From NCBI GenBank assembly GCA_029858505.1, contig JAOUEW010000003.1:124001-188000 (forward strand): 64,000 nt of DNA, given 5' to 3'. Shown here in pieces: positions 1-64,000 of the stretch. Origin of the DNA: Deltaproteobacteria bacterium. GTDB lineage: Bacteria; SAR324; JACQKK01. The notes beneath the pieces were generated by a model, which was not told where the DNA came from, did not search any database, and was given only the letters and a program-made list of their open reading frames with translations. The position numbers and the translations under genes are program-made. Each line of letters starts with the position of its first letter. Position 1 is the stretch's first letter.

Positions 1-429
1 AAACCGGGCGGTGTATTCCTTCAAGGCCTGGTCACCATTCTTCAGGTGCTGCTCCGGGTTGGCGCCGGGGGCCGGGTTCACCCGCATCACCCATCCCCGC
101 CCGTAGGGGAACTGGTTCAGCAAAAATGGCTGCTCTCTGGCTTCTGGGTTTACCTCGGCCACGGTGGCGTCAAACCCCAGCCGCACCACCCCCAGCCATT
201 TGGCTGCCTCCAGCAGGGCCACGGGCTTTCCCGCCGGGCGGAAGGAACCCGCAGGCCGCGGGGTACAGTGCAGCACCTTCCCCGCCGCCGTTTGGGCCAT
301 GTCGGTTAGGCCCAGGGTCCACCAGCCGTTGTCCTCCCGCCGGAACCACAGATGCTGGGTCGTGTCGTACCACAACCCGGCGGGCACATAACAATTCCGC
401 ACCATCGGATGGCCAGCGGGAGAATCCAT
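1..429 (-). CDS. Lipoate-binding GcvH-like protein (LbpA-like), 3' end outside window
   Basis: The first 143 codons, read from an ATG at 429, resemble the glycine cleavage H protein fold: an N-terminal HLWF strand (residues 26-29), a GLTDMAQ stretch (40-46) and a lipoyl-type hairpin around EAAKWLG, where Lys77 sits at the position that carries lipoate in GcvH. The C-terminal QFPYGRGW (106-113) matches the usual NEDPYGEGW segment. There is no other glycine cleavage gene nearby. The gene instead closes an operon of Hdr-like, ETF and EMO genes, which is the setting of the LbpA lipoate-binding proteins used by sulfur-oxidising sHdr systems. I therefore infer a carrier of sulfur intermediates on lipoate rather than glycine catabolism. 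The gene starts 25 bases after the stop of the EMO gene. Family assignment is firm; the LbpA role is inference from context. Confidence 0.75.
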   Translation of the reverse strand, partial: MDSPAGHPMVRNCYVPAGLWYDTTQHLWFRREDNGWWTLGLTDMAQTAAGKVLHCTPRPAGSFRPAGKPVALLEAAKWLGVVRLGFDATVAEVNPEAREQPFLLNQFPYGRGWVMRVNPAPGANPEQHLKNGDQALKEYTARF

Positions 430-454
430 GTTCTCTCCTTCCATCCCGTTTTAT

Positions 455-2509
455 TTATGCTACAGGCTGGGTTGCCGCCTCAGCCGGGGCGTTGCCTGCC
501 GCCGGGGCCAAGTCCATGGCTTCCAGCACATAATCAATCAGGTCCACCACCTCCATTTTACCTTCCTGCCCAGCGGTTTTCACCGAGTCGGCAAACATGG
601 TCATGTCTTTGGGGCAAGCCACCGTAAAGGCGTTCACGCCCAGACCCACCGCTTCCAGAATGCGGTTCACGCTGGGGCGTTGGGTGGTGTCTTCATGGTC
701 TTTCATCCACACCCGGCCCCCGCCAGCGCCACAGCAGAAACTGTTTTCCCGGTTGCGGGGCATTTCCACCACATTCACCCCGCACAGTTCCATTACCTTC
801 CGGGGGGCATCGAACACCCCATTGTAGCGCCCCAGATAGCAGGGGTCATGATAGGTGGCCTTGCGGTTCAATTTTTTCTTCAGCTGAATCTCTCCGCTTT
901 GAATCAGCTTCAGCAAAAACTCCGAGTAATGGGTCACCTTGTAGGTAGCCCCCTTGGCCGGATATTCGTTTTTCAGGGTGTTGTAGGTGTGGGGATCGGT
1001 GGTGATGATCTCCTCGAACTGGCACTTGGCCAGGGCTTCGATGTTTTTGTCGGCCAGGGAATCGAACAGGCCTTCTTCGCCCACCCGGCGGGCGTCGTTG
1101 CCCGCGGAGTTTTCGCTTTTGGCCATGATGCCGAAATCGACCCCGGCGGCGTTTAGCACCTGGGCCACCTTGCGGGTGGTACCTTGGCAGTTGGCGTTGA
1201 ACGAGGCAAAGTCGCCCACAAACCACAGGTATTTCACCGGTTCGGCCTCGGCGTCTTTCACCGGGAAGGGCAGTTCTTTGGTCCAGCGGCTGCGTTTGCG
1301 GTTCGACTCGCCAAAAGAGTTCCCCTGCTCGTCCAGGTTGCGCAGGGCGGCGGCCAGTTCATCGGGCATCTTGGCTTCAAAGGTCAGGCGGCGGCGCATC
1401 TCCACAATGTCACGCATGGGTTCGTTGCCCACCGGGCACACCCGCACGCAGGCGTAACAAGTGGTGCAGCACCACACCGCGTCTTCCGAGATCACCGACC
1501 CCACCAGCCCAGGCGTGCCTTGGCCCCCGGCATATCCGCCCCGGTCTTGGTTTATGGCGTAGCGCTTGTTGATTTCCAAGGCCGAGGGAGACAAGGGGGT
1601 GCCGGCATTGTGGGCGGGGCACACCTCATGGCAGCGGGTGCACATGATACAGGCGTAGGAATGCAGAATGTTGGGCCAAGCCAGTTCGTTCATGTGGCCC
1701 GCCCCCGGATTGGCGGCGTTGGCCACGGCGTCCAACTGACCCCGAGCCGTGCGCCGCTCCAAAATCAGGTTCACCGGGGCGATCATCAGGTGAATATGCT
1801 TGCTGAACGGAAAGTAGGGCAGGAACAGCACGATCAACCCCATGGCCAGCCACCACGACACATGGGCCCCCAGTTCCATGGCCTCCGGGCTCAACCCCGA
1901 CAGGGCCTGGGCATACAATGAGGCCAAGGGAAGCCAAGGGTCTCCGTGACCCATCATGGCCAGGTGCAAGGCGCTTCCGGTGAACCGCCCCCCCACATGG
2001 AACAAAATAAACACGCCCACAATTAAAGAGTCCCGTTTTACCCCGCCCCGGGCCACTTTGGGGTGCAGCAAAACCCCCTTGTTGAATTCAAACACTTTGG
2101 GCCGACCCACGAACCGCCGCAGCAGAAAAAACACCATGCCGGTCAACACCAGGGCCGAGAACAAGTCGGCGAACAAGTTGAACCAATCCAGCAGCCCCCC
2201 CGCTCCCACGGTGGTGAAGCCCGGAACAAATCCCTCCAGAACATCGGCAATGTTCACCAACAAGTAAAACGTGAACCCGAAAAAGATGAACGCGTGAAAC
2301 ACGCTGACCACCGGGCGGGCTTTGAAAATGGGCTTCTGCAGCCCGATGTCTACCAGGGCCTTCACCACCCGGCCCACCAAGTGATCGGTGCGCAGGGCCG
2401 CTTGGCCGGTGCGAACGGTGCGGAAAATGAGGGAAAACCCATGGGCCGCCACCAGACCGCACAGGGCCACCAGCGCCAGAAAAGCGATTTGTTCAACGGG
2501 TGTCAGCAT
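455..2509 (-). CDS. emo: Membrane Fe-S/haem ETF:quinone oxidoreductase (EMO type)
   Basis: A 684-residue fusion. About residues 1-270 are a NarI/HdrE-like membrane part with several hydrophobic helices and scattered histidines suited to b-haem. Two 4Fe-4S ferredoxin motifs follow: CIMCTRCHEVCP near residue 286 and CTTCYACVRVCP near 346. The C-terminal HdrD-like part has a complete CCG motif (HDPCYLG near 553, FCCGAGGG near 590). A first CCG half (FVGDFASF) lacks the usual cysteines. This architecture matches the FeS-type ETF:menaquinone oxidoreductases that take electrons from ETF at the cytoplasmic face and reduce membrane quinone. It lies directly downstream of etfA and etfB, which supports that role. 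A long hairpin sits in the 111-base gap to etfA. Confidence 0.85.
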   Translation of the reverse strand: MLTPVEQIAFLALVALCGLVAAHGFSLIFRTVRTGQAALRTDHLVGRVVKALVDIGLQKPIFKARPVVSVFHAFIFFGFTFYLLVNIADVLEGFVPGFTTVGAGGLLDWFNLFADLFSALVLTGMVFFLLRRFVGRPKVFEFNKGVLLHPKVARGGVKRDSLIVGVFILFHVGGRFTGSALHLAMMGHGDPWLPLASLYAQALSGLSPEAMELGAHVSWWLAMGLIVLFLPYFPFSKHIHLMIAPVNLILERRTARGQLDAVANAANPGAGHMNELAWPNILHSYACIMCTRCHEVCPAHNAGTPLSPSALEINKRYAINQDRGGYAGGQGTPGLVGSVISEDAVWCCTTCYACVRVCPVGNEPMRDIVEMRRRLTFEAKMPDELAAALRNLDEQGNSFGESNRKRSRWTKELPFPVKDAEAEPVKYLWFVGDFASFNANCQGTTRKVAQVLNAAGVDFGIMAKSENSAGNDARRVGEEGLFDSLADKNIEALAKCQFEEIITTDPHTYNTLKNEYPAKGATYKVTHYSEFLLKLIQSGEIQLKKKLNRKATYHDPCYLGRYNGVFDAPRKVMELCGVNVVEMPRNRENSFCCGAGGGRVWMKDHEDTTQRPSVNRILEAVGLGVNAFTVACPKDMTMFADSVKTAGQEGKMEVVDLIDYVLEAMDLAPAAGNAPAEAATQPVA

Positions 2510-2555
2510 TCCAAGGCTCCTGCGTGTGGTAAGTGAATTCTTTTGTCAATAAATG

Positions 2556-2615
2556 GTTCGAGACGGCTGAGAGCCAGAGGGGAGGGGAGGGGTACCAGCC
2601 CCCAGCCGCTCGAAC
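2556..2615 (-). promoter_or_regulatory. Long imperfect hairpin between etfA and emo
   Basis: GTTCGAG (2556-2562) and CGGCTG (2564-2569), separated by one bulged base, pair with CAGCCG (2603-2608) and CTCGAAC (2609-2615). The loop is a G-rich run. No U-tract follows in the direction of transcription, so it is not a standard terminator. It could protect or process the mRNA and set the ratio of ETF to EMO. The structure is visible in the sequence; its role is inference. Confidence 0.5.
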
Positions 2616-2620
2616 GTTTC

Positions 2621-3565
2621 CTACAGCTCGTCCATCATTTCTTCCACCACATCGAACAAATCGCCCACCAAGCCATAATGGGCCACGTCGAAGATGGGGG
2701 CGTTTTTGTCGGTGTTCACCGCGATGATGGTGGCGGAGTTTTTCATGCCTTCCAGGTGTTCCGGCGCGCCGGAAATGCCCAGAGCCAAGTACACCTTGGG
2801 TTTCACCTTAAGTCCGCTTTTGCCCACCTGGCGGCTTTTGGGCATCCAGCCCGCGTCGATGATGGGGCGGCTGGCGGCCACGGCGGCCTTCAGTTTGTCG
2901 GCCAGTTCCACCGCCACCTCGATGTCTTCCTTCTTGCCGATTCCTCGGCCCACCGCCACCAGAACATCCTGGGTGGTGATGTCCACGTCGCCCTTTTCTG
3001 GTTGAATCAATTTCTTGAAGCGCAGCTTGGTGGCGGCGGGGGCTTTGCCGCCGTCTTCCGAGGCCGGAGCGCCGTCTTTGCGCCCGCCATCGGCCGAGAC
3101 CGCCCCGGCGGCCACGGTCACCACGCAAGGGCCAGAGCCCAGGTTAGAGGTCACGTTCATCTTGCCGCCATACAACTGGCTAACGGCGTGCACGTTACCC
3201 CCGGCGGCCGATACTTTCAGGCAGGCCGCAGCCATGGGCATGTTGTTGCGGGCCGACAGGGCATTGGCCAAGTCCATTCCCTGGGAAGTATTGCCCGCCA
3301 TCACCACCTGGGGTTTCTTGGCATCCACCACGGCTTTCAAACCAGCGGCGTAGGTGTCTGGGTTGTAATCGGCCTCGGCGGCCACGCGAATCACTTTGTC
3401 GGCGGCCCCCAGTTTGGCGGCCATGGCATCGGTGCCGCCAATCAGCACGGCCGTCACCGAACCACCCACGCCCCCGGCCAACCCGCGGGCATGCACCAGC
3501 ATTTCAAACGTCATCTCGGCCAGTTCCCCGTTCAGGTGTTCGGCCACCACATACACGTCTCCCAT
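2621..3565 (-). CDS. etfA: Electron transfer flavoprotein alpha subunit
   Basis: A 314-residue EtfA. The N-terminal alpha/beta domain begins MGDVYVVAEHLNG. The C-terminal FAD-binding domain carries GRGIGKKEDIEVA (about 208-220), SRQVG, LALGISGAPEHLEGMK (about 270-285) and the closing INxDKNAPIF-type segment (VNTDKNAPIF). EtfA and EtfB form the soluble FAD/AMP electron carrier that takes electrons from acyl-CoA dehydrogenases or related flavoenzymes and passes them to a membrane oxidoreductase. The ATG overlaps the etfB stop codon by one base (TAATG), so the two are translationally coupled. The EMO gene follows and is the likely electron acceptor. The Hdr-like genes upstream suggest the donor may be the sHdr complex instead of, or as well as, a dehydrogenase. 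Confidence 0.95.
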   Translation of the reverse strand: MGDVYVVAEHLNGELAEMTFEMLVHARGLAGGVGGSVTAVLIGGTDAMAAKLGAADKVIRVAAEADYNPDTYAAGLKAVVDAKKPQVVMAGNTSQGMDLANALSARNNMPMAAACLKVSAAGGNVHAVSQLYGGKMNVTSNLGSGPCVVTVAAGAVSADGGRKDGAPASEDGGKAPAATKLRFKKLIQPEKGDVDITTQDVLVAVGRGIGKKEDIEVAVELADKLKAAVAASRPIIDAGWMPKSRQVGKSGLKVKPKVYLALGISGAPEHLEGMKNSATIIAVNTDKNAPIFDVAHYGLVGDLFDVVEEMMDEL

Positions 3566-4311
3566 TAGACCACCCCTTTCTCTTTGAGGACTTGAATAAT
3601 ATCTGCCGCGGACTTCAGCATCTTGGCCCCGGCACCCTTCACGGGCGGTTCCATTTTTTCCACCGACGCGGCGGGAACATCTCCCGCTGCCGCCGCCGCC
3701 AAGGATTCAATTTTCGCCGTGGTTTGCACCTGGCGCACTTTCGACACGGGCGCGTAGCGGGGGGTGGCCCGGGCGGCCTGCACGCCCATCACGGCGGGCA
3801 GATCCACCTCAAACTCGGCCATCAAGCCGCCAGCATATTCTTTGTGAAAGGTCAGCTTGCCGCCCTCGGGCTTCAAACCGCTCACCACGCACACCCCCGG
3901 CCAGTTCAAATAAGCCGCCAGCAGGGGGCCTAATTGGCCGTCCCGGTCGCCGGCAGACTGCACGCCCACCAGCACCAAGTCGGCCCCCAGTTGGCCCACC
4001 GCCCCGGCCAGCACCCGTGCCTGGGTGTGGTTGTCGGCATGGGGGTTGGCCCCGGTGATTTTCACGGCCTTGTCGGCCCCTTTGGCCAGGGCGGTAAACA
4101 ACACCTTGTCCACTTCGGGCCCGTCCACCGCCACGGCGGTCACTTCACCGCCGGAAGATTCCTTGATCTGCAGGGCTTCCTCCAGGGCGTGGTCATCAAA
4201 CTCGTTCAGTTTCATTTTCAGCACCTCAAAATCCAGCTCCTTGCCAGAGTCTGCGATTTCCAGGTCTTCCACCAAGTCGGGCACCTGATTCAGCGGAACC
4301 ACGATTTTCAT
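3565..4311 (-). CDS. etfB: Electron transfer flavoprotein beta subunit
   Basis: A 248-residue EtfB beginning MKIVVPLNQVPD. The conserved EFDDHALEEAL segment (about 37-47) and the signature-type region VGVQSAGDRDGQLGPLLA (about 116-133) are present, with the typical GLKPEGGKLTF strand. EtfB holds AMP and provides the recognition loop that docks on partner flavoproteins. The canonical partner loop of dehydrogenase-linked EtfB is not obviously conserved here, so I do not predict the partner from it. The gene lies 90 bases after the Hdr fusion protein and is coupled to etfA. Confidence 0.95.
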   Translation of the reverse strand: MKIVVPLNQVPDLVEDLEIADSGKELDFEVLKMKLNEFDDHALEEALQIKESSGGEVTAVAVDGPEVDKVLFTALAKGADKAVKITGANPHADNHTQARVLAGAVGQLGADLVLVGVQSAGDRDGQLGPLLAAYLNWPGVCVVSGLKPEGGKLTFHKEYAGGLMAEFEVDLPAVMGVQAARATPRYAPVSKVRQVQTTAKIESLAAAAAGDVPAASVEKMEPPVKGAGAKMLKSAADIIQVLKEKGVV

Positions 4312-4401
4312 TGGGAACTCCTCCTGTAAAGTGTTTTGCCAGTTCTTCCGTTATGGGTGGGGTCAACAAGCGAACCCAGTCTCATCCCCGGTTACTCCCG
4401 G

Positions 4402-5706
4402 TTACCCTCCCATGGACTGGTCCAGAATTTCGATGATGTCCATCACCCGCAGCTTGCCCTCGTTGCCGGAAGACTTCACGGCGTCTTCAAAGCGAGAGAC
4501 TTCGTAGGGGCAGCACACCGCCAGCACTTCCGCCCCGGTAGAGACAGCCTCCCGCACGCGGTTTTCCGACAGGCGCATGTTCACGTGATCGGCCATGAAG
4601 CCGTCGAGCCACATGCCCCCGCCCCCCCCGCCGCAGCAGTAGCCCTGCTCTTTGCAGCGGTACATTTCGTTCAGTTTCAACCCCGGCACGGCCCCCAGCA
4701 GAGCCCGGGGGGCATCGTACTCCCCGTTGTGGCGCCCCAAGTAGCAGGGGTCATGAAAGGTCACCTTGTGGGGGAAGGGATTTTTCAGCAGCTTCTTCAG
4801 GTCGGCCAAATGGTGGTTCAAGAACTGGGTGTAATGTTCCACGTTGTATTGACCGCCCAGCCGGGGATATTCGTTCTTCAGGGCATTCAGGGCGTGGGGA
4901 CCAGAGGTCACAATTTTACCAAAGGTTTGTTTGCTGAACTGCTCGATGTTGTGTTCGGCCATCATCTCAAACAGCCCTGGCTCACCGGCCAGCCGCTGAG
5001 AGTCACCGTCGGTCCACTCTTCGTTGCCCAGGGTGCCAAAATTTACCCCCAGGCGGTTGAACACCCGGGCCATGGCCTTGGCCGCGTCGTTTCCCCTGGC
5101 GTGGAAGGCATAATAATCCCCCACGAACCACAGCACATCCACCTCCTCGGGGGTTTTCGACAAGTCTTTGACCGCCACGTCTTCCGGCAGGTCCTTGGTC
5201 CAGCGGAAGCGTTTGCGGGGGCTTTCCCCCATGGGGTTGCCGTACTCCGAGGCATTCTTGAACATGTCTTGTAGTTCGTTGGGAGCGGTCCCGTCCATGA
5301 CCGCCTTGGCCCGCAAAGCCGGCATGATCTTGATCATGTCAACCTGCTTGGGGCACACCCGCAGGCAGTTGGCGCAGGTGGTGCACTCCCACAGTTCCGG
5401 GCTGTTGATCAGGTCGTAGCCGGTTTGCAGCAGGCGGAACAGCTTGCGGGGTCCGTAGTTTCCCACGTTGTCCACCGGGCACACGCCAATGCACTTGGCG
5501 CATTGATAGCACCAGCCCATGCTTTCGGCCCCCGGCACCGCAGTCACCTGCTCCAGGTGGCTCAGGTCGTAGGAGGTAATTTCCCGTGGGCTGTGCATCC
5601 GGTTCCAATGCCCAGAGATATCAACCCCGTGAATAATCACGTTGTCTTTTTCAACAAAGTCGGCCCGTTTTTCTTTGGGGCGCCGCGCCATGGTGCGTTC
5701 AAACAT
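4402..5706 (-). CDS. HdrC/HdrB-fusion Fe-S protein, sHdrB3-like
   Basis: A 434-residue soluble protein. An N-terminal HdrC-like part has two 4Fe-4S motifs (CYQCAKCIGVCP near residue 64, CTTCANCLRVCP near 107). The HdrB/HdrD-like part has a complete CCG motif (FHDPCYLG near 320, YCCGGGGGG near 360, then CCPYE). The first CCG half (FVGDYYAF) has no cysteines, as in the EMO protein to which this gene is clearly paralogous. In sHdr clusters linked to ETF and EMO, a fused HdrC2-HdrB2 protein called sHdrB3 stands at this place, directly before the etf genes. I use that name as an inference from order and domain content. The CCG site would hold a non-cubane Fe-S cluster for thiol/disulfide chemistry. 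The start overlaps the previous gene by 8 bases. Confidence 0.8.
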   Translation of the reverse strand: MFERTMARRPKEKRADFVEKDNVIIHGVDISGHWNRMHSPREITSYDLSHLEQVTAVPGAESMGWCYQCAKCIGVCPVDNVGNYGPRKLFRLLQTGYDLINSPELWECTTCANCLRVCPKQVDMIKIMPALRAKAVMDGTAPNELQDMFKNASEYGNPMGESPRKRFRWTKDLPEDVAVKDLSKTPEEVDVLWFVGDYYAFHARGNDAAKAMARVFNRLGVNFGTLGNEEWTDGDSQRLAGEPGLFEMMAEHNIEQFSKQTFGKIVTSGPHALNALKNEYPRLGGQYNVEHYTQFLNHHLADLKKLLKNPFPHKVTFHDPCYLGRHNGEYDAPRALLGAVPGLKLNEMYRCKEQGYCCGGGGGGMWLDGFMADHVNMRLSENRVREAVSTGAEVLAVCCPYEVSRFEDAVKSSGNEGKLRVMDIIEILDQSMGG

Positions 5707-6466
5707 AGGCTTCGTTTCCTTCCAGTTTCTGCACGCCCAACACCCGGCGGGTGAATTCGGGCAACTCGGGCAGAATTCGGTTGAACTCCTTGGAAAGCTT
5801 CATGGAAAACAGCGTGTACATATACACCGCGTACACCGCGGCCAGAAACACATGGGTACCCCCCAGGCCTTCGCCCAGCCGGGAAAAACCTTCCCGCTGG
5901 CCCAGGTCATTCACCCTGGCCACCGCCGCCCCCACCCGTTCATATCCTTCGGCCAGGGTGGCAGCCTCTAGGGATGCTTCACTTTTCAGCACCAGGGGCA
6001 GGGCGCCGGTTTTGTTGGCCGGGTTCCACATCCAGTGGGCCCACAGCCAGTACTCATCGGGCCGGGCATAGTGGAGAAGTTCTCCCGCCAGCCCCAAGGC
6101 AAAGGGGCGTTCCACCCCCTTCAACGATTCCACAAAGCGGGCAAACCGCTCTCCCGCGCCGCCCGACCCGTGAATCAGGGTCCCGGCCAAGTCGTTCAAC
6201 CCAGAAGCCCCGTGGGTTTTCAGCAGGGCTCCGGCCCGGCGGCGCAGACCAAACACATGGGTCAACAGATCTCGCCAGCCCTGGTCGTTCATTTCCGCCA
6301 AAGACTCCGCCGTCAAGCGTTGGCGGAACATCCGGCCTTTGGCCGCCAGCCGCCGCCCGGTGTCTTCCAACCCGTCCGAGGCAGCCAAGCGGGTGGCTTC
6401 CTTTAAAAACTCCTGGGCCAACTCGCCGTCCACCATCTGATCCAGAGGCAGTTCGTCATACAGCAT
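5699..6466 (-). CDS. Conserved hypothetical of the Hdr-like operon (sHdrH position)
   Basis: A 255-residue, mostly helical protein without cysteine motifs, signal peptide or clear membrane span. Tryptophan-rich YWLWAHWMWNP lies near residue 138. I recognise no enzyme motif. Its place between the HdrA-like and HdrC/B-like genes matches the small uncharacterised protein called sHdrH in sulfur-oxidising sHdr clusters. It overlaps the next gene by 8 bases and follows HdrA by 37 bases, so it belongs to the transcription unit and probably to the complex. The function is unknown. Confidence 0.7.
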   Translation of the reverse strand: MLYDELPLDQMVDGELAQEFLKEATRLAASDGLEDTGRRLAAKGRMFRQRLTAESLAEMNDQGWRDLLTHVFGLRRRAGALLKTHGASGLNDLAGTLIHGSGGAGERFARFVESLKGVERPFALGLAGELLHYARPDEYWLWAHWMWNPANKTGALPLVLKSEASLEAATLAEGYERVGAAVARVNDLGQREGFSRLGEGLGGTHVFLAAVYAVYMYTLFSMKLSKEFNRILPELPEFTRRVLGVQKLEGNEAYV

Positions 6467-6503
6467 AAAGCCTCCTGAATGCGTTTCTTCGGGGCCGCAA
6501 ACC

Positions 6504-7553
6504 TCAGGCCTTCAACCCGTTCAGGTACCCCACGGCTTTCAGGGCGGCCAAGCCCCCTTGAGACGTCGAGTCCTCCAAGTCGGCGGGGCCGCCAGCGGCA
6601 CCGGCCACAAACACCCCGGCCCGTGAGGTCGACACGGTGTTCAGGGGGCTGTTGCCCGCCCGGCCGATCCAGCCGTGGTGTTCCAGGGGAAGGTTAAACA
6701 TTTTGGCCATGGCTTTGGTGCCGGGGCTGGGTTCCATGCCCACGCTCAACACCACCACATCCATGGGAACCTCCATGGGCCGACCCATGGTGGTGTCCTC
6801 TCCTTTAATCACCAGTTGGTCTCCCCGCTTGGTGATCTCGGTAACAATGCCCCGAATGTAATTCACCTTCTTTTCTTCCTGGGCCTTCCAGTAAATATCG
6901 TCCTCCCAAAACCCATAGGTGCGCATGTCAATGTAGAAAATAAACACTTTGGCGTCCGGCAGAAGTTCTTTCACTTCGATAGACTGCTGGCTGGCGATGC
7001 CGCAGCACACCTTGGAGCACCATTGGTTTCCAATCTGCCGGTCGCGGCTGCCCACGCACTGAATGAAGCACACGCTTTTGGGCTTTTGACCATTGGAGGG
7101 CCGCAGGAACTGCTTGGCCTTCAGCATTTTTTCGGCATCCAGCAGGGTCAACACGTCGTCATACTCGTAATACCCATACACCTGGGTTTCACGGCCCGGG
7201 TCGAAATGCTCAAACCCGGTGGCAATCACGGCAGCACCCACGTCTACCTTTTCCTCGCCCTTGGCCCCTTTCAGGGTCACCTTCAGGTTGGGGGCCTCGC
7301 CCTCCACGGCGGTCACCATGGTGGAAAGCCGCACATCCACGTTGGGGTTTTTCTCCACCGGAGAAAGGATTTCCTTCATGGCCGTTTCGGCATCCACCTG
7401 ATTTGGGGTGAACACCGAATAATGGTTGTGAATGGGATTTCCGCCCAGTTTGTCCTTGGCTTCCACCAAGATCACTTTACGGCCAACACCAGCCGCACCC
7501 GCAGCCGCCACCAAACCAGCAGGACCTCCTCCAACCACCAAAATCGGTTTCAT
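6504..7553 (-). CDS. HdrA-like FAD protein (sHdrA-like)
   Basis: A 349-residue flavoprotein. It begins MKPILVVGGGPAGL, a Rossmann GxGxxG for FAD, and ends with a second nucleotide-binding type segment, AGVFVAGAAGGPADLEDS. In the middle, CVGSRDR (near 165) and CSKVCC (about 179-184) match the cysteine signature of HdrA that binds a 4Fe-4S cluster near the flavin. At about 350 residues it has the length of bacterial sHdrA, far shorter than methanogen HdrA with its extra ferredoxin domains. The ATG overlaps the TGA of the HdrB-like gene (ATGA). An in-frame ATG 15 bases upstream exists, but the coupled start is preferred. It would be the flavin hub of the complex. Confidence 0.88.
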   Translation of the reverse strand: MKPILVVGGGPAGLVAAAGAAGVGRKVILVEAKDKLGGNPIHNHYSVFTPNQVDAETAMKEILSPVEKNPNVDVRLSTMVTAVEGEAPNLKVTLKGAKGEEKVDVGAAVIATGFEHFDPGRETQVYGYYEYDDVLTLLDAEKMLKAKQFLRPSNGQKPKSVCFIQCVGSRDRQIGNQWCSKVCCGIASQQSIEVKELLPDAKVFIFYIDMRTYGFWEDDIYWKAQEEKKVNYIRGIVTEITKRGDQLVIKGEDTTMGRPMEVPMDVVVLSVGMEPSPGTKAMAKMFNLPLEHHGWIGRAGNSPLNTVSTSRAGVFVAGAAGGPADLEDSTSQGGLAALKAVGYLNGLKA

Positions 7554-8761
7554 TGGGCATCCTCCCAAGAGATGTATTCAATTTCTTTGGCTTCAATGCG
7601 TTTCACCTGGGTCTGAAACTCCTCCCAGGCCTGTTTATGGTCAATCCCCATTTTTTCCATCAGGGGTTTGTTGTTCACCCCATGCCAGTGCAGCTGGCAA
7701 ACCTTGTAGGGGTGGGCCCCCAAGGCCAAGGCCGCGAACTGGGCATCGGACAACACCGGCACCCCCACGTTGCGGTTGTGGGCCTGGGCCGCAAACTGGC
7801 TTTTGTCCAGGGTGGTGACACATCCCGTGTCGTGGGTCAGCACCACGTCGGGGTTGGCTTCCTCTTTCATCCGCTCGATTTTGCGGATGGTGGAGAAACT
7901 TCGAGAGAAGTCACGGCTGACCAGAATGTGGCGGAAGCCAAACCCGCAGCAGTCGTGCCAGGTGGAGTAGTCTCCCAGATAGGAGCCAAAGGCCTTCACC
8001 ACGCTGCTCACCACCGCCGTGCGCTGGCCGTCGTACAGGTCGCGGTCGTAGATCACGTCTTCCACCACCAGTTTGTGATAGTGGCAGGCCGGATGCACCG
8101 ACACGCGGATGTTCGACATGTCTCGCTTTTGCAGGGGCTTCAGCCGGGGCAACATGGCGTGGACCCACTCCGAGTAGTGAACCAGCTCTTCGGGGAACAC
8201 CATGGGCTTGCCCAACTTGTCCATCACCTTGCGTACTTGGTCGCGCAGCTTGGGGTGATGAAGAATCTCGTTGCGGGTTTCTTTGTAGTGGCCGTAACTG
8301 GTGCCGCAGTGAATCAGGGGGAAGAAACCATCTTGGTAGGCCTGGGAAAAGTTGCGGATGGCAATGGAGGCCTGAGCCACCGGGTTCGAGGCCGAAGACG
8401 CGTAATAATTCCAGGCGGTGCAAGAGGTTTGGTCGCGGGGGTCGTGGTACTTCAGGCCCAGCAGGCGGTTCAACCAAAAAATAGACGTGGAGTAACCGGG
8501 GATGTGGCCGCATTGGCCGCAGGATTTGTGATGCCAGGTATTTTGAATGGGGATTTTCTTCTTCCGTCCGAACTTGGTTTCCACCTCCACCCAGTTGCCG
8601 TCCTCGATTTTTTGGACGATCAGTTCTCCCTTGGCTTCCAACTCGAACAGCGCGTCTTTAAAGTATTCGGTGGGGACGTTCCCCTGCCGGTCAAACACCC
8701 GGTCCTTGGCCTTTTTGGGCATGAACTGGATATTTTTTTCCTGCGGAGCCGTGGATGACAT
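7550..8761 (-). CDS. HdrB-like CCG-domain protein (sHdrB1-like)
   Basis: A 403-residue soluble protein with two CCG-type halves: SCGQCGHIPGYS (near 80) through DQTSCTAWNYY (near 110), and HPACHYH (near 226), DCCGFGF (near 270), DTGCVT (near 313). These are the ligands of HdrB-type non-cubane clusters. The first 75 residues are basic and charged with no Fe-S motif, an extension beyond the usual HdrB core. This is the first gene of the operon. The small HdrC1 ferredoxin-like gene that normally precedes HdrB1 is not present upstream, where only non-coding sequence is found. The substrate in sHdr systems is thought to be sulfur bound to the lipoate of LbpA, which is encoded at the far end of this operon. 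Confidence 0.85.
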   Translation of the reverse strand: MSSTAPQEKNIQFMPKKAKDRVFDRQGNVPTEYFKDALFELEAKGELIVQKIEDGNWVEVETKFGRKKKIPIQNTWHHKSCGQCGHIPGYSTSIFWLNRLLGLKYHDPRDQTSCTAWNYYASSASNPVAQASIAIRNFSQAYQDGFFPLIHCGTSYGHYKETRNEILHHPKLRDQVRKVMDKLGKPMVFPEELVHYSEWVHAMLPRLKPLQKRDMSNIRVSVHPACHYHKLVVEDVIYDRDLYDGQRTAVVSSVVKAFGSYLGDYSTWHDCCGFGFRHILVSRDFSRSFSTIRKIERMKEEANPDVVLTHDTGCVTTLDKSQFAAQAHNRNVGVPVLSDAQFAALALGAHPYKVCQLHWHGVNNKPLMEKMGIDHKQAWEEFQTQVKRIEAKEIEYISWEDAQ

Positions 8762-9150
8762 GGCAGCCTCCCGGGGGTGAATGGCGGCGGGAGGAACAAC
8801 CCCCCGCAGGTTTACTTACTTTACCATCGTTCCAATTTTCTGACCTAGCTCTCTTACTACTCGCTAGGATATTTTTTCTACTTCTACTGGTACTGGTTCT
8901 ACTTTCTTGCCTTTGTTTTCTTGCCTTTAGCAATTGGGTGGCTGTGTTCGATATCCAGCCGCCGCACAGTTTCACGGTTCATATCCCGAAAGGTTTATCA
9001 GAAAAAAGTGATTATCTCACAGTAAGGGCGAATTCTTGACATCAACGGCGGAATGTGATGAACGCACAGTACAATTTCTTTGCTGGTATCATAGGAATAA
9101 TTGAAACGAAGGCTCGCAATAAAAGTTTTGATGTTTTATTTTTTTTGGGC
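8762..9150. other. Non-coding leader region of the Hdr-like operon
   Basis: About 390 bases without a convincing gene. It should hold the leftward promoter of the Hdr-like operon. On the minus strand a TATGAT box lies near 9093-9098, but I find no well-spaced -35 element, so no promoter is called. A pyrimidine-rich tract (about 8860-8935 on the plus strand) is the only marked compositional feature. Confidence 0.4.
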
Positions 9151-9191
9151 AAAAAAAATCCCCCTAGGCAGGTCATGCCAGGGGGATTTTT
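9151..9191 (-). terminator. Rho-independent terminator of glpX
   Basis: CCCCC (9160-9164) pairs with GGGGG (9181-9185). T9165-A9180 and T9159-A9186 extend the stem, an inner GGCA/TGCC stem (9167-9170, 9176-9179) closes a five-base loop, and A/T runs flank both sides. Read leftwards, the stem ends in eight U residues. It begins 25 bases after the glpX stop. The flanking T-run on the other side means it could also stop rightward transcripts. Confidence 0.9.
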
Positions 9192-9215
9192 GAATTTTCG
9201 CCAGAAAGAAGCCCG

Positions 9216-10196
9216 TTAAGACACCGGCAATTCCTTGCCAAACTTGCCGAAGGCATGGTGGGCTTCAATGTATCGAACGGTTTTGTTGCGGCCCCGCATC
9301 AACACCGAAGTGGTGGTAATGCGATGGCCCTCGATTTTCACCCCCGGCAGAAAGCCCTGGGTAATGCCCGTGGCGGCAAAATACACATCATCGCTGGTCA
9401 CCAAGTCATCCACCGTGTAAACGCGGGAGATATCCATGCCGGCGTCCAGCACACTTTTCCGCTCTTCGTCGGATTGCGGGTCCAACCGGCCCAGAATTTG
9501 CCCCCCCAGCACCTTCACCGCCGTGGCGGCCAACACCCCTTCCGGGGTTCCGCCAGTGCCCAGCATCAGGTCCACGCCAGATTCGGGCGTGACGGCCAGC
9601 AGGGCTCCGGCCACGTCGCCATCGGTGTGGCTTTGCACGCGGGCCCCAGCCTGGAAGATTTCCCGGGAGATGTTTTCGTGGCGGGGTTTCTCCAGCACGA
9701 ACACGGTTAGTTCCCGAATGTCTTTGCCCAAGGCCCTGGCCACTTTTCGCAGCAAGTCGGGGATGGGCATATCCAGGTCCACCACGTCGCGGGCTTCGTG
9801 CTGCACGGCCAGCTTTTGCATGTAGAACGCGGGGCCAGGATCGAACATGGTTCCCTGGGGGGCCAGCGAAATGGTGGCAATGGAGTTGGGCCGCCCCTTG
9901 GCCAGCAGGCTGGTGCCCTCCACCGGGTCAATGGCCACGTCCATGGCGGGGCCGCGGCCCGTGCCCAGGCGCTCGCCCTTGAACAGCATGGGGGCATCGT
10001 CCTTCTCCCCCTCGCCAATCATCACCACGCCGTCAATATCCAGGGTGTTGAAACTCTTCCGCATGGCATCCACCGCCGAGCCATCGCCCGCGTTTTTGTC
10101 GCCCCGGCCCACCCATCGCGATGCCGCCACCGCGGCCGATTCGGTGATGTGGGCAATTTCCAGCCCCAGGTTTCGGTAGTTCATGTCGTGCGCCAT
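9216..10196 (-). CDS. glpX: Fructose-1,6-bisphosphatase class II
   Basis: A 326-residue GlpX enzyme. Motifs are IGEGEKDDAPML (about 64-75), the metal/phosphate loop DPVEGT (about 93-98), and GTGGTPEGV (about 195-203), followed by the C-terminal TTSVLMRG and the histidine-rich end. It hydrolyses fructose-1,6-bisphosphate to fructose-6-phosphate in gluconeogenesis and, in autotrophs, in carbon fixation. The start MAHDMNYRN (10196) is chosen because similarity begins there. An open frame continues upstream to 10298 but has no family likeness. It stands alone, with its own terminator. Confidence 0.95.
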   Translation of the reverse strand: MAHDMNYRNLGLEIAHITESAAVAASRWVGRGDKNAGDGSAVDAMRKSFNTLDIDGVVMIGEGEKDDAPMLFKGERLGTGRGPAMDVAIDPVEGTSLLAKGRPNSIATISLAPQGTMFDPGPAFYMQKLAVQHEARDVVDLDMPIPDLLRKVARALGKDIRELTVFVLEKPRHENISREIFQAGARVQSHTDGDVAGALLAVTPESGVDLMLGTGGTPEGVLAATAVKVLGGQILGRLDPQSDEERKSVLDAGMDISRVYTVDDLVTSDDVYFAATGITQGFLPGVKIEGHRITTTSVLMRGRNKTVRYIEAHHAFGKFGKELPVS

Positions 10197-10418
10197 TGGT
10201 GCGTTCTCGTCTTGGTGTTTGTGTGTGGATATGCCCAATTGTCTTTTTATCTCCCCGGTGATTTCCCTGGCCGTCCGGGTAAATGCCCGTTCCCTCACCC
10301 CACTCTGGGGGATTGACCGGAAAAAACCAGAAAAACAGGGGGAATCTGGACCGGTGGAAAGAAAAAAAAGTATAACGATCCCCCCCTAAAAGCGCAAGGG
10401 AGGGCACCGACAACCGCT

Positions 10419-10459
10419 ATGCCCTACACGTGATGCCCTACACGTGATGCCCTACACGT
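10419..10459. repeat. Three tandem 14-bp units across the ychF stop codon
   Basis: The unit atgccctacacgtg occurs at 10419-10432 and 10433-10446, with a third copy cut short at 10459. The copy nearest the gene contains the last codons and the TAG stop of ychF. The other two lie just downstream. It is probably a replication-slippage expansion. Confidence 0.85.
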
Positions 10460-11549
10460 TAAACAAAAAGTTGCACACATCCCCGTCGGCCATCACGTAA
10501 TCTTTGCCGCACAGGCGAAGTTTTCCCGACTCTTTGGCGCCGTTCTTCCCTTTCAAGGCAATGTAGTCCTCGCAGGAAATGACCTCGGCCCGGATGAACC
10601 CCCGCTCAAAGTCGGTATGAATTTCTCCGGCGGCTTTGGGGGCGGTGAACCCCAGGGGGATGGGCCAAGCCCGGGCTTCTTTGGGCCCCACCGTGAAGTA
10701 GGTGATGAGCCCCAACAGGGCATAGGCTTCCCGAATCAACCCATTGATGGGGGGCTCGGACAGCCCCAAGGAGGCCAGCATTTCTTTGCGTTCGTCTTCC
10801 GAGAAATCCACCAGATCCGACTCGATTTTGGCGCACAGGGGAACCAGCCGGTCGCCTTTTCCCAGCCCCAGGCGTTTCTTGTGGGCTTCCACGTCCACCT
10901 GGCCTATTTCTGCCTCCGACAGGTTCAGCCCGTACAGCACCGGCTTGGCCGAAAGCAACTGAAACTGCTTGAACAGGGGCTCCTCCGCCGGGGTCAGCGG
11001 AACGGTGGAGGCCATTTTCCCCGCCGCCAGCACGGCCACGGTTTTTTCCAGCAGGGCGGCCAGTTCTTTGGCGTCTTTTTGACCAGACTTCAGGGCGGAT
11101 TTGTTTTTTTCCATCCGCCGCTCCATGCCGTCCAGGTCGGCCAGAATCAACTCCATTTCGATGATCTCCCGGTCTTCCGCCGGGGTAGAGCCGCTGCCCT
11201 GGGCGCGGATGATGTTTTCATCCTCAAACCCCCGCAACAAATGGAGAATCGCGTGGGTCTCCCGAATGTGGGCCAAGAACTGGTTGCCCAGTCCTTCGCC
11301 TTTGCTGGCCCCCTTCACCAAGCCCGCGATGTCTACGAACTCGATGGTGGCGGGGATGGTCTTTTGGCTTTGCTCAATGATCGCCAGGCTGTCCAGCCGG
11401 GGGTCGGGCACGCTCACCGTTCCGGTGTTGGGGTCAATGGTGCAAAACGGATAGTTGGCGCTTTCGGCCACCTGCTTTTTCAGCAGGGCGTTGAACAGGG
11501 TGCTTTTGCCCACGTTGGGCAGCCCCACAATTCCGATACGAAGAGACAT
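10452..11549 (-). CDS. ychF: Ribosome-binding ATPase YchF (Obg family)
   Basis: A 365-residue YchF. The P-loop is GLPNVGKST (9-17), the G3 region is FVDIAGLVKGAS, and the specificity motif NKxD is replaced by NLSE, as expected for this ATP-preferring branch. The C-terminal TGS domain contains LGLITYFTVGPKEARAW, and FERGFIRAEV closes the protein. YchF acts on ribosomes and in stress responses. The length is standard. It is monocistronic by spacing: 62 bases separate it from kdsB. Confidence 0.97.
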   Translation of the reverse strand: MSLRIGIVGLPNVGKSTLFNALLKKQVAESANYPFCTIDPNTGTVSVPDPRLDSLAIIEQSQKTIPATIEFVDIAGLVKGASKGEGLGNQFLAHIRETHAILHLLRGFEDENIIRAQGSGSTPAEDREIIEMELILADLDGMERRMEKNKSALKSGQKDAKELAALLEKTVAVLAAGKMASTVPLTPAEEPLFKQFQLLSAKPVLYGLNLSEAEIGQVDVEAHKKRLGLGKGDRLVPLCAKIESDLVDFSEDERKEMLASLGLSEPPINGLIREAYALLGLITYFTVGPKEARAWPIPLGFTAPKAAGEIHTDFERGFIRAEVISCEDYIALKGKNGAKESGKLRLCGKDYVMADGDVCNFLFNV

Positions 11550-11611
11550 GCGGAAATTTTTTCAAAAAGAGTGAACAGAAAGAACGCGGTGAAGGGCCCC
11601 ACCGGTATGAT

Positions 11612-12367
11612 TTAACCCTTGCGCCCCGACAGCAAAGTCTCGGCCTTGGCCAAGTCTCCCGGGGTGTCTACCCCGATGGAAAACGAGCCCGCCTGAATGC
11701 ACTGAATGGCGTGGCCGTTTTCCAGGGCCCGCAACTGCTCCAGCGATTCCCGCTGGGCCAGGGGGGTGGGGGCCATGCGGGCAAACTCGGCCAGAAAATT
11801 CCGGCGGAAGGCATATACCCCCAGGTGGCGCCATCCCAGGGTACCCTCTCCCCGGGGAAAAGGAATAGGGGCCCGTGAAAAATACAGCGCCCGGCCCCGG
11901 GCATCCAGCGTCACCTTCACCACGTTGGGGTCGTGGAACTCCTCTTCGTCTTTCAGGGGGTACACCAGGGTGGCCATGTGGGCCTGGGGGTCGGCGGCCA
12001 GCCCCGCCGTCAGCCGGTCCAGGTCGGCCGGGTCCAGCAGGGGCTCATCGCCCTGCACGTTCACCACCATGCCCACCGGGGTGCTCCGCTCCACCAGCCG
12101 CGCGGCCTCGGCAATGCGGTCCGTGCCGGTGGGGTGGTCGCCCGTCAACACCACTTCCCCGCCAAAGGCCTCCACCGCCTGGGCAATGCGTTGGTCGTCG
12201 GTGGCCACCACCACCCGGTCCAGGCTGCCCGCCCGGCGGGCCCGCTCCACCACGTGTTGAATCATGGGCTTGCCCGCCAGCAGGGCCAGGGGCTTGCCCG
12301 GAAAGCGGGTGGAACCGTACCGGGCGGGAATCACGCCCAGGATGATGGGGGAAGATTGGGAGGTCAT
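11612..12367 (-). CDS. kdsB: 3-deoxy-manno-octulosonate cytidylyltransferase
   Basis: A 251-residue enzyme that makes CMP-KDO from CTP and KDO for lipopolysaccharide inner core assembly. Nucleotide-binding IPARYGSTRFPGKPL lies near the N-terminus, VVVATDD around residue 55, NVQGDEPLL near 105, and FSRAPIPFPRG and HLGVYAFRR in the second half. The start MTSQSSPIILG (12367) is preferred. An upstream in-frame start would add 18 residues encoded largely by a 9-bp tandem repeat. The gene indicates an LPS-bearing outer membrane. Confidence 0.95.
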   Translation of the reverse strand: MTSQSSPIILGVIPARYGSTRFPGKPLALLAGKPMIQHVVERARRAGSLDRVVVATDDQRIAQAVEAFGGEVVLTGDHPTGTDRIAEAARLVERSTPVGMVVNVQGDEPLLDPADLDRLTAGLAADPQAHMATLVYPLKDEEEFHDPNVVKVTLDARGRALYFSRAPIPFPRGEGTLGWRHLGVYAFRRNFLAEFARMAPTPLAQRESLEQLRALENGHAIQCIQAGSFSIGVDTPGDLAKAETLLSGRKG

Positions 12368-12392
12368 GGAGAAAATGGAGAAAATGGAGAAA
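12366..12392. repeat. Three tandem 9-bp units at the kdsB start
   Basis: The unit atggagaaa (plus strand) occurs three times in a row. On the coding strand this gives TTTCTCCAT repeats running into the kdsB ATG. It replaces a recognisable ribosome binding site, so the copy number may affect kdsB translation. Confidence 0.8.
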
Positions 12393-12421
12393 TAGGGAAC
12401 GGAGGTGGATGATGAAGACAA

Positions 12422-12811
12422 GGAACGTTTTTCTAATCCGCCGGATCGGCCTGAAATCCTGGGATGGTGAACAAACCCCTGACCGCATTCACAAGATTCA
12501 AAGACCTGCGCGGCAGGCTCCCTTGCAGAATCTGAAGATCACGCGGGTCAATCCATGCCTCGTGTTCCCCATAAAGGGCTTGAAAATGCGGCGGGGCATG
12601 GTCCAGCCAATCCACTTGAACACAATACCATAAAACACACGGATCGTTGAGACCCCTGCATAATCAGGGTTTTTGCCGTAAAAGGGAGCGTGGGGGGCGA
12701 AGCCCCCCAATAACATCACTCCCCTTCCCCTGCCTTTAGGCTTAACAGGAAGGGGGCAGGGGGATGGGGGGAAAAATAAGTTATGCACAGGTCTCTCGTT
12801 GTCATCCCTCT
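12422..12811. other. Intergenic region without a supported gene
   Basis: About 390 bases between kdsB and the transglutaminase-like gene. Short open frames exist on both strands but none shows a recognisable family or a ribosome binding site. The right half is a dispersed hairpin-rich repeat, listed separately. Confidence 0.5.
12646..12780 (+). repeat. Dispersed hairpin-rich repeat, copy 1
   Basis: Two hairpins in a fixed order: CCCTG/CAGGG around a CATAAT loop followed by TTTTT (12654-12674), then TGGGGGGC-GAA-GCCCCCCA (12691-12709). These are followed by a purine/pyrimidine-rich arm ending in ggggggaaaaataagtt. The same two hairpins with the same spacer occur at 51767-51832. The hairpin plus arm recurs in the opposite orientation at 34575-34725. 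It lies just downstream of the leftward transglutaminase-like gene. Confidence 0.75.
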
Positions 12812-14419
12812 CTACTGGGCTTGAAACTGCAGCAGCCCCCGGAGTTTGGTTTCGCCAGGGGGCGCCCCAAACAGCACCATGTCTCCCACGGCGGGGAGCA
12901 CCTGACCGGAGAACTGACTGCCATTGCGGGCCAGGGGCACCAGCTTTCCACCAGTGTGGATAAACGCTTGGTCGGTGCCGGGCAAATTCACCCGCACGTT
13001 GAGGGTTTGCCCGGCCCGCACCATGCCAGACTTCGGCTCATCCAAATATCCGCCGATCTGGTTGAAATACTCGAAGGGCTTGGGATAAGCCTCGGCGGGG
13101 CGGCCGGGCGATCCGCCAGTAAAGGGGTATTCCAACACCAGCGAATACTGCCCTGGGTCTCCGGCGGGTTTGGCAAAAATTTTCAGCAGATAGTTCCCCG
13201 CCTGACCATAGTTGGTCTCCACGAAAATTTCTCCCCGGTTTTGGTGGGCAAAGGCCGCCCCGGGAATTTCTCTGCCCTCTTGCGATAGAACCGCCAGCAC
13301 CTGATGGGGCGACCCCGCCCCCATCTTCAGCAGCACTTGGCCGGGGGAGGCCTTTTCATCGGTAAGGTACACCCCGCTGGCGGGTTGATGGCGGACGGCC
13401 TTGTGGGGCAGACCCGCGACCTGAGAACTGCTGGCCGGATTGTAGGGCGAATAGCGCAGGGGGGTGATGTTCTGAAAATTGGCATAGGCTTTCATGGGTT
13501 CGCCAAACGCCAGCCGGGCGGTGCCCGCCGGCTCGGTAAGGATGTATCGCTTGCCTTGAAACTCGGCGAAGGCCTGATAAGGCTGGGGCACACCTGCCAC
13601 CCCCATCAACAGGTGGCCCGGCGCGTACAGAAACACAATATCGTAAGACGAGTCGTGGGCCAGAATGGCCGACAGCAGAACTGCTTTGGAATCACAATCG
13701 CCGAATTGTTCCACCAGCACCTGGGGCGGGGGCAGCAACCCAGAGAGTACCCGGTCGGGCAGTTCGTTGGGGGGTTCGGCGTAGGGAATGTCTTGAGTGA
13801 ATTTCAGCAGAAACTCCAGCCGCTCCTCCGGGCTGGCGCCGCCCATGGCTTCCATGGCCATCTGGTGCAGGGGCAGGGTGTAATCTCGATAGGCTTCAAT
13901 CATCCGGTTGTAGTCGGGGTGAATCAACTGCCCCTCCTGGATAAACAATCCGTTAACCATGGCCTGTTCCCGGCGTTGCGTTTCTTCCGGGGTGGGCTGG
14001 TAGGGCTGAAACATCCATTGGGGAACCCCAAACCGGTGGATGGCTTGGTCCGTTTCCCCCTGGGGGTAGGCCCATTCCCATTGCCAGTCGCGTCCCTTGT
14101 GGTCCCGAAACCGGTAGGTCAGGTGATAGGCGCCGCCTTCCACCTTGACCTCTTGAAAGGTGTGGGGGCTTTTCATGTATCCAGAGCGAATGAGCCCAAA
14201 CCCTCCGGCGGGATAGTATGGCCGCGCCCATTGGTTGGCGGCGTTCACTCCTCCCAGCCCAACCAGGGCCGCAACCAATCCCAGGGATATCCCCAGGACC
14301 AGCCTGGGCCCCCTATGGCTGGTGCCCGCTGGTGAAGGGGAGCTTGGCCGCAGGGCCAACTGCTGGGCCAGGGAAAGCACCGTTGGGTTGAGGGGAATCT
14401 TTGGCTGGGGCGTCATCAA
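12812..14419 (-). CDS. Membrane-anchored transglutaminase-like protein
   Basis: A 535-residue protein with one N-terminal hydrophobic segment (about 40-62) and a large extracytoplasmic part. The transglutaminase-like core has the nucleophile context EQFGDCDSKAVLLSAIL (Cys near residue 240) and the histidine context LYAPGHLLMGV about 28 residues later, with an acidic residue possible in RYILTEPAG. The C-terminal half has repeated beta-rich segments (GNYLLKIFAKPAG) like the domain beside kyphoscoliosis-type transglutaminases. It may be a peptidase or amide-forming enzyme at the cell envelope; the substrate is unknown. The start overlaps the stop of the DUF350 gene (ATGA), so the two are co-expressed. 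Confidence 0.7.
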   Translation of the reverse strand: MMTPQPKIPLNPTVLSLAQQLALRPSSPSPAGTSHRGPRLVLGISLGLVAALVGLGGVNAANQWARPYYPAGGFGLIRSGYMKSPHTFQEVKVEGGAYHLTYRFRDHKGRDWQWEWAYPQGETDQAIHRFGVPQWMFQPYQPTPEETQRREQAMVNGLFIQEGQLIHPDYNRMIEAYRDYTLPLHQMAMEAMGGASPEERLEFLLKFTQDIPYAEPPNELPDRVLSGLLPPPQVLVEQFGDCDSKAVLLSAILAHDSSYDIVFLYAPGHLLMGVAGVPQPYQAFAEFQGKRYILTEPAGTARLAFGEPMKAYANFQNITPLRYSPYNPASSSQVAGLPHKAVRHQPASGVYLTDEKASPGQVLLKMGAGSPHQVLAVLSQEGREIPGAAFAHQNRGEIFVETNYGQAGNYLLKIFAKPAGDPGQYSLVLEYPFTGGSPGRPAEAYPKPFEYFNQIGGYLDEPKSGMVRAGQTLNVRVNLPGTDQAFIHTGGKLVPLARNGSQFSGQVLPAVGDMVLFGAPPGETKLRGLLQFQAQ

Positions 14420-15024
14420 TATCCTCCTGCCCCGGCTTTCACGGGGACCATGTATTTTTCTTCTCCCTGGCGGGTTTCGGTTTGGGGGTTGACCTCCACC
14501 TTGCCCAGCGACTCGTAACTTACCATGCTGGCCACCACCCGCTGCAGGGGAACACGCACGAACAGGGTCATGCCCAGCAGCACGCTGCCCAACAGCACCG
14601 CCACCGCCACGTTGTTGCGCATGATCTCCCGCATTTCATCAATGTTCACCGTGGCCCGCAGGTAAATTTGGGTGGTGAGAAACACGGTCACCATGGCGGC
14701 CAGCAACGACAACAAATAAAACGCGATGAAGTACACAAACGAGATCAGCACCTTCTTAAAGGTGATGCCCCCCCCCACGGCGGCCATGGTGCGCAGGGCA
14801 TCCACGGCGGGCAACACGCTGGCCGAGGTCAACAGCAGCAAGCACACAATAAACACCCCAGCAAAAATACTGGCGGCGGTATTCCCACCCAGCAGGGGGT
14901 CTTCTCCGTGGCTTTTTAGAAACGTCCAACCAGTGAATTTCATGCCCAAAAACACGGTAAGCAGGCCAAACACCAGAGACAGCAGCAGCTCGTAAAAGGC
15001 AAAGAAAAAAGTTTGGGTATCCAT
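14416..15024 (-). CDS. DUF350-like integral membrane protein
   Basis: A 202-residue protein with about five hydrophobic helices: near 8-28, 48-68, 84-108, 110-122 and 138-158. The segment NNVAVAVLLGSVLLGMTLFV resembles the repeat of DUF350 (YjfL) proteins. DUF350 genes often travel with envelope-stress genes; here the partner is the transglutaminase-like gene, coupled by a 4-base overlap. The biochemical role is unknown. The ATG at 15024 is the first gene start left of the divergent ispD promoter region. Confidence 0.65.
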   Translation of the reverse strand: MDTQTFFFAFYELLLSLVFGLLTVFLGMKFTGWTFLKSHGEDPLLGGNTAASIFAGVFIVCLLLLTSASVLPAVDALRTMAAVGGGITFKKVLISFVYFIAFYLLSLLAAMVTVFLTTQIYLRATVNIDEMREIMRNNVAVAVLLGSVLLGMTLFVRVPLQRVVASMVSYESLGKVEVNPQTETRQGEEKYMVPVKAGAGGY

Positions 15025-15177
15025 GAAGAAAGAGACTCCTAAAAGAGGAATGAGAAACAGCCACAGGGTCGAAGAGAATACCTATCTAGAAACGTTCCGC
15101 CAGGGTTCGGGTTTCTTTTTCTTACTGTAACTGGAAACCCCAGGCAAGCAAAACCCCCAGGGATAATCGGCTGAATT

Positions 15178-15208
15178 TTGAAAGGTTCCGGGACGAAAAA
15201 GTTATGCT
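15178..15208 (+). promoter_or_regulatory. Possible sigma70 promoter for ispD
   Basis: TTGAAA (15178-15183) and TATGCT (15203-15208) are separated by 19 bases, slightly long. A TATATA stretch follows immediately. It lies 84 bases before the ispD start, in the divergent gap between the DUF350 gene and ispD. This is a weak, sequence-only call. Confidence 0.3.
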
Positions 15209-15291
15209 ATATATACAGGATTGGCCGTTTTTTCTCCAAGTGGTGCCCTGAGGGGCAGTCCGTACCTTTTCCGGGATGGGAGGCATTTTCT

Positions 15292-16038
15292 GTGATCATG
15301 GATGTCATTCTCCCCTCGGCAGGCCGGGGGACCCGGATGGGAGGAGAAACCAACAAAGTTCTGATGCCCCTGGAGGGGGTGGCGGTGGTGGTGAGGGCGG
15401 CGGCGGTGTTTCAAGCCCATCCGGCGGTGCGGTTTATTTGGCTGGTGGCCAGGCCAGAGGACAGCCAGGGCTTGGCGGCTGCCTTTGGGGGTTGGCTGGG
15501 GGGCAATTTAAAGTGGAGCAAAATCCAACCCCCGGTTCCAGGCGGGGCCCAACGGCAAGACTCCGTGGCGGCAGGTTTACGGGCCATGGCTGGCAATCCT
15601 CCAGAGGGGGTGCTGATTCACGATGGCGCCCGACCGTTTCTTTCCGCCCAATTGGTGGACAGGGTAATTGAGGGGCTGGCCAAACACCCAGCGGTGGTGC
15701 CCCGGGTGGCCATCACCGATACGGTGCGGGAGATTACTCCAACGGGTAGCCGGGTGGTCAACCGCCAGGAACTGTTCCGCATGCAAACCCCCCAGGGGTT
15801 TCACTGGGGGGTGATTTGTAAAGCCTATGAAAGCGTCCGCAACAACCCGGTCGACGTAACCGATGACGCCCAGCTGGTGGAACAGGCCGGGGGCCAAGTG
15901 GCCTTTGTGTGGGGGGAAGCCCGCAATATTAAGCTGACCCGGGGAGAAGACATGGCCCTGGGCACTTGGCTGCTGGCCCACCCCAACTGGGGGCAGGAAG
16001 AACCCGCCCTCTCCATGGGAACCAAAACTTCAGGATAA
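15292..16038 (+). CDS. ispD: 2-C-methyl-D-erythritol 4-phosphate cytidylyltransferase
   Basis: A 248-residue enzyme of the MEP isoprenoid pathway. It joins CTP and MEP to give CDP-ME. Motifs are ILPSAGRGTRMGG near the N-terminus (CTP binding), a conserved lysine in NKVLMPL, GGAQRQDSVAAGL near 85, IHDGARPF near 106, and MQTPQGFHW near 165. A GTG at 15292 is preferred as start because GGGAGG (15278-15283) lies 8 bases upstream; the ATG at 15298 is the alternative. The open frame extends further upstream without family likeness. gspD follows after 5 bases. Confidence 0.93.
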   Translation: MIMDVILPSAGRGTRMGGETNKVLMPLEGVAVVVRAAAVFQAHPAVRFIWLVARPEDSQGLAAAFGGWLGGNLKWSKIQPPVPGGAQRQDSVAAGLRAMAGNPPEGVLIHDGARPFLSAQLVDRVIEGLAKHPAVVPRVAITDTVREITPTGSRVVNRQELFRMQTPQGFHWGVICKAYESVRNNPVDVTDDAQLVEQAGGQVAFVWGEARNIKLTRGEDMALGTWLLAHPNWGQEEPALSMGTKTSG

Positions 16039-16043
16039 CCGAA

Positions 16044-18350
16044 ATGCGGCAGCACCCTAACCATCTCAGCCAAAAACAAGCCCGGACCAACCGGTGGTCG
16101 GTCGTGCTGGCCGCCCTGTTGACCTGCCTGTTGGTGCTTTCAGCGGGGGGAACCCTGGCCCAGCAACCGCCCCCCCCCACACAACCCCCCCCACAGCCTT
16201 CGGCAAAACCCACGGCCCAGGGCGGAGGGGACATGATCGAAATGAATTTCAAGAACGTAGACATTGTCAATTTCTTGAGCATCATGTCCGACTCCATCGG
16301 GGTTCCTTTTGTTTGGAACGACCAGGACATCAAAGGGAAAATCACGGTGGTGTCTCCCGGAAAATTTTCCCGCCGCGACGCTTATAAGCTGTTTGAAACC
16401 GTGTTGGCCATGCACGGATACACCACCGTGCGCCACAAGGGCAGCCCGGCCGTGCAAGTGGTGCCCATGCAAGACGCCGCCCGGCTGCCCAGCCCCACCC
16501 TGGGCAACGATGATACCAGCGGCGGCATGCGGGGAGGAAACTTCCAAACTCGAATCATCACCCTTAAGTACGCCGACCCCAACCAGGTGAAGGCCACCAT
16601 CACCCCCCTCATCTCCAAACAGGCCTCGCTGGCAGCCTATCCGCCAGCCAACGTGCTGATTCTGTCGGACGTGGAAGACAACGTGACCCGGATGATGGAA
16701 ATCGTGAGCAAGCTGGACGTGGAACCGGGGGATGTGACCTATCAAATGATTACCCTGAAGCACGCCAGCGCCCGTAAGCTGGCCCAAATGCTGACGGAAG
16801 TCACCCGCGCCATGGGCGGGGGCCAGGGCGGCCCCGCTGGCCGGGTGGGGGCCCGCACCGGTGGCGGCGGCGGTGTTACCGTGGTGGCCGATGACCGCAT
16901 CAACGCCTTGATCGTGGTGGCCGACCCTTCCACCCTGGCCCAGGTGACCAAACTGGTGGAGGCGGTGGATGTTCCAGGGAAAACGGAAACCAGCGGGTTC
17001 AAGGTGTACACCCTGAAACATGCCTCGGCGGAAGACCTGGAAAAAGTGCTGACCAGGGTGAAGAGCGGAGCTGAGAAAATGGGCCGGTCCGATGGCGCCC
17101 CCCCCCAGCCAGGAGGCCCCCCCGAAGGGTTGACCATCACCTCCGACAAATCCACCAATTCGCTGATCGTGCTGGGGCCGCCTGACATGCTCCTCACCAT
17201 GGATCAGATCATCTCTCAATTAGACACCCGTCGGCCCCAGGTGTATGTCGAGGCCCTGATCATGGAAGTAACCCTGGACAAAAGCCTGGCCCTGGGGGTG
17301 GATTGGCAGGCCAACAGCCCAACCCCCGATGGAATGGTGGGTGGCGGGTTCCCCAGCGCGACCCCCAACACCCCCACCTCGTTGGCGACGAAATCGAACG
17401 GCGCCGTTTTGGGCATGGTGGGAAACAACATCACGTTCAACGGGCAAAGCTATAGCTCCTTTGGGGCGTTTATCCAGGCCACCCGGCAGGACCAAGACCT
17501 AAACATTCTGGCCAATCCGCAAATTCTTACCCTGGACAACCAAGAAGCGGAAATCAACGTCAGCCAAGTCATTCCGGTGTCCTCCAAGGTGGTCACCAGC
17601 GTCAATCAAACCACCACCACCGAGTTTGAGTTTAAAGACGTGGGGATTATCCTGCGGATTACCCCCCAAATTACCGGGCAAGACAAGGTTCTGTTGAAGA
17701 TCAACCAAGAGTCCTCCTCGGTGGCCGCCAAACAGGTCAACACCACCAGCAAGCAGCAGGCCATTACCACCCTGAAGCGCACCATTCACAACACCGTGCT
17801 GATTGACAACGACACCACCATGGCCATCGGCGGACTGATCCATGAAACCACCGTTCTCACCGAAACCAAGGTGCCCTTGCTGGGAGACATTCCCGTGTTG
17901 AGCATTCTGTTCAAATCCAAACAAGAACAGCTTCAGAAAACCAACTTGATCATTTTTATCCGCCCCACCATCATCAACAACCGGGATGATTTGCAGCGGG
18001 TCACCCATCGGGTGCAAGAGCGGTTTGATACCACCCAAAAACCCAAACCGAACCCTAAAAATCAACTGAAAAAAGAATTTCAGATTGATGAAGACTATTG
18101 GAAAAAGCGGGAAGCCGAAGCCAATATGACCAAGCCGCCGGAACCTCCGGCCGCGGAACCGGCTGCCGCCGACAAAAAGAAAGACAAGAAAAAGCCGAAG
18201 AAGACGGATGACACCGCCGCCCCCCAAGAACCCAAAGCGGAAAAACCCGCCGAACCGGCGAAGGAGCAGGCGGCAAAGCCTGCTGAGAACCCCGTACCCA
18301 AAACAGAGGCCGCCCCGGCACCAAACCCCACCCCAGCACCGGCCCCATGA
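16044..18350 (+). CDS. gspD: Type II secretion system secretin
   Basis: A 768-residue outer-membrane secretin. The N-terminal signal peptide is about 1-40 (VVLAALLTCLLVLSAGG core). N0 starts at IEMNFKNVDIVNFLSIM, N1 at IITLKYADPNQVKATI, N2 at MITLKHASARKLAQML and N3 at VYTLKHASAEDLEKVL. The secretin core follows from about QVYVEALIMEVTLD, with VPLLGDIPVLSILFKSK and LIIFIRPTII near its end. A tail of roughly 100 residues is rich in Lys, Pro, Ala and Glu, longer and more charged than usual. AGGA lies 8 bases before the ATG. No other gsp gene is in the window: ispD precedes it and scpA follows with a 4-base overlap, so this secretin is separated from its system here. Confidence 0.93.
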   Translation: MRQHPNHLSQKQARTNRWSVVLAALLTCLLVLSAGGTLAQQPPPPTQPPPQPSAKPTAQGGGDMIEMNFKNVDIVNFLSIMSDSIGVPFVWNDQDIKGKITVVSPGKFSRRDAYKLFETVLAMHGYTTVRHKGSPAVQVVPMQDAARLPSPTLGNDDTSGGMRGGNFQTRIITLKYADPNQVKATITPLISKQASLAAYPPANVLILSDVEDNVTRMMEIVSKLDVEPGDVTYQMITLKHASARKLAQMLTEVTRAMGGGQGGPAGRVGARTGGGGGVTVVADDRINALIVVADPSTLAQVTKLVEAVDVPGKTETSGFKVYTLKHASAEDLEKVLTRVKSGAEKMGRSDGAPPQPGGPPEGLTITSDKSTNSLIVLGPPDMLLTMDQIISQLDTRRPQVYVEALIMEVTLDKSLALGVDWQANSPTPDGMVGGGFPSATPNTPTSLATKSNGAVLGMVGNNITFNGQSYSSFGAFIQATRQDQDLNILANPQILTLDNQEAEINVSQVIPVSSKVVTSVNQTTTTEFEFKDVGIILRITPQITGQDKVLLKINQESSSVAAKQVNTTSKQQAITTLKRTIHNTVLIDNDTTMAIGGLIHETTVLTETKVPLLGDIPVLSILFKSKQEQLQKTNLIIFIRPTIINNRDDLQRVTHRVQERFDTTQKPKPNPKNQLKKEFQIDEDYWKKREAEANMTKPPEPPAAEPAAADKKKDKKKPKKTDDTAAPQEPKAEKPAEPAKEQAAKPAENPVPKTEAAPAPNPTPAPAP

Positions 18351-19270
18351 CCGAACAAATCCGGGATGAAGAAGAGTCATCCAGTAAACTGATTGTTCAC
18401 CTGCAGGCCTTCGACGGCCCCCTGGACCTGTTGCTGCATCTGGTGCGGAAAAAGGAGCTGGACATTCAGCAGCTGCGGCTGTCGGAACTGACCGAGCCCT
18501 ACCTGGAACATATCCGCCAGATGCAGAACCTGGACTTGGAAATTGGCGGGGAGTTTTTGGAAATCGCCTCTACCCTGATTTACATTAAATCGCGCACCTT
18601 GCTGCCCCGCCAAGCGGCGGACCAAGAGGAAGAAATTGACCCCCTGGCCCAGGAAGAAGCCCTGCTCCAGCGGCTGCGAGATTACCAAGTCATCAAAGAC
18701 GCCGCGACGGAATTGTTCTCCATGGACATCCTGGGGCGCGACGTGTTTCAGCACGTTCCCGCCAAAGAGGAAACCCAGCGGGAAGGCCAAGAGGCCGAGC
18801 CGCCCCTGGAGCCCCCCACCCTGTTTGGGCTGATGGAGGCCTATCGCAAAGCCCTGGAGCGGGCCAAAAAACCCGAACCCCTCAATGTCATTCCCCCCTC
18901 GGAAAGCATCGAGGACAAAATTGACGAGCTGCTGGCCCGCTTCACCGCTGGCGCCGTGGTGCCCTTCTTGGATATTTTCGGCGAAAGCCCCACCCGGGGC
19001 GAAGTGATTTTGGTGTTCATGGCCGTGCTGGAACTGGCCAAAATGCGCATGTTGAAGCTGGCCCAAACCCAATGGCTGGGAGAAATCGTGGTGCTGGTGG
19101 CGGAAGACTACGACCAGCGCCGTGATGACGCCCGCGAGAAGGTGCTTCAAGGCATCGAGGGCAAGCCCGATAAGCCCGAAGCCCCCCTGCCCCTGGAGCA
19201 GGCCATGGCGGATGGCCCTGGGGAGAACGGGAAAGGCATGGCAGATAATGTTGGAGAAGAAGAAACATGA
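18347..19270 (+). CDS. scpA: Segregation and condensation protein A
   Basis: A 307-residue kleisin subunit of the bacterial SMC-ScpAB condensin. The N-terminal SMC-binding part carries the family hallmark FDGPLDLLLHLVRKKELDI (about 23-41) and EFLEIASTLIYIKSRTLLP (about 68-86). The C-terminal winged-helix part includes VILVFMAVLELAKMRMLKL (about 223-241). A charged tail follows. Its ATGA overlaps the gspD stop. scpB is not in the window; it would normally follow. Confidence 0.96.
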   Translation: MTEQIRDEEESSSKLIVHLQAFDGPLDLLLHLVRKKELDIQQLRLSELTEPYLEHIRQMQNLDLEIGGEFLEIASTLIYIKSRTLLPRQAADQEEEIDPLAQEEALLQRLRDYQVIKDAATELFSMDILGRDVFQHVPAKEETQREGQEAEPPLEPPTLFGLMEAYRKALERAKKPEPLNVIPPSESIEDKIDELLARFTAGAVVPFLDIFGESPTRGEVILVFMAVLELAKMRMLKLAQTQWLGEIVVLVAEDYDQRRDDAREKVLQGIEGKPDKPEAPLPLEQAMADGPGENGKGMADNVGEEET

Positions 19271-19294
19271 CGAAAACAGGGGAGGAATCACCTC

Positions 19295-20524
19295 ATGGTG
19301 TTCATTAAAAAAAGGGGTGAGGGGTGGGGGCTGTGGCTTTCTGATTTGTTTTATAAAAACCGCCATAGCCCCTGGCCTTGGGCTACCCTTGTTTTTGTGT
19401 CTTTCCTTCTGGGCTTTGGCTATACCCGATTCATCACAGTCAACCCCCTCTTTTCGACTGCCTTTACCACCGCGGCTTCTGTGTTACTTGCCGTGCCGTA
19501 CCTCTGGTACATCTGGCTCATCCGCAACCGGGATAAGCATCAAGAAATCATCGACAAGCACGAAGACCAACGGCTAGACGCCCGCCGGTTGTGGACGGAG
19601 CAACTGAACAAAGCCGTGGAATGGGCCACCGACCCCTCCAACCGTTCCCGGCAAGCCGCCGCCATCCTGTCTCTGCGGGGGTACGTCTCTGAAGAAAGGT
19701 GCCAACTACCCGCCGAATTGCGGGGAGACCACAACCCGTTTCGCCATATTGTGGAGGGGGTGATTGTTTCCGTTTCCCAAGAAACCGGGGAAATGTTGCA
19801 AAAACTGAAACTAGAGGGGGAAAAGCAGGAGCAACAAACACCCACAGTGGAAGAAAGGCAAATACGCCAATGCCGGATGGCCATCGCAACCCTGGTTCAA
19901 GAACCCTGGGAGGGAGGCAAAGCGAAAAACCTCCCCCAGGCAAATTTTGCATTCATGACATTTTTTAGAGCCAATTTGCGGGGCGCTGATTTGCAGTTGG
20001 CCCATTTGGAGGAAGCCAATTTGCCGGGGGCCGATTTGCAGGGAGCTCAGTTGCAGGAGGCCCAGTTGCAGGAAGCCCAGTTGCAGGAGGCCCAGTTGCA
20101 GGGGGCAGATTTGCGAGAGGCCCAGTTGCAGGGGGCAGATTTGCGAGATGCCCAGTTGCAGGGGGCAGATTTGCGAGATGCCCAGTTGCAGGGGGCAGAT
20201 TTGCGAAAGGCCAATTTGCAGGGGGCCAATTTGCATATGGCCAATTTGGAGGGGGCCGATTTGCAGTGGGCCGATTTGCAGTGGGCCGATTTGCAGTGGG
20301 CCGATTTGCATGGGGCTTATTTGCAGAACACCCGCGGGTTAACCTGGGACCAACTTAAACAAGCCCAATACTTTGATGCGGATTCCATTCCCCCCTACCT
20401 TCAGGAAGAAATCCGTTCAACTGAACTCAACAAAAAAGAATTTGAGATTACGAAAATAGAGATGCAGAACTGGGAAAAAGAACAAGAAGAACGAGAGGAG
20501 AGGAAAAAACGAAGCCTAAAATAA
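19295..20524 (+). CDS. Membrane protein with pentapeptide-repeat domain
   Basis: A 409-residue protein. Two hydrophobic segments (about 28-48 and 57-75) anchor it, followed by a helical charged stretch (about 80-185). A right-handed pentapeptide-repeat helix runs from about 215 to 345, with repeated A(D/Q/N)L-type five-residue units such as ADLQG, AQLQE and ADLRD. A Lys/Glu-rich coiled tail ends the protein. Pentapeptide domains act as protein-protein or DNA-mimic scaffolds; the target is unknown. At DNA level the repeat is nearly identical between copies, so it expanded recently. It follows scpA by 24 bases. Confidence 0.8.
   Translation: MVFIKKRGEGWGLWLSDLFYKNRHSPWPWATLVFVSFLLGFGYTRFITVNPLFSTAFTTAASVLLAVPYLWYIWLIRNRDKHQEIIDKHEDQRLDARRLWTEQLNKAVEWATDPSNRSRQAAAILSLRGYVSEERCQLPAELRGDHNPFRHIVEGVIVSVSQETGEMLQKLKLEGEKQEQQTPTVEERQIRQCRMAIATLVQEPWEGGKAKNLPQANFAFMTFFRANLRGADLQLAHLEEANLPGADLQGAQLQEAQLQEAQLQEAQLQGADLREAQLQGADLRDAQLQGADLRDAQLQGADLRKANLQGANLHMANLEGADLQWADLQWADLQWADLHGAYLQNTRGLTWDQLKQAQYFDADSIPPYLQEEIRSTELNKKEFEITKIEMQNWEKEQEEREERKKRSLK
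20046..20310 (+). repeat. 15/30-bp tandem repeats inside the pentapeptide gene
   Basis: Three consecutive 30-base units at 20101-20130, 20131-20160 and 20161-20190 differ by one base or none; the second and third are identical. Shorter 15-base units flank them at about 20050-20100 and 20261-20310 (ttgcagtgggccgat three times). All keep the reading frame. Confidence 0.9.
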
Positions 20525-20531
20525 TTCCCCC

Positions 20532-21020
20532 TTATCCCACCACCTTCACATACACCGCCTTGCCGTCTCCCGGGCCGTAAAAATCTTCCAGCACGGCTTC
20601 CAGCCGGTACCCCGCCTGGTCATAAAACCCCCTTGTGGGCTGGTACTGCCCCCGGGTGGAGGTTTCGATATACACCCGGCAGCCCCCCATGGCCCGGATG
20701 GCTTCCTCGGCACGGGCCACCAGCTGCCGCCCCAGCCCCCGCCGTTGGATGGCCGGGTCCACCACAATCCAAAACAAGTCGTGGCTGCAGGCCGTGCCGC
20801 CAATGGGGCCATAACAGGCATACCCAGCCAGCTTGGCTCCCTCCTCCGCCATCACGAACCAATAGCCGCTGGCCGGGCCTTTGGCCAGCCGCTCGGTCAC
20901 CAGTTCCACGGCAATGGCGGTTTCTTCCGCGTTAAAAAAGCCGGTGGCCCGCACCAACTGTTCCACGGCCTGGGCGTCAGCGGGAACCACTTCAGATCGG
21001 AAGGTAAAGGGAAGGGTCAT
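20532..21020 (-). CDS. GNAT family N-acetyltransferase
   Basis: A 162-residue GNAT. The acetyl-CoA motif is FWIVVDPAIQRRGLGRQLV (about 83-101, with RRGLGR as pyrophosphate loop). The C-terminal FYDQAGYRLEAVLEDFY (about 134-150) is typical of the family. It converges with the pentapeptide gene (7-base gap). It is the last gene of a leftward group with two ATP-grasp ligases and a KamA-type aminomutase. I infer it acetylates a product of that group, perhaps an amino group of beta-lysine. It is shorter than the known beta-lysine acetyltransferase AblB, so this substrate is a guess. Confidence 0.75.
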   Translation of the reverse strand: MTLPFTFRSEVVPADAQAVEQLVRATGFFNAEETAIAVELVTERLAKGPASGYWFVMAEEGAKLAGYACYGPIGGTACSHDLFWIVVDPAIQRRGLGRQLVARAEEAIRAMGGCRVYIETSTRGQYQPTRGFYDQAGYRLEAVLEDFYGPGDGKAVYVKVVG

Positions 21021-21076
21021 GGGGGGGTGGGGGATAGATGGGTGAATAAGATGGTGGATCGGTTGGTGAATAAGTG

Positions 21077-21124
21077 GACGGATAGGTTAACGGATAGGTT
21101 GACGGATAGGTTGACGGATAAATT
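21077..21124. repeat. Four tandem 12-bp units
   Basis: The unit gacggataggtt occurs four times (21077-21088, 21089-21100, 21101-21112, 21113-21124) with one to two changes. Degenerate relatives (gatggtggatcggttggtgaataag) precede it. It fills the 124-base gap between the second ATP-grasp gene and the GNAT gene, where it may affect coupling of the two. Confidence 0.85.
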
Positions 21125-21144
21125 GGTGGGTAGCCGGGGGTTAA

Positions 21145-22122
21145 CTAGCGAACAGGGCGCTTGGCGGTGTCAATCAATTGGGCCATCACCTGAGCGGGCG
21201 TGAACCCCCCTTCCAGGGCCGCCGCCATGAACCCGGCATCTTCCGACAGGCAGGGGTTGGCGTTGATTTCCAACACCCAGGGATGGCCCTGGGCGTCTAC
21301 CCGCAGATCCACCCGGGCATAGCCCCCCAAGCCAAACAGATCCCAACAAGACAGCGCCAGGGCCTCTAGCCGGGCCCCCAGGGGGGCCTCCGCGTCCTCT
21401 CGGCTGAAACGCCGGGGGGTGTGGTGAAAAGCGTGGCTGTCTGGCTCCCACTTGGCCTGATAGTCCACAATCCGGGGCCGCCCGGCGGGCCAATCGGTGA
21501 ACAGAATTTCGGCGGGGGGCAGCACCTGGGGGCCCTGGGGACCCTCCAGCACCGACAGGTTAAACTCCCGCCCGTCAATGTAAGCCTCGGCAAACCATTC
21601 GCCCCCCTGTTGTTGGGTCTGGCGGGCCAGCAGGGCCTGGGCCTGGGTCAGGTCCGCCGTCACCGAGTCGGGCCCAATGCCCATGGAGGCATCCTCCGCC
21701 GCGGGTTTTACCAGCCAGGGGCCAGCCCAGGAGGTTTCTCCCCCAGGGTGGGAAAACCAGGGCGGCGTGGGCAGCCCCCCCCGCACCAACAGCCCCTTGG
21801 CCCTGGGCTTGTGGGCGGTAATGTGCAGGGCCTCGGAGCTACAGCCCGTCATGGGCAGGCCCAGGCGCTCCACCACGGCCGGGGGCAGGTGGCACAGCCT
21901 CCCCGAGCCCCCCAAAGACTCCACCAAGTTCACGACAACATCGGGCGGGTCGGCCTTCAGTTCCCGCTCCAGGGCCCCCAGGTCCAGGTCCACCGCCAGC
22001 AGCCGGGTGCGGTGCCCCTGGGCCTCCAACAGCCCCGCCAGCCAGCGGGCCTGGGTCAGGGTGTCCTGCTCATCGGGGGGGGCGTGGGGGGGAATATGCT
22101 GATGGAGCAGGGTCAGGCGCAT
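21145..22122 (-). CDS. ATP-grasp ligase, D-Ala-D-Ala ligase-like (second)
   Basis: A 325-residue ATP-grasp enzyme. The N-terminal domain is divergent (VVNLVESLGGSG near 64). The ATP-binding core has WLVKPAAEDASMGI (about 140-153), FAEAYIDGREFNLSVL, YQAKWEPDS and the metal-binding end VLEINANPCLSEDAG (about 289-303). It forms an amide bond from a carboxylate and an amine with ATP hydrolysis. It overlaps the preceding ATP-grasp gene by 10 bases. The two proteins are similar in design but not close copies, which suggests two successive ligation steps. Confidence 0.85.
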   Translation of the reverse strand: MRLTLLHQHIPPHAPPDEQDTLTQARWLAGLLEAQGHRTRLLAVDLDLGALERELKADPPDVVVNLVESLGGSGRLCHLPPAVVERLGLPMTGCSSEALHITAHKPRAKGLLVRGGLPTPPWFSHPGGETSWAGPWLVKPAAEDASMGIGPDSVTADLTQAQALLARQTQQQGGEWFAEAYIDGREFNLSVLEGPQGPQVLPPAEILFTDWPAGRPRIVDYQAKWEPDSHAFHHTPRRFSREDAEAPLGARLEALALSCWDLFGLGGYARVDLRVDAQGHPWVLEINANPCLSEDAGFMAAALEGGFTPAQVMAQLIDTAKRPVR

Positions 22123-23135
22123 GACCGGCCAACCTGGGGAGACCCCACCGAAGTGGGCGCGCCGCCCAACCGGGCCAGGGCGGATTGCACGATATCACCA
22201 ATCAGGGCCTGATAGGTTTTCCCCGCCAGGGTGCCCATGATGCACAGGTCAGAATCCACCGGGTGCAAGCCCGCCAGGGGGTTCACTTCAATAAAGTGGG
22301 GCCGTCCCTGGGCGTCACAGCGCAGGTCCATTCGCCCGCCGTCCCGGCAGCCCAACACCTTCCAGGCCTCCAGGGCGGTTTGGGCGGCAGCCCTGGCCTG
22401 GGGGTCATCCACCAGGGTGTACACCACCCGCTCGTGGCAATGCTTTTTGTTGGCCCAGGTGTAGGCGGTTTGGTCTCCCAAATGGGTAGAGGTCACTTCC
22501 AGCACCCCGTGCACCCGGGAATCGGGCCCGGTGCCCAGCAGCCCCACGGTAAATTCCCGGCCGGGCAGGTAGGTTTCCACCAGCACCGGCTGGCGAAATT
22601 GATTGAGCAACTGCACGGTAACTTGACGAAGTTGGGCGGGGGTTTTGCACAGGGAGTTTTCCGTCACGCCCTTGCCGGTGCCTTCCGCCACCGGTTTGGC
22701 AAACAGGGGATAGGGCAGATTCACCCCGTTCAGGTCGTCCTCCCGCTCGATCAGGGCAAAGTCTGGGGTGGCAATCCCCCCGTCTCGAATGACCCGCTTG
22801 GTCATGCCCTTGTGCAGGGTCAACGACAACACCATGGGGTCAGAAAACGTATAGGGAATCTGGTAGGCATCCAACAGGGCTGGCACTTGGGCTTCACGGG
22901 CCAGGCCGTGCATGCCCTCGCAAATGTTAAACACCAGGTCCCAACGGCGGCCTTGCAGCAGTGCCGCCGACAGGGCCTGCAATCCTCCAATCTGCTCTGG
23001 GGTATGGCCAAGGCTTTCCAGCGCCTGGGCAATGGCCTGGATAGTTTCCGGCTGATCGAACTCCGCCGTTTCCTCCAGGCCATAACCCATGGCCAGCCAT
23101 TCCGACTGCAAATCGTAGGTCAAGCCAATCCGCAT
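22113..23135 (-). CDS. ATP-grasp ligase, D-Ala-D-Ala ligase-like (first)
   Basis: A 340-residue ATP-grasp ligase. It begins MRIGLTYDLQSEW and has VFNICEGMHG (about 68-77), the equivalent of the serine/glutamate-binding strand in D-Ala-D-Ala ligase. The ATP-grasp core has YPLFAKPVAEGTGKGV (about 141-156), VETYLPGREFTVGLLG, GRMDLRCDAQGRPHFIEVNPLAG (about 265-287) and HPVDSDL. The metal-binding D and E-x-N are present, so it should be active. It follows the KamA gene by 4 bases and overlaps the second ligase. A true cell-wall ddl would lie among mur genes, so a dedicated role in this cluster is more likely. Confidence 0.85.
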   Translation of the reverse strand: MRIGLTYDLQSEWLAMGYGLEETAEFDQPETIQAIAQALESLGHTPEQIGGLQALSAALLQGRRWDLVFNICEGMHGLAREAQVPALLDAYQIPYTFSDPMVLSLTLHKGMTKRVIRDGGIATPDFALIEREDDLNGVNLPYPLFAKPVAEGTGKGVTENSLCKTPAQLRQVTVQLLNQFRQPVLVETYLPGREFTVGLLGTGPDSRVHGVLEVTSTHLGDQTAYTWANKKHCHERVVYTLVDDPQARAAAQTALEAWKVLGCRDGGRMDLRCDAQGRPHFIEVNPLAGLHPVDSDLCIMGTLAGKTYQALIGDIVQSALARLGGAPTSVGSPQVGRSCA

Positions 23136-23139
23136 GAAT

Positions 23140-24459
23140 TTACCCTCGGTCCTTCAAAGAGGGGTCCGGGTAGCGGTAAGACTTGCCCTCGAAGTTGGTC
23201 AACAGCCAGTCTCCATTGTCGTGGCCCTCCAGGTAGTTCGGAAGCAGGGGAATCTTCCCCCCGCCGCCAGGGGCATCGACCACCAGGGTGGGCACGGCAT
23301 ACCCGGTGGTGTGGCCCCGCAGGGAGCGAATAATATCCAGCCCCGCGTCTACCGAGGTACGGAAATGAGACGAGCCGGTGATGGGGTCGCACATGTAAAT
23401 GTAATAGGGCCGCACCCGGATTTTTAGCAGGTTGTGCATCAACCGCTTCATGGTGTCCGGGTTGTCGTTCACCCCCTTCAGCAGCACCGTTTGGCTCCCC
23501 AGCGGAATGCCGGCATCGGCCAGCCGTTCGCAGGCCTCGGCGGTTTCCGGGGTGATTTCGTCGGGATGGGTGAAGTGCAGGCTGATCCACAAGGGATGGT
23601 ACTTGCGCAACACCTTAATCAGCGACGGGGTGATTCGCTGGGGCACCACCGCTGGCACCTTGGAACCAATGCGTAGGAACTCCACATGAGGAATGGCCCG
23701 CAGCTCTCCCAGCAGCCAGTCCAGGCGGTTTTCATCCAGGGTCAGGGGGTCGCCGCCAGAAATCAGCACATCCCGAATGGCAGGCGTGTTCCGAATGTAG
23801 GCAATGGCCGCCTCTAGCTTGCTGCGGCCGATGGCATCGCTCCCCCCCACCATGCGAGAACGGGTGCAATACCGGCAATAGGCCGCGCAGAAACTGGTGG
23901 CCAGCAGCAGCACCCGGTCGGGGTAGCGGTGCACCAAGCCCGGCACCGGGCTGTGGCCGTCCTCCCCCAGGGGGTCATCGGCTTCGCCGGGAGAGCGCAG
24001 GAACTCGCCCATGACGGGAACGATGGTCTTGCGCAGGGGCTGGTTGGGGTCCACTGGGTCCAGCAAGCTGGCGTAATAGGGCGTTACCCCGGCCGGCAGC
24101 CCATGGCGGAACCGCCCCAGGGCTTCCCGCTCTTCCCCCGTCAGGGTCAACACCCGCTCGAAATCCTCCAGGGTCTTCAACCGGTTGCGGCTCTGCCACC
24201 GCCAGTTGTTCCAGTCCCGGGTGGTTACCTGGGGGTAGAACATCTTGCGGAAACGATGGCTGCGATCGCTGACGGTTAAACGGGGAACGGCAGGCAGAAG
24301 AGGGGAAAAACCGGGGGACGAATTTTGCGAATACGGAAGGGGGTAGGCGCCAGCATTCGGCCTACTTGGTTCCGGTTCAGCATTGGCAAACAGGGTACGA
24401 TCCAACGATCCACCCGAAGGAGGTTCCTCGGGGGTGTCCAGCAGATTTTCCTTGGACAT
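23140..24459 (-). CDS. KamA-family radical SAM aminomutase, lysine 2,3-aminomutase-like
   Basis: A 439-residue radical SAM/PLP enzyme. The 4Fe-4S motif is CAAYCRYC around residue 190. SGGDPL follows. The PLP lysine lies in APGGGGKIP near the C-terminus. The two acidic positions that bind the substrate epsilon-amino group in lysine 2,3-aminomutase appear kept (CDPITGSSHFRT and VVDAPGGGG), which favours lysine over glutamate as substrate. It would turn L-lysine into beta-lysine. The start MSKENLLDTP (24459) is chosen; the frame is open for 57 more codons upstream with no likeness. It heads a run with two ATP-grasp ligases and a GNAT gene. Confidence 0.88.
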   Translation of the reverse strand: MSKENLLDTPEEPPSGGSLDRTLFANAEPEPSRPNAGAYPLPYSQNSSPGFSPLLPAVPRLTVSDRSHRFRKMFYPQVTTRDWNNWRWQSRNRLKTLEDFERVLTLTGEEREALGRFRHGLPAGVTPYYASLLDPVDPNQPLRKTIVPVMGEFLRSPGEADDPLGEDGHSPVPGLVHRYPDRVLLLATSFCAAYCRYCTRSRMVGGSDAIGRSKLEAAIAYIRNTPAIRDVLISGGDPLTLDENRLDWLLGELRAIPHVEFLRIGSKVPAVVPQRITPSLIKVLRKYHPLWISLHFTHPDEITPETAEACERLADAGIPLGSQTVLLKGVNDNPDTMKRLMHNLLKIRVRPYYIYMCDPITGSSHFRTSVDAGLDIIRSLRGHTTGYAVPTLVVDAPGGGGKIPLLPNYLEGHDNGDWLLTNFEGKSYRYPDPSLKDRG

Positions 24460-24808
24460 GTTTGGTTTCCGTGAGGCCAGCCTGGGAGCATCCCCCCAGT
24501 CCTGGGTGTTGGATGTTTTGCCCCGTGGAAGCGCCTCAGCTGGCGGATCCTTGGAGCCGTGGTGCCCACGCCGGAACCAGCCCCGGCGTGAACGAAACCT
24601 TCCAGGTTTCTGAAAACAAGTTAAACCCATTTATTCGAAATTCAACGTTTTTTTTTCGCCCACGAGCATTTTTTCTCGAGGCGATAATCCCATTGATCTG
24701 GCTGAATAAAAAAAATGGATATGAGACGAAAAACGTCGGAATGGAATTTTTATACGGCGGGAGGATGCGAATGGAAATAAAAACGAGGGTCGAAAGGGGG
24801 AAAGCCGG
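24460..24808 (-). promoter_or_regulatory. Upstream region of the KamA operon with a possible promoter
   Basis: About 350 non-coding, AT-rich bases between fliA and kamA, both leftward. A candidate promoter has TTGAAT (24640-24645) and TAACTT (24618-24623) with 16 bases between, about 160 bases before the kamA start. Small hairpins with nearby A/T runs (for example 24725-24737) could end fliA transcripts but are too short to call. Confidence 0.3.
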
Positions 24809-25585
24809 TCAAGATTCCCGTTTGGTAAGCATTTTTTCCAGCAATTCGGAAGAGGCCGAGTCGGCCAACAGAGAACGCAGCCGGGCCACCGACTGGGTGC
24901 GCAGCTGGCACACCCGAGATTCGGTGATGCCCAACACCTGACCGATCTCCTTCAGGTTCAAGTCTTCGTCATAATAAAGAGACAGCACCATTTTTTCCTT
25001 CTCGGGCAGGGCATCAATCCCCACCCGCAGCCGTTCGGCCACTTCCCGCAGGGAAAGTTCATCCAAGGGGTTCTTGGCAAAGGGGTCTTCCAGCACCTCT
25101 AAAAAGCTGCCATGGTCGCCCTCCCCTTGGGGATGAATATCTTCGATGTTCACCAGGGGAATGGCCCGGGATTTCATCAGCAGTTCATGGTATTCCCCCA
25201 GGGAAATGCCTAGTTTTTGGGCCATTTCCTGTTCGGTGGGCATGCGGCCCAGAGAATGCACCAGGTCCAGGTGGGCGTGGGATATTTTGTGGGCGTTTTC
25301 CCGCACGCTGCGGGGAATCCAGTCGCAGGAGCGAAGTTCATCCAGCATGGCCCCCCGGATGCGAAACTCGGCATAGGTGCGGAACTGGGCATCGTGGCCC
25401 GTCTCGTACTTTTCAATGGCATCCAGCAGGCCAATCATCCCGGCCTGGATGATATCGTCCAAACTCATGCCTTCCGGCAGCCGGGCCCCCAGCCGGGTGG
25501 CAATCCGCTTGACCAAAGGGGCATATTCTACAACCACCTCGTCGCGAGACTTGGCCAGATAAGCGTGAGCGTATGGGTTGTTCAT
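24809..25585 (-). CDS. fliA: Flagellar RNA polymerase sigma factor (sigma 28)
   Basis: A 258-residue sigma factor. Region 2 has EYAPLVKRIATRLGARLP and DDIIQAGMIGLLDAIEKY with FRTYAEFRIRGAMLDELRSCDWIPRSVR (the latter two typical of FliA/WhiG). Region 3 follows, and region 4 has LNLKEIGQVLGITESRVCQL as helix-turn-helix. It directs late flagellar and chemotaxis promoters. The start MNNPYAHAY (25585) is preferred; upstream in-frame codons lack family likeness. It ends the leftward flagellar block, but a radical SAM gene separates it from flhG, to which it is usually adjacent. Confidence 0.95.
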   Translation of the reverse strand: MNNPYAHAYLAKSRDEVVVEYAPLVKRIATRLGARLPEGMSLDDIIQAGMIGLLDAIEKYETGHDAQFRTYAEFRIRGAMLDELRSCDWIPRSVRENAHKISHAHLDLVHSLGRMPTEQEMAQKLGISLGEYHELLMKSRAIPLVNIEDIHPQGEGDHGSFLEVLEDPFAKNPLDELSLREVAERLRVGIDALPEKEKMVLSLYYDEDLNLKEIGQVLGITESRVCQLRTQSVARLRSLLADSASSELLEKMLTKRES

Positions 25586-25972
25586 CCTCGGATCCTGGTC
25601 CCAAAGGTCAACGGTTCCCCCCTCTCCCATCGGGGATAGGGGTATGGCACCCAGGTTTAATGCCAAAGCCGTGCCGTATCTTGGTGATTCAGGGAAACTC
25701 CTAGGGCTGGAATACAGAAATTACTTATATAACAGGATATTTTATGTGGAGTTTAAAGAAACACCAGCGGGGCGTAAAGATGATGGGGGGGATTTGTAGC
25801 ACCTGTTTTGCCCATCTCCCGCCCTGTTTTCTGGGGCAGATCAGCGTCTGAAGGCCCCAGACAGAGGGAAGAATTGCCCAGGGCCAGGGAGGGGGTACTT
25901 TTAAGAATTGCCGGAAAGGGAGATGGGCTGGCCCACGCCGCTGGCGAGGGAAACAAACCCACGAGAGTAAAA
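25586..25972. other. Intergenic region, no gene seen
   Basis: About 390 bases between fliA and the radical SAM gene, both leftward. No frame with family likeness or ribosome binding site is seen. It would contain the fliA leader; no clear sigma54 or sigma28 promoter was found by eye. Confidence 0.4.
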
Positions 25973-26905
25973 CTACACTGCAATGGCAGAGCTGACCGCG
26001 GGTTTCTTGGTGTCGGTGATTTTGACGAATTCGAAATCGCAGGGGTTGCACTTGGTGTCGCAGGGCAGATTCCAGCGCCCCAGCAGGCGGTTCCATTTGA
26101 ACTTGAAATCCTTCATCCCCAGGTCGTGGATGGACCCGGCGGCATAGTTATGGTCGCGCACGTACAGGTGGCGATGGCAGGGGTAGATCAGGTTGTCCGG
26201 CCCGATAAGAAACCGTTTGGTTTTGCAGGTCACCCAGGTGTCGCGCTGGGGGGGGTGGTTTTCGTCGGCGTCTTCGCAGTTGGCCAGATACGACTCGTAG
26301 TTGTCGATGTAAGGCGCCGGGGAGTATAGCTGAGGGTAGTTGGTGTTCACATCGGCCCAGGTTTGGGGCAACATGCGGCCTTCTTTGTTACGGCCGGTAA
26401 AGGTTTGCAGGGCCCAGCCAATGTTGGCAGCCATCAGTTTGTCGGCCACCTCTTTGGTCAGGTCCGGGGTGTCGGTGGTAGACACTTGGTTCAGGCGCAA
26501 ACCCGCGGCTTTGATTTTGCGAATGCGCTCGATGTACACATCGGCTTCCATCCACCCTGGGTGGAACGACGTGTTCCACACGATTTTGTTCCCCCATTTC
26601 TTCATTTTTTCCAACGCGGTATCAAACTTTTCATACCACTTGCCGTTCAGGTTGGTGGTAAACACCACTTTGGAATAAAGGCCCAGCAACCCCGTCATCA
26701 ACGGTTCGAAATCCGGGTGCAACGACGATTCCCCCCCCAGCACTTTCACCGAGTGGGCGATGCGGTTCTTCTTCAGAAAGGCCAACAGTTGGGGGACATC
26801 CACCTTATCGGGATTCTTGCGGACATCCAGGGAGGACTTGGCCTGAATACAGTAAGAACATTGGTGGTTGCAAAACAGGTTGGTGAAAATACCCAAGTAC
26901 GCCAT
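25973..26905 (-). CDS. Radical SAM protein with C-terminal cysteine cluster
   Basis: A 310-residue protein. The radical SAM motif CNHQCSYC (residues 12-19) is near the N-terminus, and VLGGESSLHPDFEPL is the GGE-type SAM-binding segment. Near the C-terminus TWVTCKTKRF, YPCHRH and PCDTKCNPCDF provide about five cysteines that could bind an auxiliary cluster, as in SPASM or twitch domains. The substrate is unknown. It is inserted between fliA and flhG. No small peptide precursor gene was recognised nearby. A flagellar modification role is possible from position but is only inference. Confidence 0.82.
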   Translation of the reverse strand: MAYLGIFTNLFCNHQCSYCIQAKSSLDVRKNPDKVDVPQLLAFLKKNRIAHSVKVLGGESSLHPDFEPLMTGLLGLYSKVVFTTNLNGKWYEKFDTALEKMKKWGNKIVWNTSFHPGWMEADVYIERIRKIKAAGLRLNQVSTTDTPDLTKEVADKLMAANIGWALQTFTGRNKEGRMLPQTWADVNTNYPQLYSPAPYIDNYESYLANCEDADENHPPQRDTWVTCKTKRFLIGPDNLIYPCHRHLYVRDHNYAAGSIHDLGMKDFKFKWNRLLGRWNLPCDTKCNPCDFEFVKITDTKKPAVSSAIAV

Positions 26906-27215
26906 GGAGCCTCGTTAATAAAGGGATGGATTCAATTTTTTACAAGATTATCACCTCCCTAAGAAAAACAAAAGGAACACGGCATAGGCTAAAAGGGGTG
27001 TGGTTAGAGGGGGGGCCGTGGTCATGGTTGGTGCTTGCCGTGTGTGATTTATTTACGGGTTCATCTTCCACAGGTCGTTGGCCCAGAACATCGCCAAATT
27101 ACCCGCAACGGATATCCCATGGCCCTTACATTGGGAAACAGATCCATACTTGCGTGATCTAAAAATCTTTTGGAATTGGCGGACACCAAGGAAACAACCT
27201 GCCAGAAAAGCGAGT
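26906..27215 (-). promoter_or_regulatory. Leader of the radical SAM gene with an extended Shine-Dalgarno
   Basis: About 310 bases upstream of the radical SAM gene, with no supported gene. On the minus strand, at 26949-26962, there is a near-perfect extended Shine-Dalgarno (TTAGGGAGGTGATA). It is 43 bases before the annotated ATG, too far to serve it. The codon at the right spacing is TTG, followed at once by TAA. A second short frame (TTG, five codons, TAA) follows. This could be a start-stop leader element or chance. Confidence 0.35.
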
Positions 27216-28076
27216 TTACAATTTCTTCCAGCGTTTCAGACGTTCCCAAAAATGGAGGGTGTCTTGGGCGGGGACGTTGCCGTTCAGCAGGGTTTGGGCC
27301 AGCAGCCTTAAGCGCTGGGCGGCGGGGGACTTGGGAAAGGACTCCATCAGCGGAATCTGCTTGCGTACCGACTGGGTAAGGTAGGGATCGGAAGGAACCC
27401 ACCCCAGAAAATCAACCTCCAGATTCAGGTAGTGGCGGCACACCTGGTCCAGGCGGTCGTACACCCCCTGGGCCTCGTGCTCGTTGGCCACCATGTTGGC
27501 CACCACGGAAATTCGCTGGCAGCCGTATTTGCCGGACAGCAGTTTGATCAACGCGTAGGCATCGGTGATGGAGGTGGGTTCTGGGGTGGCCACCACCAGC
27601 ACCCGGTCGGCGGCGGTGTTAAACCGCATCACCGAGGCATGAATGCCCGCCCCCGTATCCACCACCAGAAAATCCGTTTCCGCGTCGAGGGGAGAGAGCA
27701 GGTCGAACAGCCGGGCCTGTTCTTGGGAAGAAAGATCCAGCAAATCCGTCATGCCGCTGGAGCCGGGGAGAATTTTCATCCCCCGCTGTTCCACCACCAC
27801 TTCCGCCAGGGTGCGTTCCCCCCGCATCATGTGTTCCAGGGAGTACTTGGGGGTGATGCCCAGAATGACGTCGATGTTGGCCAGCCCCACATCGGCGTCC
27901 ATCAAAAACACCCGGCGCTTCATTTGGGTCAGGGCCAAGCACAGGTTCACCCCCAGGTTGGTTTTACCCACCCCCCCTTTGCCGCTGGTGATGGCAATGA
28001 CCTGGGGCCGGTGGCCCCCCGTTTTATCCGGGGACCTGGCTCCGTGCAATTGCCGCAATGTGGACGCCTGATCCAT
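27216..28076 (-). CDS. flhG: Flagellar number regulator, MinD-like ATPase
   Basis: A 286-residue FlhG (FleN). The deviant Walker A is SGKGGVGKTNLGVNL (about 31-45), with DADVGLANIDVILG (about 60-73) and LVVDTGAGI (about 136-144). The N-terminal RQLHGARSPD has the activator-helix type seen in FlhG, which stimulates the FlhF GTPase. The C-terminal amphipathic helix (HFWERLKRWKK) would bind the membrane. With FlhF it sets flagellar number and place, which suggests few or polar flagella. It starts 95 bases after flhF. Confidence 0.95.
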   Translation of the reverse strand: MDQASTLRQLHGARSPDKTGGHRPQVIAITSGKGGVGKTNLGVNLCLALTQMKRRVFLMDADVGLANIDVILGITPKYSLEHMMRGERTLAEVVVEQRGMKILPGSSGMTDLLDLSSQEQARLFDLLSPLDAETDFLVVDTGAGIHASVMRFNTAADRVLVVATPEPTSITDAYALIKLLSGKYGCQRISVVANMVANEHEAQGVYDRLDQVCRHYLNLEVDFLGWVPSDPYLTQSVRKQIPLMESFPKSPAAQRLRLLAQTLLNGNVPAQDTLHFWERLKRWKKL

Positions 28077-28171
28077 GGCCTATCCTTTCGAGTATTCTCT
28101 GGCCTTGCCCTGGCCCCTGTATGCTCATCGTTTGTTGCTCGTCAAAGTCCAGCCTGCCTGTTCACCTGCCT

Positions 28172-29446
28172 TTATTCATCGCCTGAAATATTCAGGATCA
28201 AATCCACCATTCGCTCTCGGGTGGCCGGTTCAATGTCTTCCGGTACTTTTTGCCCAGTGGTGAGATAGGCCACGGGAATTTTGAAGCGAATGGCATGGTT
28301 GAAGATGGCCCCATAGGTGGCGCATTCGTCCAATTTGGTGAACACCACCCCCCGCAGTGGAATTTGGCTGAAGCGGCGGGTGACTTCGGTCATCTCGGCG
28401 TCTTTGGTGGTGGCCGACAGGGTTAGCCACACGTCGGTCTGTTCCATGTCTTCAAACAGCCGGAATATCTCGGCCATCTGCACGTCATCGCGCTGGGAGC
28501 GCCCCCCGGTGTCGATCAGCACCAGGTCCTTGCGGGAAAAGTCGGCCAGGGCACGCTCCAATTCGGCGCGGTTCGACACCACGGCGATGGGCACCTCCAT
28601 AATCTTGGCGTAGATTTTCAACTGCTCCACCGCGGCAATGCGAAAGGTATCGATGGTAATCAACCCCACGCTGACCCTGTGTTTCAGCATCTGTTCCGAA
28701 GCCAGCTTGGCCACCGTGGTGGTTTTTCCCACCCCGGTGGGTCCCACCAGGGCAATCACCTTGCGTTTGCCGCTGCCCGCGTGAAAGGGCCCCGTCACCG
28801 GAACAATCTTCATCATCATCCGGGCCAAAAACACCTTTACGTAGTGGAAATCTTCCTGGTCTGCCGGGGGGATGGCATTCATGGCCTCTTCCACCAGCCG
28901 GTGGGCAAACTTTTCTTCCATGCCGCTGAAGATCAACTGCTGGTAGAGCACCACCAAATTTTCCGAGAAGTCGGCATCGCGCAGCCCCTGAGATTTGGCG
29001 GTAAGAATTTGCACCATTTGGCGGGTTTCGGCAATTTCGGCCCGCAGTTGGTTCATCACCGATTCGTTTACCGCCGGGTTGGCGCGGGCCTGGGCCGATT
29101 CCACCATGTCTTTCAACTGCTGAATGTCCTCGTGCAGGGGGTTCAGCAGGCTTTCGGTTTCCATGCGGCTGCGCATCAGCAGCTGCCGCAACTGGTCGCC
29201 ATCGGCGGGGGCCTTGCCCTGGCCTGAGCGTGGATTGGCCGCCAGCAGGGCTTCTAGTTCGGGGCTGTTTTCACCGTTGTCGTTGGCGGCGGTAACCTCT
29301 AGCATGGGCCGGCCAAACAGGCCAAAGGCCCCCTTGCCCCCCCGCACATGGCGGGTGGAAAGTATGATGGCGTTGCTGCCCATCTCCTTCTTGACTTTGT
29401 CCAGCGCCTCTTGCATGTCGGCGCCCCGAAACCGTTTAATCTGCAT
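28172..29446 (-). CDS. flhF: Flagellar biosynthesis GTPase FlhF
   Basis: A 424-residue SRP-type GTPase. The N-terminal basic B domain begins MQIKRFRGADMQEALDKVKKEMG. The NG domain has ALVGPTGVGKTTTVAKLAS (about 232-250), TIDTFRIAAVEQL, VLIDTGGRSQRD (about 311-322) and FTKLDECATYG (about 375-385). It places the first flagellar basal-body parts at the pole. It lies between flhA and flhG, the standard order. Confidence 0.96.
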   Translation of the reverse strand: MQIKRFRGADMQEALDKVKKEMGSNAIILSTRHVRGGKGAFGLFGRPMLEVTAANDNGENSPELEALLAANPRSGQGKAPADGDQLRQLLMRSRMETESLLNPLHEDIQQLKDMVESAQARANPAVNESVMNQLRAEIAETRQMVQILTAKSQGLRDADFSENLVVLYQQLIFSGMEEKFAHRLVEEAMNAIPPADQEDFHYVKVFLARMMMKIVPVTGPFHAGSGKRKVIALVGPTGVGKTTTVAKLASEQMLKHRVSVGLITIDTFRIAAVEQLKIYAKIMEVPIAVVSNRAELERALADFSRKDLVLIDTGGRSQRDDVQMAEIFRLFEDMEQTDVWLTLSATTKDAEMTEVTRRFSQIPLRGVVFTKLDECATYGAIFNHAIRFKIPVAYLTTGQKVPEDIEPATRERMVDLILNISGDE

Positions 29447-29495
29447 GTCGGAAAGGATAGAGGGTTAAGGACCGGCCCTCCCCGGTCTGGTTTCG

Positions 29496-31598
29496 TTACC
29501 CCACCACGCCCAACGATTCAATTCGGACGTCGGCGGATATTTCGTTGTGAGACAACACCACCAGGTTGGGAATAAACCTCTCGGTCAGCCGCTTCACGTG
29601 GGGGCGGATGACCGGAGAACACAATAGTATGGGTTGATAGTTAAAGGCGGTGAAGCGATCCATCTGACCCTCGATACTTTTGATGATGTTTTGCGCGATG
29701 GAAGGATCCAGCCCCAGATAAGAACCCTGGGGGGTGGTGTGAATGGCTTCGGCCAGTTGGTCTTCCATCTCTTGGGTCAAGGCCACCAGGGGCAGCAGGC
29801 CGTCGGGGGTTTGGTATTGGCGGGTAATGGTGCGGGCCATGGCTTGGCGAACGTATTCGGTCAGCACTTCGGGATCTTTGGTCATGGTGGCGTAGTCGGC
29901 CAACGACTCCAACACGGTGTGCATATCCCGAATGGACACCCGCTCTCGCAGCAGGTTTTGCAGCACCTTTTGAATGCCGCCCAGGCTCAACACGTTGGGA
30001 ATCAACTCTTCCACCACCTTGGGCTCGGTCTTGGCAAAGTTGTCCATCAGTTTCTGGGTTTCTTGGCGGCCCAAGAACTCGGGAGAATGGCGTTTGATGA
30101 CCTCGGTGATGTGGGTGGCCAGCACGGTGGGAATATCAACCACGGTGTAGCCGGAGAATTGGGCTTTTTCCTGATCGTCGGGGGCCACCCAAATGGCAGG
30201 CAACCCGAAGGCCGGTTCGATGGTTTCAATGCCCGCGATGTTTTCCTCCACGTTGCCGGTTTTCATGGCCAGCAGGTGGTCGGTCAGCAGTTCTCCACGG
30301 CCCACTTCCACCCCCTTGATGGTCACGGAATATCCCCCAGGGGGAAGCTCCAGGTTGTCTTTGATGTGGATGGGCGGAACGATGAAACCCATGTCCAGGG
30401 CCACCTGGCGGCGGATGGATTTGATGCGGTCCAGCAGCTCGCCATCCTGGTCTTTGTCCACCAGCGGAATCAACCCATAGCCCAGCTCCAGCCCCAGCCG
30501 GTCAATGGGCAGCATGGTCTCAATGTCTTCCGGGGCCTCCTCGGCCATTTTTTGGGTGTCGGCCAGGGCGGTTTGGGCCTCGGCCAGGGCCATCCGCTCT
30601 TCGTTGGTGTATTGCAGATAGGCCATGGTGCCAGAAAGCACCGACATCACCAGCATGGGCAGGGTGGGAATCCCCGGAATGACCGCGAAGAACAGCAGCA
30701 CGCCAGACACCATGCCCATGGCCCGGCTGTTGGTGATGATTTCTTTTTTTAGGCCCTCTCCAATGGAGGACTCCAGGGCCGATTTCGACACCGCGATACC
30801 GGCCGCCACCGAGATGACCAGGGCGGGAAGCTGAGAAACCAAGCCATCGCCCACGGTGAGGATGGTGTAGGTTTGCACGGCGGCGGAAAGGTCCATGTTG
30901 TGCTGGGCCACCCCAATGATCAGCCCCCCCACCAAGTTCACCCCGGTAATAATCAACCCGGCAATGGCATCGCCCCGCACAAACTTACTGGCACCGTCCA
31001 TGGCCCCGTAGAAGTCGGCCTCTTGCTGAATTTTCAACCGCCGGGCCTTGGCTTCTTTGTCGTTGATGATGCCAGCGTTGAGGTCGGCATCAATGGCCAT
31101 TTGTTTCCCCGGCATGGCGTCCAAGGTAAAGCGGGCCCCCACCTCGGCAATCCGCCCAGCGCCCTTGGTGATCACCACGAAGTTGATGATGACCAGGATC
31201 AGGAAAATGATGATCCCCACGATGTAATTCCCCCCCACCACAAAGTCGCCAAAGGCCCGAATCAACTGGCCAGCGGCATCTTTGCCGTGGGCCCCGTTGC
31301 CCAGAATCAACCGGGTAGAGGCCACGTTCAACGACAAGCGGAACAGGGTGGTAATGAGAAGGACAACCGGGAATGAAGAAAAATCTAGGGCCTGAACGGT
31401 AAACAGGGAGACAAACAAAATTAAGATGGAAATGCCAATATTTAACGCCAGCAACAGGTCCAACAGCAGGGTGGGCAGGGGCAGCACCAGCATGGCAATG
31501 ATGGCGATCACGCCAAACGCCACCACCAGGTCAGAACTCCGCCCGACGGAGGGGGTGCCGCCTCCGGCGGGAGGGGCTTTGGTCGCCTGGGTTGCCAT
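29496..31598 (-). CDS. flhA: Flagellar export gate protein FlhA
   Basis: A 700-residue export gate subunit. The N-terminal part has about eight membrane helices, beginning VVAFGVIAIIAMLVLPLPT; the FHIPEP-type signature region includes GARFTLDAMPGKQMAIDADLNAG (about 154-176). The C-terminal cytoplasmic domain binds export chaperones (VGRGELLTDHLLAM, EPAFGLPAIWV, ITEVIKRHSPEFLGRQE). Length and features are complete. It sits between flhB and flhF. Confidence 0.97.
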   Translation of the reverse strand: MATQATKAPPAGGGTPSVGRSSDLVVAFGVIAIIAMLVLPLPTLLLDLLLALNIGISILILFVSLFTVQALDFSSFPVVLLITTLFRLSLNVASTRLILGNGAHGKDAAGQLIRAFGDFVVGGNYIVGIIIFLILVIINFVVITKGAGRIAEVGARFTLDAMPGKQMAIDADLNAGIINDKEAKARRLKIQQEADFYGAMDGASKFVRGDAIAGLIITGVNLVGGLIIGVAQHNMDLSAAVQTYTILTVGDGLVSQLPALVISVAAGIAVSKSALESSIGEGLKKEIITNSRAMGMVSGVLLFFAVIPGIPTLPMLVMSVLSGTMAYLQYTNEERMALAEAQTALADTQKMAEEAPEDIETMLPIDRLGLELGYGLIPLVDKDQDGELLDRIKSIRRQVALDMGFIVPPIHIKDNLELPPGGYSVTIKGVEVGRGELLTDHLLAMKTGNVEENIAGIETIEPAFGLPAIWVAPDDQEKAQFSGYTVVDIPTVLATHITEVIKRHSPEFLGRQETQKLMDNFAKTEPKVVEELIPNVLSLGGIQKVLQNLLRERVSIRDMHTVLESLADYATMTKDPEVLTEYVRQAMARTITRQYQTPDGLLPLVALTQEMEDQLAEAIHTTPQGSYLGLDPSIAQNIIKSIEGQMDRFTAFNYQPILLCSPVIRPHVKRLTERFIPNLVVLSHNEISADVRIESLGVVG

Positions 31599-31831
31599 GG
31601 GTCACTCCTTGGAGACTCTGTCCGTGAGCTCTCGTATCCGCCAGCGTAACACATGAAAAGGGCGGAAAAAAAGGGGGGGACGCACCAATAGCCCAGGAAA
31701 AACCGGGAAATGACCTGGGGCAAACCCAGGGGACAAGCCATGAAAAAGCAACGGAAACGCAGGGGGAAATAGCCAACAATCACCTCCAACTGGACTCAAG
31801 ACCAGTGCCCGTTCCCTGGTTCGCACCCTGG

Positions 31832-32893
31832 CTACTTGAGGGTTTTCCCCTTCAGGCGGTACACATAGGCCAAAATCTCGGCCACGGCCCGGAACAACCC
31901 CTCCGGGATTTCCTGGCCAATTTCCACGTGCTTGTAAATTTCTCTGGCCACCACCGGGTTTTCCACCAGGGGCACGTTGTTTTCCCGGGCCACTTCGCGA
32001 ATGCGCTGGGCAATAAAGTCGGCCCCCTTGGCCACCACCCGAGGAGACGCCATGATTTCCCGGTCATACTGCAAGGCCACCGCAAAGTGGGTGGGGTTGG
32101 TCACCACCACGTCGGCCTTGGGCACGTGCTCCATCATGCGGGCCTGAGACATGTTCCGCATGATTTGCCGGATGCGGGATTTTAGCTGCGGATTCCCCTC
32201 CGTCTCCTTCATCTCTTCTTTCATTTCCTGCTTGGTCATCATCAGCTGGCGGTCCAGGTTCCACCGCTGAAACAGAAAATCAAACAGGGCCAGAATCACC
32301 AAGGCAATGGCCACCCGCCCGAACAGCACCCCCACCAGCGACAGGTTAAAATCTAAAATGGCTTCGGGCTTTAAGCGGAACAGCTGAAACAGGGGGAAAA
32401 TTTCTTCCTCTAAAGAAACGTAGATGACATACCCCACCACGATCATCTTGAACAGGCTCTTCAGCAGCTCGGCAAAGGCGCTCATGGAGAACAGCCGTTT
32501 CATGCCCTCCAGCGGGTTCACCCGCTCGAACTTAAACTTGAAAGGAACAATCAACAACCCCACCTGCATAAACGAAGAAAACAGGGCCACCGCCATGGCC
32601 AAGGCAAACACACCCAACATAAAGGGGGTCACCAGCACCACGGTGTCGATGAAAAATTTTTGCAGCAGAGGAACGGTGAAATCTTGCTGGGAGAGATTTT
32701 GAAAGGAGGACACCCACAATTGCCGGAGGGTGTTGATTCCCAGTTGCCCGGTAAACAGAAAATACAGTGACATGGCCCCCAACATGGCGGCAGAGGTTAC
32801 TTCGCGAGAGATGGCCACCTGGCCCTCTTGGCGGGAGTCCTCCCGCCGTTTATCGGATGGTGCCTCGGATTTTTCTTGCCCGCTTTCGGCCAT
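31832..32893 (-). CDS. flhB: Flagellar export switch protein FlhB
   Basis: A 353-residue protein beginning with the charged ESGQEKSEAPSDKRREDSRQEGQVA segment typical of FlhB (shown here only in part by type). Four membrane helices lie between about 33 and 215. The autocleavage motif NPTH lies in VVTNPTHFAVAL near residue 268, after which the substrate-specificity switch occurs. The gene follows fliR by 3 bases; 233 non-coding bases separate it from flhA. Confidence 0.96.
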   Translation of the reverse strand: MAESGQEKSEAPSDKRREDSRQEGQVAISREVTSAAMLGAMSLYFLFTGQLGINTLRQLWVSSFQNLSQQDFTVPLLQKFFIDTVVLVTPFMLGVFALAMAVALFSSFMQVGLLIVPFKFKFERVNPLEGMKRLFSMSAFAELLKSLFKMIVVGYVIYVSLEEEIFPLFQLFRLKPEAILDFNLSLVGVLFGRVAIALVILALFDFLFQRWNLDRQLMMTKQEMKEEMKETEGNPQLKSRIRQIMRNMSQARMMEHVPKADVVVTNPTHFAVALQYDREIMASPRVVAKGADFIAQRIREVARENNVPLVENPVVAREIYKHVEIGQEIPEGLFRAVAEILAYVYRLKGKTLK

Positions 32894-32896
32894 GCG

Positions 32897-33682
32897 TTAC
32901 CCCCCCAGGGCCTTCAGTTCACCAAACAAAATGGGCTCCAGCCGCCCCACCACTTCGGTGACCGATTGAATGAAAAACGGAAAGCCGATTCCCAGGAACA
33001 AAATGCCCATGCCGATGGTGAGGGGCACCCCCACCACAAACACGTTCATTTGGGGCACGCTGCGGGCCACCAGCCCCAATGCCAAGTTGGCCGCCAGCAG
33101 GGCCGCCACCAGGGGGGCCCCCACCTGAATGCCCACCACAAACAGGCTGCCGGTGAGGTTGAGCACAAAATCATAGGCGGGACGGGTAAGGGCAAACTCG
33201 CCGGTGCCAATCAGTTTATAACTGTTGGCCAGGGCTTCAATGAACAAGTGATGGCCGTCGGCCATCACTAAAATAAGCAGGGCAAAGCTCGACAGCACTT
33301 GGCTGAACAAAGAAACCTGCTGGGCCGACAATGGATCGAACACATGGGCCATCCCCAGGCCGGTCTGAAAACCGATCAATTCCCCCGCCAGTTCAATGCC
33401 CACCATCAGCAGCCGGGCTGCCAGGCCAATCAACAACCCCACGGCCAGTTCCCCGGTCATCAGCACAATCAATTCCATCAGGGGGGGGTTGAGGGGCAGG
33501 TGGGGGTGGGCCACCAGGGGGTAGAATACCAGAGAGAGAATCAAGGCAAACCCGGATTTGACTGGAACGGGAGTGGTGGCATCTCCAAAAATGGGGGCGG
33601 CGGCCATCACGCCGGAAATCCGGGTGAGAATCAGAAAAAACCCCAGAAACTGGTTGGGGTCAAAATTGAGCAGATTTACCAT
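32897..33682 (-). CDS. fliR: Flagellar export gate protein FliR
   Basis: A 261-residue integral membrane protein with about six helices. Typical segments are FFLILTRISGVMAAAPIFG near the N-terminus and GELIGFQTGLGMAHVFDP (about 117-134). It is part of the FliPQR-FlhBA export gate. It is the first gene of the leftward flagellar block here. fliP and fliQ, which usually precede it, are not in the window, so the operon is split in this genome. Confidence 0.95.
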   Translation of the reverse strand: MVNLLNFDPNQFLGFFLILTRISGVMAAAPIFGDATTPVPVKSGFALILSLVFYPLVAHPHLPLNPPLMELIVLMTGELAVGLLIGLAARLLMVGIELAGELIGFQTGLGMAHVFDPLSAQQVSLFSQVLSSFALLILVMADGHHLFIEALANSYKLIGTGEFALTRPAYDFVLNLTGSLFVVGIQVGAPLVAALLAANLALGLVARSVPQMNVFVVGVPLTIGMGILFLGIGFPFFIQSVTEVVGRLEPILFGELKALGG

Positions 33683-33824
33683 CTCACCACCGTCTCACCA
33701 CCATCTATCCGCCATTGAACCGCCGGGCGTGGATATCCCCAGCAGAGGGATAAAAAAGGGGGAAAAAGAGCATCGACGTTAACGCCATAGGGGGGCTGCC
33801 AGCCCTCCTATCCTAGGTCCCTAC

Positions 33825-34475
33825 CTACACCTTGATACGGATTTCGGTGATACGCAACAAGCTCAGGGGTTCCCCCGCTTCCACCACCAGCGGTTGAAAG
33901 GCCGGGTTCATGGGTTGCAGAATGGTGGTGGAACCATGCCGGTGGAGGGTTTTCACCGTGTATTCGCTGTGGTTTCGACCGGCCAACACAATGGCCCCAT
34001 TGTGCACCGGGGCCGATGGGCTCACCAACAGGTGGGCCCCCGGAGGAATGTGGGCCCCCACCATGCTTTCTCCCTCGGCCACCACAAAAAACGCCTGGGG
34101 GTCGGCAATGTCAACCGGTTCAAAGCCCTCTGGGTCCCCTGAAGCCGATTCTAACCAGGGGCCACAGGCGGCCTGCCCCAGCACGGGCACCAGCCGCTGA
34201 GAGGCCGAAGGCTTGGGAATCATGGGGCGGCGCTCGAACAAATGCTGCACGGTCTCTGGGGCTTTTTCCCGGTAGGCGGTCGAAATCAGGTCGGATGAAT
34301 CCAGCCCCAGTTTATCGGCATAGAACAGCAGGGTTTTGTCTTTGGGAATGTGCCCGTCGGAAATGACCTTGCGGAACAACTCGTAAGGCAACTCCAATTG
34401 CCGGGCGCATTCTTTAATGTCTTCGAATCCCAATTGCTGCACCCGTTTTTTCAGCATGTCTGCCAGATTGGCCAT
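33825..34475 (-). CDS. LexA/CI-type autocleaving repressor
   Basis: A 216-residue regulator. The N-terminal 70 residues are a helix-turn-helix-like helical domain unlike the LexA winged helix. The C-terminal half is a peptidase S24 domain: cleavage bond Cys104-Gly105 in AACGPW, catalytic Ser137 in GESMVG and Lys175 in YTVKTLHR. Such repressors cut themselves when RecA is activated, lifting repression after DNA damage. It is divergent from the hydrogenase-like operon and may control it or itself. Not the standard lexA by its N-terminus; more like a phage-type repressor. No other phage gene is adjacent. Confidence 0.85.
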   Translation of the reverse strand: MANLADMLKKRVQQLGFEDIKECARQLELPYELFRKVISDGHIPKDKTLLFYADKLGLDSSDLISTAYREKAPETVQHLFERRPMIPKPSASQRLVPVLGQAACGPWLESASGDPEGFEPVDIADPQAFFVVAEGESMVGAHIPPGAHLLVSPSAPVHNGAIVLAGRNHSEYTVKTLHRHGSTTILQPMNPAFQPLVVEAGEPLSLLRITEIRIKV

Positions 34476-34534
34476 GGGAACCTTCCGTGGGATGAGGGGT
34501 TAAAAAAACAAAGAATTCCCTTTCAACCTACACA

Positions 34535-34562
34535 AGATAAAATATTTTGGCAAGAAGTCAAA
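34535..34562 (-). promoter_or_regulatory. Probable sigma70 promoter of the S24 repressor gene
   Basis: On the minus strand TTGACT (34557-34562) and TATCTT (34535-34540) are separated by 16 bases in an AT-rich stretch, about 60 bases before the repressor start. Confidence 0.45.
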
Positions 34563-34574
34563 GTAAATTGAAGA

Positions 34575-34725
34575 CCTTTATGTACTTTTCCCCATCCCCC
34601 TGCCCCCTTCCCTGGGGGAAGGGGATTGATTTGATTGAGGGGCTTCGCCCCCCACCCCCCCCTCCATACAAAAATCCTGGGGATTGATCCCCGGGTGAAC
34701 CTGTTAAGTGGGGGTCTCGGTGGAA
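34575..34725 (-). repeat. Dispersed hairpin-rich repeat, copy 3 (inverted)
   Basis: Read on the plus strand this matches the reverse complement of 12646-12780: ttttccccatccccctgccc, the ggggaagggga arm, the GGGGCTTCGCCCC hairpin with flanking C-run, then an AAAAATCCTGGGGAT stretch and a final tgggggtctc. It lies in the divergent gap between the S24 repressor and the hydrogenase-like operon. It is more diverged than the other two copies. Confidence 0.6.
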
Positions 34726-34855
34726 AAAGATTTTCTAAAAACCTTCCCTCCCCTGAACCCATACTAGGAAACCCGTAAAAAATGGTGTTAACCTAGAAAG
34801 GATTTTTCAGCCCCCGAATTTATTTTTTCATTCCAAGGATGGCGTTCTACCTTTC

Positions 34856-35836
34856 ATGACCCTGACCCGCCGACAAATTCTGCAATGGACCTCGGCCATC
34901 GCCGCTGGAACCCTGGTTTCAGAGGGGTTGGTGAACGTGACCCGGGCTTTGGCCGCCCAGCCCTCCCGCAATCCCATTCTGTGGTTTGCCTTAGAGGGCG
35001 GCGGCCACACCCAGCTCACTCACCTCACCCGAGAACTGCCTGAGTTTTTAGACCTGGTCACCACCCAATTTCAGGTGGAACGGTATGACTGGCTAGAGCC
35101 CGCCGGGGTAGACGTCAAAACCAATCCCTTTCCCTCCGCCCCGGTATTGGTGTTGGAGGGCGTGCCCTCCAAAGCAGACCTGATGGGCGAACGTTACTCG
35201 GCCCTGCGAAATGAACTGTCTCGGGCCAAGGCCGTGGTGATGTTGGGCACCGAGGCTTGCTACGGCGGGTTTCTCACCCCCACGGAAGACCTGAACGCTT
35301 TCCAGGCCCTGTGCAAGACCAGCAGCACCCCGGTGGTGAAACTCCCCGGAATCCCTGTCCCCCCCCATCACATCGTGGGCACCCTGGCCTATCTAGAATT
35401 AGGGTTCCCCCGGGTAGATGCCTTTCGGCGGCCAGTAATGTATTACAGCGAGACCGTCTGCCAGCGCTGCGAACGGCGGGGTGACCTGGAACAGGGCCGT
35501 TTCTCAGAATCGTTGGGCGAGCCGGGATGCCTATACCTTCGGGGATGCAAAGGACCGGTGACCCACAACACCTGCGCCGTGAACAAATGGAACGGGGGAG
35601 AAAACTGGTGCGTGGGGGCAGGCAGCCCCTGCACAGGGTGTTCCGATCCCTCCTATCCTGATTTCGGCGGGCTGGGCTTGTACGGCAGGCTGCCGGGAGA
35701 CCAGATGGGCATTCACTCCACCCTGTCGCAGCAGGTCGAAACCGCCGGATGGGGCATGTTTGGGCTGGCTGGCATGGGCTTGGCTTTGCACCTGCTGAAA
35801 AAATACCTCCGTTTCGACTCCGAACCCCACTCCTAA
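34856..35836 (+). CDS. [NiFe]-hydrogenase small-subunit-like protein lacking the proximal cluster
   Basis: A 326-residue protein with a Tat signal (TRRQILQW, Arg5-Arg6; exported in folded form) and a C-terminal hydrophobic anchor (about 297-314). It aligns with group 1 small subunits, but the proximal 4Fe-4S ligands are missing. The first CxxC site reads LEGGGHTQL (47-55), the PGCPP site reads PGIPVPP (164-170), and only a shifted Cys135 (GTEACYGG) remains. The other two clusters are intact: distal C202, C205, C225, C231, with Cys in place of the usual His, and medial C240, C252, C259, C262, with Cys in place of the usual Pro, as in NiFeSe hydrogenases. Two 4Fe-4S clusters are therefore expected. 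The frame is open and well conserved, so not a simple pseudogene. It cannot be a normal hydrogenase subunit. Confidence 0.88.
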   Translation: MTLTRRQILQWTSAIAAGTLVSEGLVNVTRALAAQPSRNPILWFALEGGGHTQLTHLTRELPEFLDLVTTQFQVERYDWLEPAGVDVKTNPFPSAPVLVLEGVPSKADLMGERYSALRNELSRAKAVVMLGTEACYGGFLTPTEDLNAFQALCKTSSTPVVKLPGIPVPPHHIVGTLAYLELGFPRVDAFRRPVMYYSETVCQRCERRGDLEQGRFSESLGEPGCLYLRGCKGPVTHNTCAVNKWNGGENWCVGAGSPCTGCSDPSYPDFGGLGLYGRLPGDQMGIHSTLSQQVETAGWGMFGLAGMGLALHLLKKYLRFDSEPHS

Positions 35837-35850
35837 GCCCGCCCAGATCC

Positions 35851-37317
35851 ATGACCACCATTCGATTCCAGGTTCCCCGGGTAGAAGGGGGCGCCGCCCT
35901 GATTCAAGATGGAACCGGCCATATTGGCGTTGAGGGCCGGCCCACCCGTCAGGCTGAAAAAGCCCTGACGAACCGCCATATTTCCGAGGCCGTGTTTCTC
36001 ACCCAGCAAATCTCCGCCGAAAGCGGAATGTGCCATGCCCTGGCCTCTGTGCGGGCCTGGGAAGACGCCGCCGGGGCCCAGGTGGACGAAAACGGGATGC
36101 TGCTGCGGGAACTGCTGCAAAGCCTGCATTTGCTGCAAACCCATCTGGTTCATTTTTATTATAGGGCCCTGCCAGATTACCTGCCCATGGCCGCCCTGGC
36201 CGAATACCATGGCTCTAACCCCTCGCTGCGGCGGGTGGGGGCCCGCCTGCGCCAAGATACCCGCAGCACCTGGAGCTCGGCCACCATCCCCCTGGCCTTC
36301 ACCCGGCAGGATGCCGATCAACTGGCCGTAAACATGGCCCAGGCCCAACGGGTGGTGGGTACCCTTCAGCGGATGTCGGCCCTGGTGGGGGGCAAAACTC
36401 CCATGGTCATGAGCATTGGCCCCGGCGGGGTGGGCGTGGAGGTGACCGAAGACTTGGTGTTCCGGCTAGACCGTTACCTTTCGGAAGTCGAACCATTTGT
36501 TTCGGAGGCCCAGGATGACGCCCTGCTGCTCAACCGAACGGTGCCCGGGTTAAAAAACGGCGGGCGGGGAGAGGGGGCCTTCCTGTCGTCGGGGTTTGGT
36601 AACATTGGGGGGAAAAGCAGCACCACGCTGCCCGCGGGCCTGTTCCGAGAAGACAACATCCATCCATTGGAAGGCGTGTTCTTGGAGGAAACCGCCAAGT
36701 CATTCTACACCCTACCCACCGCGGAGTCTGGCAGTGTGATGCTCCCGGACCCTAAAAAAGACAAGGCCTATTCTTGGGTGAAAGCCCCCCGGTTGGGAAA
36801 GCTGCCCCTGGAAGTGGGCGCCGCGGCACGCCTAGCCGTGGGAAAGACCTCTGGCTATCTATCGGCCGATCATCCCGCCTTGGCCCTGATGGCCCGCGCA
36901 GGCATAGACCCCCAACATTCCGCGACCAGCGGCGGGCGCATGGCGGCCCGGGCTGGAGAAATGAGCCTGCTGGTGGATCGGGCCCGGGAAATTTTGGCCC
37001 GCTTAATCCCCGGCAAGCCCGCCGCCCGGTCATCATGGGGGGTCAACTCCGCCAGCGGAACCGGCGTGGGGCGGGTAGAAGCCCCGGCTGGCACCCTGCA
37101 GCACAAAGTTTGGCTCGACGATGGCATCATTACCAGCTACGACATCATTTCGCCCAGCGCCTGGAATGGCAGCCCGGCCGACGACAAGGGAAAATCAGGC
37201 CCCCTGGAAACCGCCCTCAATGGGCAGGGCATTGACCTGTCCTCCAAGTGGGGGCAGCGACTGGCCTCTCAAATTGTGCATTCCTTCCAGTTCAGCGGCG
37301 CCGACGCCGTGGAGTAG
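35851..37317 (+). CDS. [NiFe]-hydrogenase large-subunit-like protein without Ni-Fe ligands
   Basis: A 488-residue protein starting MTTIRFQVPRVEGG, 14 bases after the small subunit. It aligns along its length with group 1 large subunits: RVEGG (10-14), CHALASVRAWEDA (61-73), YSWVKAPRLG, LEVGAAARL, SAWNGSPADDKG, and VHSF near the end. All four active-site cysteines are replaced. The N-terminal RICGVC site reads QISAES (53-58; Ser55, Ser58), and the C-terminal DPCxxC site reads QFSGAD (480-485; Ser482, Asp485). The arginine of EAPRG is alanine (EAPAG). The protein stops where the maturation protease normally cleaves, so no tail needs removal. It cannot bind Ni-Fe as hydrogenases do. It would reach the periplasm with the Tat-borne small subunit. 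Function unknown; a redox or structural role is possible. Confidence 0.88.
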   Translation: MTTIRFQVPRVEGGAALIQDGTGHIGVEGRPTRQAEKALTNRHISEAVFLTQQISAESGMCHALASVRAWEDAAGAQVDENGMLLRELLQSLHLLQTHLVHFYYRALPDYLPMAALAEYHGSNPSLRRVGARLRQDTRSTWSSATIPLAFTRQDADQLAVNMAQAQRVVGTLQRMSALVGGKTPMVMSIGPGGVGVEVTEDLVFRLDRYLSEVEPFVSEAQDDALLLNRTVPGLKNGGRGEGAFLSSGFGNIGGKSSTTLPAGLFREDNIHPLEGVFLEETAKSFYTLPTAESGSVMLPDPKKDKAYSWVKAPRLGKLPLEVGAAARLAVGKTSGYLSADHPALALMARAGIDPQHSATSGGRMAARAGEMSLLVDRAREILARLIPGKPAARSSWGVNSASGTGVGRVEAPAGTLQHKVWLDDGIITSYDIISPSAWNGSPADDKGKSGPLETALNGQGIDLSSKWGQRLASQIVHSFQFSGADAVE

Positions 37318-37696
37318 CCCCGCCGCCAAACGATGACATCTGGGGAACCATGCTCGAATCCACTGGCTCGTCTCTTCATCCGTTCAACCGGCGAAGCCGA
37401 AAGGAAGCAAACACAATTCGTTTTGGCTTCGAGATACGACCGAACAGCACCCCTCCCTGGCGCCTGCGTCGCCTGTCCCTCCCCATCGTAGAGGGACAAT
37501 ACGGCTTAGACCGAAGGGTAGAGATAAAATACATGCGGAGGGTGAAACCGAACAGCAGCCAGTACATCCCCCATTGGATTTGAGTATGGGGTGCTGTTGG
37601 AAGTGGGGAACCAGTTGGGATGGCGAAAACGTTGAAAACAGGAATAAGAAGTTTGGCGAAGAGATCAATTCATAGGGCAAGCCACGGAACACCGCC
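37318..37696. other. Gap between hydrogenase-like subunits and cytochrome, no gene seen
   Basis: About 380 bases with no supported coding frame on either strand. It contains short near-repeats (ccgaacagca at two places, about 37440 and 37548) and a ccctccccatcgtagaggga inverted stretch near 37477-37496. The gap suggests the cytochrome gene may have its own promoter. Confidence 0.4.
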
Positions 37697-38302
37697 ATGA
37701 GCAAAGAAACCACCCTTCCCCCCAAGAAAAAATTCTGGGACATCCGCCTGTCCTCTCCCCACATCCGCCAATTGATTGGGTGGATGATCCTGGGAGACCG
37801 GGTGTTTATGTTTCTATTTGAAGTCATCGGCCCCCTGGCCCTGGGGCTGCTGGTGCTAAGCGGAGAAATGATCCGCAACCCCCAAGTACTAAGCCCCTAC
37901 CCCATTCCCAGCATGTGGCGCGGCATGCACCTCACTGCCGGGTTGATCTGGGCGGGTCTGTTCCTGGGAAGAATGACCTACCAGGGGGTGGTTCTTTGGC
38001 TCCAAACCTCCGGCCCCGCCAAGCAGCGCGCCCAGCAGGCCATGGCCCGTTTGGCCGCCCTGGGGGCGGTGACCCTGGCCCTGCACGCGCTGGTGGCCAT
38101 GTTGGTGGTGTCTGGGCTGTCTCTCTATTTGGGAATGCGGTTGCAGGTTCCGCCTCTCATCGGTCTGGCCACGTTAAACCAATGGCGGATGATTCACTTG
38201 CTCTCCGTTCCCTTCTTCTATGCCCTGGGGGTGTTGGCCCTTAGGGAATGGCTGCGGAAAAGTTATCCGTGGTTCCGGGCGGTGTGGTCCGGCCTTCGGT
38301 AG
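37697..38302 (+). CDS. Hydrogenase-type b cytochrome-like membrane protein
   Basis: A 201-residue protein with four hydrophobic helices (about 37-60, 72-98, 115-140 and 157-185), similar in layout to HupC/HyaC cytochromes that pass electrons from periplasmic hydrogenase to quinone. Histidines in helices 2-4 (MHLTAG, ALHALV, MIHLLS) could bind haem b. The first helix lacks the usual histidine, so one of the two haems may be missing or differently bound. It follows the hydrogenase-like subunits in the same direction, so I infer it is their membrane partner. Confidence 0.7.
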   Translation: MSKETTLPPKKKFWDIRLSSPHIRQLIGWMILGDRVFMFLFEVIGPLALGLLVLSGEMIRNPQVLSPYPIPSMWRGMHLTAGLIWAGLFLGRMTYQGVVLWLQTSGPAKQRAQQAMARLAALGAVTLALHALVAMLVVSGLSLYLGMRLQVPPLIGLATLNQWRMIHLLSVPFFYALGVLALREWLRKSYPWFRAVWSGLR

Positions 38303-38420
38303 GAGCGACCCCCCGGTCGGCCTGAATAGACGCCCCTCCAGAACCGTAGTATCATAAAAATATAGACAATCTTTTTGCCACCCAATGTTCAACACGCCAG
38401 CCCGACCTTTAAGGAGCCCC

Positions 38421-40280
38421 ATGGCCGCACGCAACTTTTTCAAAGCTGATCTTCGAGAGTTGGAATTCGCCCTGCTGGAACAATTCCAGGTGGAAGACCT
38501 GTTCGGTAAGGCCCCTTACGCCGCCATGACCCGTGAAGACGTGAAGATGATTTTGCAAGAGGCCCACACCTTCGTGTCGGACGTGGTGGGGCCCACCCTG
38601 CAAGAAAGCGACCGGGAAGGCTGCCAAATCGCCCCCAACGGAAAGGTGACCGTTCCCGCCTGCCTGAAACCCGCCTGGAAGGCGTATTTTGAAAACGGCT
38701 GGAACGGGCTGGCGCTGCCAGAAAGCCGGGGTGGCCAAAGTGCCCCCCACCTGTTGGACATGGCCGTGCTGGAGATGTTCACGGCGGCCAACGCGGCCTT
38801 CGCCATGTATCCGGGGTTAACCAGCGGCGCCGCTGAAGTAATTGCCCGCATGGGCAGCCCGGAGCAAAAGAAGCTGTTCCTGCCCCCCATGGACACGGGC
38901 CGCTGGGCGGGCACCATGCTGCTCACCGAGGCCCAAGCCGGCAGCGACGTGGGGCTGAACGCCGCCAAGGCCGTGAAGAACCCCGATGGCTCCTATTCCC
39001 TCACCGGCACTAAAATTTTCATCTCCGGGGGAGATCAAGACCTTACCGAAAACATCATCCACTTGGCCCTGGCCCGGGTAGAAGGCGCCCCCAAAGGCAC
39101 CAAGGGGCTTTCCCTGTTTATTGTTCCCAAAATTTTGGTGAACCCCGATGGCAGCCTGGGTGCCCCCAACGATGTGGTCTGCACTGGCATTGAGCACAAA
39201 ATGGGGATTCACGCCTCGGCCACCTGCACCCTGTCGTTCGGAGAGAAGGGCAAGTGCGTGGGGTATATGGTGGGGGGCGAACCCAAGGCGGGGGTAGAAC
39301 CAGGGGCCGGGATGCGCAAGATGTTCACCATGATGAACCTGGCCCGCATTGGGGTGGGGGTGCAGTCGCTGGGGGTGGCCTCCACCGCCTACCTGAACGC
39401 CCTGGAATACGCCCGCACCCGCCGGCAGGGCGCCCACCTGCGCAAGGGCCGCCCCCCTGAAGGGGCCGTGCCCATCATTCAGCACCCAGATGTCCGCCGG
39501 ATGCTGCTAGAGATGAAATCCCAGGTCGAGGGCTGCCGGGCGCTGATTTACCATGCCATCCGCCTGCAAGACCAAGCCAACATTGCCGCCCAAACCGACC
39601 CGGCCAAGGGAGAGGAACTGCTGGATTACGTGGGGCTGTTCATTCCGCTGGTGAAGGCCTACGTGTCCGACACCGCCCTGGCGGTGGCCTCCACCGCCAT
39701 GCAGGTCTATGGCGGGGCCGGATACACCCGCGACTACCCAGCCGAGCAATACATGCGCGACGCCCGCATCTTCCCCATTTACGAGGGAACCAACGGCATT
39801 CAGGCCATGGATTTGGTGGGCCGCAAACTGGCCCAAAACGGCGGGGCCCTGGTGGGGCGGTTTGGGGAAGAGGCCGGGTCTTTTGCCGCCAAGCTGAAAG
39901 AGCAATCGGCCTGGAACACCGAAGCCGGATTGCTGACCCGGGCTGTCGAGAGCTACAAAAAAGTGGTGGGTGACTACATGGCCTTCTTTACTCAAGACAA
40001 GATGGAGTTGATTCCCCTCACCGGCACGCGCTTTTTGAACCTGATGGCCAAAATCGCCATTGCCAACCTGCTGCTGCAAGGTGCCCGGCTGGCCGAGGAA
40101 AAACTGGCCAAGACCGACCCGGAAAGCCGCGATGGCATGTTCTATCGGGGAAAAATCGCTTCGGCTCGGTTTTTCACCCGCAACATTCTGCCCCAGGCTG
40201 TGGCGGAGGCGGAGATCATTTCCAGCGGAGACCCCACCGCCCTTGATATCCCCGACGGGGGCTTTTCAACGGCTTGGTAA
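38421..40280 (+). CDS. Acyl-CoA dehydrogenase
   Basis: A 619-residue FAD enzyme of the long acyl-CoA dehydrogenase group with an extra C-terminal helical domain. Features are TMLLTEAQAGSDVG (FAD/substrate contact), the ISGGDQDLTENI region, GIEHKMGIHASATC, VQSLGVASTAYLNAL and the catalytic glutamate in FPIYEGTNGIQAMDL (near residue 455). It oxidises acyl-CoA to enoyl-CoA and gives electrons to ETF. The ATG at 38421 follows AAGGAG after 4 bases. It is 118 bases downstream of the cytochrome gene in the same direction. The ETF/EMO genes at 455-4311 are natural partners. Confidence 0.95.
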   Translation: MAARNFFKADLRELEFALLEQFQVEDLFGKAPYAAMTREDVKMILQEAHTFVSDVVGPTLQESDREGCQIAPNGKVTVPACLKPAWKAYFENGWNGLALPESRGGQSAPHLLDMAVLEMFTAANAAFAMYPGLTSGAAEVIARMGSPEQKKLFLPPMDTGRWAGTMLLTEAQAGSDVGLNAAKAVKNPDGSYSLTGTKIFISGGDQDLTENIIHLALARVEGAPKGTKGLSLFIVPKILVNPDGSLGAPNDVVCTGIEHKMGIHASATCTLSFGEKGKCVGYMVGGEPKAGVEPGAGMRKMFTMMNLARIGVGVQSLGVASTAYLNALEYARTRRQGAHLRKGRPPEGAVPIIQHPDVRRMLLEMKSQVEGCRALIYHAIRLQDQANIAAQTDPAKGEELLDYVGLFIPLVKAYVSDTALAVASTAMQVYGGAGYTRDYPAEQYMRDARIFPIYEGTNGIQAMDLVGRKLAQNGGALVGRFGEEAGSFAAKLKEQSAWNTEAGLLTRAVESYKKVVGDYMAFFTQDKMELIPLTGTRFLNLMAKIAIANLLLQGARLAEEKLAKTDPESRDGMFYRGKIASARFFTRNILPQAVAEAEIISSGDPTALDIPDGGFSTAW

Positions 40281-40334
40281 GCGTTGGGGGCATCCCGGCC
40301 GTTTGCCCAGAGGGCTGTCTTTGTGTGGTGGTAG

Positions 40335-40349
40335 TCGTTTTGAAAACGA
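40335..40349. promoter_or_regulatory. Perfect 15-bp inverted repeat, possible operator
   Basis: TCGTTTT-G-AAAACGA is a perfect palindrome with a one-base centre, too tight for an RNA hairpin and of the size of a dimeric repressor site. It lies between the acyl-CoA dehydrogenase stop and the phage-CII-like gene. Confidence 0.35.
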
Positions 40350-40418
40350 TTTGATTTGGATTTGGTAAGACCAGATAAAGATAAACTGGGGACTATTAAA
40401 AAACCAAACTCTGCGAAA

Positions 40419-40919
40419 TTATTCTTTTTCCAGCGCCAACCGGTTGCTCAACTGTTCAACATACAGAAGCGCCGAAATGGTCTTGAGAGTAGCATTGCTG
40501 ATCTTTTCATCATCGTCTGGGTTGATTTTTTCATTGTCAACCACAACATCCCGTATGATATTGCAAAGAATCCCCGCCCTGCAAAAGGCATCCAGCAAAG
40601 AGTCATGTATAGCATCTGCGTTCACCTCACCCTGTGAAATCCGCACTGGAACCATCCCCGTCAATTTATGCTCTGCAATCAACCAATCCTCCAGCAGTTC
40701 GGAAACGCCTGGCAGGTTCCTATTATTATAAGCATATTCCAGTAAATTGAGAGCGGTTTCGTAGGAAATGCGGTGGGTATCATCATGAACATTCAGCCCC
40801 CCCTGAAAATGAGAAACGCTCACCCCCACTGCAGGAGCCACCATTTTGGCGCCTCCCAATGCATCCACCAATTTTTTCAGGGTGTTCAGCATGCTATGCT
40901 CTAAGCGAATATTTTTCAT
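40419..40919 (-). CDS. Phage CII-family-like DNA-binding protein
   Basis: A 166-residue protein starting MKNIRLEHSMLNTL. The segment LGGAKMVAPAVGVSVSHFQGGLN followed by HRISYETALNLLEYA resembles the phage regulatory CII-like family (helix-turn-helix followed by an H(R/H)(L/I)s-x-(D/E)EA motif). Upstream in-frame starts (ATG 40958, TTG 41087) would lengthen it, with no clear ribosome binding site for any. Base composition is visibly lower in GC than the neighbours, and the product is rich in Asn, Ile and Asp. A transferred remnant is likely. No integrase or other phage gene is present. Confidence 0.5.
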   Translation of the reverse strand: MKNIRLEHSMLNTLKKLVDALGGAKMVAPAVGVSVSHFQGGLNVHDDTHRISYETALNLLEYAYNNRNLPGVSELLEDWLIAEHKLTGMVPVRISQGEVNADAIHDSLLDAFCRAGILCNIIRDVVVDNEKINPDDDEKISNATLKTISALLYVEQLSNRLALEKE

Positions 40920-41255
40920 GTTGTCCACTCGTTTGGCTTCTGCAGCCTGGGCTGTCATGAATATGGCGTTAATAAAACGTGTCGTTATATTTTCATTTTT
41001 CAAAAATCTCAGCAACCACTCATTATAACCATCGGACCCCCTTAATCCTACCACCCCACAAAGCCTAGGGGCCTCACTGATGTGCAATATCCATCTGCGC
41101 CCAGTTTGCTGTATGGCGGGTTCATCCCGGCCTTCCCCTTGGGGTTGGGCAGAAGATCGGCGATCACAAGAATAAGGCCGCAGGAAAAAAACAGAAGAAG
41201 GAGAACATGAGAACGGAAGATTGCGGGGAGGGAGAAATCACCCCCTCCTTGCGGA
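40920..41255. other. Low-GC gap between CII-like gene and zinc-ribbon gene
   Basis: About 335 bases without a supported gene beyond a possible N-terminal extension of the CII-like protein. It continues the lower-GC composition. No RNA gene or terminator was recognised. Confidence 0.35.
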
Positions 41256-41975
41256 TCACTCGGCGGGAACATCTTTGAAGTAGGTCATCCGCCCGCAATG
41301 GGGGCAGGTGTACACAGAGGACCGGTTGGCCAGCATGCGGTTGAAATCCTGGGGCGGCTGAGCAATGTTGCATCCCCCACACACACCCCCCACCACCGGC
41401 ACCAAAGCTGGCCCGCGGCCAGAGTTAAAAATGCGGGTGTAGATGCTCATGTTCTTGGGCGTAATGCCGGGCAAGTGCTGCTTGCGGTTTTCTTCGGCCT
41501 GGGACAATTCTTTATTCCAGCCGTCCCGTTCCCCCAGAATTTCCCGCTCCACCCCGGCAAAGGCTTCGGCCAAATGGGCCGCCCGTGTTTGGGCCTCTTC
41601 TATTTTGGGCAGCAACTCCTCCAGCTGAATACGCACCTCGATCACTTCATTTTGCATCTGATCGTTGATTTTTCGGGCTTCATCCAGTTGTTTCTGGGCG
41701 GCTGAGTATTCTTTTTGGTTATGCACCCGCTTGAGATGTTCTTTAAACTTTTCGATGGTGTCCAACGCCACCTGGGCCGTGGCGGTTTTTTCTTGAATGG
41801 CTTTCTCCATTTTTTCCCGGCCCTTGGTCATTTCTTTCAGGGCTTTTTCCTCTAGGGTCAGGCTTTTGCGCGCGTCTTTTAACCGCCGTTCGGTCTGAAC
41901 CAAGTTCTGTTTCAGTTTCCGGATGGTTTCATCCTGTTCTGCCAAGGCAATTAAACTGTTGATTTCCTCGCTCAT
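41256..41975 (-). CDS. Coiled-coil zinc-ribbon protein (C4 type)
   Basis: A 239-residue protein. Residues about 1-170 are a long antiparallel coiled coil (Lys/Glu/Gln-rich). The C-terminus has a four-cysteine zinc ribbon: VCGGCNIAQPP (about 198-208) and YTCPHCGRMTYF (about 223-234). This is the zf-RING_7/CT398-like family, widespread but of uncertain role, linked in some bacteria to secretion or DNA/RNA binding. It lies downstream of cheR on the same strand with a 219-base gap. Confidence 0.85.
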   Translation of the reverse strand: MSEEINSLIALAEQDETIRKLKQNLVQTERRLKDARKSLTLEEKALKEMTKGREKMEKAIQEKTATAQVALDTIEKFKEHLKRVHNQKEYSAAQKQLDEARKINDQMQNEVIEVRIQLEELLPKIEEAQTRAAHLAEAFAGVEREILGERDGWNKELSQAEENRKQHLPGITPKNMSIYTRIFNSGRGPALVPVVGGVCGGCNIAQPPQDFNRMLANRSSVYTCPHCGRMTYFKDVPAE

Positions 41976-42194
41976 GTCCTCACGATGGGTTATACGCCGT
42001 CTGATGTTCTGAAATGGCCGTCATCCACAGGGTCCGGTCTGGAGTCGGTCTGGTATCTGATTAACTTATCAGCCTCCCGGCGGGAACACCACCCCCCAAG
42101 TCCAAGAAGGTCACCGGTGTGATCTCGAACGACACACCACCCCTGCCTGCTGGATCCCCCAGCAGAAGCACCCAAGCCGCATGTATTTACGGGG

Positions 42195-43043
42195 TTATTT
42201 ATTGCGGTAATAAACGGTTTTGTTGAACTCCACCGTCTCAAAGGAATTGGTGTAATAGGCCAAGCTTTCGGTGGACCCCAGCACCAGCAAGCCCCCAGGG
42301 TTTAACAAGTTTCGGATTTTTTCGAAGAGTTTTATTTTGCTGTCGTTGGAAAAATAAATGGCCACATTGCGCAGGAACACCAAATCAAACCGCCCCAAAG
42401 AATCGAAGGGCCCTTGTAGGTTGAATTCTTTGAACTGAATGATTTTTTTCAGGTGGGGCTCAATGATCCAGTATTGCTGGTTCTGCTTAAAATACTTGGC
42501 CGTGTATTTATCTTCCATCCCCCGGCCCATGGTGAACTGATCGTAGGCCCCAATGCGGGCAATGCCCAGGGCTTGGGATGAAATATCGGTGGCGATGATT
42601 TCAAAGTGAAACTCATTCAGGAATCCCTCCCCATGGGCTTCCACAAACTCTTTGATGATCATGGCCATGGAGTAGGGCTCTTGCCCCGTGGAACAAGCCG
42701 CGGACCAGATGCGGATTTTAGGAATGCCCTTGCGGATTTTTTCTTTAAACAGGGGCAAAAACACCTGCTCCAGCAACATGTAGGGGGATTTATCGCGGAA
42801 CCACAGGGTTTCGTTGGTGGTGATGGCGTCTATAATTTTTTGGCGGATGGCCGCGGCATCTGCCCCGGTGGCCTGCTTGTGCAGATCGAAGAAGTTTTTC
42901 CCCCCATATTCCGTCACCAAATGACGTAAGCGGCTCTCCATCAAGTAGATTTTATCTACTCCCAGAGAAATTCCGCATTCCCGCTCAATATAGTCACGCA
43001 GGAGTTCGAATTCCTGGGTGGTTAAGGTACTGGTGGTCGGCAT
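42195..43043 (-). CDS. cheR: Chemotaxis protein methyltransferase
   Basis: A 282-residue CheR. The N-terminal helical domain is followed by the SAM-binding core: IRIWSAACSTGQEPYSMAM (about 110-128), IIATDISSQALGIA (about 149-162), GRFDLVFLRNVAIYFS (about 216-231) and GGLLVLGSTESL (about 251-262). It methylates glutamates of chemoreceptors. It follows cheB by 7 bases, so the adaptation pair is co-transcribed. No pentapeptide-binding extension is seen. Confidence 0.96.
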   Translation of the reverse strand: MPTTSTLTTQEFELLRDYIERECGISLGVDKIYLMESRLRHLVTEYGGKNFFDLHKQATGADAAAIRQKIIDAITTNETLWFRDKSPYMLLEQVFLPLFKEKIRKGIPKIRIWSAACSTGQEPYSMAMIIKEFVEAHGEGFLNEFHFEIIATDISSQALGIARIGAYDQFTMGRGMEDKYTAKYFKQNQQYWIIEPHLKKIIQFKEFNLQGPFDSLGRFDLVFLRNVAIYFSNDSKIKLFEKIRNLLNPGGLLVLGSTESLAYYTNSFETVEFNKTVYYRNK

Positions 43044-43050
43044 GGAGAAC

Positions 43051-44151
43051 TTAAGAGAGGTTCAACAACGTTTTGACCCGCTGGGCCAGCAATTCCAGGG
43101 GCACGCTTTCATCCGAGAGCCGGGCCTGATCCACCGCCTGGGGCATTCCATACACCACGCAGGTTTCTGGCGACTGGGTCAGACAATACCCTCCTTTTCC
43201 TTTTATCAATTCCACGCCGTACAATCCATCTTTTCCCATTCCGGTCATAATAATGGCCAGGGTTCTCCCTCCGGCGAATTCTGCCACGGAGCGGAACATC
43301 ACATCTACCGCGGGTTTGCAGCTGTTCACCGGGGGACCATCGTTCATCCGCAGGTGCATGTTGCCGGAAGAATCGGCCTCTACCAGGGTGTGAATGCCCC
43401 CTGGGGCAATGTACACGGTTCCGGGCTCCACGGCCATCCGGTCGGCCCCCTCCACCACCCGCAACTTGGATTTTTTTTCCAACTGCCGGGCCAGAGATGC
43501 GGTAAACACCGGCGGCATGTGCTGAACCACCACCACGGGCACTGGCAGCCCCTGGGGAAGCCGGGGAATAAACTCCTCCAAAGCCTTGGGCCCCCCGGTA
43601 GACACCCCCACCGCCACCAGCGAGAACTTCACCGGAACAATGGTGGTCATTCGGGACGGGACCGCCCCCGCTGGAGGGAGATGAAGGGACGGCGGCGGGA
43701 CAGCCGGCACCGCAGGGGTTTCTCCCCGGGCCTTGCGGGTAAAGTGCAGGGTTTGCACGGCCCGAAACACATCTCTCAACCGCTGGGTAAGCTCCTGGAT
43801 ATTGTCCTCCAGAGAGTCCCCTTCAGGCTTGGGGATGAAATCCACCGCCCCCTTCGACAACCCATCCATCACCACATCGGCGCTGCGGCTGTTCACCCCG
43901 CTGATCAACACCACCTCCACCGCTGGAAACTGCGCTTTCAGGTTTTCCAGCACCTGAATGCCATTCATGTCGGGCATTTCAATATCCAGCAGCACCACAT
44001 CGGGCTGAGCGGAAGATACTTTTTGCAAGGCGATAGACCCGGTGGGGGCCGTGCCCACCATTTTGATGTTTTCCATGCTTTCAACCGCCCGGGTCAACAG
44101 GCGGCGATACATAGAACTGTCATCCACCACGAATACTCGTAGGTTTTCCAC
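43051..44151 (-). CDS. cheB: Chemotaxis response regulator protein-glutamate methylesterase
   Basis: A 366-residue CheB. The receiver domain has VVDDSSMYRRLL, the phospho-acceptor Asp in VLLDIEMPDMNG (near residue 56) and LISGV. After a Pro/Ala linker (about 140-175), the methylesterase domain has AVGVSTGGPKALEEF (catalytic Ser), VVVQHMPPVFTASLA (His) and IIMTGMGKDGLYG (Asp). It removes methyl groups from receptors when phosphorylated by CheA, which is encoded at 60759. It is first in a leftward cheB-cheR pair. Confidence 0.97.
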   Translation of the reverse strand: MENLRVFVVDDSSMYRRLLTRAVESMENIKMVGTAPTGSIALQKVSSAQPDVVLLDIEMPDMNGIQVLENLKAQFPAVEVVLISGVNSRSADVVMDGLSKGAVDFIPKPEGDSLEDNIQELTQRLRDVFRAVQTLHFTRKARGETPAVPAVPPPSLHLPPAGAVPSRMTTIVPVKFSLVAVGVSTGGPKALEEFIPRLPQGLPVPVVVVQHMPPVFTASLARQLEKKSKLRVVEGADRMAVEPGTVYIAPGGIHTLVEADSSGNMHLRMNDGPPVNSCKPAVDVMFRSVAEFAGGRTLAIIMTGMGKDGLYGVELIKGKGGYCLTQSPETCVVYGMPQAVDQARLSDESVPLELLAQRVKTLLNLS

Positions 44152-44207
44152 AGGAACCCTGAAAGAAGGGGGAAAAAAATAGAGACAGGTAAAAAAGATT
44201 CTATTAA

Positions 44208-44236
44208 AATAAATCTTACCTTTTTATTTCTGTCAA
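44208..44236 (-). promoter_or_regulatory. Probable sigma70 promoter of cheB-cheR
   Basis: On the minus strand a consensus TTGACA (44231-44236) and a TTTATT box (44208-44213) are 17 bases apart, in an AT-rich stretch about 57 bases before the cheB ATG. The rest of the 365-base divergent gap (44152-44516) has no gene. Confidence 0.45.
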
Positions 44237-44516
44237 CAAAAGCCCAAATTTACCGAAATTCTAAAAAGACGCTTATCTTACTCATTCGGCCAATGAATAA
44301 ACGAAATCTCAGGCCGGAATGGTCTCATTTTTTCTCTGTTCTTTGTCCATACCCCAACGATTCGTTTGACCTCATTTAGTTTTCCTTCTAGGCTCGTGGA
44401 ATCCACCTTGGCGTTCAACCTTTGCGCGGGGTAGACGCTTCCTTCACAATTTGCTGTTTTTATTGTATTTTAAAAAGTACGGTTCCCATTTCAAATGCGT
44501 CGCCCCGGATGGATTC

Positions 44517-47500
44517 ATGCTGCAAATTGATGACTCATTAATTACCCTCGACAAAGCCGACCAGGAAAAGGTCGCCAAGGAAGTCCTGCGGAAAATCCGG
44601 GAGGGTGTTCAGCCAGAGCTGGATAAATCCAAGTATGGGCGGGTGGTGGTGGTAAACCCGGACCCCGTGCAAACCGAGCACCATATCCCGGATGAGTTGA
44701 GAGCCCCCCTGCGGCGGATCATGGTGAATGCCCATGAGGGCGCCACCCAGCTCCCGGCCTCTCGGATGTACGAGGCCATTATTTCTCAGCCCGACCCGGT
44801 GTATGCCCTGGTCATTGAAACCCAGTCTGAATTCCGGGCCTTCCACGATTTCTTGAGCTACCTGCCCCGGCTGCGGGCCCGCTATCCCATGATGGCGGCG
44901 TTCCTTTCAGGTAAATTAACCGACCTGCTGGCCAAGCTGCAAGAATCGCTGGAGTTTCACGACTATACCTTGTCTTTGATCTACCCCGACGCCAGGGGGG
45001 TGCTGGACATTGAAGACCCCGCGGAACTAAGCCAAGCCCACGCCGAAAAGGAGGAGATGCCCTCCTTTGCCATGCCATTCTTCAGCCAGATCCGCATTTT
45101 GACCAAAGACGGGAAAGCCGCCTCGTTCAACATGGAGTCCATCCGCAAACTCCACGGCATGTACGGCGTGGGAGAATCCAGGGAGGTAGAGGTTGGCGGC
45201 GGTCACAAAGAACGGGAGTTCGTGATTGACCTCCCCACCCGGGTGATCAAAGACTTCCAGTTTCGGCAAGACCGGGGGTTAGATTTTCATGGGGTGGTGA
45301 AAGACAACCGCGTGATCCTGTCTCGCGAGTTTGAGCGGGAAAAACTAGAGCTGCGCTGGGTACCCTGGGGGAGCATTCAAGGGCTGGTGAAACGGGTACC
45401 CGGGAAAGAGCCGGAAACGGTAAACCTGAAAGAAGTCCGCACCCTCCGGGTCAACAGCTTTACCGGACAAATCACCTTCCTGTCGCGCCAGTCTGCGGAT
45501 CAAATCTCTTTTGAAGACCTGAAAAGCGTGGCGGTATCGTTCAAGCCCAACTTTGAGGAAAAACTGGTGGGCAGCGCCCACAAACCCACCAAAATGGAAG
45601 GTGCCCGCTTTAACTTTCAACGGTTGTTGATTACCGATAAAAAATACACCTCCGACAACATCTCTAAATTTATCCGCGAGCAATATTACTTTCAGCTTTT
45701 GCGCGACAACGAAGAGAAAGGATTCAAACTAGACACCTTCGCCCGCGCCCTGAAAGTGGGAGCGGTAGGCCCGCTGGCCGGGCAAACGTTAAAATTGCTC
45801 CGCCGGTTTGGGCTGGAACAAGTGATTGACGCCAAGAGTTTTCATTACCTGTGCGACAACGCCGCCGATTTACCCACCTACGATCAAACCGAGTCCCGGT
45901 TCGACAAACACTTCCAGTCCTTGGTGGAGTCCCTCAAGACCATTTCCACCATTCATCACACCACGTCCATCCGGCTGGATGACATCAGCCACCAAATGCC
46001 GACCATCACCAGTTGGATTGACCTGGATCATTTCTCCTTTAAAGACATCCCCGCCGCCGACTTCGAATCGGCCTATCAAGAGATCCGCGTGTTGGTGAGT
46101 TTTATTGACCACGAGTTCCGGCGGAACTTCAACATTGGGGAAGAAGACATGGTCTTCTTCAACGTGATTGGCCAGTGCAAGGCGGCTTCTCGCACCATCA
46201 AATGGCTGGGAGACTATAAAAACGGAGCCTATGGGCCTTTGCTGCCAGCCGGTGCCGCCCCAGATTTCGTGTTTTTTGGCACCCCCCAAGAAAAAGAAAC
46301 CAACGACAAACGATATTTTTTCCCCGCCCTGGCCTGTTCGGATTTGTTTCAAGACCCCGGAAACAAGGCGCTGTTTTCGCGGAACGACTATTCCTTCAGC
46401 CTGTTTTTGGAAGAACAGCTGGCCCTGGCCGACCTTCAAGCCCGTTCGGACGGAAACCCCCAGGCCAACCTGGAGTCGTTTGACAAGTACTTCAACGAAA
46501 GAATTCAAAGCACCAAGAAGGATTTGTCTGCCTTGCAGGATTCTTTGAGGAATTTAGACCTCACCGGATCGCCAGAGTACCTGGACATGCTGAAACGGGA
46601 GGAAGAAAACTACAACGCCCGCTACAAAGAGTTTGTAGACGCCAGGGAAAAAGTGGCCTTGCAGCACCAAGAGGCCGAAGTGGCCTTTCAGCAGCTGGCG
46701 GTGAAAATGGCCCCCATGATTTCTCTTCCCCCCCAGCCCAGTGCGGCTTGGCTGGAGGGAGACCACGTAGACCCGGCTGTGTTCTCCAACGAATTGGTGC
46801 AAGCGGCCAAAAACACGGAAGACCGGTTGATGCATGGGTTGAAGAATAAGTTGGGTCAGGCCATGGCAGACCTGAACGGAAAAATAACCGCCCTCAAAGA
46901 ATACACGATTAAACTGGATCAAGCGGGGAAAGCCCACTGGGCTTGGCAGTCGGCTGAATCGGCAGAGCGGATCGCCGCCATGGACCTGCCCAGAGAAATG
47001 GCCAAACGGGCCGAATTATACAAAAAGACCCCCAAAGAAGAACTAACCATTACCCTGGAGCGAGTGACCAAACAGGCCGCCAATGCCCAACTGGAGCGCG
47101 ATCAACTGCAGCAACGCCTCAAAATGGGCCAGGCCCGAGACGCCCAAGCGATTCTTACCCTGCACAACGCGGTCACCCGCATCTTGGCCCAGACCAAAGC
47201 CTCCATCAAGGATACCTTTCAACCCCTGGCCGAACTCACCGCCCTAAATGGCCACGCCGAAAAAGCCAGCACCCTGGCCAAAAGCCTGGTGGTCAACAGC
47301 CAAAAACTCAACGAAGAACTGAACCGCCAAGCCCAGGTGTTTCACAACTTCAATAAGTTGAACCAACAACTGTCTGGGTTGAAGGCCGAGGAGGAGGTCA
47401 TCCGGTCGTTGATGGAGTCTCGCCCGATCGATTTCGCCAACACCGGCATTCAGGTGGCCCCGCCCAAAGATTCCGCCGAGTCTTGCAAAACCGTTTTTCA

Positions 47501-48488
47501 GCATAAGCAGCAAGAAAACCAAGCCCTGCGGGAAAACCTCAGCAAGCTCACTTTTCTGGCGCCGGAAGCCATGGCCCGGTTAAAGGAGGAAACCCAGCGC
47601 TTTCAGTTGTTCCACCAGAAACGGCTGGAAATGGCCACCCTGGCCGCCCGCAAAGAGCGGCTGCGCACCTCCACTATTGCCATCCAAGAGCGGATGAACT
47701 TGATGGACAGGGAAATGGCCGACCTGCCCCGCTATGTGCAAGAGTGCTTTATGCCCGCCCGCAAGCAATTGATGCTAAGAATCTTCCTGCCGGAAGCCGA
47801 GGAACACCTGGATTATTTTTTGAAGGCGAAAAACTTTGTGAAAGAACTGCTCAACCTGCCTCGAGAGAAAATTCGGCAGACCTACCTAAACCGGGCGGTT
47901 TTCCGGCGGTTCTCCAGCCATCAGTTCATCACGGGGGTGATCGTTCACCATGACCCGCAAACGGAACTGGGGCGAAAGATGGTGAACATGATGCCAGCCT
48001 TGGCGGGCTTTCAGCGGGCCCTGCGCTTTAACATCGAAAAATTCCACCCCAGCATGGCGGCTAGATTTAAGTTGAACCGGATGAACCCCATGACCCCCCC
48101 GGTGATTTGGGACACCATTCAACAGATTGCCCAGCAGGGCAACCGGGCGGAATACAATTACATGATTCTTCCCGCCACGCTGCCCTTAGACCAAGCCTTG
48201 AAGTTCATGAATCAAAAAGACCGCCTGTACCGGGGCATTCCCATGCTGGTGCTGGTGTACGTGAGTAAGTTTGACACGGGGCCCATCCTGAGTGACCCAG
48301 CCACGCGGAAAAATTACTTTTCCGCGGTGAACCACAACATTCTGATCAACGTGGATGACAAAATGGTGATCGACAACCCCGATGCCATTTCGGCCAGGCT
48401 GTTGCAAGAAACCCTGGGATCTACCTTCGACACCCCCCGGATTGAAGAAATTCCCTCCGATGAAGGTTCTGCCAAAGTGGTGGTGTAA
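44517..48488 (+). CDS. Very large coiled-coil protein of unknown function
   Basis: A 1323-residue soluble protein with no signal peptide and no membrane segment. I recognise no family. The N-terminal ~400 residues are mixed alpha/beta with repeated short beta segments (IRILTKDGKAASFNM, LRVNSFTGQITFLSRQ). The middle (about 450-680) is globular and rich in aromatic residues. From about 690 to 1100 it is a long helical, Gln/Glu/Lys-rich coiled coil. The last ~220 residues are globular again (YNYMILPATLPLDQALKFM, IPMLVLVYVSKFDTGP). The start ATG 44517 is chosen over one at 44451, whose 22-residue extension looks non-genic. It is divergent from cheB and convergent with the DinB gene. Confidence 0.85.
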   Translation: MLQIDDSLITLDKADQEKVAKEVLRKIREGVQPELDKSKYGRVVVVNPDPVQTEHHIPDELRAPLRRIMVNAHEGATQLPASRMYEAIISQPDPVYALVIETQSEFRAFHDFLSYLPRLRARYPMMAAFLSGKLTDLLAKLQESLEFHDYTLSLIYPDARGVLDIEDPAELSQAHAEKEEMPSFAMPFFSQIRILTKDGKAASFNMESIRKLHGMYGVGESREVEVGGGHKEREFVIDLPTRVIKDFQFRQDRGLDFHGVVKDNRVILSREFEREKLELRWVPWGSIQGLVKRVPGKEPETVNLKEVRTLRVNSFTGQITFLSRQSADQISFEDLKSVAVSFKPNFEEKLVGSAHKPTKMEGARFNFQRLLITDKKYTSDNISKFIREQYYFQLLRDNEEKGFKLDTFARALKVGAVGPLAGQTLKLLRRFGLEQVIDAKSFHYLCDNAADLPTYDQTESRFDKHFQSLVESLKTISTIHHTTSIRLDDISHQMPTITSWIDLDHFSFKDIPAADFESAYQEIRVLVSFIDHEFRRNFNIGEEDMVFFNVIGQCKAASRTIKWLGDYKNGAYGPLLPAGAAPDFVFFGTPQEKETNDKRYFFPALACSDLFQDPGNKALFSRNDYSFSLFLEEQLALADLQARSDGNPQANLESFDKYFNERIQSTKKDLSALQDSLRNLDLTGSPEYLDMLKREEENYNARYKEFVDAREKVALQHQEAEVAFQQLAVKMAPMISLPPQPSAAWLEGDHVDPAVFSNELVQAAKNTEDRLMHGLKNKLGQAMADLNGKITALKEYTIKLDQAGKAHWAWQSAESAERIAAMDLPREMAKRAELYKKTPKEELTITLERVTKQAANAQLERDQLQQRLKMGQARDAQAILTLHNAVTRILAQTKASIKDTFQPLAELTALNGHAEKASTLAKSLVVNSQKLNEELNRQAQVFHNFNKLNQQLSGLKAEEEVIRSLMESRPIDFANTGIQVAPPKDSAESCKTVFQHKQQENQALRENLSKLTFLAPEAMARLKEETQRFQLFHQKRLEMATLAARKERLRTSTIAIQERMNLMDREMADLPRYVQECFMPARKQLMLRIFLPEAEEHLDYFLKAKNFVKELLNLPREKIRQTYLNRAVFRRFSSHQFITGVIVHHDPQTELGRKMVNMMPALAGFQRALRFNIEKFHPSMAARFKLNRMNPMTPPVIWDTIQQIAQQGNRAEYNYMILPATLPLDQALKFMNQKDRLYRGIPMLVLVYVSKFDTGPILSDPATRKNYFSAVNHNILINVDDKMVIDNPDAISARLLQETLGSTFDTPRIEEIPSDEGSAKVVV

Positions 48489-48493
48489 TGCCG

Positions 48494-48985
48494 CTAGGCT
48501 TCTCGCAGGTAATAAATCAAATCCATGCTGGGGGGCGGCACGGGGGTTTGGCTGAGTTGATCGTGCACTTGCCCCCGGTGGTGGGTGGCATGGTTAAACA
48601 GGTGCCCCAGCACCAGGGACAGGGGGGTTTGCTGGGGGTTCCCGGCCTGGGTGGTGTAGGTCAAACGTCCAGCCATACGCTCTGCCGTCAGCCCCGCCAC
48701 CACCCTGATGATCCGCTCGTTTTCTGCCTGCCGGGCCGCCCGCAGGGTGGAAAAGTCGGGGTAGAGTTCTTGGTCTAGGGAGCGAATCCCTGGGTCAACG
48801 CCCTCGATGCGCCCCAGCCACACCCGGTCCGCCACCAGAATATGGTTCAAGGTGCCGTGGATGGAGTGAAAGAACGCCGGGCGGGTTTGATGATACTCCG
48901 CGTGAGGCAGTTTCTCGCAGGCGGCCAGCAGTTTGTCGTGGGCCCAGCGGTTATAGCGGGCCAAGGTGTTAAAGTAATCGAGCAT
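48494..48985 (-). CDS. DinB family protein
   Basis: A 163-residue four-helix-bundle protein. The three metal-binding histidines are expected in HGTLNHILVADRVWLGR (about 43-59) and FNHATHHRGQVHDQL (about 130-144). DinB-like proteins include thiol-dependent transferases and hydrolases. The substrate is unknown. It ends 6 bases from the stop of the large unknown gene on the opposite strand. Confidence 0.88.
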   Translation of the reverse strand: MLDYFNTLARYNRWAHDKLLAACEKLPHAEYHQTRPAFFHSIHGTLNHILVADRVWLGRIEGVDPGIRSLDQELYPDFSTLRAARQAENERIIRVVAGLTAERMAGRLTYTTQAGNPQQTPLSLVLGHLFNHATHHRGQVHDQLSQTPVPPPSMDLIYYLREA

Positions 48986-49122
48986 AGGACTCTTTTATAG
49001 GATGGTTTATGCGTTATTTTTAGGCGGATTTCCCCCAAATCCCCTTGACAATTCACCCCTGCCACGTAAAATAACAAACAAGAATGTTTATTATTTTATC
49101 CCCCCCTCTTTTGGAGATTATC

Positions 49123-50181
49123 ATGATCCGAGTCCTTCGTTCTTCGGTTGGTTTGTTTGCCCTGGGCCTGACCCTGGGTGTGGTGTGGGCCACCGCGGCC
49201 ATGGCCATGGAGCCCCTGCCCGCCACCCCCCCAGTGCCCAAAGACAACCCCCAAACCAAAGAGAAGGTCAACCTGGGACGGCAGTTGTTCTTCGACCCCC
49301 GCCTGTCGGTCACCCAAACCGTGTCGTGTAACTCCTGCCACAACGTGATGGCCAGCGGAACCGACAACCGCCCCACTTCCTTTGGGGTGTTTGGCAAAAA
49401 AGGCGGGCGCAGCGCCCCCAACGTGTGGAACGCGGCCTTCTTAAGCGTTCAATTCTGGGACGGCCGGGCCGCCAGCCTGGAAGACCAAGCCAAGGGGCCC
49501 ATTCTGAACCCCGTGGAAATGGGCATGCCCAACGAAGCCGCCGTGGTGGCCCTGATTGACGGCATCCCCGGCTATCGGGAGCAGTTTCAGCGGGTCTTTG
49601 GCGGGAAAAACCCGGTGACCTACGACAACATCGCCAAGGCCATTGCCGCCTACGAGCGCACCTTGGTGACCCCCAACAGCCCCTTTGACCAATACAAGAA
49701 GGGGAAAAAGAACGCCATGAGCGCCCAGGCCATTCGGGGCATGAAGGCCGTGGAAGAACTGGGCTGCACCACCTGCCATTCCGGGCCCAACTTTGCCGGC
49801 CCCGCCATGAAAACTGGCGAGGGGTTTTACCAGGCTTTCCCCATGTTTCCGGGCAGCGAGTATGAGAAAAAATACCACCTGACCGACGACAAGGGGCGCT
49901 ACGAAGTCACCAAAAACAAAAATGACATGAACCACTGGCGGGTGCCCACCTGGCGCAATGTGGCCCTCACCGCGCCTTACTTTCACAACGGCAGCGTGGC
50001 CACCCTGGAAGAAGCCGTGCGGGTGATGGGCAAAACCCAGCTGGATAAAAACCTGGACGATAAAACCGTGGCCGACATCGTGGCCTTTCTGAACAGCCTC
50101 ACCGGTCAGTTCCCGGCGCAAACCATGCCGGTGCTGCCCCCCACCCCCAACACCACCACACTGCCGGAAGCCGGACGTTAA
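49123..50181 (+). CDS. Di-haem cytochrome c peroxidase
   Basis: A 352-residue periplasmic enzyme. The signal peptide is about 1-29 (LFALGLTLGVVWATAAMA). Two haem-c sites are CNSCH (about 69-73) and CTTCH (about 212-216). Further features are WDGRAASLEDQAKGPI (about 109-124), MGMPNE, and FHNGSVATLEEAV near residue 292. It reduces hydrogen peroxide to water with electrons from small cytochromes. GGAG lies 6 bases before the ATG. A strong terminator follows, so it is monocistronic. Confidence 0.95.
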   Translation: MIRVLRSSVGLFALGLTLGVVWATAAMAMEPLPATPPVPKDNPQTKEKVNLGRQLFFDPRLSVTQTVSCNSCHNVMASGTDNRPTSFGVFGKKGGRSAPNVWNAAFLSVQFWDGRAASLEDQAKGPILNPVEMGMPNEAAVVALIDGIPGYREQFQRVFGGKNPVTYDNIAKAIAAYERTLVTPNSPFDQYKKGKKNAMSAQAIRGMKAVEELGCTTCHSGPNFAGPAMKTGEGFYQAFPMFPGSEYEKKYHLTDDKGRYEVTKNKNDMNHWRVPTWRNVALTAPYFHNGSVATLEEAVRVMGKTQLDKNLDDKTVADIVAFLNSLTGQFPAQTMPVLPPTPNTTTLPEAGR

Positions 50182-50193
50182 CCGGCTTTCGCC

Positions 50194-50230
50194 CCCCCAG
50201 CCGGGGATTCCTCGGCTGGGGGTATCTTTT
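50194..50230 (+). terminator. Rho-independent terminator of the peroxidase gene
   Basis: CCCCCAGCCG (50194-50203) pairs with CGGCTGGGGG (50213-50222), a perfect ten-base-pair stem with a nine-base loop, followed by TATCTTTT. It begins 13 bases after the stop codon. Confidence 0.9.
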
Positions 50231-50374
50231 CCCATTCCGCCAGGGGTTTCCTCCCATATCTTCCCTTGTTCTCCTCGAAATCTTTTCTCTGGGTTTGCAT
50301 TGATCTTTCCCCCGGATTTTGAATAAATGTAACATTGCTTTCGTCCACATCTCTTTTGTCAGGGTATCTTCGGC

Positions 50375-51718
50375 ATGGATTTTCCAGAAGTTCAGGTGTT
50401 TCAAGAGCAATCTCCCGCCCGATTGGAGCGTGTGGATGCCGCTGCCCTGGCCTTCGACCTGGAAATGGCCAACTCGTTCCAGAACAGCGCACCGGTGGTG
50501 TGCATGATTGGCCTGGGCCGGGTGAACCAGGAGGGCTGCCTTACCGAAATCGGTTCCATCACCCGCCGCGCCGATGAACCCGCCCTCATCCGTTGGTTTT
50601 TGTCTCGGGTGGCCGACCACCTAGCCCAACATCCAGGGGGCCGCCTCATCAGTTTTTCCGGAACCGACAACGACCTTCCCTGGATTCGCGAGCGAATTTC
50701 CACCCATGGCATTGGTGAACCAGAATCGGCCGTGCTCAGCCGGGTGGGGCACCTGGACCTCAAGACCGCCTTTTACCAGCGCACCTTCAACCCCCACATT
50801 TCTCTAAAGGGGCTGGAAAGCTTGTTTGGCATCGAGCGCGACTCCGCCATGCAGTCCAGAAAAGTGAGCTACATCCTCACCGACATCATCCGGGGCCGAG
50901 GCACCAGCCAAGAAATTCCATCTCGTATTTTTGAATACCTGCGGGAAGACGTGTATCACCTGTTGGTTATTTTGGACCGCTGGGAAACCGTGAACCTGGA
51001 TCACCAACGCCTGACCGATGAAGAATACCGGGAAATGGTGGCCAGCCTGGCCCGGGTAGCCAAAAAAACCGCGGGTTCTCTAGATGGCAGCCGCAACAAA
51101 AAACCCGACATGGAAACCTTTCGCCAATTTGCCGCCCAACTGGAACAAACCCTGGCCGCCGCCGACCGGGCAGAGAATTTTAGGGGCTTCCAATTGCCCC
51201 CCTGGCCCGAGGGCCGGATTCACCACCCCGAGGTAGACCGCATCCGTAAAAAGCACACCCGCCTGCAAGAAATTCAACTGAACGGAAGCAACGGAGATTT
51301 CGGCCTGCGGGAAATTTTGGGAAAACCCAAGGGCGCTCTGGCGGTGGTGCGGCAAGAGGGTAAACTGCTGGTCATCCGCCGAGCCGAAGGCCTGAGCCGG
51401 GCCCCGGGCCGCTGGGGGCTGCCGGGGGGTGTGCTGGAAAAAGAAGAAACCCCAGAAGCCGCTGCCGTGCGGGAACTGCGCGAAGAGCTGAACCTGGAGG
51501 GCACCGCCGTTCGCCCGTTGGGCACCAGCCTGAGTTTTTCTGGGGAATACCGAATGTTCTGGGTGGATGTGACCGTGGAGGACCTGTCTGGCCTGACCCC
51601 CAACCCCAAGGAAGTTTCGGATGTTCGCTGGGTGACCCCTCAGGAATTGGAAGAACTGGACTCGCTAATTCCTGGAGCCCGGGAGCAAGTGTCGAGAATT
51701 TTGGGAAAGCCCTGGTAA
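50375..51718 (+). CDS. Exonuclease-like and Nudix hydrolase fusion
   Basis: A 447-residue two-domain protein. About residues 20-215 resemble an RNase H-like 3'-5' exonuclease of the YprB type: FDLEMAN (first DxE pair, near 27), ISFSGTDNDLPWI (near 92-104) and YLREDVYHLLVIL (near 190) give the acidic residues. A helical linker follows. The C-terminal Nudix domain (about 318-447) has the box GGVLEKEETPEAAAVRELREEL with the catalytic REXXEE core. Together they could trim nucleic acid and then clean nucleotide or cap ends. I do not know this fusion as a named family. It is separated from neighbours by a terminator upstream and repeat hairpins downstream. Confidence 0.82.
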   Translation: MDFPEVQVFQEQSPARLERVDAAALAFDLEMANSFQNSAPVVCMIGLGRVNQEGCLTEIGSITRRADEPALIRWFLSRVADHLAQHPGGRLISFSGTDNDLPWIRERISTHGIGEPESAVLSRVGHLDLKTAFYQRTFNPHISLKGLESLFGIERDSAMQSRKVSYILTDIIRGRGTSQEIPSRIFEYLREDVYHLLVILDRWETVNLDHQRLTDEEYREMVASLARVAKKTAGSLDGSRNKKPDMETFRQFAAQLEQTLAAADRAENFRGFQLPPWPEGRIHHPEVDRIRKKHTRLQEIQLNGSNGDFGLREILGKPKGALAVVRQEGKLLVIRRAEGLSRAPGRWGLPGGVLEKEETPEAAAVRELREELNLEGTAVRPLGTSLSFSGEYRMFWVDVTVEDLSGLTPNPKEVSDVRWVTPQELEELDSLIPGAREQVSRILGKPW

Positions 51719-51766
51719 CCAGATATTTCATCCAGATATCGGCCGCGTTCACGGTGATTTGATCGA

Positions 51767-51832
51767 TTGAACCCCCCGCATAAGCGGGGTTTTGGCCGTG
51801 AAACGGGGAATTGGGGGGCGAAGCCCCCCAAA
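51767..51832 (+). repeat. Dispersed hairpin-rich repeat, copy 2, acting as terminator
   Basis: CCCCGC-ATAA-GCGGGG (51774-51789) followed by TTTT is a good intrinsic terminator for the exonuclease-Nudix gene. A second hairpin, TTGGGGGGC-GAA-GCCCCCCAA (51811-51831), follows and faces the end of cysS. Order, loop sequences and the ggccgtgaaa-type spacer match copy 1 at 12646. Confidence 0.8.
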
Positions 51833-51846
51833 TTTGAACGATGGAG

Positions 51847-53295
51847 CTATCCTTTGACCGGTTCCAACGTGTAGCCTTCTTTGCTGTCCTTCACCAGCCA
51901 GCCCCGTTCCTGCAATTCATCCCGCAGCCTGTCCGACTCCCCCCAGTTTTTGGCTTGTCTGGCCGCCCAGCGCTGGCGGGCCAGTTCTTCCACCTCTGGC
52001 GGGGCTTGAACGTCTGCCAATCGAGAGAAATCCATCAGCCCCAGGCTGAGCAAGCTGTCGGCGAAACGGGCCAGGTCCGCCCGCTCCTGGGCAGACACCG
52101 AGGGATTTTTTAGGGCCACGTGCAGGGTGGCCAGCGCCTTGGGGGTGTTCAGGTCATCACACAGATCAGCCAGGAGTTCATGTTGAACAGACCCCGCCGC
52201 GGGAAGTCCCGTGGGGAGCGACTCTCCCTGGTTTCCCATCTGCCCTAGGTCGTCCAAGGCCTGCCGAACGAGCCGCCGCAGACCCAGCAGCGCCGTTTCG
52301 GCCCCCTTCAGGGCCTCCCAAGAAAAATGCAGAAACTTGCGATAGTGGCTGTTCAGCACCAAATACCGGTAGGCCAGAGGGTCGAACCCCCGCTCCACCA
52401 CTTCTTGCAGCCGCAGAAAGTTCCCCTCGGATTTGCCCATGCGGGCCGCCTGCTCCGGGTCGCTCTCGCCCCCCAGCACTAAGAACTCTCCATGCAGCCA
52501 ATAACGAACATAGGGCCGCCCCGTGGCCCCTTCCGACTGGGCGATCTCGTTGGTGTGATGCACCGGAATGTGATCCTTCCCCCCGGTGTGGATGTCGAAG
52601 GTTTCTCCCAGGTACTTCATGGCCATGGCCGAACACTCGATGTGCCAGCCGGGGAACCCCCGCCCCCAGGGGCTGTCCCACTCCATTTGGCGCTGGGCCC
52701 CAGCGGGGGAAAATTTCCACAGGGCAAAGTCGGTCTTGTGGCGCTTGGCCCCCATGTCTACCCGGGCGCCTTCCCGCAGGCCGTCTTTGTCTAGCCGGGC
52801 CAACTGCCCGTATTCGGGGAACTGTTCGGTATCGAAATACACCCCGTCTTCCGCCCGGTAGGTAAACCCCTTCTCTTCCAGCCGCTCAATCAGCCGAATC
52901 TGCTCGGCAATGTGCCCGGTGGCCTTGGGCATCACGTCTGGCCGGGCAATGCCCAGCCGGTCCAGGTCGGTCAGAAACCGCTCGGTGTAACGCTCGGCAA
53001 TTTCCCAGGCACTCTCTCCCCTTTTGGCCGCCGCCGCCTCCATTTTGTCTTCCCCCTGGTCCGCGTCGCTGGTCAGGTGCCCCACGTCGGTGATGTTCAA
53101 CACCTGAGTGACCTGATAACCCAGCCGAGCCAGGGTTTTTCTCAGCACGTCGGGAAACACATAACTTCGCAGGTTGCCAATGTGGGCATCGGCATACACC
53201 GTGGGGCCGCAGGTGTACAAACTCACCCGGCCGGGCACCAGGGGAACGAACACTTCTTTTTGGCGGGTCAAAGTGTTGAACAGCGTCAGGTTCAT
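51847..53295 (-). CDS. cysS: Cysteinyl-tRNA synthetase
   Basis: A 482-residue class I synthetase. Zinc-binding Cys is in LYTCGPTVY (near 24-32), the HIGH-type motif is ADAHIGN (near 33-39), HIECSAM and VHHTNEIAQSEG supply other zinc ligands, and the KMSKS-type motif is RMGKSEGNF. The DALR and C-terminal anticodon-binding parts follow. It charges tRNA-Cys. The start MNLTLFNTL (53295) is chosen over an ATG four codons upstream by family alignment. Confidence 0.96.
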   Translation of the reverse strand: MNLTLFNTLTRQKEVFVPLVPGRVSLYTCGPTVYADAHIGNLRSYVFPDVLRKTLARLGYQVTQVLNITDVGHLTSDADQGEDKMEAAAAKRGESAWEIAERYTERFLTDLDRLGIARPDVMPKATGHIAEQIRLIERLEEKGFTYRAEDGVYFDTEQFPEYGQLARLDKDGLREGARVDMGAKRHKTDFALWKFSPAGAQRQMEWDSPWGRGFPGWHIECSAMAMKYLGETFDIHTGGKDHIPVHHTNEIAQSEGATGRPYVRYWLHGEFLVLGGESDPEQAARMGKSEGNFLRLQEVVERGFDPLAYRYLVLNSHYRKFLHFSWEALKGAETALLGLRRLVRQALDDLGQMGNQGESLPTGLPAAGSVQHELLADLCDDLNTPKALATLHVALKNPSVSAQERADLARFADSLLSLGLMDFSRLADVQAPPEVEELARQRWAARQAKNWGESDRLRDELQERGWLVKDSKEGYTLEPVKG

Positions 53296-53468
53296 GGGGC
53301 CATGCATGGAACGGAAGGCGCTGCCGTAGCGACTTCAGAAAGGGTTGTGCTGATTCGGATGGAATGTCTCGGCTGCCGGAGGGTGTTGGTTAAATTGCGG
53401 GAACCCACAAAGCATACCCAAGGAATGGCAGGGGGGCAACGGCCTAACCAACAGCCCCGTACCCCCCC

Positions 53469-55250
53469 CTACCGCTCCGCCAGGGTCTGGCCAGTCTTTC
53501 GTTTGGCTTCCACCGCATGGGCCAGCCCCAGGGCAATGTGCTCACGGGCTTCTCCGGTTAACAACCATTGCCGGTCCTGGGCATTGTTCAGGTTGGCCAC
53601 CTCCACCAGCACCGATGCCGGCACCTGGCTGTAACGCAGCACGGCGGGCAGGGTGCGCTCTCCCTTGCGGTAATAATATGAGCGAAGCGGCCGCCGTGGA
53701 TTGACCCCCACCTCTTGGGCGGCCAAGCCGTCGGCCACTAGGCGGGCAAAGGCGTGGCTTTGCTCTTGGGCCGCCCGTGTTTGGGCGGGCTGAAACCGCA
53801 GCGAGGCCTTCACCGCCTCCCGCCGCAGGCGATATTCCCGGCCCGCCGGGTGAAACAGCGGCTGGCGCAGGCGGTGGTCGGGGTAATACACCATGGCCCC
53901 CCGCAGGCCCTTGGCCAGGGCATCGCCATGAATGCTGATGAACACAATGTCTTCGGAGCGAACCCCCTGGCTCAACAGTTTTCGATACAGATGGTTGATC
54001 AGATATACCCGCATGTTGACCCCCACGTTGGGGCTGGCAATGGCATAGGGAGGGGTAACCTTCACCCTCTCGTTGTGGTCGGGGGTTATGGGGAGTTGAT
54101 CCAAGGGGGCGGGCTGGCCTGGGTCCTCCAGGGTTAGGTACACCCGGTGCCCCTGGACCTTCAATTGGCGTTCCAGCCGCAAAGCGATGTCATACGTCAC
54201 CAAGTTTTCGTACACTCGGCCCCCGGCCTTCCGCTTGCCATACACCGCCCCGGTGTCTCTGCCACCATGGCCAGGGTCCACGATCACATGCAGCACACGG
54301 CCAGGACGACCCGGCGGGCGGGTGACGGTTGGAGGGGCGTGGGTTCCAGACTGGGGACCCGTTTGGGAACCAGGTTGGGGGCCTGTGTGTTGGGCCACGG
54401 GCCGGGAGGCTCCGCCCGTTAGGTATTCTTCGTCTAGCCATTCCAACGGAATGCGAATTTTCTGCCCAGCGGGAATTGCCCTGGCCCCCTTCAGCCCATT
54501 TAAAGCCAACAGCTCCTTGGCTAGGCGGTTCACTTCATCCGATCGCTCGCGGTTGGTAAACCGCTGGATGACGGAAGAATACAGGGTTTCGTCCCGCCCC
54601 AGGGTGTACCAGGCAAAGTAGGCCCCGGTCTGGGGGTCCCGGTCCAGCACCAGGGGGGCCTTCACCTGGGGATGAAACCCCATGGACTCAGGAATCCAGG
54701 CCAGGGGAATCACAATGGCCTGGCCCAGCGGAATGCGATTGGGGTTTTTCAGGCGGTTGTAGGCGGCCAGTTCTTTGAACCGGCCAGTGGATCCAGTATA
54801 GACCAGGGTCAACTGAATCAGGTTTTCTTGGGGGTGGCCTACCCGGTGCTCCCACCCCCGCTGGGTCAGGTCGTCCTCGGGATACATGGCCCTTAAGGCC
54901 GCCCCCCGCAAGTCTGGCTTCAGCCACTCCAGGGGAATCTTCACCGCTCGGCCACGCTGCACGGGCCGGTTACGGTTGACGGCGGCAAGCTCCCCGTGGC
55001 GGGCGGGGTCTTCCAGCACCCGCTTGGCCAGGGGGATGTATCCTTCATCGGCCAAGGGGGTCACCAACGCCCAAAGTTTTCCATCCCGCCAGGCCGCCTC
55101 CATGGGTTGATCGGCGGGGCCAAACCCGGCCCCCCAGGCAACACCCGAAACGGCCTGCAACAACATAGCCAGCCACACCAACCACAGGGGAGAAGCGAAG
55201 AACAACGGGAATGAGGAAACAACTGCGGCGGGGGGGAATCTTCCCTTCAT
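53469..55250 (-). CDS. N-acetylmuramoyl-L-alanine amidase with LysM-like repeats
   Basis: A 593-residue periplasmic hydrolase. A signal peptide or anchor lies at about 10-40. Three LysM-like modules follow; each ends in a similar IPLEWL-type strand (VKIPLEWL, IVIPLAWI, IRIPLEWL). The C-terminal amidase_3 domain (from about 320) has the zinc ligands in VIVDPGHGGRDTGAVYG, YENLVTYDIALRLE and FISIHGDAL, with the catalytic glutamate in VLVEVANLNN. It cuts the amide bond between muramic acid and the stem peptide. GGAGG lies 8 bases before ATG 55250, so this start is preferred to an ATG inside that site. Divergent from metF. Confidence 0.9.
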   Translation of the reverse strand: MKGRFPPAAVVSSFPLFFASPLWLVWLAMLLQAVSGVAWGAGFGPADQPMEAAWRDGKLWALVTPLADEGYIPLAKRVLEDPARHGELAAVNRNRPVQRGRAVKIPLEWLKPDLRGAALRAMYPEDDLTQRGWEHRVGHPQENLIQLTLVYTGSTGRFKELAAYNRLKNPNRIPLGQAIVIPLAWIPESMGFHPQVKAPLVLDRDPQTGAYFAWYTLGRDETLYSSVIQRFTNRERSDEVNRLAKELLALNGLKGARAIPAGQKIRIPLEWLDEEYLTGGASRPVAQHTGPQPGSQTGPQSGTHAPPTVTRPPGRPGRVLHVIVDPGHGGRDTGAVYGKRKAGGRVYENLVTYDIALRLERQLKVQGHRVYLTLEDPGQPAPLDQLPITPDHNERVKVTPPYAIASPNVGVNMRVYLINHLYRKLLSQGVRSEDIVFISIHGDALAKGLRGAMVYYPDHRLRQPLFHPAGREYRLRREAVKASLRFQPAQTRAAQEQSHAFARLVADGLAAQEVGVNPRRPLRSYYYRKGERTLPAVLRYSQVPASVLVEVANLNNAQDRQWLLTGEAREHIALGLAHAVEAKRKTGQTLAER

Positions 55251-55492
55251 CGGCCAACCCTCCATGGTCTATGCCTTTTGGCCCCTCCGCGCCTTCCTGG
55301 CACGGCATACTTGGGCACTGGAAAACAATTCCATCCTTCTCTTTTATATGGAAAACCCTTCAAAGATGCAACCCGGCCCGGAAGTTTCCAACGGGGATTT
55401 TCATCCCTGCGGGGGCATGGTTATAATAAGAGATTGTGTTTCCTGGCTGGTATCTTGTTCCGGCATCCTCTTCCTTCCTACAATCTACCCCC

Positions 55493-56359
55493 ATGCGCAT
55501 CAAGGATTTCTTTCAGCCAGGTCGGACCGTGTTTTCCATCGAGGTCTTTCCCCCCAAGACCCCCCAGGGGGTGGAAAACCTGAAAGAGAAATTGAAGGTG
55601 TTTGCCGCCCACCAGCCCCATTTTATTTCGGTGACCTACGGTGCCGCCGGAGGTACCCGCCACACCACCGGAGAAATCAGCGCCCACATTAAACAAAATC
55701 TTGGGGTCGAGGTGCTGGCCCACTTGACCTGCGTGGCCCACACCCAGGAGGAAATTTCCCAGGTGCTGGCCGATCACCTGGCCCAGGGGGTGGAAAACAT
55801 CATGGCCCTGCGGGGCGACCCCCCCCCAGGGCAAACCTATACCCCCACCCCAGGGGGCTACCCTTACGCCGCCAATCTGGTGCGGGTTCTGGCCGCCCAG
55901 GGGCGCTTCGGTATTGCCGTGGCGGGGTACCCCGAAGGCCATGTGGAGGCCCCCGACTATGCCACCGACCAGCAGCGCCTGAAAGCCAAGGTCGAGGCCG
56001 GGGCCGATTTCATTATTTCTCAATACTTTTTAGACAACCGGTTTTTCCTGCGCTGGCGCGACGACCTTAGGGCCATGGGCATCACCGTTCCCATCAGTGC
56101 AGGCGTCATGCCCGCTCAATCTCTTGAACAAATTTCCCGGTTCTCCTCCTTCTGCGGGACCACCATCCCCCAAGCCTTGCAAGACGGCTTGGCCCGGTTT
56201 GCCGGAGACCCGGAAGGCTCCGCCCGCTTTGGCATTGAATACGCCCATAAGCAGGTGGAGGGGCTGCTGAAAGAAGGGGTCGACGGCGTTCACCTGTACG
56301 CGCTGAACAAACTGGAACCGGTAGAATCCATCGCACCATTGTTAACCCAACACGAATAA
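55493..56359 (+). CDS. metF: 5,10-methylenetetrahydrofolate reductase
   Basis: A 288-residue TIM-barrel flavoenzyme. Features are FSIEVFPPKT (about 14-23, catalytic Glu), VTYGAAGGTR (about 46-55), LTCVAHT, NIMALRGDPPPG (about 103-114, folate/FAD), AGYPEGH, and DFIISQYFLDNRFF (about 172-185). It gives methyl-THF for methionine synthesis and, in some autotrophs, takes part in the acetyl-CoA pathway. The ATG at 55493 starts the family likeness. No S-adenosylmethionine riboswitch is visible upstream. Confidence 0.96.
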   Translation: MRIKDFFQPGRTVFSIEVFPPKTPQGVENLKEKLKVFAAHQPHFISVTYGAAGGTRHTTGEISAHIKQNLGVEVLAHLTCVAHTQEEISQVLADHLAQGVENIMALRGDPPPGQTYTPTPGGYPYAANLVRVLAAQGRFGIAVAGYPEGHVEAPDYATDQQRLKAKVEAGADFIISQYFLDNRFFLRWRDDLRAMGITVPISAGVMPAQSLEQISRFSSFCGTTIPQALQDGLARFAGDPEGSARFGIEYAHKQVEGLLKEGVDGVHLYALNKLEPVESIAPLLTQHE

Positions 56360-56412
56360 AATCCATCCATCTCTGGGCAAACGGGCCAACATTTTTTTCC
56401 TTCGAGGAATTC

Positions 56413-57351
56413 ATGGAAACACCCATCCAACCGCCAGAGCCGCAGGTGCCAAAAAAACCGGGGAATCCGCTGAAGAAGCGGGTGCTGGCCAAGCTGAAGA
56501 AATACCACTATCCCATTCAATTGTTGTTGGTGGTGGGGATGATCGTTTCACCGGTCACCCTGTTCTTCACCAACATCACGTTTCGCAACAACGTGTACGA
56601 CTACTCCTTCGCCGTGTCTTCCGTGCTGGCCTTTTTAAGCGTGCTCATCGCGGTGTTCTCCAAGGGTAAGGGAGACAACCAAACGCTGTCCATTCCCGGC
56701 ATGTGGTCCCTGGGCATCATCATCCTGTCCATCGCATTTGGGGGTGCCCAAGAATACAAGAAAAAAATGGATGCCATGCAGATGGAGGTCTATCAAAAAC
56801 AGCGGGATTCCAAAATTGACACCGGGCTGAGCAAGATCATCACCGACGGCATGAGAACCAACCAAACCGCCCAGCAGATGAAAGAGCAGATTCAAAACCT
56901 GCTGAACGAGCAGCTGATCCAGGAGCAGCAGCGGCAAAACATGCTGAAAGACCTGCTGGCGGCCTCTCGGGAGGAAACCACCCGGGCGGTGGACGCCCGG
57001 ATTGCCCAGTCGGAGGCGGTGCTGACGGAACGGTTCAACGCCCTGCTGGATCAGCAGCTAAAGGAAAAACTCGACCGGCAGACCCTGGCCGTGCGGCAAG
57101 GCCTTCAGCAAGACATTCAAGCCAACAACGAGGCCCTGAGCGGGGCCGTGGCCCAGAAAATGTCGGATGTGGGCCCGGAGGGATTGTTGGCGCGAATGCG
57201 GGCTGGGATGAAGGACTTGCTCGACAAAATGGCCCAAGAGTTGGGAGCCAAGATGGACAGCTACAACAACCAAGCCCGGCAAACCGCCGAACGGGTGAAC
57301 AGCCTGGAAACCAAAGTCAACGCCAACGCCCCCAAGCCCGCCGGGCCTTAA
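56413..57351 (+). CDS. Membrane-anchored coiled-coil protein, unknown function
   Basis: A 312-residue protein. A basic N-terminus is followed by three hydrophobic helices (about 33-55, 63-82 and 95-113). From about 118 to the end it is a charged, Gln-rich coiled coil (KKKMDAMQMEVYQKQRD and KDLLDKMAQELGAKMDSY). The layout recalls proteins that tether or sense at the inner membrane, but I recognise no family. GAGGAATTC precedes the ATG. It follows metF by 53 bases in the same direction. Confidence 0.75.
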   Translation: METPIQPPEPQVPKKPGNPLKKRVLAKLKKYHYPIQLLLVVGMIVSPVTLFFTNITFRNNVYDYSFAVSSVLAFLSVLIAVFSKGKGDNQTLSIPGMWSLGIIILSIAFGGAQEYKKKMDAMQMEVYQKQRDSKIDTGLSKIITDGMRTNQTAQQMKEQIQNLLNEQLIQEQQRQNMLKDLLAASREETTRAVDARIAQSEAVLTERFNALLDQQLKEKLDRQTLAVRQGLQQDIQANNEALSGAVAQKMSDVGPEGLLARMRAGMKDLLDKMAQELGAKMDSYNNQARQTAERVNSLETKVNANAPKPAGP

Positions 57352-57694
57352 GGTCACCTCCGCCTACTTCCCGCGCAAAGCACCAGAAACGGATTTGAAT
57401 TGTTTTGGTGTCTGGCCGGAGTCCTGTGACCTAAAGACCATGGGAAACGCCTCGGCAGGAAGGAGGAGTAGATTTGCTGGGGCTTTGGCCTGGGGCCACA
57501 GGGAGGGTTTTTCAGATTCGGCAGGTCCGTGAAAAACGGAAATTCGTTCGGCGAAGAGCGCGAGGGATTTTTTTCTATTGCCGCGCACTAAATGGAGGCT
57601 AATTGTGTAACCGTTTTGGGGCAGTTTGATGGGTGAAAGGTGGTTGTTTTTGGGGTGGGCTGCTGTTTTGCTAGAGATAACCTATTGATTGGAA
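57352..57694. other. Intergenic region, no gene seen
   Basis: About 340 bases between the coiled-coil gene and tRNA-Val. No supported frame, RNA fold or terminator was recognised. The right end is T/G-rich (ttttggggtgggctgctgtt). Confidence 0.4.
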
Positions 57695-57767
57695 TGGGCG
57701 GTACAGGGATCGAACCTGTGGCCTACGGATTGTGACTCCGTCGCTCTCCCAGCTGAGCTAACCGCCC
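57695..57767 (-). tRNA. tRNA-Val (anticodon CAC)
   Basis: A 73-base cloverleaf on the minus strand: acceptor GGGCGGT/ACCGCCC, D arm GCTC...GAGC, anticodon stem ACGGA/TCCGT with loop GTCACAA (anticodon CAC), T arm ACAGG-TTCGATC-CCTGT. CCA is not encoded. Confidence 0.95.
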
Positions 57768-58047
57768 TGGGATTGGAAACAACTTGGGGTGAAGCCTGAT
57801 TCCGCTTCAAATTTTGCCCTGGGGGGGCGGGGCTGTCAACGGGACTTTTACTTCAACCTCCACTTTATTCTTTTTCAGTTGCAACGCTTATTTTCGCCCG
57901 CTCATTATTTTTTCCCATTTTTTCCACTCTCGAATTCTCTCGAATCCCCCGCTCATTTTTTTTCTTCAGCCCCTAATACACCCGGAGTTGAATTCGTGGG
58001 GGACTTTGCTCCTCACTTCCCTCATCTCTTTATTTACGCCTCCCTGC

Positions 58048-58650
58048 CTACTTGGCGGCTTTGATGGGCAGGCTTTTGTCCATGATGTGGTCGATGATGC
58101 CGTATTTTTTGGCTTCCTCGGCCGACATGAAGTTGTCGCGCTGGGTGTCTTCCTCCACCTGGGTCACGCTTTTGCCGGTGTGGTGGGCCAAAATCTGGTT
58201 GGTGGTGGCCTTCAGCCGGATGATTTCCCTGGCATGGATATCAATATCGGAGGCTTGGCCGGAAAACCCACCCCAGGGCTGGTGAATCATGATGCGGGCG
58301 TTGGGCAGCGCATAGCGTTTGCCCGCGGTGCCCCCAGCCAGCAAAATGGCCCCCAGGCTGGCGGCCTGCCCCAGGCAGATGGTTTGGATTTCGGGCTTTA
58401 CGTATTGCATGGTGTCGTAGATGGACAGCCCAGAGGTTAAATAGCCCCCCGGGCAGTTCACATACATGGAGATTTCGGTTTCTGGGTCTTCCGACTCCAG
58501 AAACAGCAGCTGGGCAATCACCAAGTTGGCCACATGGTCATCCACCGAGGTGCCCAGGAAAATAATGCGTTCCTTGAGCAAGCGGGAGTAAATGTCGTAG
58601 GCCCGCTCTCCGAAGCCGGAGTGCTCCACCACCATGGGGATGAGAGTCAT
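58048..58650 (-). CDS. clpP: ATP-dependent Clp protease proteolytic subunit
   Basis: A 200-residue ClpP. The catalytic serine is in [14 protein letters not shown] (near 95), the histidine in IMIHQPWGG (near 120), and the aspartate in [10 protein letters not shown] (near 169). [23 protein letters not shown] is the typical N-terminal segment. It forms the barrel protease fed by ClpX or ClpA. It follows tig by 15 bases; clpX is not seen before the tRNA, unlike the common tig-clpP-clpX order. Confidence 0.97.
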
Positions 58651-58665
58651 GGTTTGTTCTCCAGG

Positions 58666-59934
58666 TTATGGTTTCCCGGCCAGAATCTGGCCGGCCAGGT
58701 CCATCATGGCCATACGCATCAGGATGTCCTCCCGAATGCGGTGGATGAGCATGTCACCGATGTCGGTTTGAATGATTTCGTGGGGGTTTTTCCCCAGCAT
58801 GTAAGCCTGCATGGTGAATTGCTGTTGAATTTCCTTGGTGTCCGGCTTCAGGTCTTTCTCTTTGGCGATTTTGTCGACCACAAACCGCAGACGGTATTCT
58901 TTGGTGATCTTGGCCATTTCTTCCTCACGCCGCTCCGCCAGCTTTTTGGGCGTTTTGGCCAGTTCCGGATCGTCTTTGGTCAGGCGCTCTTCAACCTCGC
59001 CCACGTGGCGGATGGTGAGCTGCTCGGGAATTTCAAACGTATAGGCATCGCGAACCTGATCGGCCAGTTCTTCCACCTGCTTGGCATCCTGCTCTCGTTT
59101 CTTTTCCCCTTCAATCTGCTTCTTCACATGGTCTTGGAAGGCCTCCAGGGTTTCCAAGTCTCCAAAGGCTTTGAAGAACGCCACGTCCAATTCCGGCTGC
59201 ACCTTTCGTTCAACCTTGTTGGCGGTCAGGGAAATTTGCACCGATTTTCCGGCCAACTCTTTGTTGGGGAAGTCATCGGGCAGGGGAAGCTGAAATTCTT
59301 TTTTCTCCCCCGCCTTCACGCCGGGCAATTGCTCTTCAAACGCCTCTAAAAACGTATGGGCGCCAATTTCGATGCGCTGGCCCTTGCCATCCATGCCGGC
59401 CACCGGCTTGCCGTTGAAGGTCCCCTCAAAGTCAAACGACAGGATATCGCCTTTGGCCGCGGGTTCTCCCCCTTTGTCTTGGGGCAGCGCACGGGCTTTG
59501 CGAAGTTCTTCCACTCGCGCGTTCACCTCGGCGGCGTCTACCTTTACCGCGCTGGCGGCCAGTTTAAACTTCGAGACTGGCAGCAAGTCAAACTCGGGAA
59601 CCACCTCAAACTCCACCTCAAAGCACAGGGGCTTACCCTTTTCGACGTCGATGGAAAGAAAGACCGGGTCGGTGGCGGGAGACAACTGTTGATCTTTCAG
59701 GGCCTGGTCCAAATATTGAGGGACCAGGGTACGGGTGGCCTCGTGGCGCAACAACTCCCGAAACCGCTTTTCAGCCAATTCCTTGGGGAACTTCCCCGGC
59801 CGAAAACCGTCGACCTTCAGATTTTCCTTAATTTTCTGGTACACCTCGTCGTAAGCCGAAGCCACCTTGTCGTGAGGTACCTCTACCCGCATCTTCCGTT
59901 TCAGGTTTCCCTGCTGTTCTACACTTACCTGCAT
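58666..59934 (-). CDS. tig: Trigger factor
   Basis: A 422-residue ribosome-bound chaperone. The ribosome-binding signature is GFRPGKFPKELAEKRF (about 44-59). The FKBP-like PPIase domain runs about 160-240 (GDILSFDFEGTFNGKPV, GAHTFLEAFEEQLPG). The C-terminal helical arms (about 250-420) bind nascent chains. It lies upstream of clpP in the usual order. Confidence 0.96.
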   Translation of the reverse strand: MQVSVEQQGNLKRKMRVEVPHDKVASAYDEVYQKIKENLKVDGFRPGKFPKELAEKRFRELLRHEATRTLVPQYLDQALKDQQLSPATDPVFLSIDVEKGKPLCFEVEFEVVPEFDLLPVSKFKLAASAVKVDAAEVNARVEELRKARALPQDKGGEPAAKGDILSFDFEGTFNGKPVAGMDGKGQRIEIGAHTFLEAFEEQLPGVKAGEKKEFQLPLPDDFPNKELAGKSVQISLTANKVERKVQPELDVAFFKAFGDLETLEAFQDHVKKQIEGEKKREQDAKQVEELADQVRDAYTFEIPEQLTIRHVGEVEERLTKDDPELAKTPKKLAERREEEMAKITKEYRLRFVVDKIAKEKDLKPDTKEIQQQFTMQAYMLGKNPHEIIQTDIGDMLIHRIREDILMRMAMMDLAGQILAGKP

Positions 59935-60009
59935 GATGATGTTCTTCCACTAAAAAAAGCCGGCGTTAAACGCCGAGGACGGAGCCGCTGCCAAAGCGCG
60001 GCCGGGAAA

Positions 60010-60092
<83 letters not shown>

Positions 60093-60118
60093 ACGGATCG
60101 GCTCTTTTTAAAAAAATA

Positions 60119-60192
60119 TGCGTCTGGCAGGATTCGAACCTGCGGCCGCTGGCTTCGAAGGCCATCGCTCTATCCAGCTGAGCTACAGACGC
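60119..60192 (-). tRNA. tRNA-Arg (anticodon TCG)
   Basis: A 74-base cloverleaf: acceptor GCGTCTG/CAGACGC, anticodon loop CTTCGAA (anticodon TCG) with a TGGC/GCCA stem, T arm GCAGG-TTCGAAT-CCTGC. CCA is not encoded. Confidence 0.94.
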
Positions 60193-60273
60193 GGGTGACA
60201 GACGCAAGATACCGTGGTGGTCGGGAGCGGCCGATGGTGTCCTGCCCGGCTCCCTGGTGGATCGCCTGGGAAG

Positions 60274-60347
60274 GGCGAGCGATGGGGGTCGAACCCACGA
60301 CACCCGGAATCACAATCCGGTGCTCTGCCAGCTGAGCTACGCCCGCC
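60274..60347 (-). tRNA. tRNA-His (anticodon GTG)
   Basis: Acceptor GCGGGCG/CGCTCGC with an extra encoded G at -1 (60347) opposite discriminator C (60274), the hallmark of tRNA-His. Anticodon stem CCGGA/TCCGG with loop TTGTGAT (GTG). CCA is not encoded. Confidence 0.95.
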
Positions 60348-60758
60348 ATTTATTTCCTCTCACTCCGGTCAATTTCCAAGGTTACCCGTAAACCAGACGG
60401 GTTGTCCATAGGAAGATATCGCGGGAGGAGACCTGTTTTTTCTCTTAATGGGGAGAATGATTCCTCTTTTGCCTGTTTTACCGTTTTTTTCATTTTTCTT
60501 TTTTCATTTTTATCAGCAGCGCGGGGAGAAGAACTTTTCCCCTATGGGAATATATAAAACATTGCGGGGAAAACCACGGGGGAGGAATAAGAATTGAATG
60601 CATGGGGGAATCCGTAAGGTTTTCGTCCTTGGGGAGGAAAATTGGAGAAAAAGGACGGCTTCTGCCTGATTTTCCGGTGGAAAATCCAATTTAATTGGGA
60701 TAGAAAGAATCAACCATTCCCCTCTACTCTTTTGACCAGGCCTGAAAGGTGTCGGCGC
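60348..60758 (+). promoter_or_regulatory. Long cheA upstream region with competing hairpins
   Basis: About 410 non-coding bases. GATTTTCC (60668-60675) and GGAAAATC (60679-60686) form a perfect eight-base-pair hairpin with a three-base loop. Two alternatives compete: GGAAAAT (60636-60642) can pair with the first arm, and AAATTGGA (60639-60646) with TCCAATTT (60685-60692). No U-tract follows, so a translational rather than terminator effect would be expected. A TATATA box near 60550 is a possible -10. Confidence 0.35.
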
Positions 60759-63746
60759 ATGTATACCGATGAATCCATTGTCCATGAGTTCGTGGTTGAA
60801 AGCATGGATATGATTGACCAGATTGAACCCAAACTGGTCGACATATCCAACGCGTCTTTCTCCAAACAAACCGATTTCGACACGATTCACACCGTGTTTC
60901 GGTTGTTTCACTCCATGAAGGGGTCTGCTGGGTTCATGAACCTGGGGTCCATCCAAAAAATTACCCACGAGACCGAAACCTTTCTAGACTTGGTGCGCAA
61001 CGGGCGGGTCACCTTAAATAACAATCACATATCCCTGCTGTTCCGAATCTGCGATTTGTTGCGGAAAGTGCTGGATCAGGTGGACTCCCAGATGTCGGAT
61101 GCGGGGTATGAAAATCAAGTAGATGAATTTATTGGCGAATTGCAAGCGCTGATGGACCTGACCCTGGATCAGGAGCGGCAAGCCAAACCCCCGGCCCCTG
61201 CTGCCCCGGCAAAACCCCAGGATGCCAACCTGGATGGCCTGTTCGAGCAAGCACGCCAGGGGTATGCCACCCAAACCGCGGCAACCCTCCAACCACCCAT
61301 ACCGCCCGCCGCCACCAAACCGGCTGCCCCTGCGAAAGCCCAGGGAATGAGCAGCCCCACCGCGGCCCTGGAAGAATCCGCCCGGGCCCGGGAAGCCGAA
61401 CTGTTGCGGCAGATCATCAACCCCGAAATGGTTGAACATTTCTTAAAAGAATCCAATGAGTTAATGGACACCGCCGAGCAGAATCTGCTCAGCTTGGAGG
61501 GAGACGGGAAAAATCAGGAATTGGTCTCCAGCGTGTTCCGCAACATTCACAGTTTCAAGGGAAACTGTGGAATGTTGGGGTTTTCCGATCTGGAAAAATT
61601 AAGCCATAAAATGGAAACCCTGCTGGAATGCATTAAAGACGGCGAGTTGGCCCCGGAAAAAAAGAACATCACCCTGGTGCTCAACCTGTTGGATATTCTT
61701 CGCCATGGGTTGGATGACATTGCCCAAGGGGGGAAGGGCCACATTAACGGGCTGGAGGCCCTGCTGGGTCTGGTAAGCGAAGCCCTGCCCAAAAAGAAAG
61801 ACGCCCAGCCCAAACCCTCTCTCGACCGTGGCGTTAAGGGTTTCATTCAACCGGAAACATTCCAAAGCCAAACCCCATCGGCCCAGCCCTTCGTTCAGCC
61901 CCCCATAAGCCAAGCGCCTGCCTATCAGGCCCCCCGGCCAGCGCCTGTGCCCGCCAGCACTCCGGCGGCTCCGTCCGCCCCCGCGGCTGCGCCCCGGCCC
62001 ACCAAGCGCCCCCCGGCTTTGGCTGGACCCGGCCCCCTGCCTGGGAGAGTTTCCCTCAAAAACCCGGGGCTCAAGGGAGCGGTACAACCAGCCATCGCCC
62101 CCACCCCCCCCAGCCCAGCGCCAGCGGGCATCCCTGGAGGCATGGCCCCCCAGGGTGGAGAAGCCCTTCCCTTGCCCCCGCTGGCGGCCAAACGCCAATC
62201 CGCCCCGGCAGCAGCTCAACCAACGGTTGCTCAACCCGCCGTATCTCAACCCGTTGTTGCTCAATCAGCCGCGAATCAGCCCGCCGTTGCCCCCAGACCA
62301 ACCCCTGCCGCCACGCCAGCCCCGGTGACCCCCAACGCAGCCCCCAAGCCGGCACCCCAGGCAGCCCCCGTGCCATTGGCGCCCAACCCGCAGACCCCCG
62401 CGATGGTGCCCCCGGCACAACCTGCCGGTTCGGCGGAAAGCGCCAGGGAAAAAGGCCCCTCCCTCAAACCCCTGGCGGCCGATCTCATCCGTGAGGCTCT
62501 CAACAACCGCGGTGAAACGGCCCCCAGCGATACCACGGGAACCCCCGGCGGTCTGATTCGGAAAGACATCCGGGTAGACCTGGAAAAACTGGACGTGTTG
62601 ATTGACCTGGTGGGGGAATTGATCATCGCGGAAAGTATGGTGACCCAAAACCCCGACTTGTTTGGGTATGAGTTTGAACGGTTTGAAAAAGCCGCTGGCC
62701 ACTTGGCCAAAATCACCCGGGAGATTCAAGACATCGCCATGTCGCTGCGCATGGTGCCCCTGTCTACCGTCTTCCGTAAGATGATCCGGCTGGTGCATGA
62801 CCTCTCCCAAAAAAGCGGAAAAGAAGTTGATTTGACCCTGAAGGGAGAAGACACCGAGGTGGACAAAACCGTGATCGAGTTGATTTCGGATCCCTTGGTT
62901 CACATGATTCGAAATGCCGTGGACCATGGCGTGGAACCCATGGAAGAACGCTTGGCCGCGGGGAAGCCCCCCAAAGGAAACGTCACCATCGAAGCCCGGC
63001 ACGAAGGCGGAGAGGTGTGGGTCATTGTGCGGGATGACGGGCGGGGCATGAACAAAGAGCGGATTTTGGCCAAGGGCATTGAGCGGGGCCTGGTGAGGGG
63101 CGATGGCAGCGACATGAAAGACGACGAAATCTACCGCTTGGTGTTTGAACCAGGTTTTTCCACCGCCGACCAAGTGACCGATGTCTCTGGCCGAGGCGTG
63201 GGCATGGACGTGGTGAAACGAAACCTGGAGCGCATTAAGGGGAGAATCGACATTCAAACCCTTCCAGGGCAGGGCACAAGGTTTGTTCTGCGTATTCCCC
63301 TTACGCTGGCCATCATCGAGGGCATGTTGATCCGGGTGGGCGAACGCCGCTACATTATCCCCATGACCGCCATTCGCGAGTCCATTCAGGTCAAACCAGA
63401 GGACATCACCCGCACCATGGACGGCCAAGAGATCGTCATGCTGCGGGAAAACCTGTATCCCGTGGTGCGGCTGCATGAAATTCACAAAATCACCCCTATT
63501 CACACCAACTTGGAAGACGGGCTGCTGATGGTAATGGAGCACCAGGGGAGCTTGTTCTGCCTGTTTGTGGATGAACTGATTGGGCAGCTGCAAACGGTAA
63601 TTAAAGGATTGAGCGGAGTACTCGGAATGGTGCGGGGCGTGTCTGGGTGCGCTATCTTGGGAGACGGAGGGGTCAGCTTGATTTTAGACGTAGGCTCACT
63701 GGTTGACCTGGCTAGTTTGAAGGTAGACGAAAGTCAATTGGCTTGA
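60759..63746 (+). CDS. cheA: Chemotaxis histidine kinase CheA with two Hpt domains
   Basis: A 995-residue kinase. Hpt domain 1 has phospho-His51 (HSMKGSAGF), and Hpt domain 2 has His264 (HSFKGNCGM). Both are complete. A Pro/Ala/Gln-rich linker of about 230 residues follows (about 355-590). Then come the dimerisation part (LDVLIDLVGELIIAESM), the HATPase domain with N-box HMIRNAVDHGVE, G1 RDDGRGMN and G2 SGRGVGMDVV, and the CheW-like domain (GMLIRVGERRYIIPM). The CheY-binding P2 domain is not recognisable. ATG 60759 starts the first Hpt likeness. It phosphorylates CheB (43051) and CheY (not in the window). cheW follows after 19 bases. Confidence 0.96.
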   Translation: MYTDESIVHEFVVESMDMIDQIEPKLVDISNASFSKQTDFDTIHTVFRLFHSMKGSAGFMNLGSIQKITHETETFLDLVRNGRVTLNNNHISLLFRICDLLRKVLDQVDSQMSDAGYENQVDEFIGELQALMDLTLDQERQAKPPAPAAPAKPQDANLDGLFEQARQGYATQTAATLQPPIPPAATKPAAPAKAQGMSSPTAALEESARAREAELLRQIINPEMVEHFLKESNELMDTAEQNLLSLEGDGKNQELVSSVFRNIHSFKGNCGMLGFSDLEKLSHKMETLLECIKDGELAPEKKNITLVLNLLDILRHGLDDIAQGGKGHINGLEALLGLVSEALPKKKDAQPKPSLDRGVKGFIQPETFQSQTPSAQPFVQPPISQAPAYQAPRPAPVPASTPAAPSAPAAAPRPTKRPPALAGPGPLPGRVSLKNPGLKGAVQPAIAPTPPSPAPAGIPGGMAPQGGEALPLPPLAAKRQSAPAAAQPTVAQPAVSQPVVAQSAANQPAVAPRPTPAATPAPVTPNAAPKPAPQAAPVPLAPNPQTPAMVPPAQPAGSAESAREKGPSLKPLAADLIREALNNRGETAPSDTTGTPGGLIRKDIRVDLEKLDVLIDLVGELIIAESMVTQNPDLFGYEFERFEKAAGHLAKITREIQDIAMSLRMVPLSTVFRKMIRLVHDLSQKSGKEVDLTLKGEDTEVDKTVIELISDPLVHMIRNAVDHGVEPMEERLAAGKPPKGNVTIEARHEGGEVWVIVRDDGRGMNKERILAKGIERGLVRGDGSDMKDDEIYRLVFEPGFSTADQVTDVSGRGVGMDVVKRNLERIKGRIDIQTLPGQGTRFVLRIPLTLAIIEGMLIRVGERRYIIPMTAIRESIQVKPEDITRTMDGQEIVMLRENLYPVVRLHEIHKITPIHTNLEDGLLMVMEHQGSLFCLFVDELIGQLQTVIKGLSGVLGMVRGVSGCAILGDGGVSLILDVGSLVDLASLKVDESQLA

Positions 63747-63765
63747 TGACGGGCAAGGAGAAAAC

Positions 63766-64000
63766 ATGGCCGACGTGTTTCAGGGAGAGTTTTACGATGA
63801 AGATGATTTTGACGAGGATATACTTCGGGATAAATACCTGACGTTTTTGTTGGGAGACGAAGTGTATGCCATTGACATTAAGTTCGTATCCGAGATTATT
63901 CGGCTGCAGAAGGTGATCCATGTGCCCGACATGCCCCCCTATATTCCCGGGGTGGTCGATATCCGCGGGCGGGTGATTCCCGTGATGGACGTGCGCATGC
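63766..64000 (+). CDS. cheW: CheW coupling protein, 3' end outside window
   Basis: The first 78 codons of a CheW. A short acidic N-terminus (YDEDDFDEDI) is followed by the CheW fold: YLTFLLGDEVYAIDI (about 23-37), VSEIIRLQKVIHVPDMPPYIPGVVDIRG (typical receptor/kinase interface) and VIPVMDVRM. AAGGAG lies 5 bases before the ATG. It joins CheA to chemoreceptors. The gene runs off the right edge. Confidence 0.93.
   Translation, partial: MADVFQGEFYDEDDFDEDILRDKYLTFLLGDEVYAIDIKFVSEIIRLQKVIHVPDMPPYIPGVVDIRGRVIPVMDVRM

Follow-up and report, generated by a model that had tools for sequence, protein, structure and literature searches.

Genes of the locus and the large subunit

The window, by which we mean the whole analysed stretch of 64,000 nucleotides, harbours an operon in which a small-subunit homologue of [NiFe] hydrogenases is directly followed by a large-subunit homologue and then by a membrane protein that stands where hydrogenase operons have the cytochrome b subunit (Table 1). 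The window belongs to the candidate phylum SAR324; most of the contigs that matched carry SAR324 cluster bacterium or Candidatus Lambdaproteobacteria as title. In total we found this type of large subunit as 17 proteins in 17 SAR324 genomes, with 23-44% identity to the window protein. The carriers fall into two families, f1, which includes the window, and f4.

Table 1. Features of the window, with positions counted from its first nucleotide. Residue numbers without a HyaB label are those of the window proteins.
Feature	Position	Strand	Remarks
flhF-flhA-flhB-fliR flagellar genes	28172..33682	-	beside the operon; genomic context
S24-peptidase-type (LexA/CI-like) regulator	33825..34475	-	divergent from the operon; same place in 7/9 f1 loci
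Small-subunit homologue, 326 aa	34856..35836	+	Tat leader, C-terminal hydrophobic helix; directly upstream of the large subunit
Region with the eight invariant Cys of the small subunit	35459..35641	+	invariant in 17/17
Large-subunit homologue, 488 aa, no Ni-Fe ligands	35851..37317	+	profile matches, ligand alignment, AlphaFold2
S55 / S58 codons	36013-36015 / 36022-36024	+	alignment to HyaB C76/C79
A413 codon (for Arg509)	37087-37089	+	alignment to HyaB
S482 / D485 codons	37294-37296 / 37303-37305	+	alignment to HyaB C576/C579
Membrane protein, 201 aa, position of the cytochrome b subunit	37697..38302	+	two conserved His
Acyl-CoA dehydrogenase	38385..40280	+	after the operon; 7/7 f1 loci with a contig long enough

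The large subunit matches the Pfam family NiFeSe_Hases with 5e-53 and the NCBIfam hydrogenase model NF033181 with 1e-61 (residues 29-461), whereas the complex I subunit D profile reaches 0.0026. Solved group 1 enzymes also match, the [NiFeSe] enzymes best (8e-30). The AlphaFold2 model (pLDDT 88) predicts that the group 1 fold is preserved, its closest PDB structures being large subunits of the group 1 type, both [NiFeSe] and [NiFe], with TM scores of 0.81-0.89 relative to query length.

The alignment to E. coli HyaB reveals that the two N-terminal Ni-Fe cysteines C76 and C79 are replaced by S55 and S58, and the C-terminal C576 and C579 by S482 and D485. The catalytic residues are also changed (R509 to A413, D574 to Q480), and the protein stops with E488 at the position of the maturation cut-site His, without a C-terminal extension. 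The initial annotation, which had claimed that every Ni-Fe ligand is replaced and that the protein ends at the maturation cut site, was therefore accurate in these points. None of the 17 SAR324 homologues retains any of the four cysteines, and Arg509 and Asp574 are missing from all of them. The replacements follow a pattern: the second C-terminal position (C579) is acidic throughout (Asp in 16, Glu in one), and Ser occupies each of the N-terminal positions in 14 of the 17. Glu28 and His83 (HyaB numbering) are kept in the window protein and in 17/17 homologues, and the pocket residues Glu12, His62, Arg86 and Asp485 are still conserved. Selenocysteine in place of the missing C-terminal Cys was considered and rejected, as the SAR324 proteins continue to a conserved end and the stop codons of a second, Bacillota family (see below) are variously TAG, TAA and TGA.

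Small subunit, membrane partner and maturation genes

A Tat leader, a C-terminal helix and the membrane gene after the large subunit are common to all 17 loci, and the twin-arginine motif of the leader is nearly invariant across the SAR324 small subunits. The N-terminal domain of the window protein has G49, T52, E133 and I166 in place of the cysteines of the proximal cluster. Not one of these four cysteines is retained in any of the 17 SAR324 small subunits; 67-69 of 69 relatives have them. The third position carries an acidic residue in 17/17; at the other positions f1 and f4 have different replacements. The initial annotation had described only the large subunit and was thus incomplete; because the proximal cluster has been lost as well, the mechanistic reading changes.

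The remaining cluster sites are kept. Eight cysteines, C202, C205, C225 and C231 at the distal and C240, C252, C259 and C262 at the medial site, are invariant in all 17 small subunits. C202 stands for the usual distal His, an exchange present in 17/17, whereas the other 69 small subunits compared all have His. The fourth medial Cys is also found in most relatives (47/69) and is therefore probably inherited rather than new. We infer from the sequence alone that the eight residues would hold two all-Cys [4Fe-4S] clusters. The AlphaFold model of the small subunit is poor (pLDDT 60) and was left out of the fold search; therefore we make no statement on the cavity.

A membrane protein with two conserved His follows the large subunit in 17/17 loci. 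The window protein has only a weak DUF4405 match and none to PF01292 (Ni_hydr_CYTB); homologues match PF01292 with 4e-6 and 0.025, which is under the curated cut-off. Its prediction as a quinone-side haem b protein thus rests on the two His and on weak Pfam matches. A gap of 379 bases (37317-37697) separates the two genes in the window; in other loci they overlap or lie within about 15 bases. No ion-pump subunits were identified beside the genes of the complex in the annotated loci.

The genome of the window (97% complete) contains neither HypD nor the HycI protease, and the ligand-free protein is its only NiFe large subunit. HypD is missing from nine of the 17 carrier genomes (7/9 in f1, 2/8 in f4), five of which are at least 90% complete. 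Several of the carriers with HypD have further large-subunit matches elsewhere in the genome, and their HypD may possibly serve other hydrogenases. The complex is maintained without HypD.

These data bear on the question of whether the complex could still be a hydrogenase, with a metal centre ligated by Ser and Asp. The group 1 fold and the second-sphere residues Glu28 and His83 would fit such a view. However, four Cys, Arg509, Asp574 and the entire proximal cluster are gone, HypD is missing from 9/17 carriers and HycI from the window genome. Going by sequence and gene content alone, we regard this explanation as very unlikely.

Distribution, selection and genomic neighbourhood

Among 52 SAR324 genomes the complex is present in 9/10 of family f1 and 8/10 of family f4, and was not found in the 31 genomes of family f2 nor in the single f3 genome. 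When 84,980 species genomes were scanned with the small-subunit alignment, 236 relatives were recovered and the top 80 retained. The first 16 of these make up the SAR324 set, and the proximal Cys are present in nearly all loci ranked lower. The scan relied on two conserved peptides, so that highly divergent members could escape. No close relative was found in viral and plasmid collections.

Both trees were built without the ligand columns. A branch with a support of 100/100 separates the 17 large subunits from all others, and the 17 small subunits are grouped with an SH-aLRT value of 100. Sequences of f1 and f4 separate inside the SAR324 clade, as vertical descent predicts. For the closest computable large-subunit pairs (about 60% identity) dN/dS is 0.10-0.16 with LWL85, and a more distant pair gave 0.36-0.39. 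These figures are rough because dS is saturated, and saturation also made YN00 and, for the closest pairs, NG86 uncomputable. We consider the intact frames and the invariant cysteines to be firmer evidence of selection than dN/dS. The initial annotation had predicted a clade of such proteins under purifying selection, and this prediction held, with 17 homologues and no ligand Cys in any of them. Near relatives with intact cysteines together with relaxed selection, named there as a refutation, were not met within SAR324. A sequencing or assembly error at both ligand sites fails as an explanation, as the 16 other SAR324 genomes show the same losses in intact frames.

A decaying pseudogene or an artefact can accordingly be all but excluded. 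Fast evolution would speak for decay, since the terminal branch of the window large subunit amounts to about 1.1 changes per site. Against it stand 17 independent assemblies with open frames, a conserved operon, eight invariant cysteines and dN/dS well below 1.

A second ligand-free family was found in the Bacillota. L058 (9062-10414) and L077 (7148-8497), which had first been counted as canonical, also lack the ligands, and such a large subunit is encoded by 8 of 10 genomes of the Thermincola class (L159-L166; 47-100% identity to L077). Of the two N-terminal ligand positions, the first is occupied by Ser or Asn and the second by Asp; Gln, His or Gly stands for Arg509, and the protein is truncated at ...RSF just before DPCxxC, with differing stop codons. 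In three of the eight (L163-L165) a Cys lies one residue ahead of the first ligand position. A ninth genome (G054) encodes a distant ligand-free large subunit (L167, 33% identity) with the motif RINSHLS and the end RAFE, adjoining a small subunit with all cluster motifs. Like the SAR324 complex, the Thermincola group has an exported group 1-like small-large-cytochrome b operon without Ni-Fe ligands. In contrast to SAR324, its large subunit is truncated, the proximal cluster and the distal His are kept (proximal, medial and distal motifs are all retained in the small subunits checked), and a typical Ni_hydr_CYTB cytochrome b lies downstream in the two loci examined. In the tree L058 and L077 are placed away from the SAR324 clade, and therefore the ligands were probably lost at least twice in exported group 1-like enzymes. 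The initial annotation knew of no described case in exported group 1 enzymes. We also found no description of Ni-ligand loss in group 1 in the literature searched, which is weak evidence as only open-access texts were covered, yet the Thermincola group is a separate family of this kind.

Flagellar genes are neighbours of the operon in 13/17 loci, and their arrangement is of two kinds. In 7/8 f4 loci (L036-L042) the operon lies on the same strand behind a run of flagellar genes whose last member is fliI, with overlapping start and stop codons in some, and in f1 it lies opposite flhA-flhB-fliR in 6/9 loci (the window, L043, L044 and L046-L048). In the window genome fliI is on another contig, with the complex not nearby. 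One could suppose a redox device linked to the flagellum, for example a sensor of quinone or periplasmic redox state that serves energy taxis, or a complex sited close to the flagellar export gate, and the 13 loci with their two arrangements support this. However, FlhA is found in 51/52 SAR324 genomes, so that co-occurrence is uninformative on a flagellar link, and nearly all SAR324 genomes have flagella, the 31 f2 genomes without the complex included. In addition, four loci lie elsewhere or are unresolved, and shared ancestry of the position could explain part of the pattern. We consider this reading unlikely.

The S24-type protein is possibly a regulator of the operon. The acyl-CoA dehydrogenase is linked by position, and we do not claim that it is part of the complex; both are taken as leads and not as evidence of function. 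The Fe-S domain of ETF-quinone oxidoreductase (PF05187) was missing from all nine SAR324 genomes searched, carriers and non-carriers of the complex alike. The f1 members carry the acyl-CoA dehydrogenase although PF05187 is missing; ETF-quinone oxidoreductase as its missing partner was rejected, as the absence is irrespective of the complex. Downstream of the operon, the f4 loci (L036-L042) have a VanY-type D,D-carboxypeptidase and in some cases CoaE, and in four f4 loci a calcineurin-like phosphoesterase lies upstream.

Relation to known systems and possible function

The closest known systems are the membrane-bound group 1 uptake [NiFe] and [NiFeSe] hydrogenases of the HyaABC and HysAB type. 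They share with the SAR324 complex the small-large-cytochrome b order, the Tat leader, the fold of the large subunit, the medial and distal cluster sites and the C-terminal anchor helix. The SAR324 complex differs in having no Ni-Fe ligands, no catalytic Arg and Asp, no proximal cluster, no C-terminal extension and a Cys for the distal His, and over half of its carriers lack HypD. A hydrogenase-derived large subunit without Ni-Fe ligands is also known from complex I (NuoD/NuoB, 49 kDa/PSST) and from Ehr and group 4f proteins, for the latter two of which ligand loss has been described (PMC4378227, PMC13019369). These relatives have membrane subunits of the ion-pump type, whereas the SAR324 complex has a Tat leader and a group 1-type sequence. 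Complex I keeps the proximal-equivalent cluster N2, without medial and distal clusters on that subunit, which is the reverse of the SAR324 case.

The losses, the retained ligands, the operon and its conservation are shown from the sequences. As to function, we lean, with a probability of roughly 0.58, towards a conserved membrane-anchored periplasmic electron-transfer complex built on a dead hydrogenase scaffold; location, haem and electron transfer are inferred, and there are no expression or biochemical data. The ancestor would have been an exported, membrane-bound group 1 [NiFe] hydrogenase, whose descendant would no longer activate H2. Tat export would place the complex on the periplasmic face, where the two [4Fe-4S] clusters and haem b may connect the quinone pool by electron transfer with a periplasmic partner that is not identified, in a direction that is not shown. 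The large subunit would then serve as folding partner and docking surface.

Several points speak against this reading. To retain a whole 490-aa large subunit merely as a scaffold is costly, and the conserved Glu12, His62, Arg86 and Asp485 suggest that the pocket does something. With the NiFe centre and the proximal cluster gone, hydrogenase geometry puts the medial cluster beyond the reach of direct electron transfer with the old active site. The haem b assignment is weakly founded, and the small-subunit model is poor.

The alternative that we consider closest to it, although we would not favour it, is a new enzyme in which the cavity of the NiFe centre and the proximal cluster holds another cofactor or a substrate (a quinone, a flavin, or a metal bound via Asp, Glu, Ser or His) that exchanges electrons with the two remaining clusters. 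By analogy, complex I made a quinone site of the same cavity. The replacements are constrained, being acidic at C579 and at the third proximal Cys in 17/17 and Ser in 14/17, with Glu28 and His83 kept in 17/17, and owing to the acidic residues a new cofactor or substrate site stays possible. However, no cofactor-binding motif was recognised, the other proximal replacements vary between the two SAR324 families, and the low quality of the small-subunit model precludes any judgement of the cavity. A bolder version, which we rate rather below an even chance, would see here an undescribed class of exported redox complexes, with the cavity recruited for a different cofactor or substrate as an independent periplasmic counterpart of the step from hydrogenase to complex I.

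An H2 enzyme has apparently been converted into something else, whose job is not identified. Complex I is classically supposed to have arisen through a hydrogenase losing its Ni-Fe site, a loss known from group 4 relatives. That exported group 1-like enzymes have lost this site on two separate occasions, once with the proximal cluster kept and once without it, provides natural replicates of this step. In a survey of SAR324, hydrogenases of aquifer genomes were assigned to group 1d with HydDB (PMC9031357), and no ligand check is mentioned in the passages bearing on them. Annotation by homology calls the genes described here "nickel-dependent hydrogenase", so that for SAR324, a phylum widespread in the ocean, predictions may overstate H2 metabolism.
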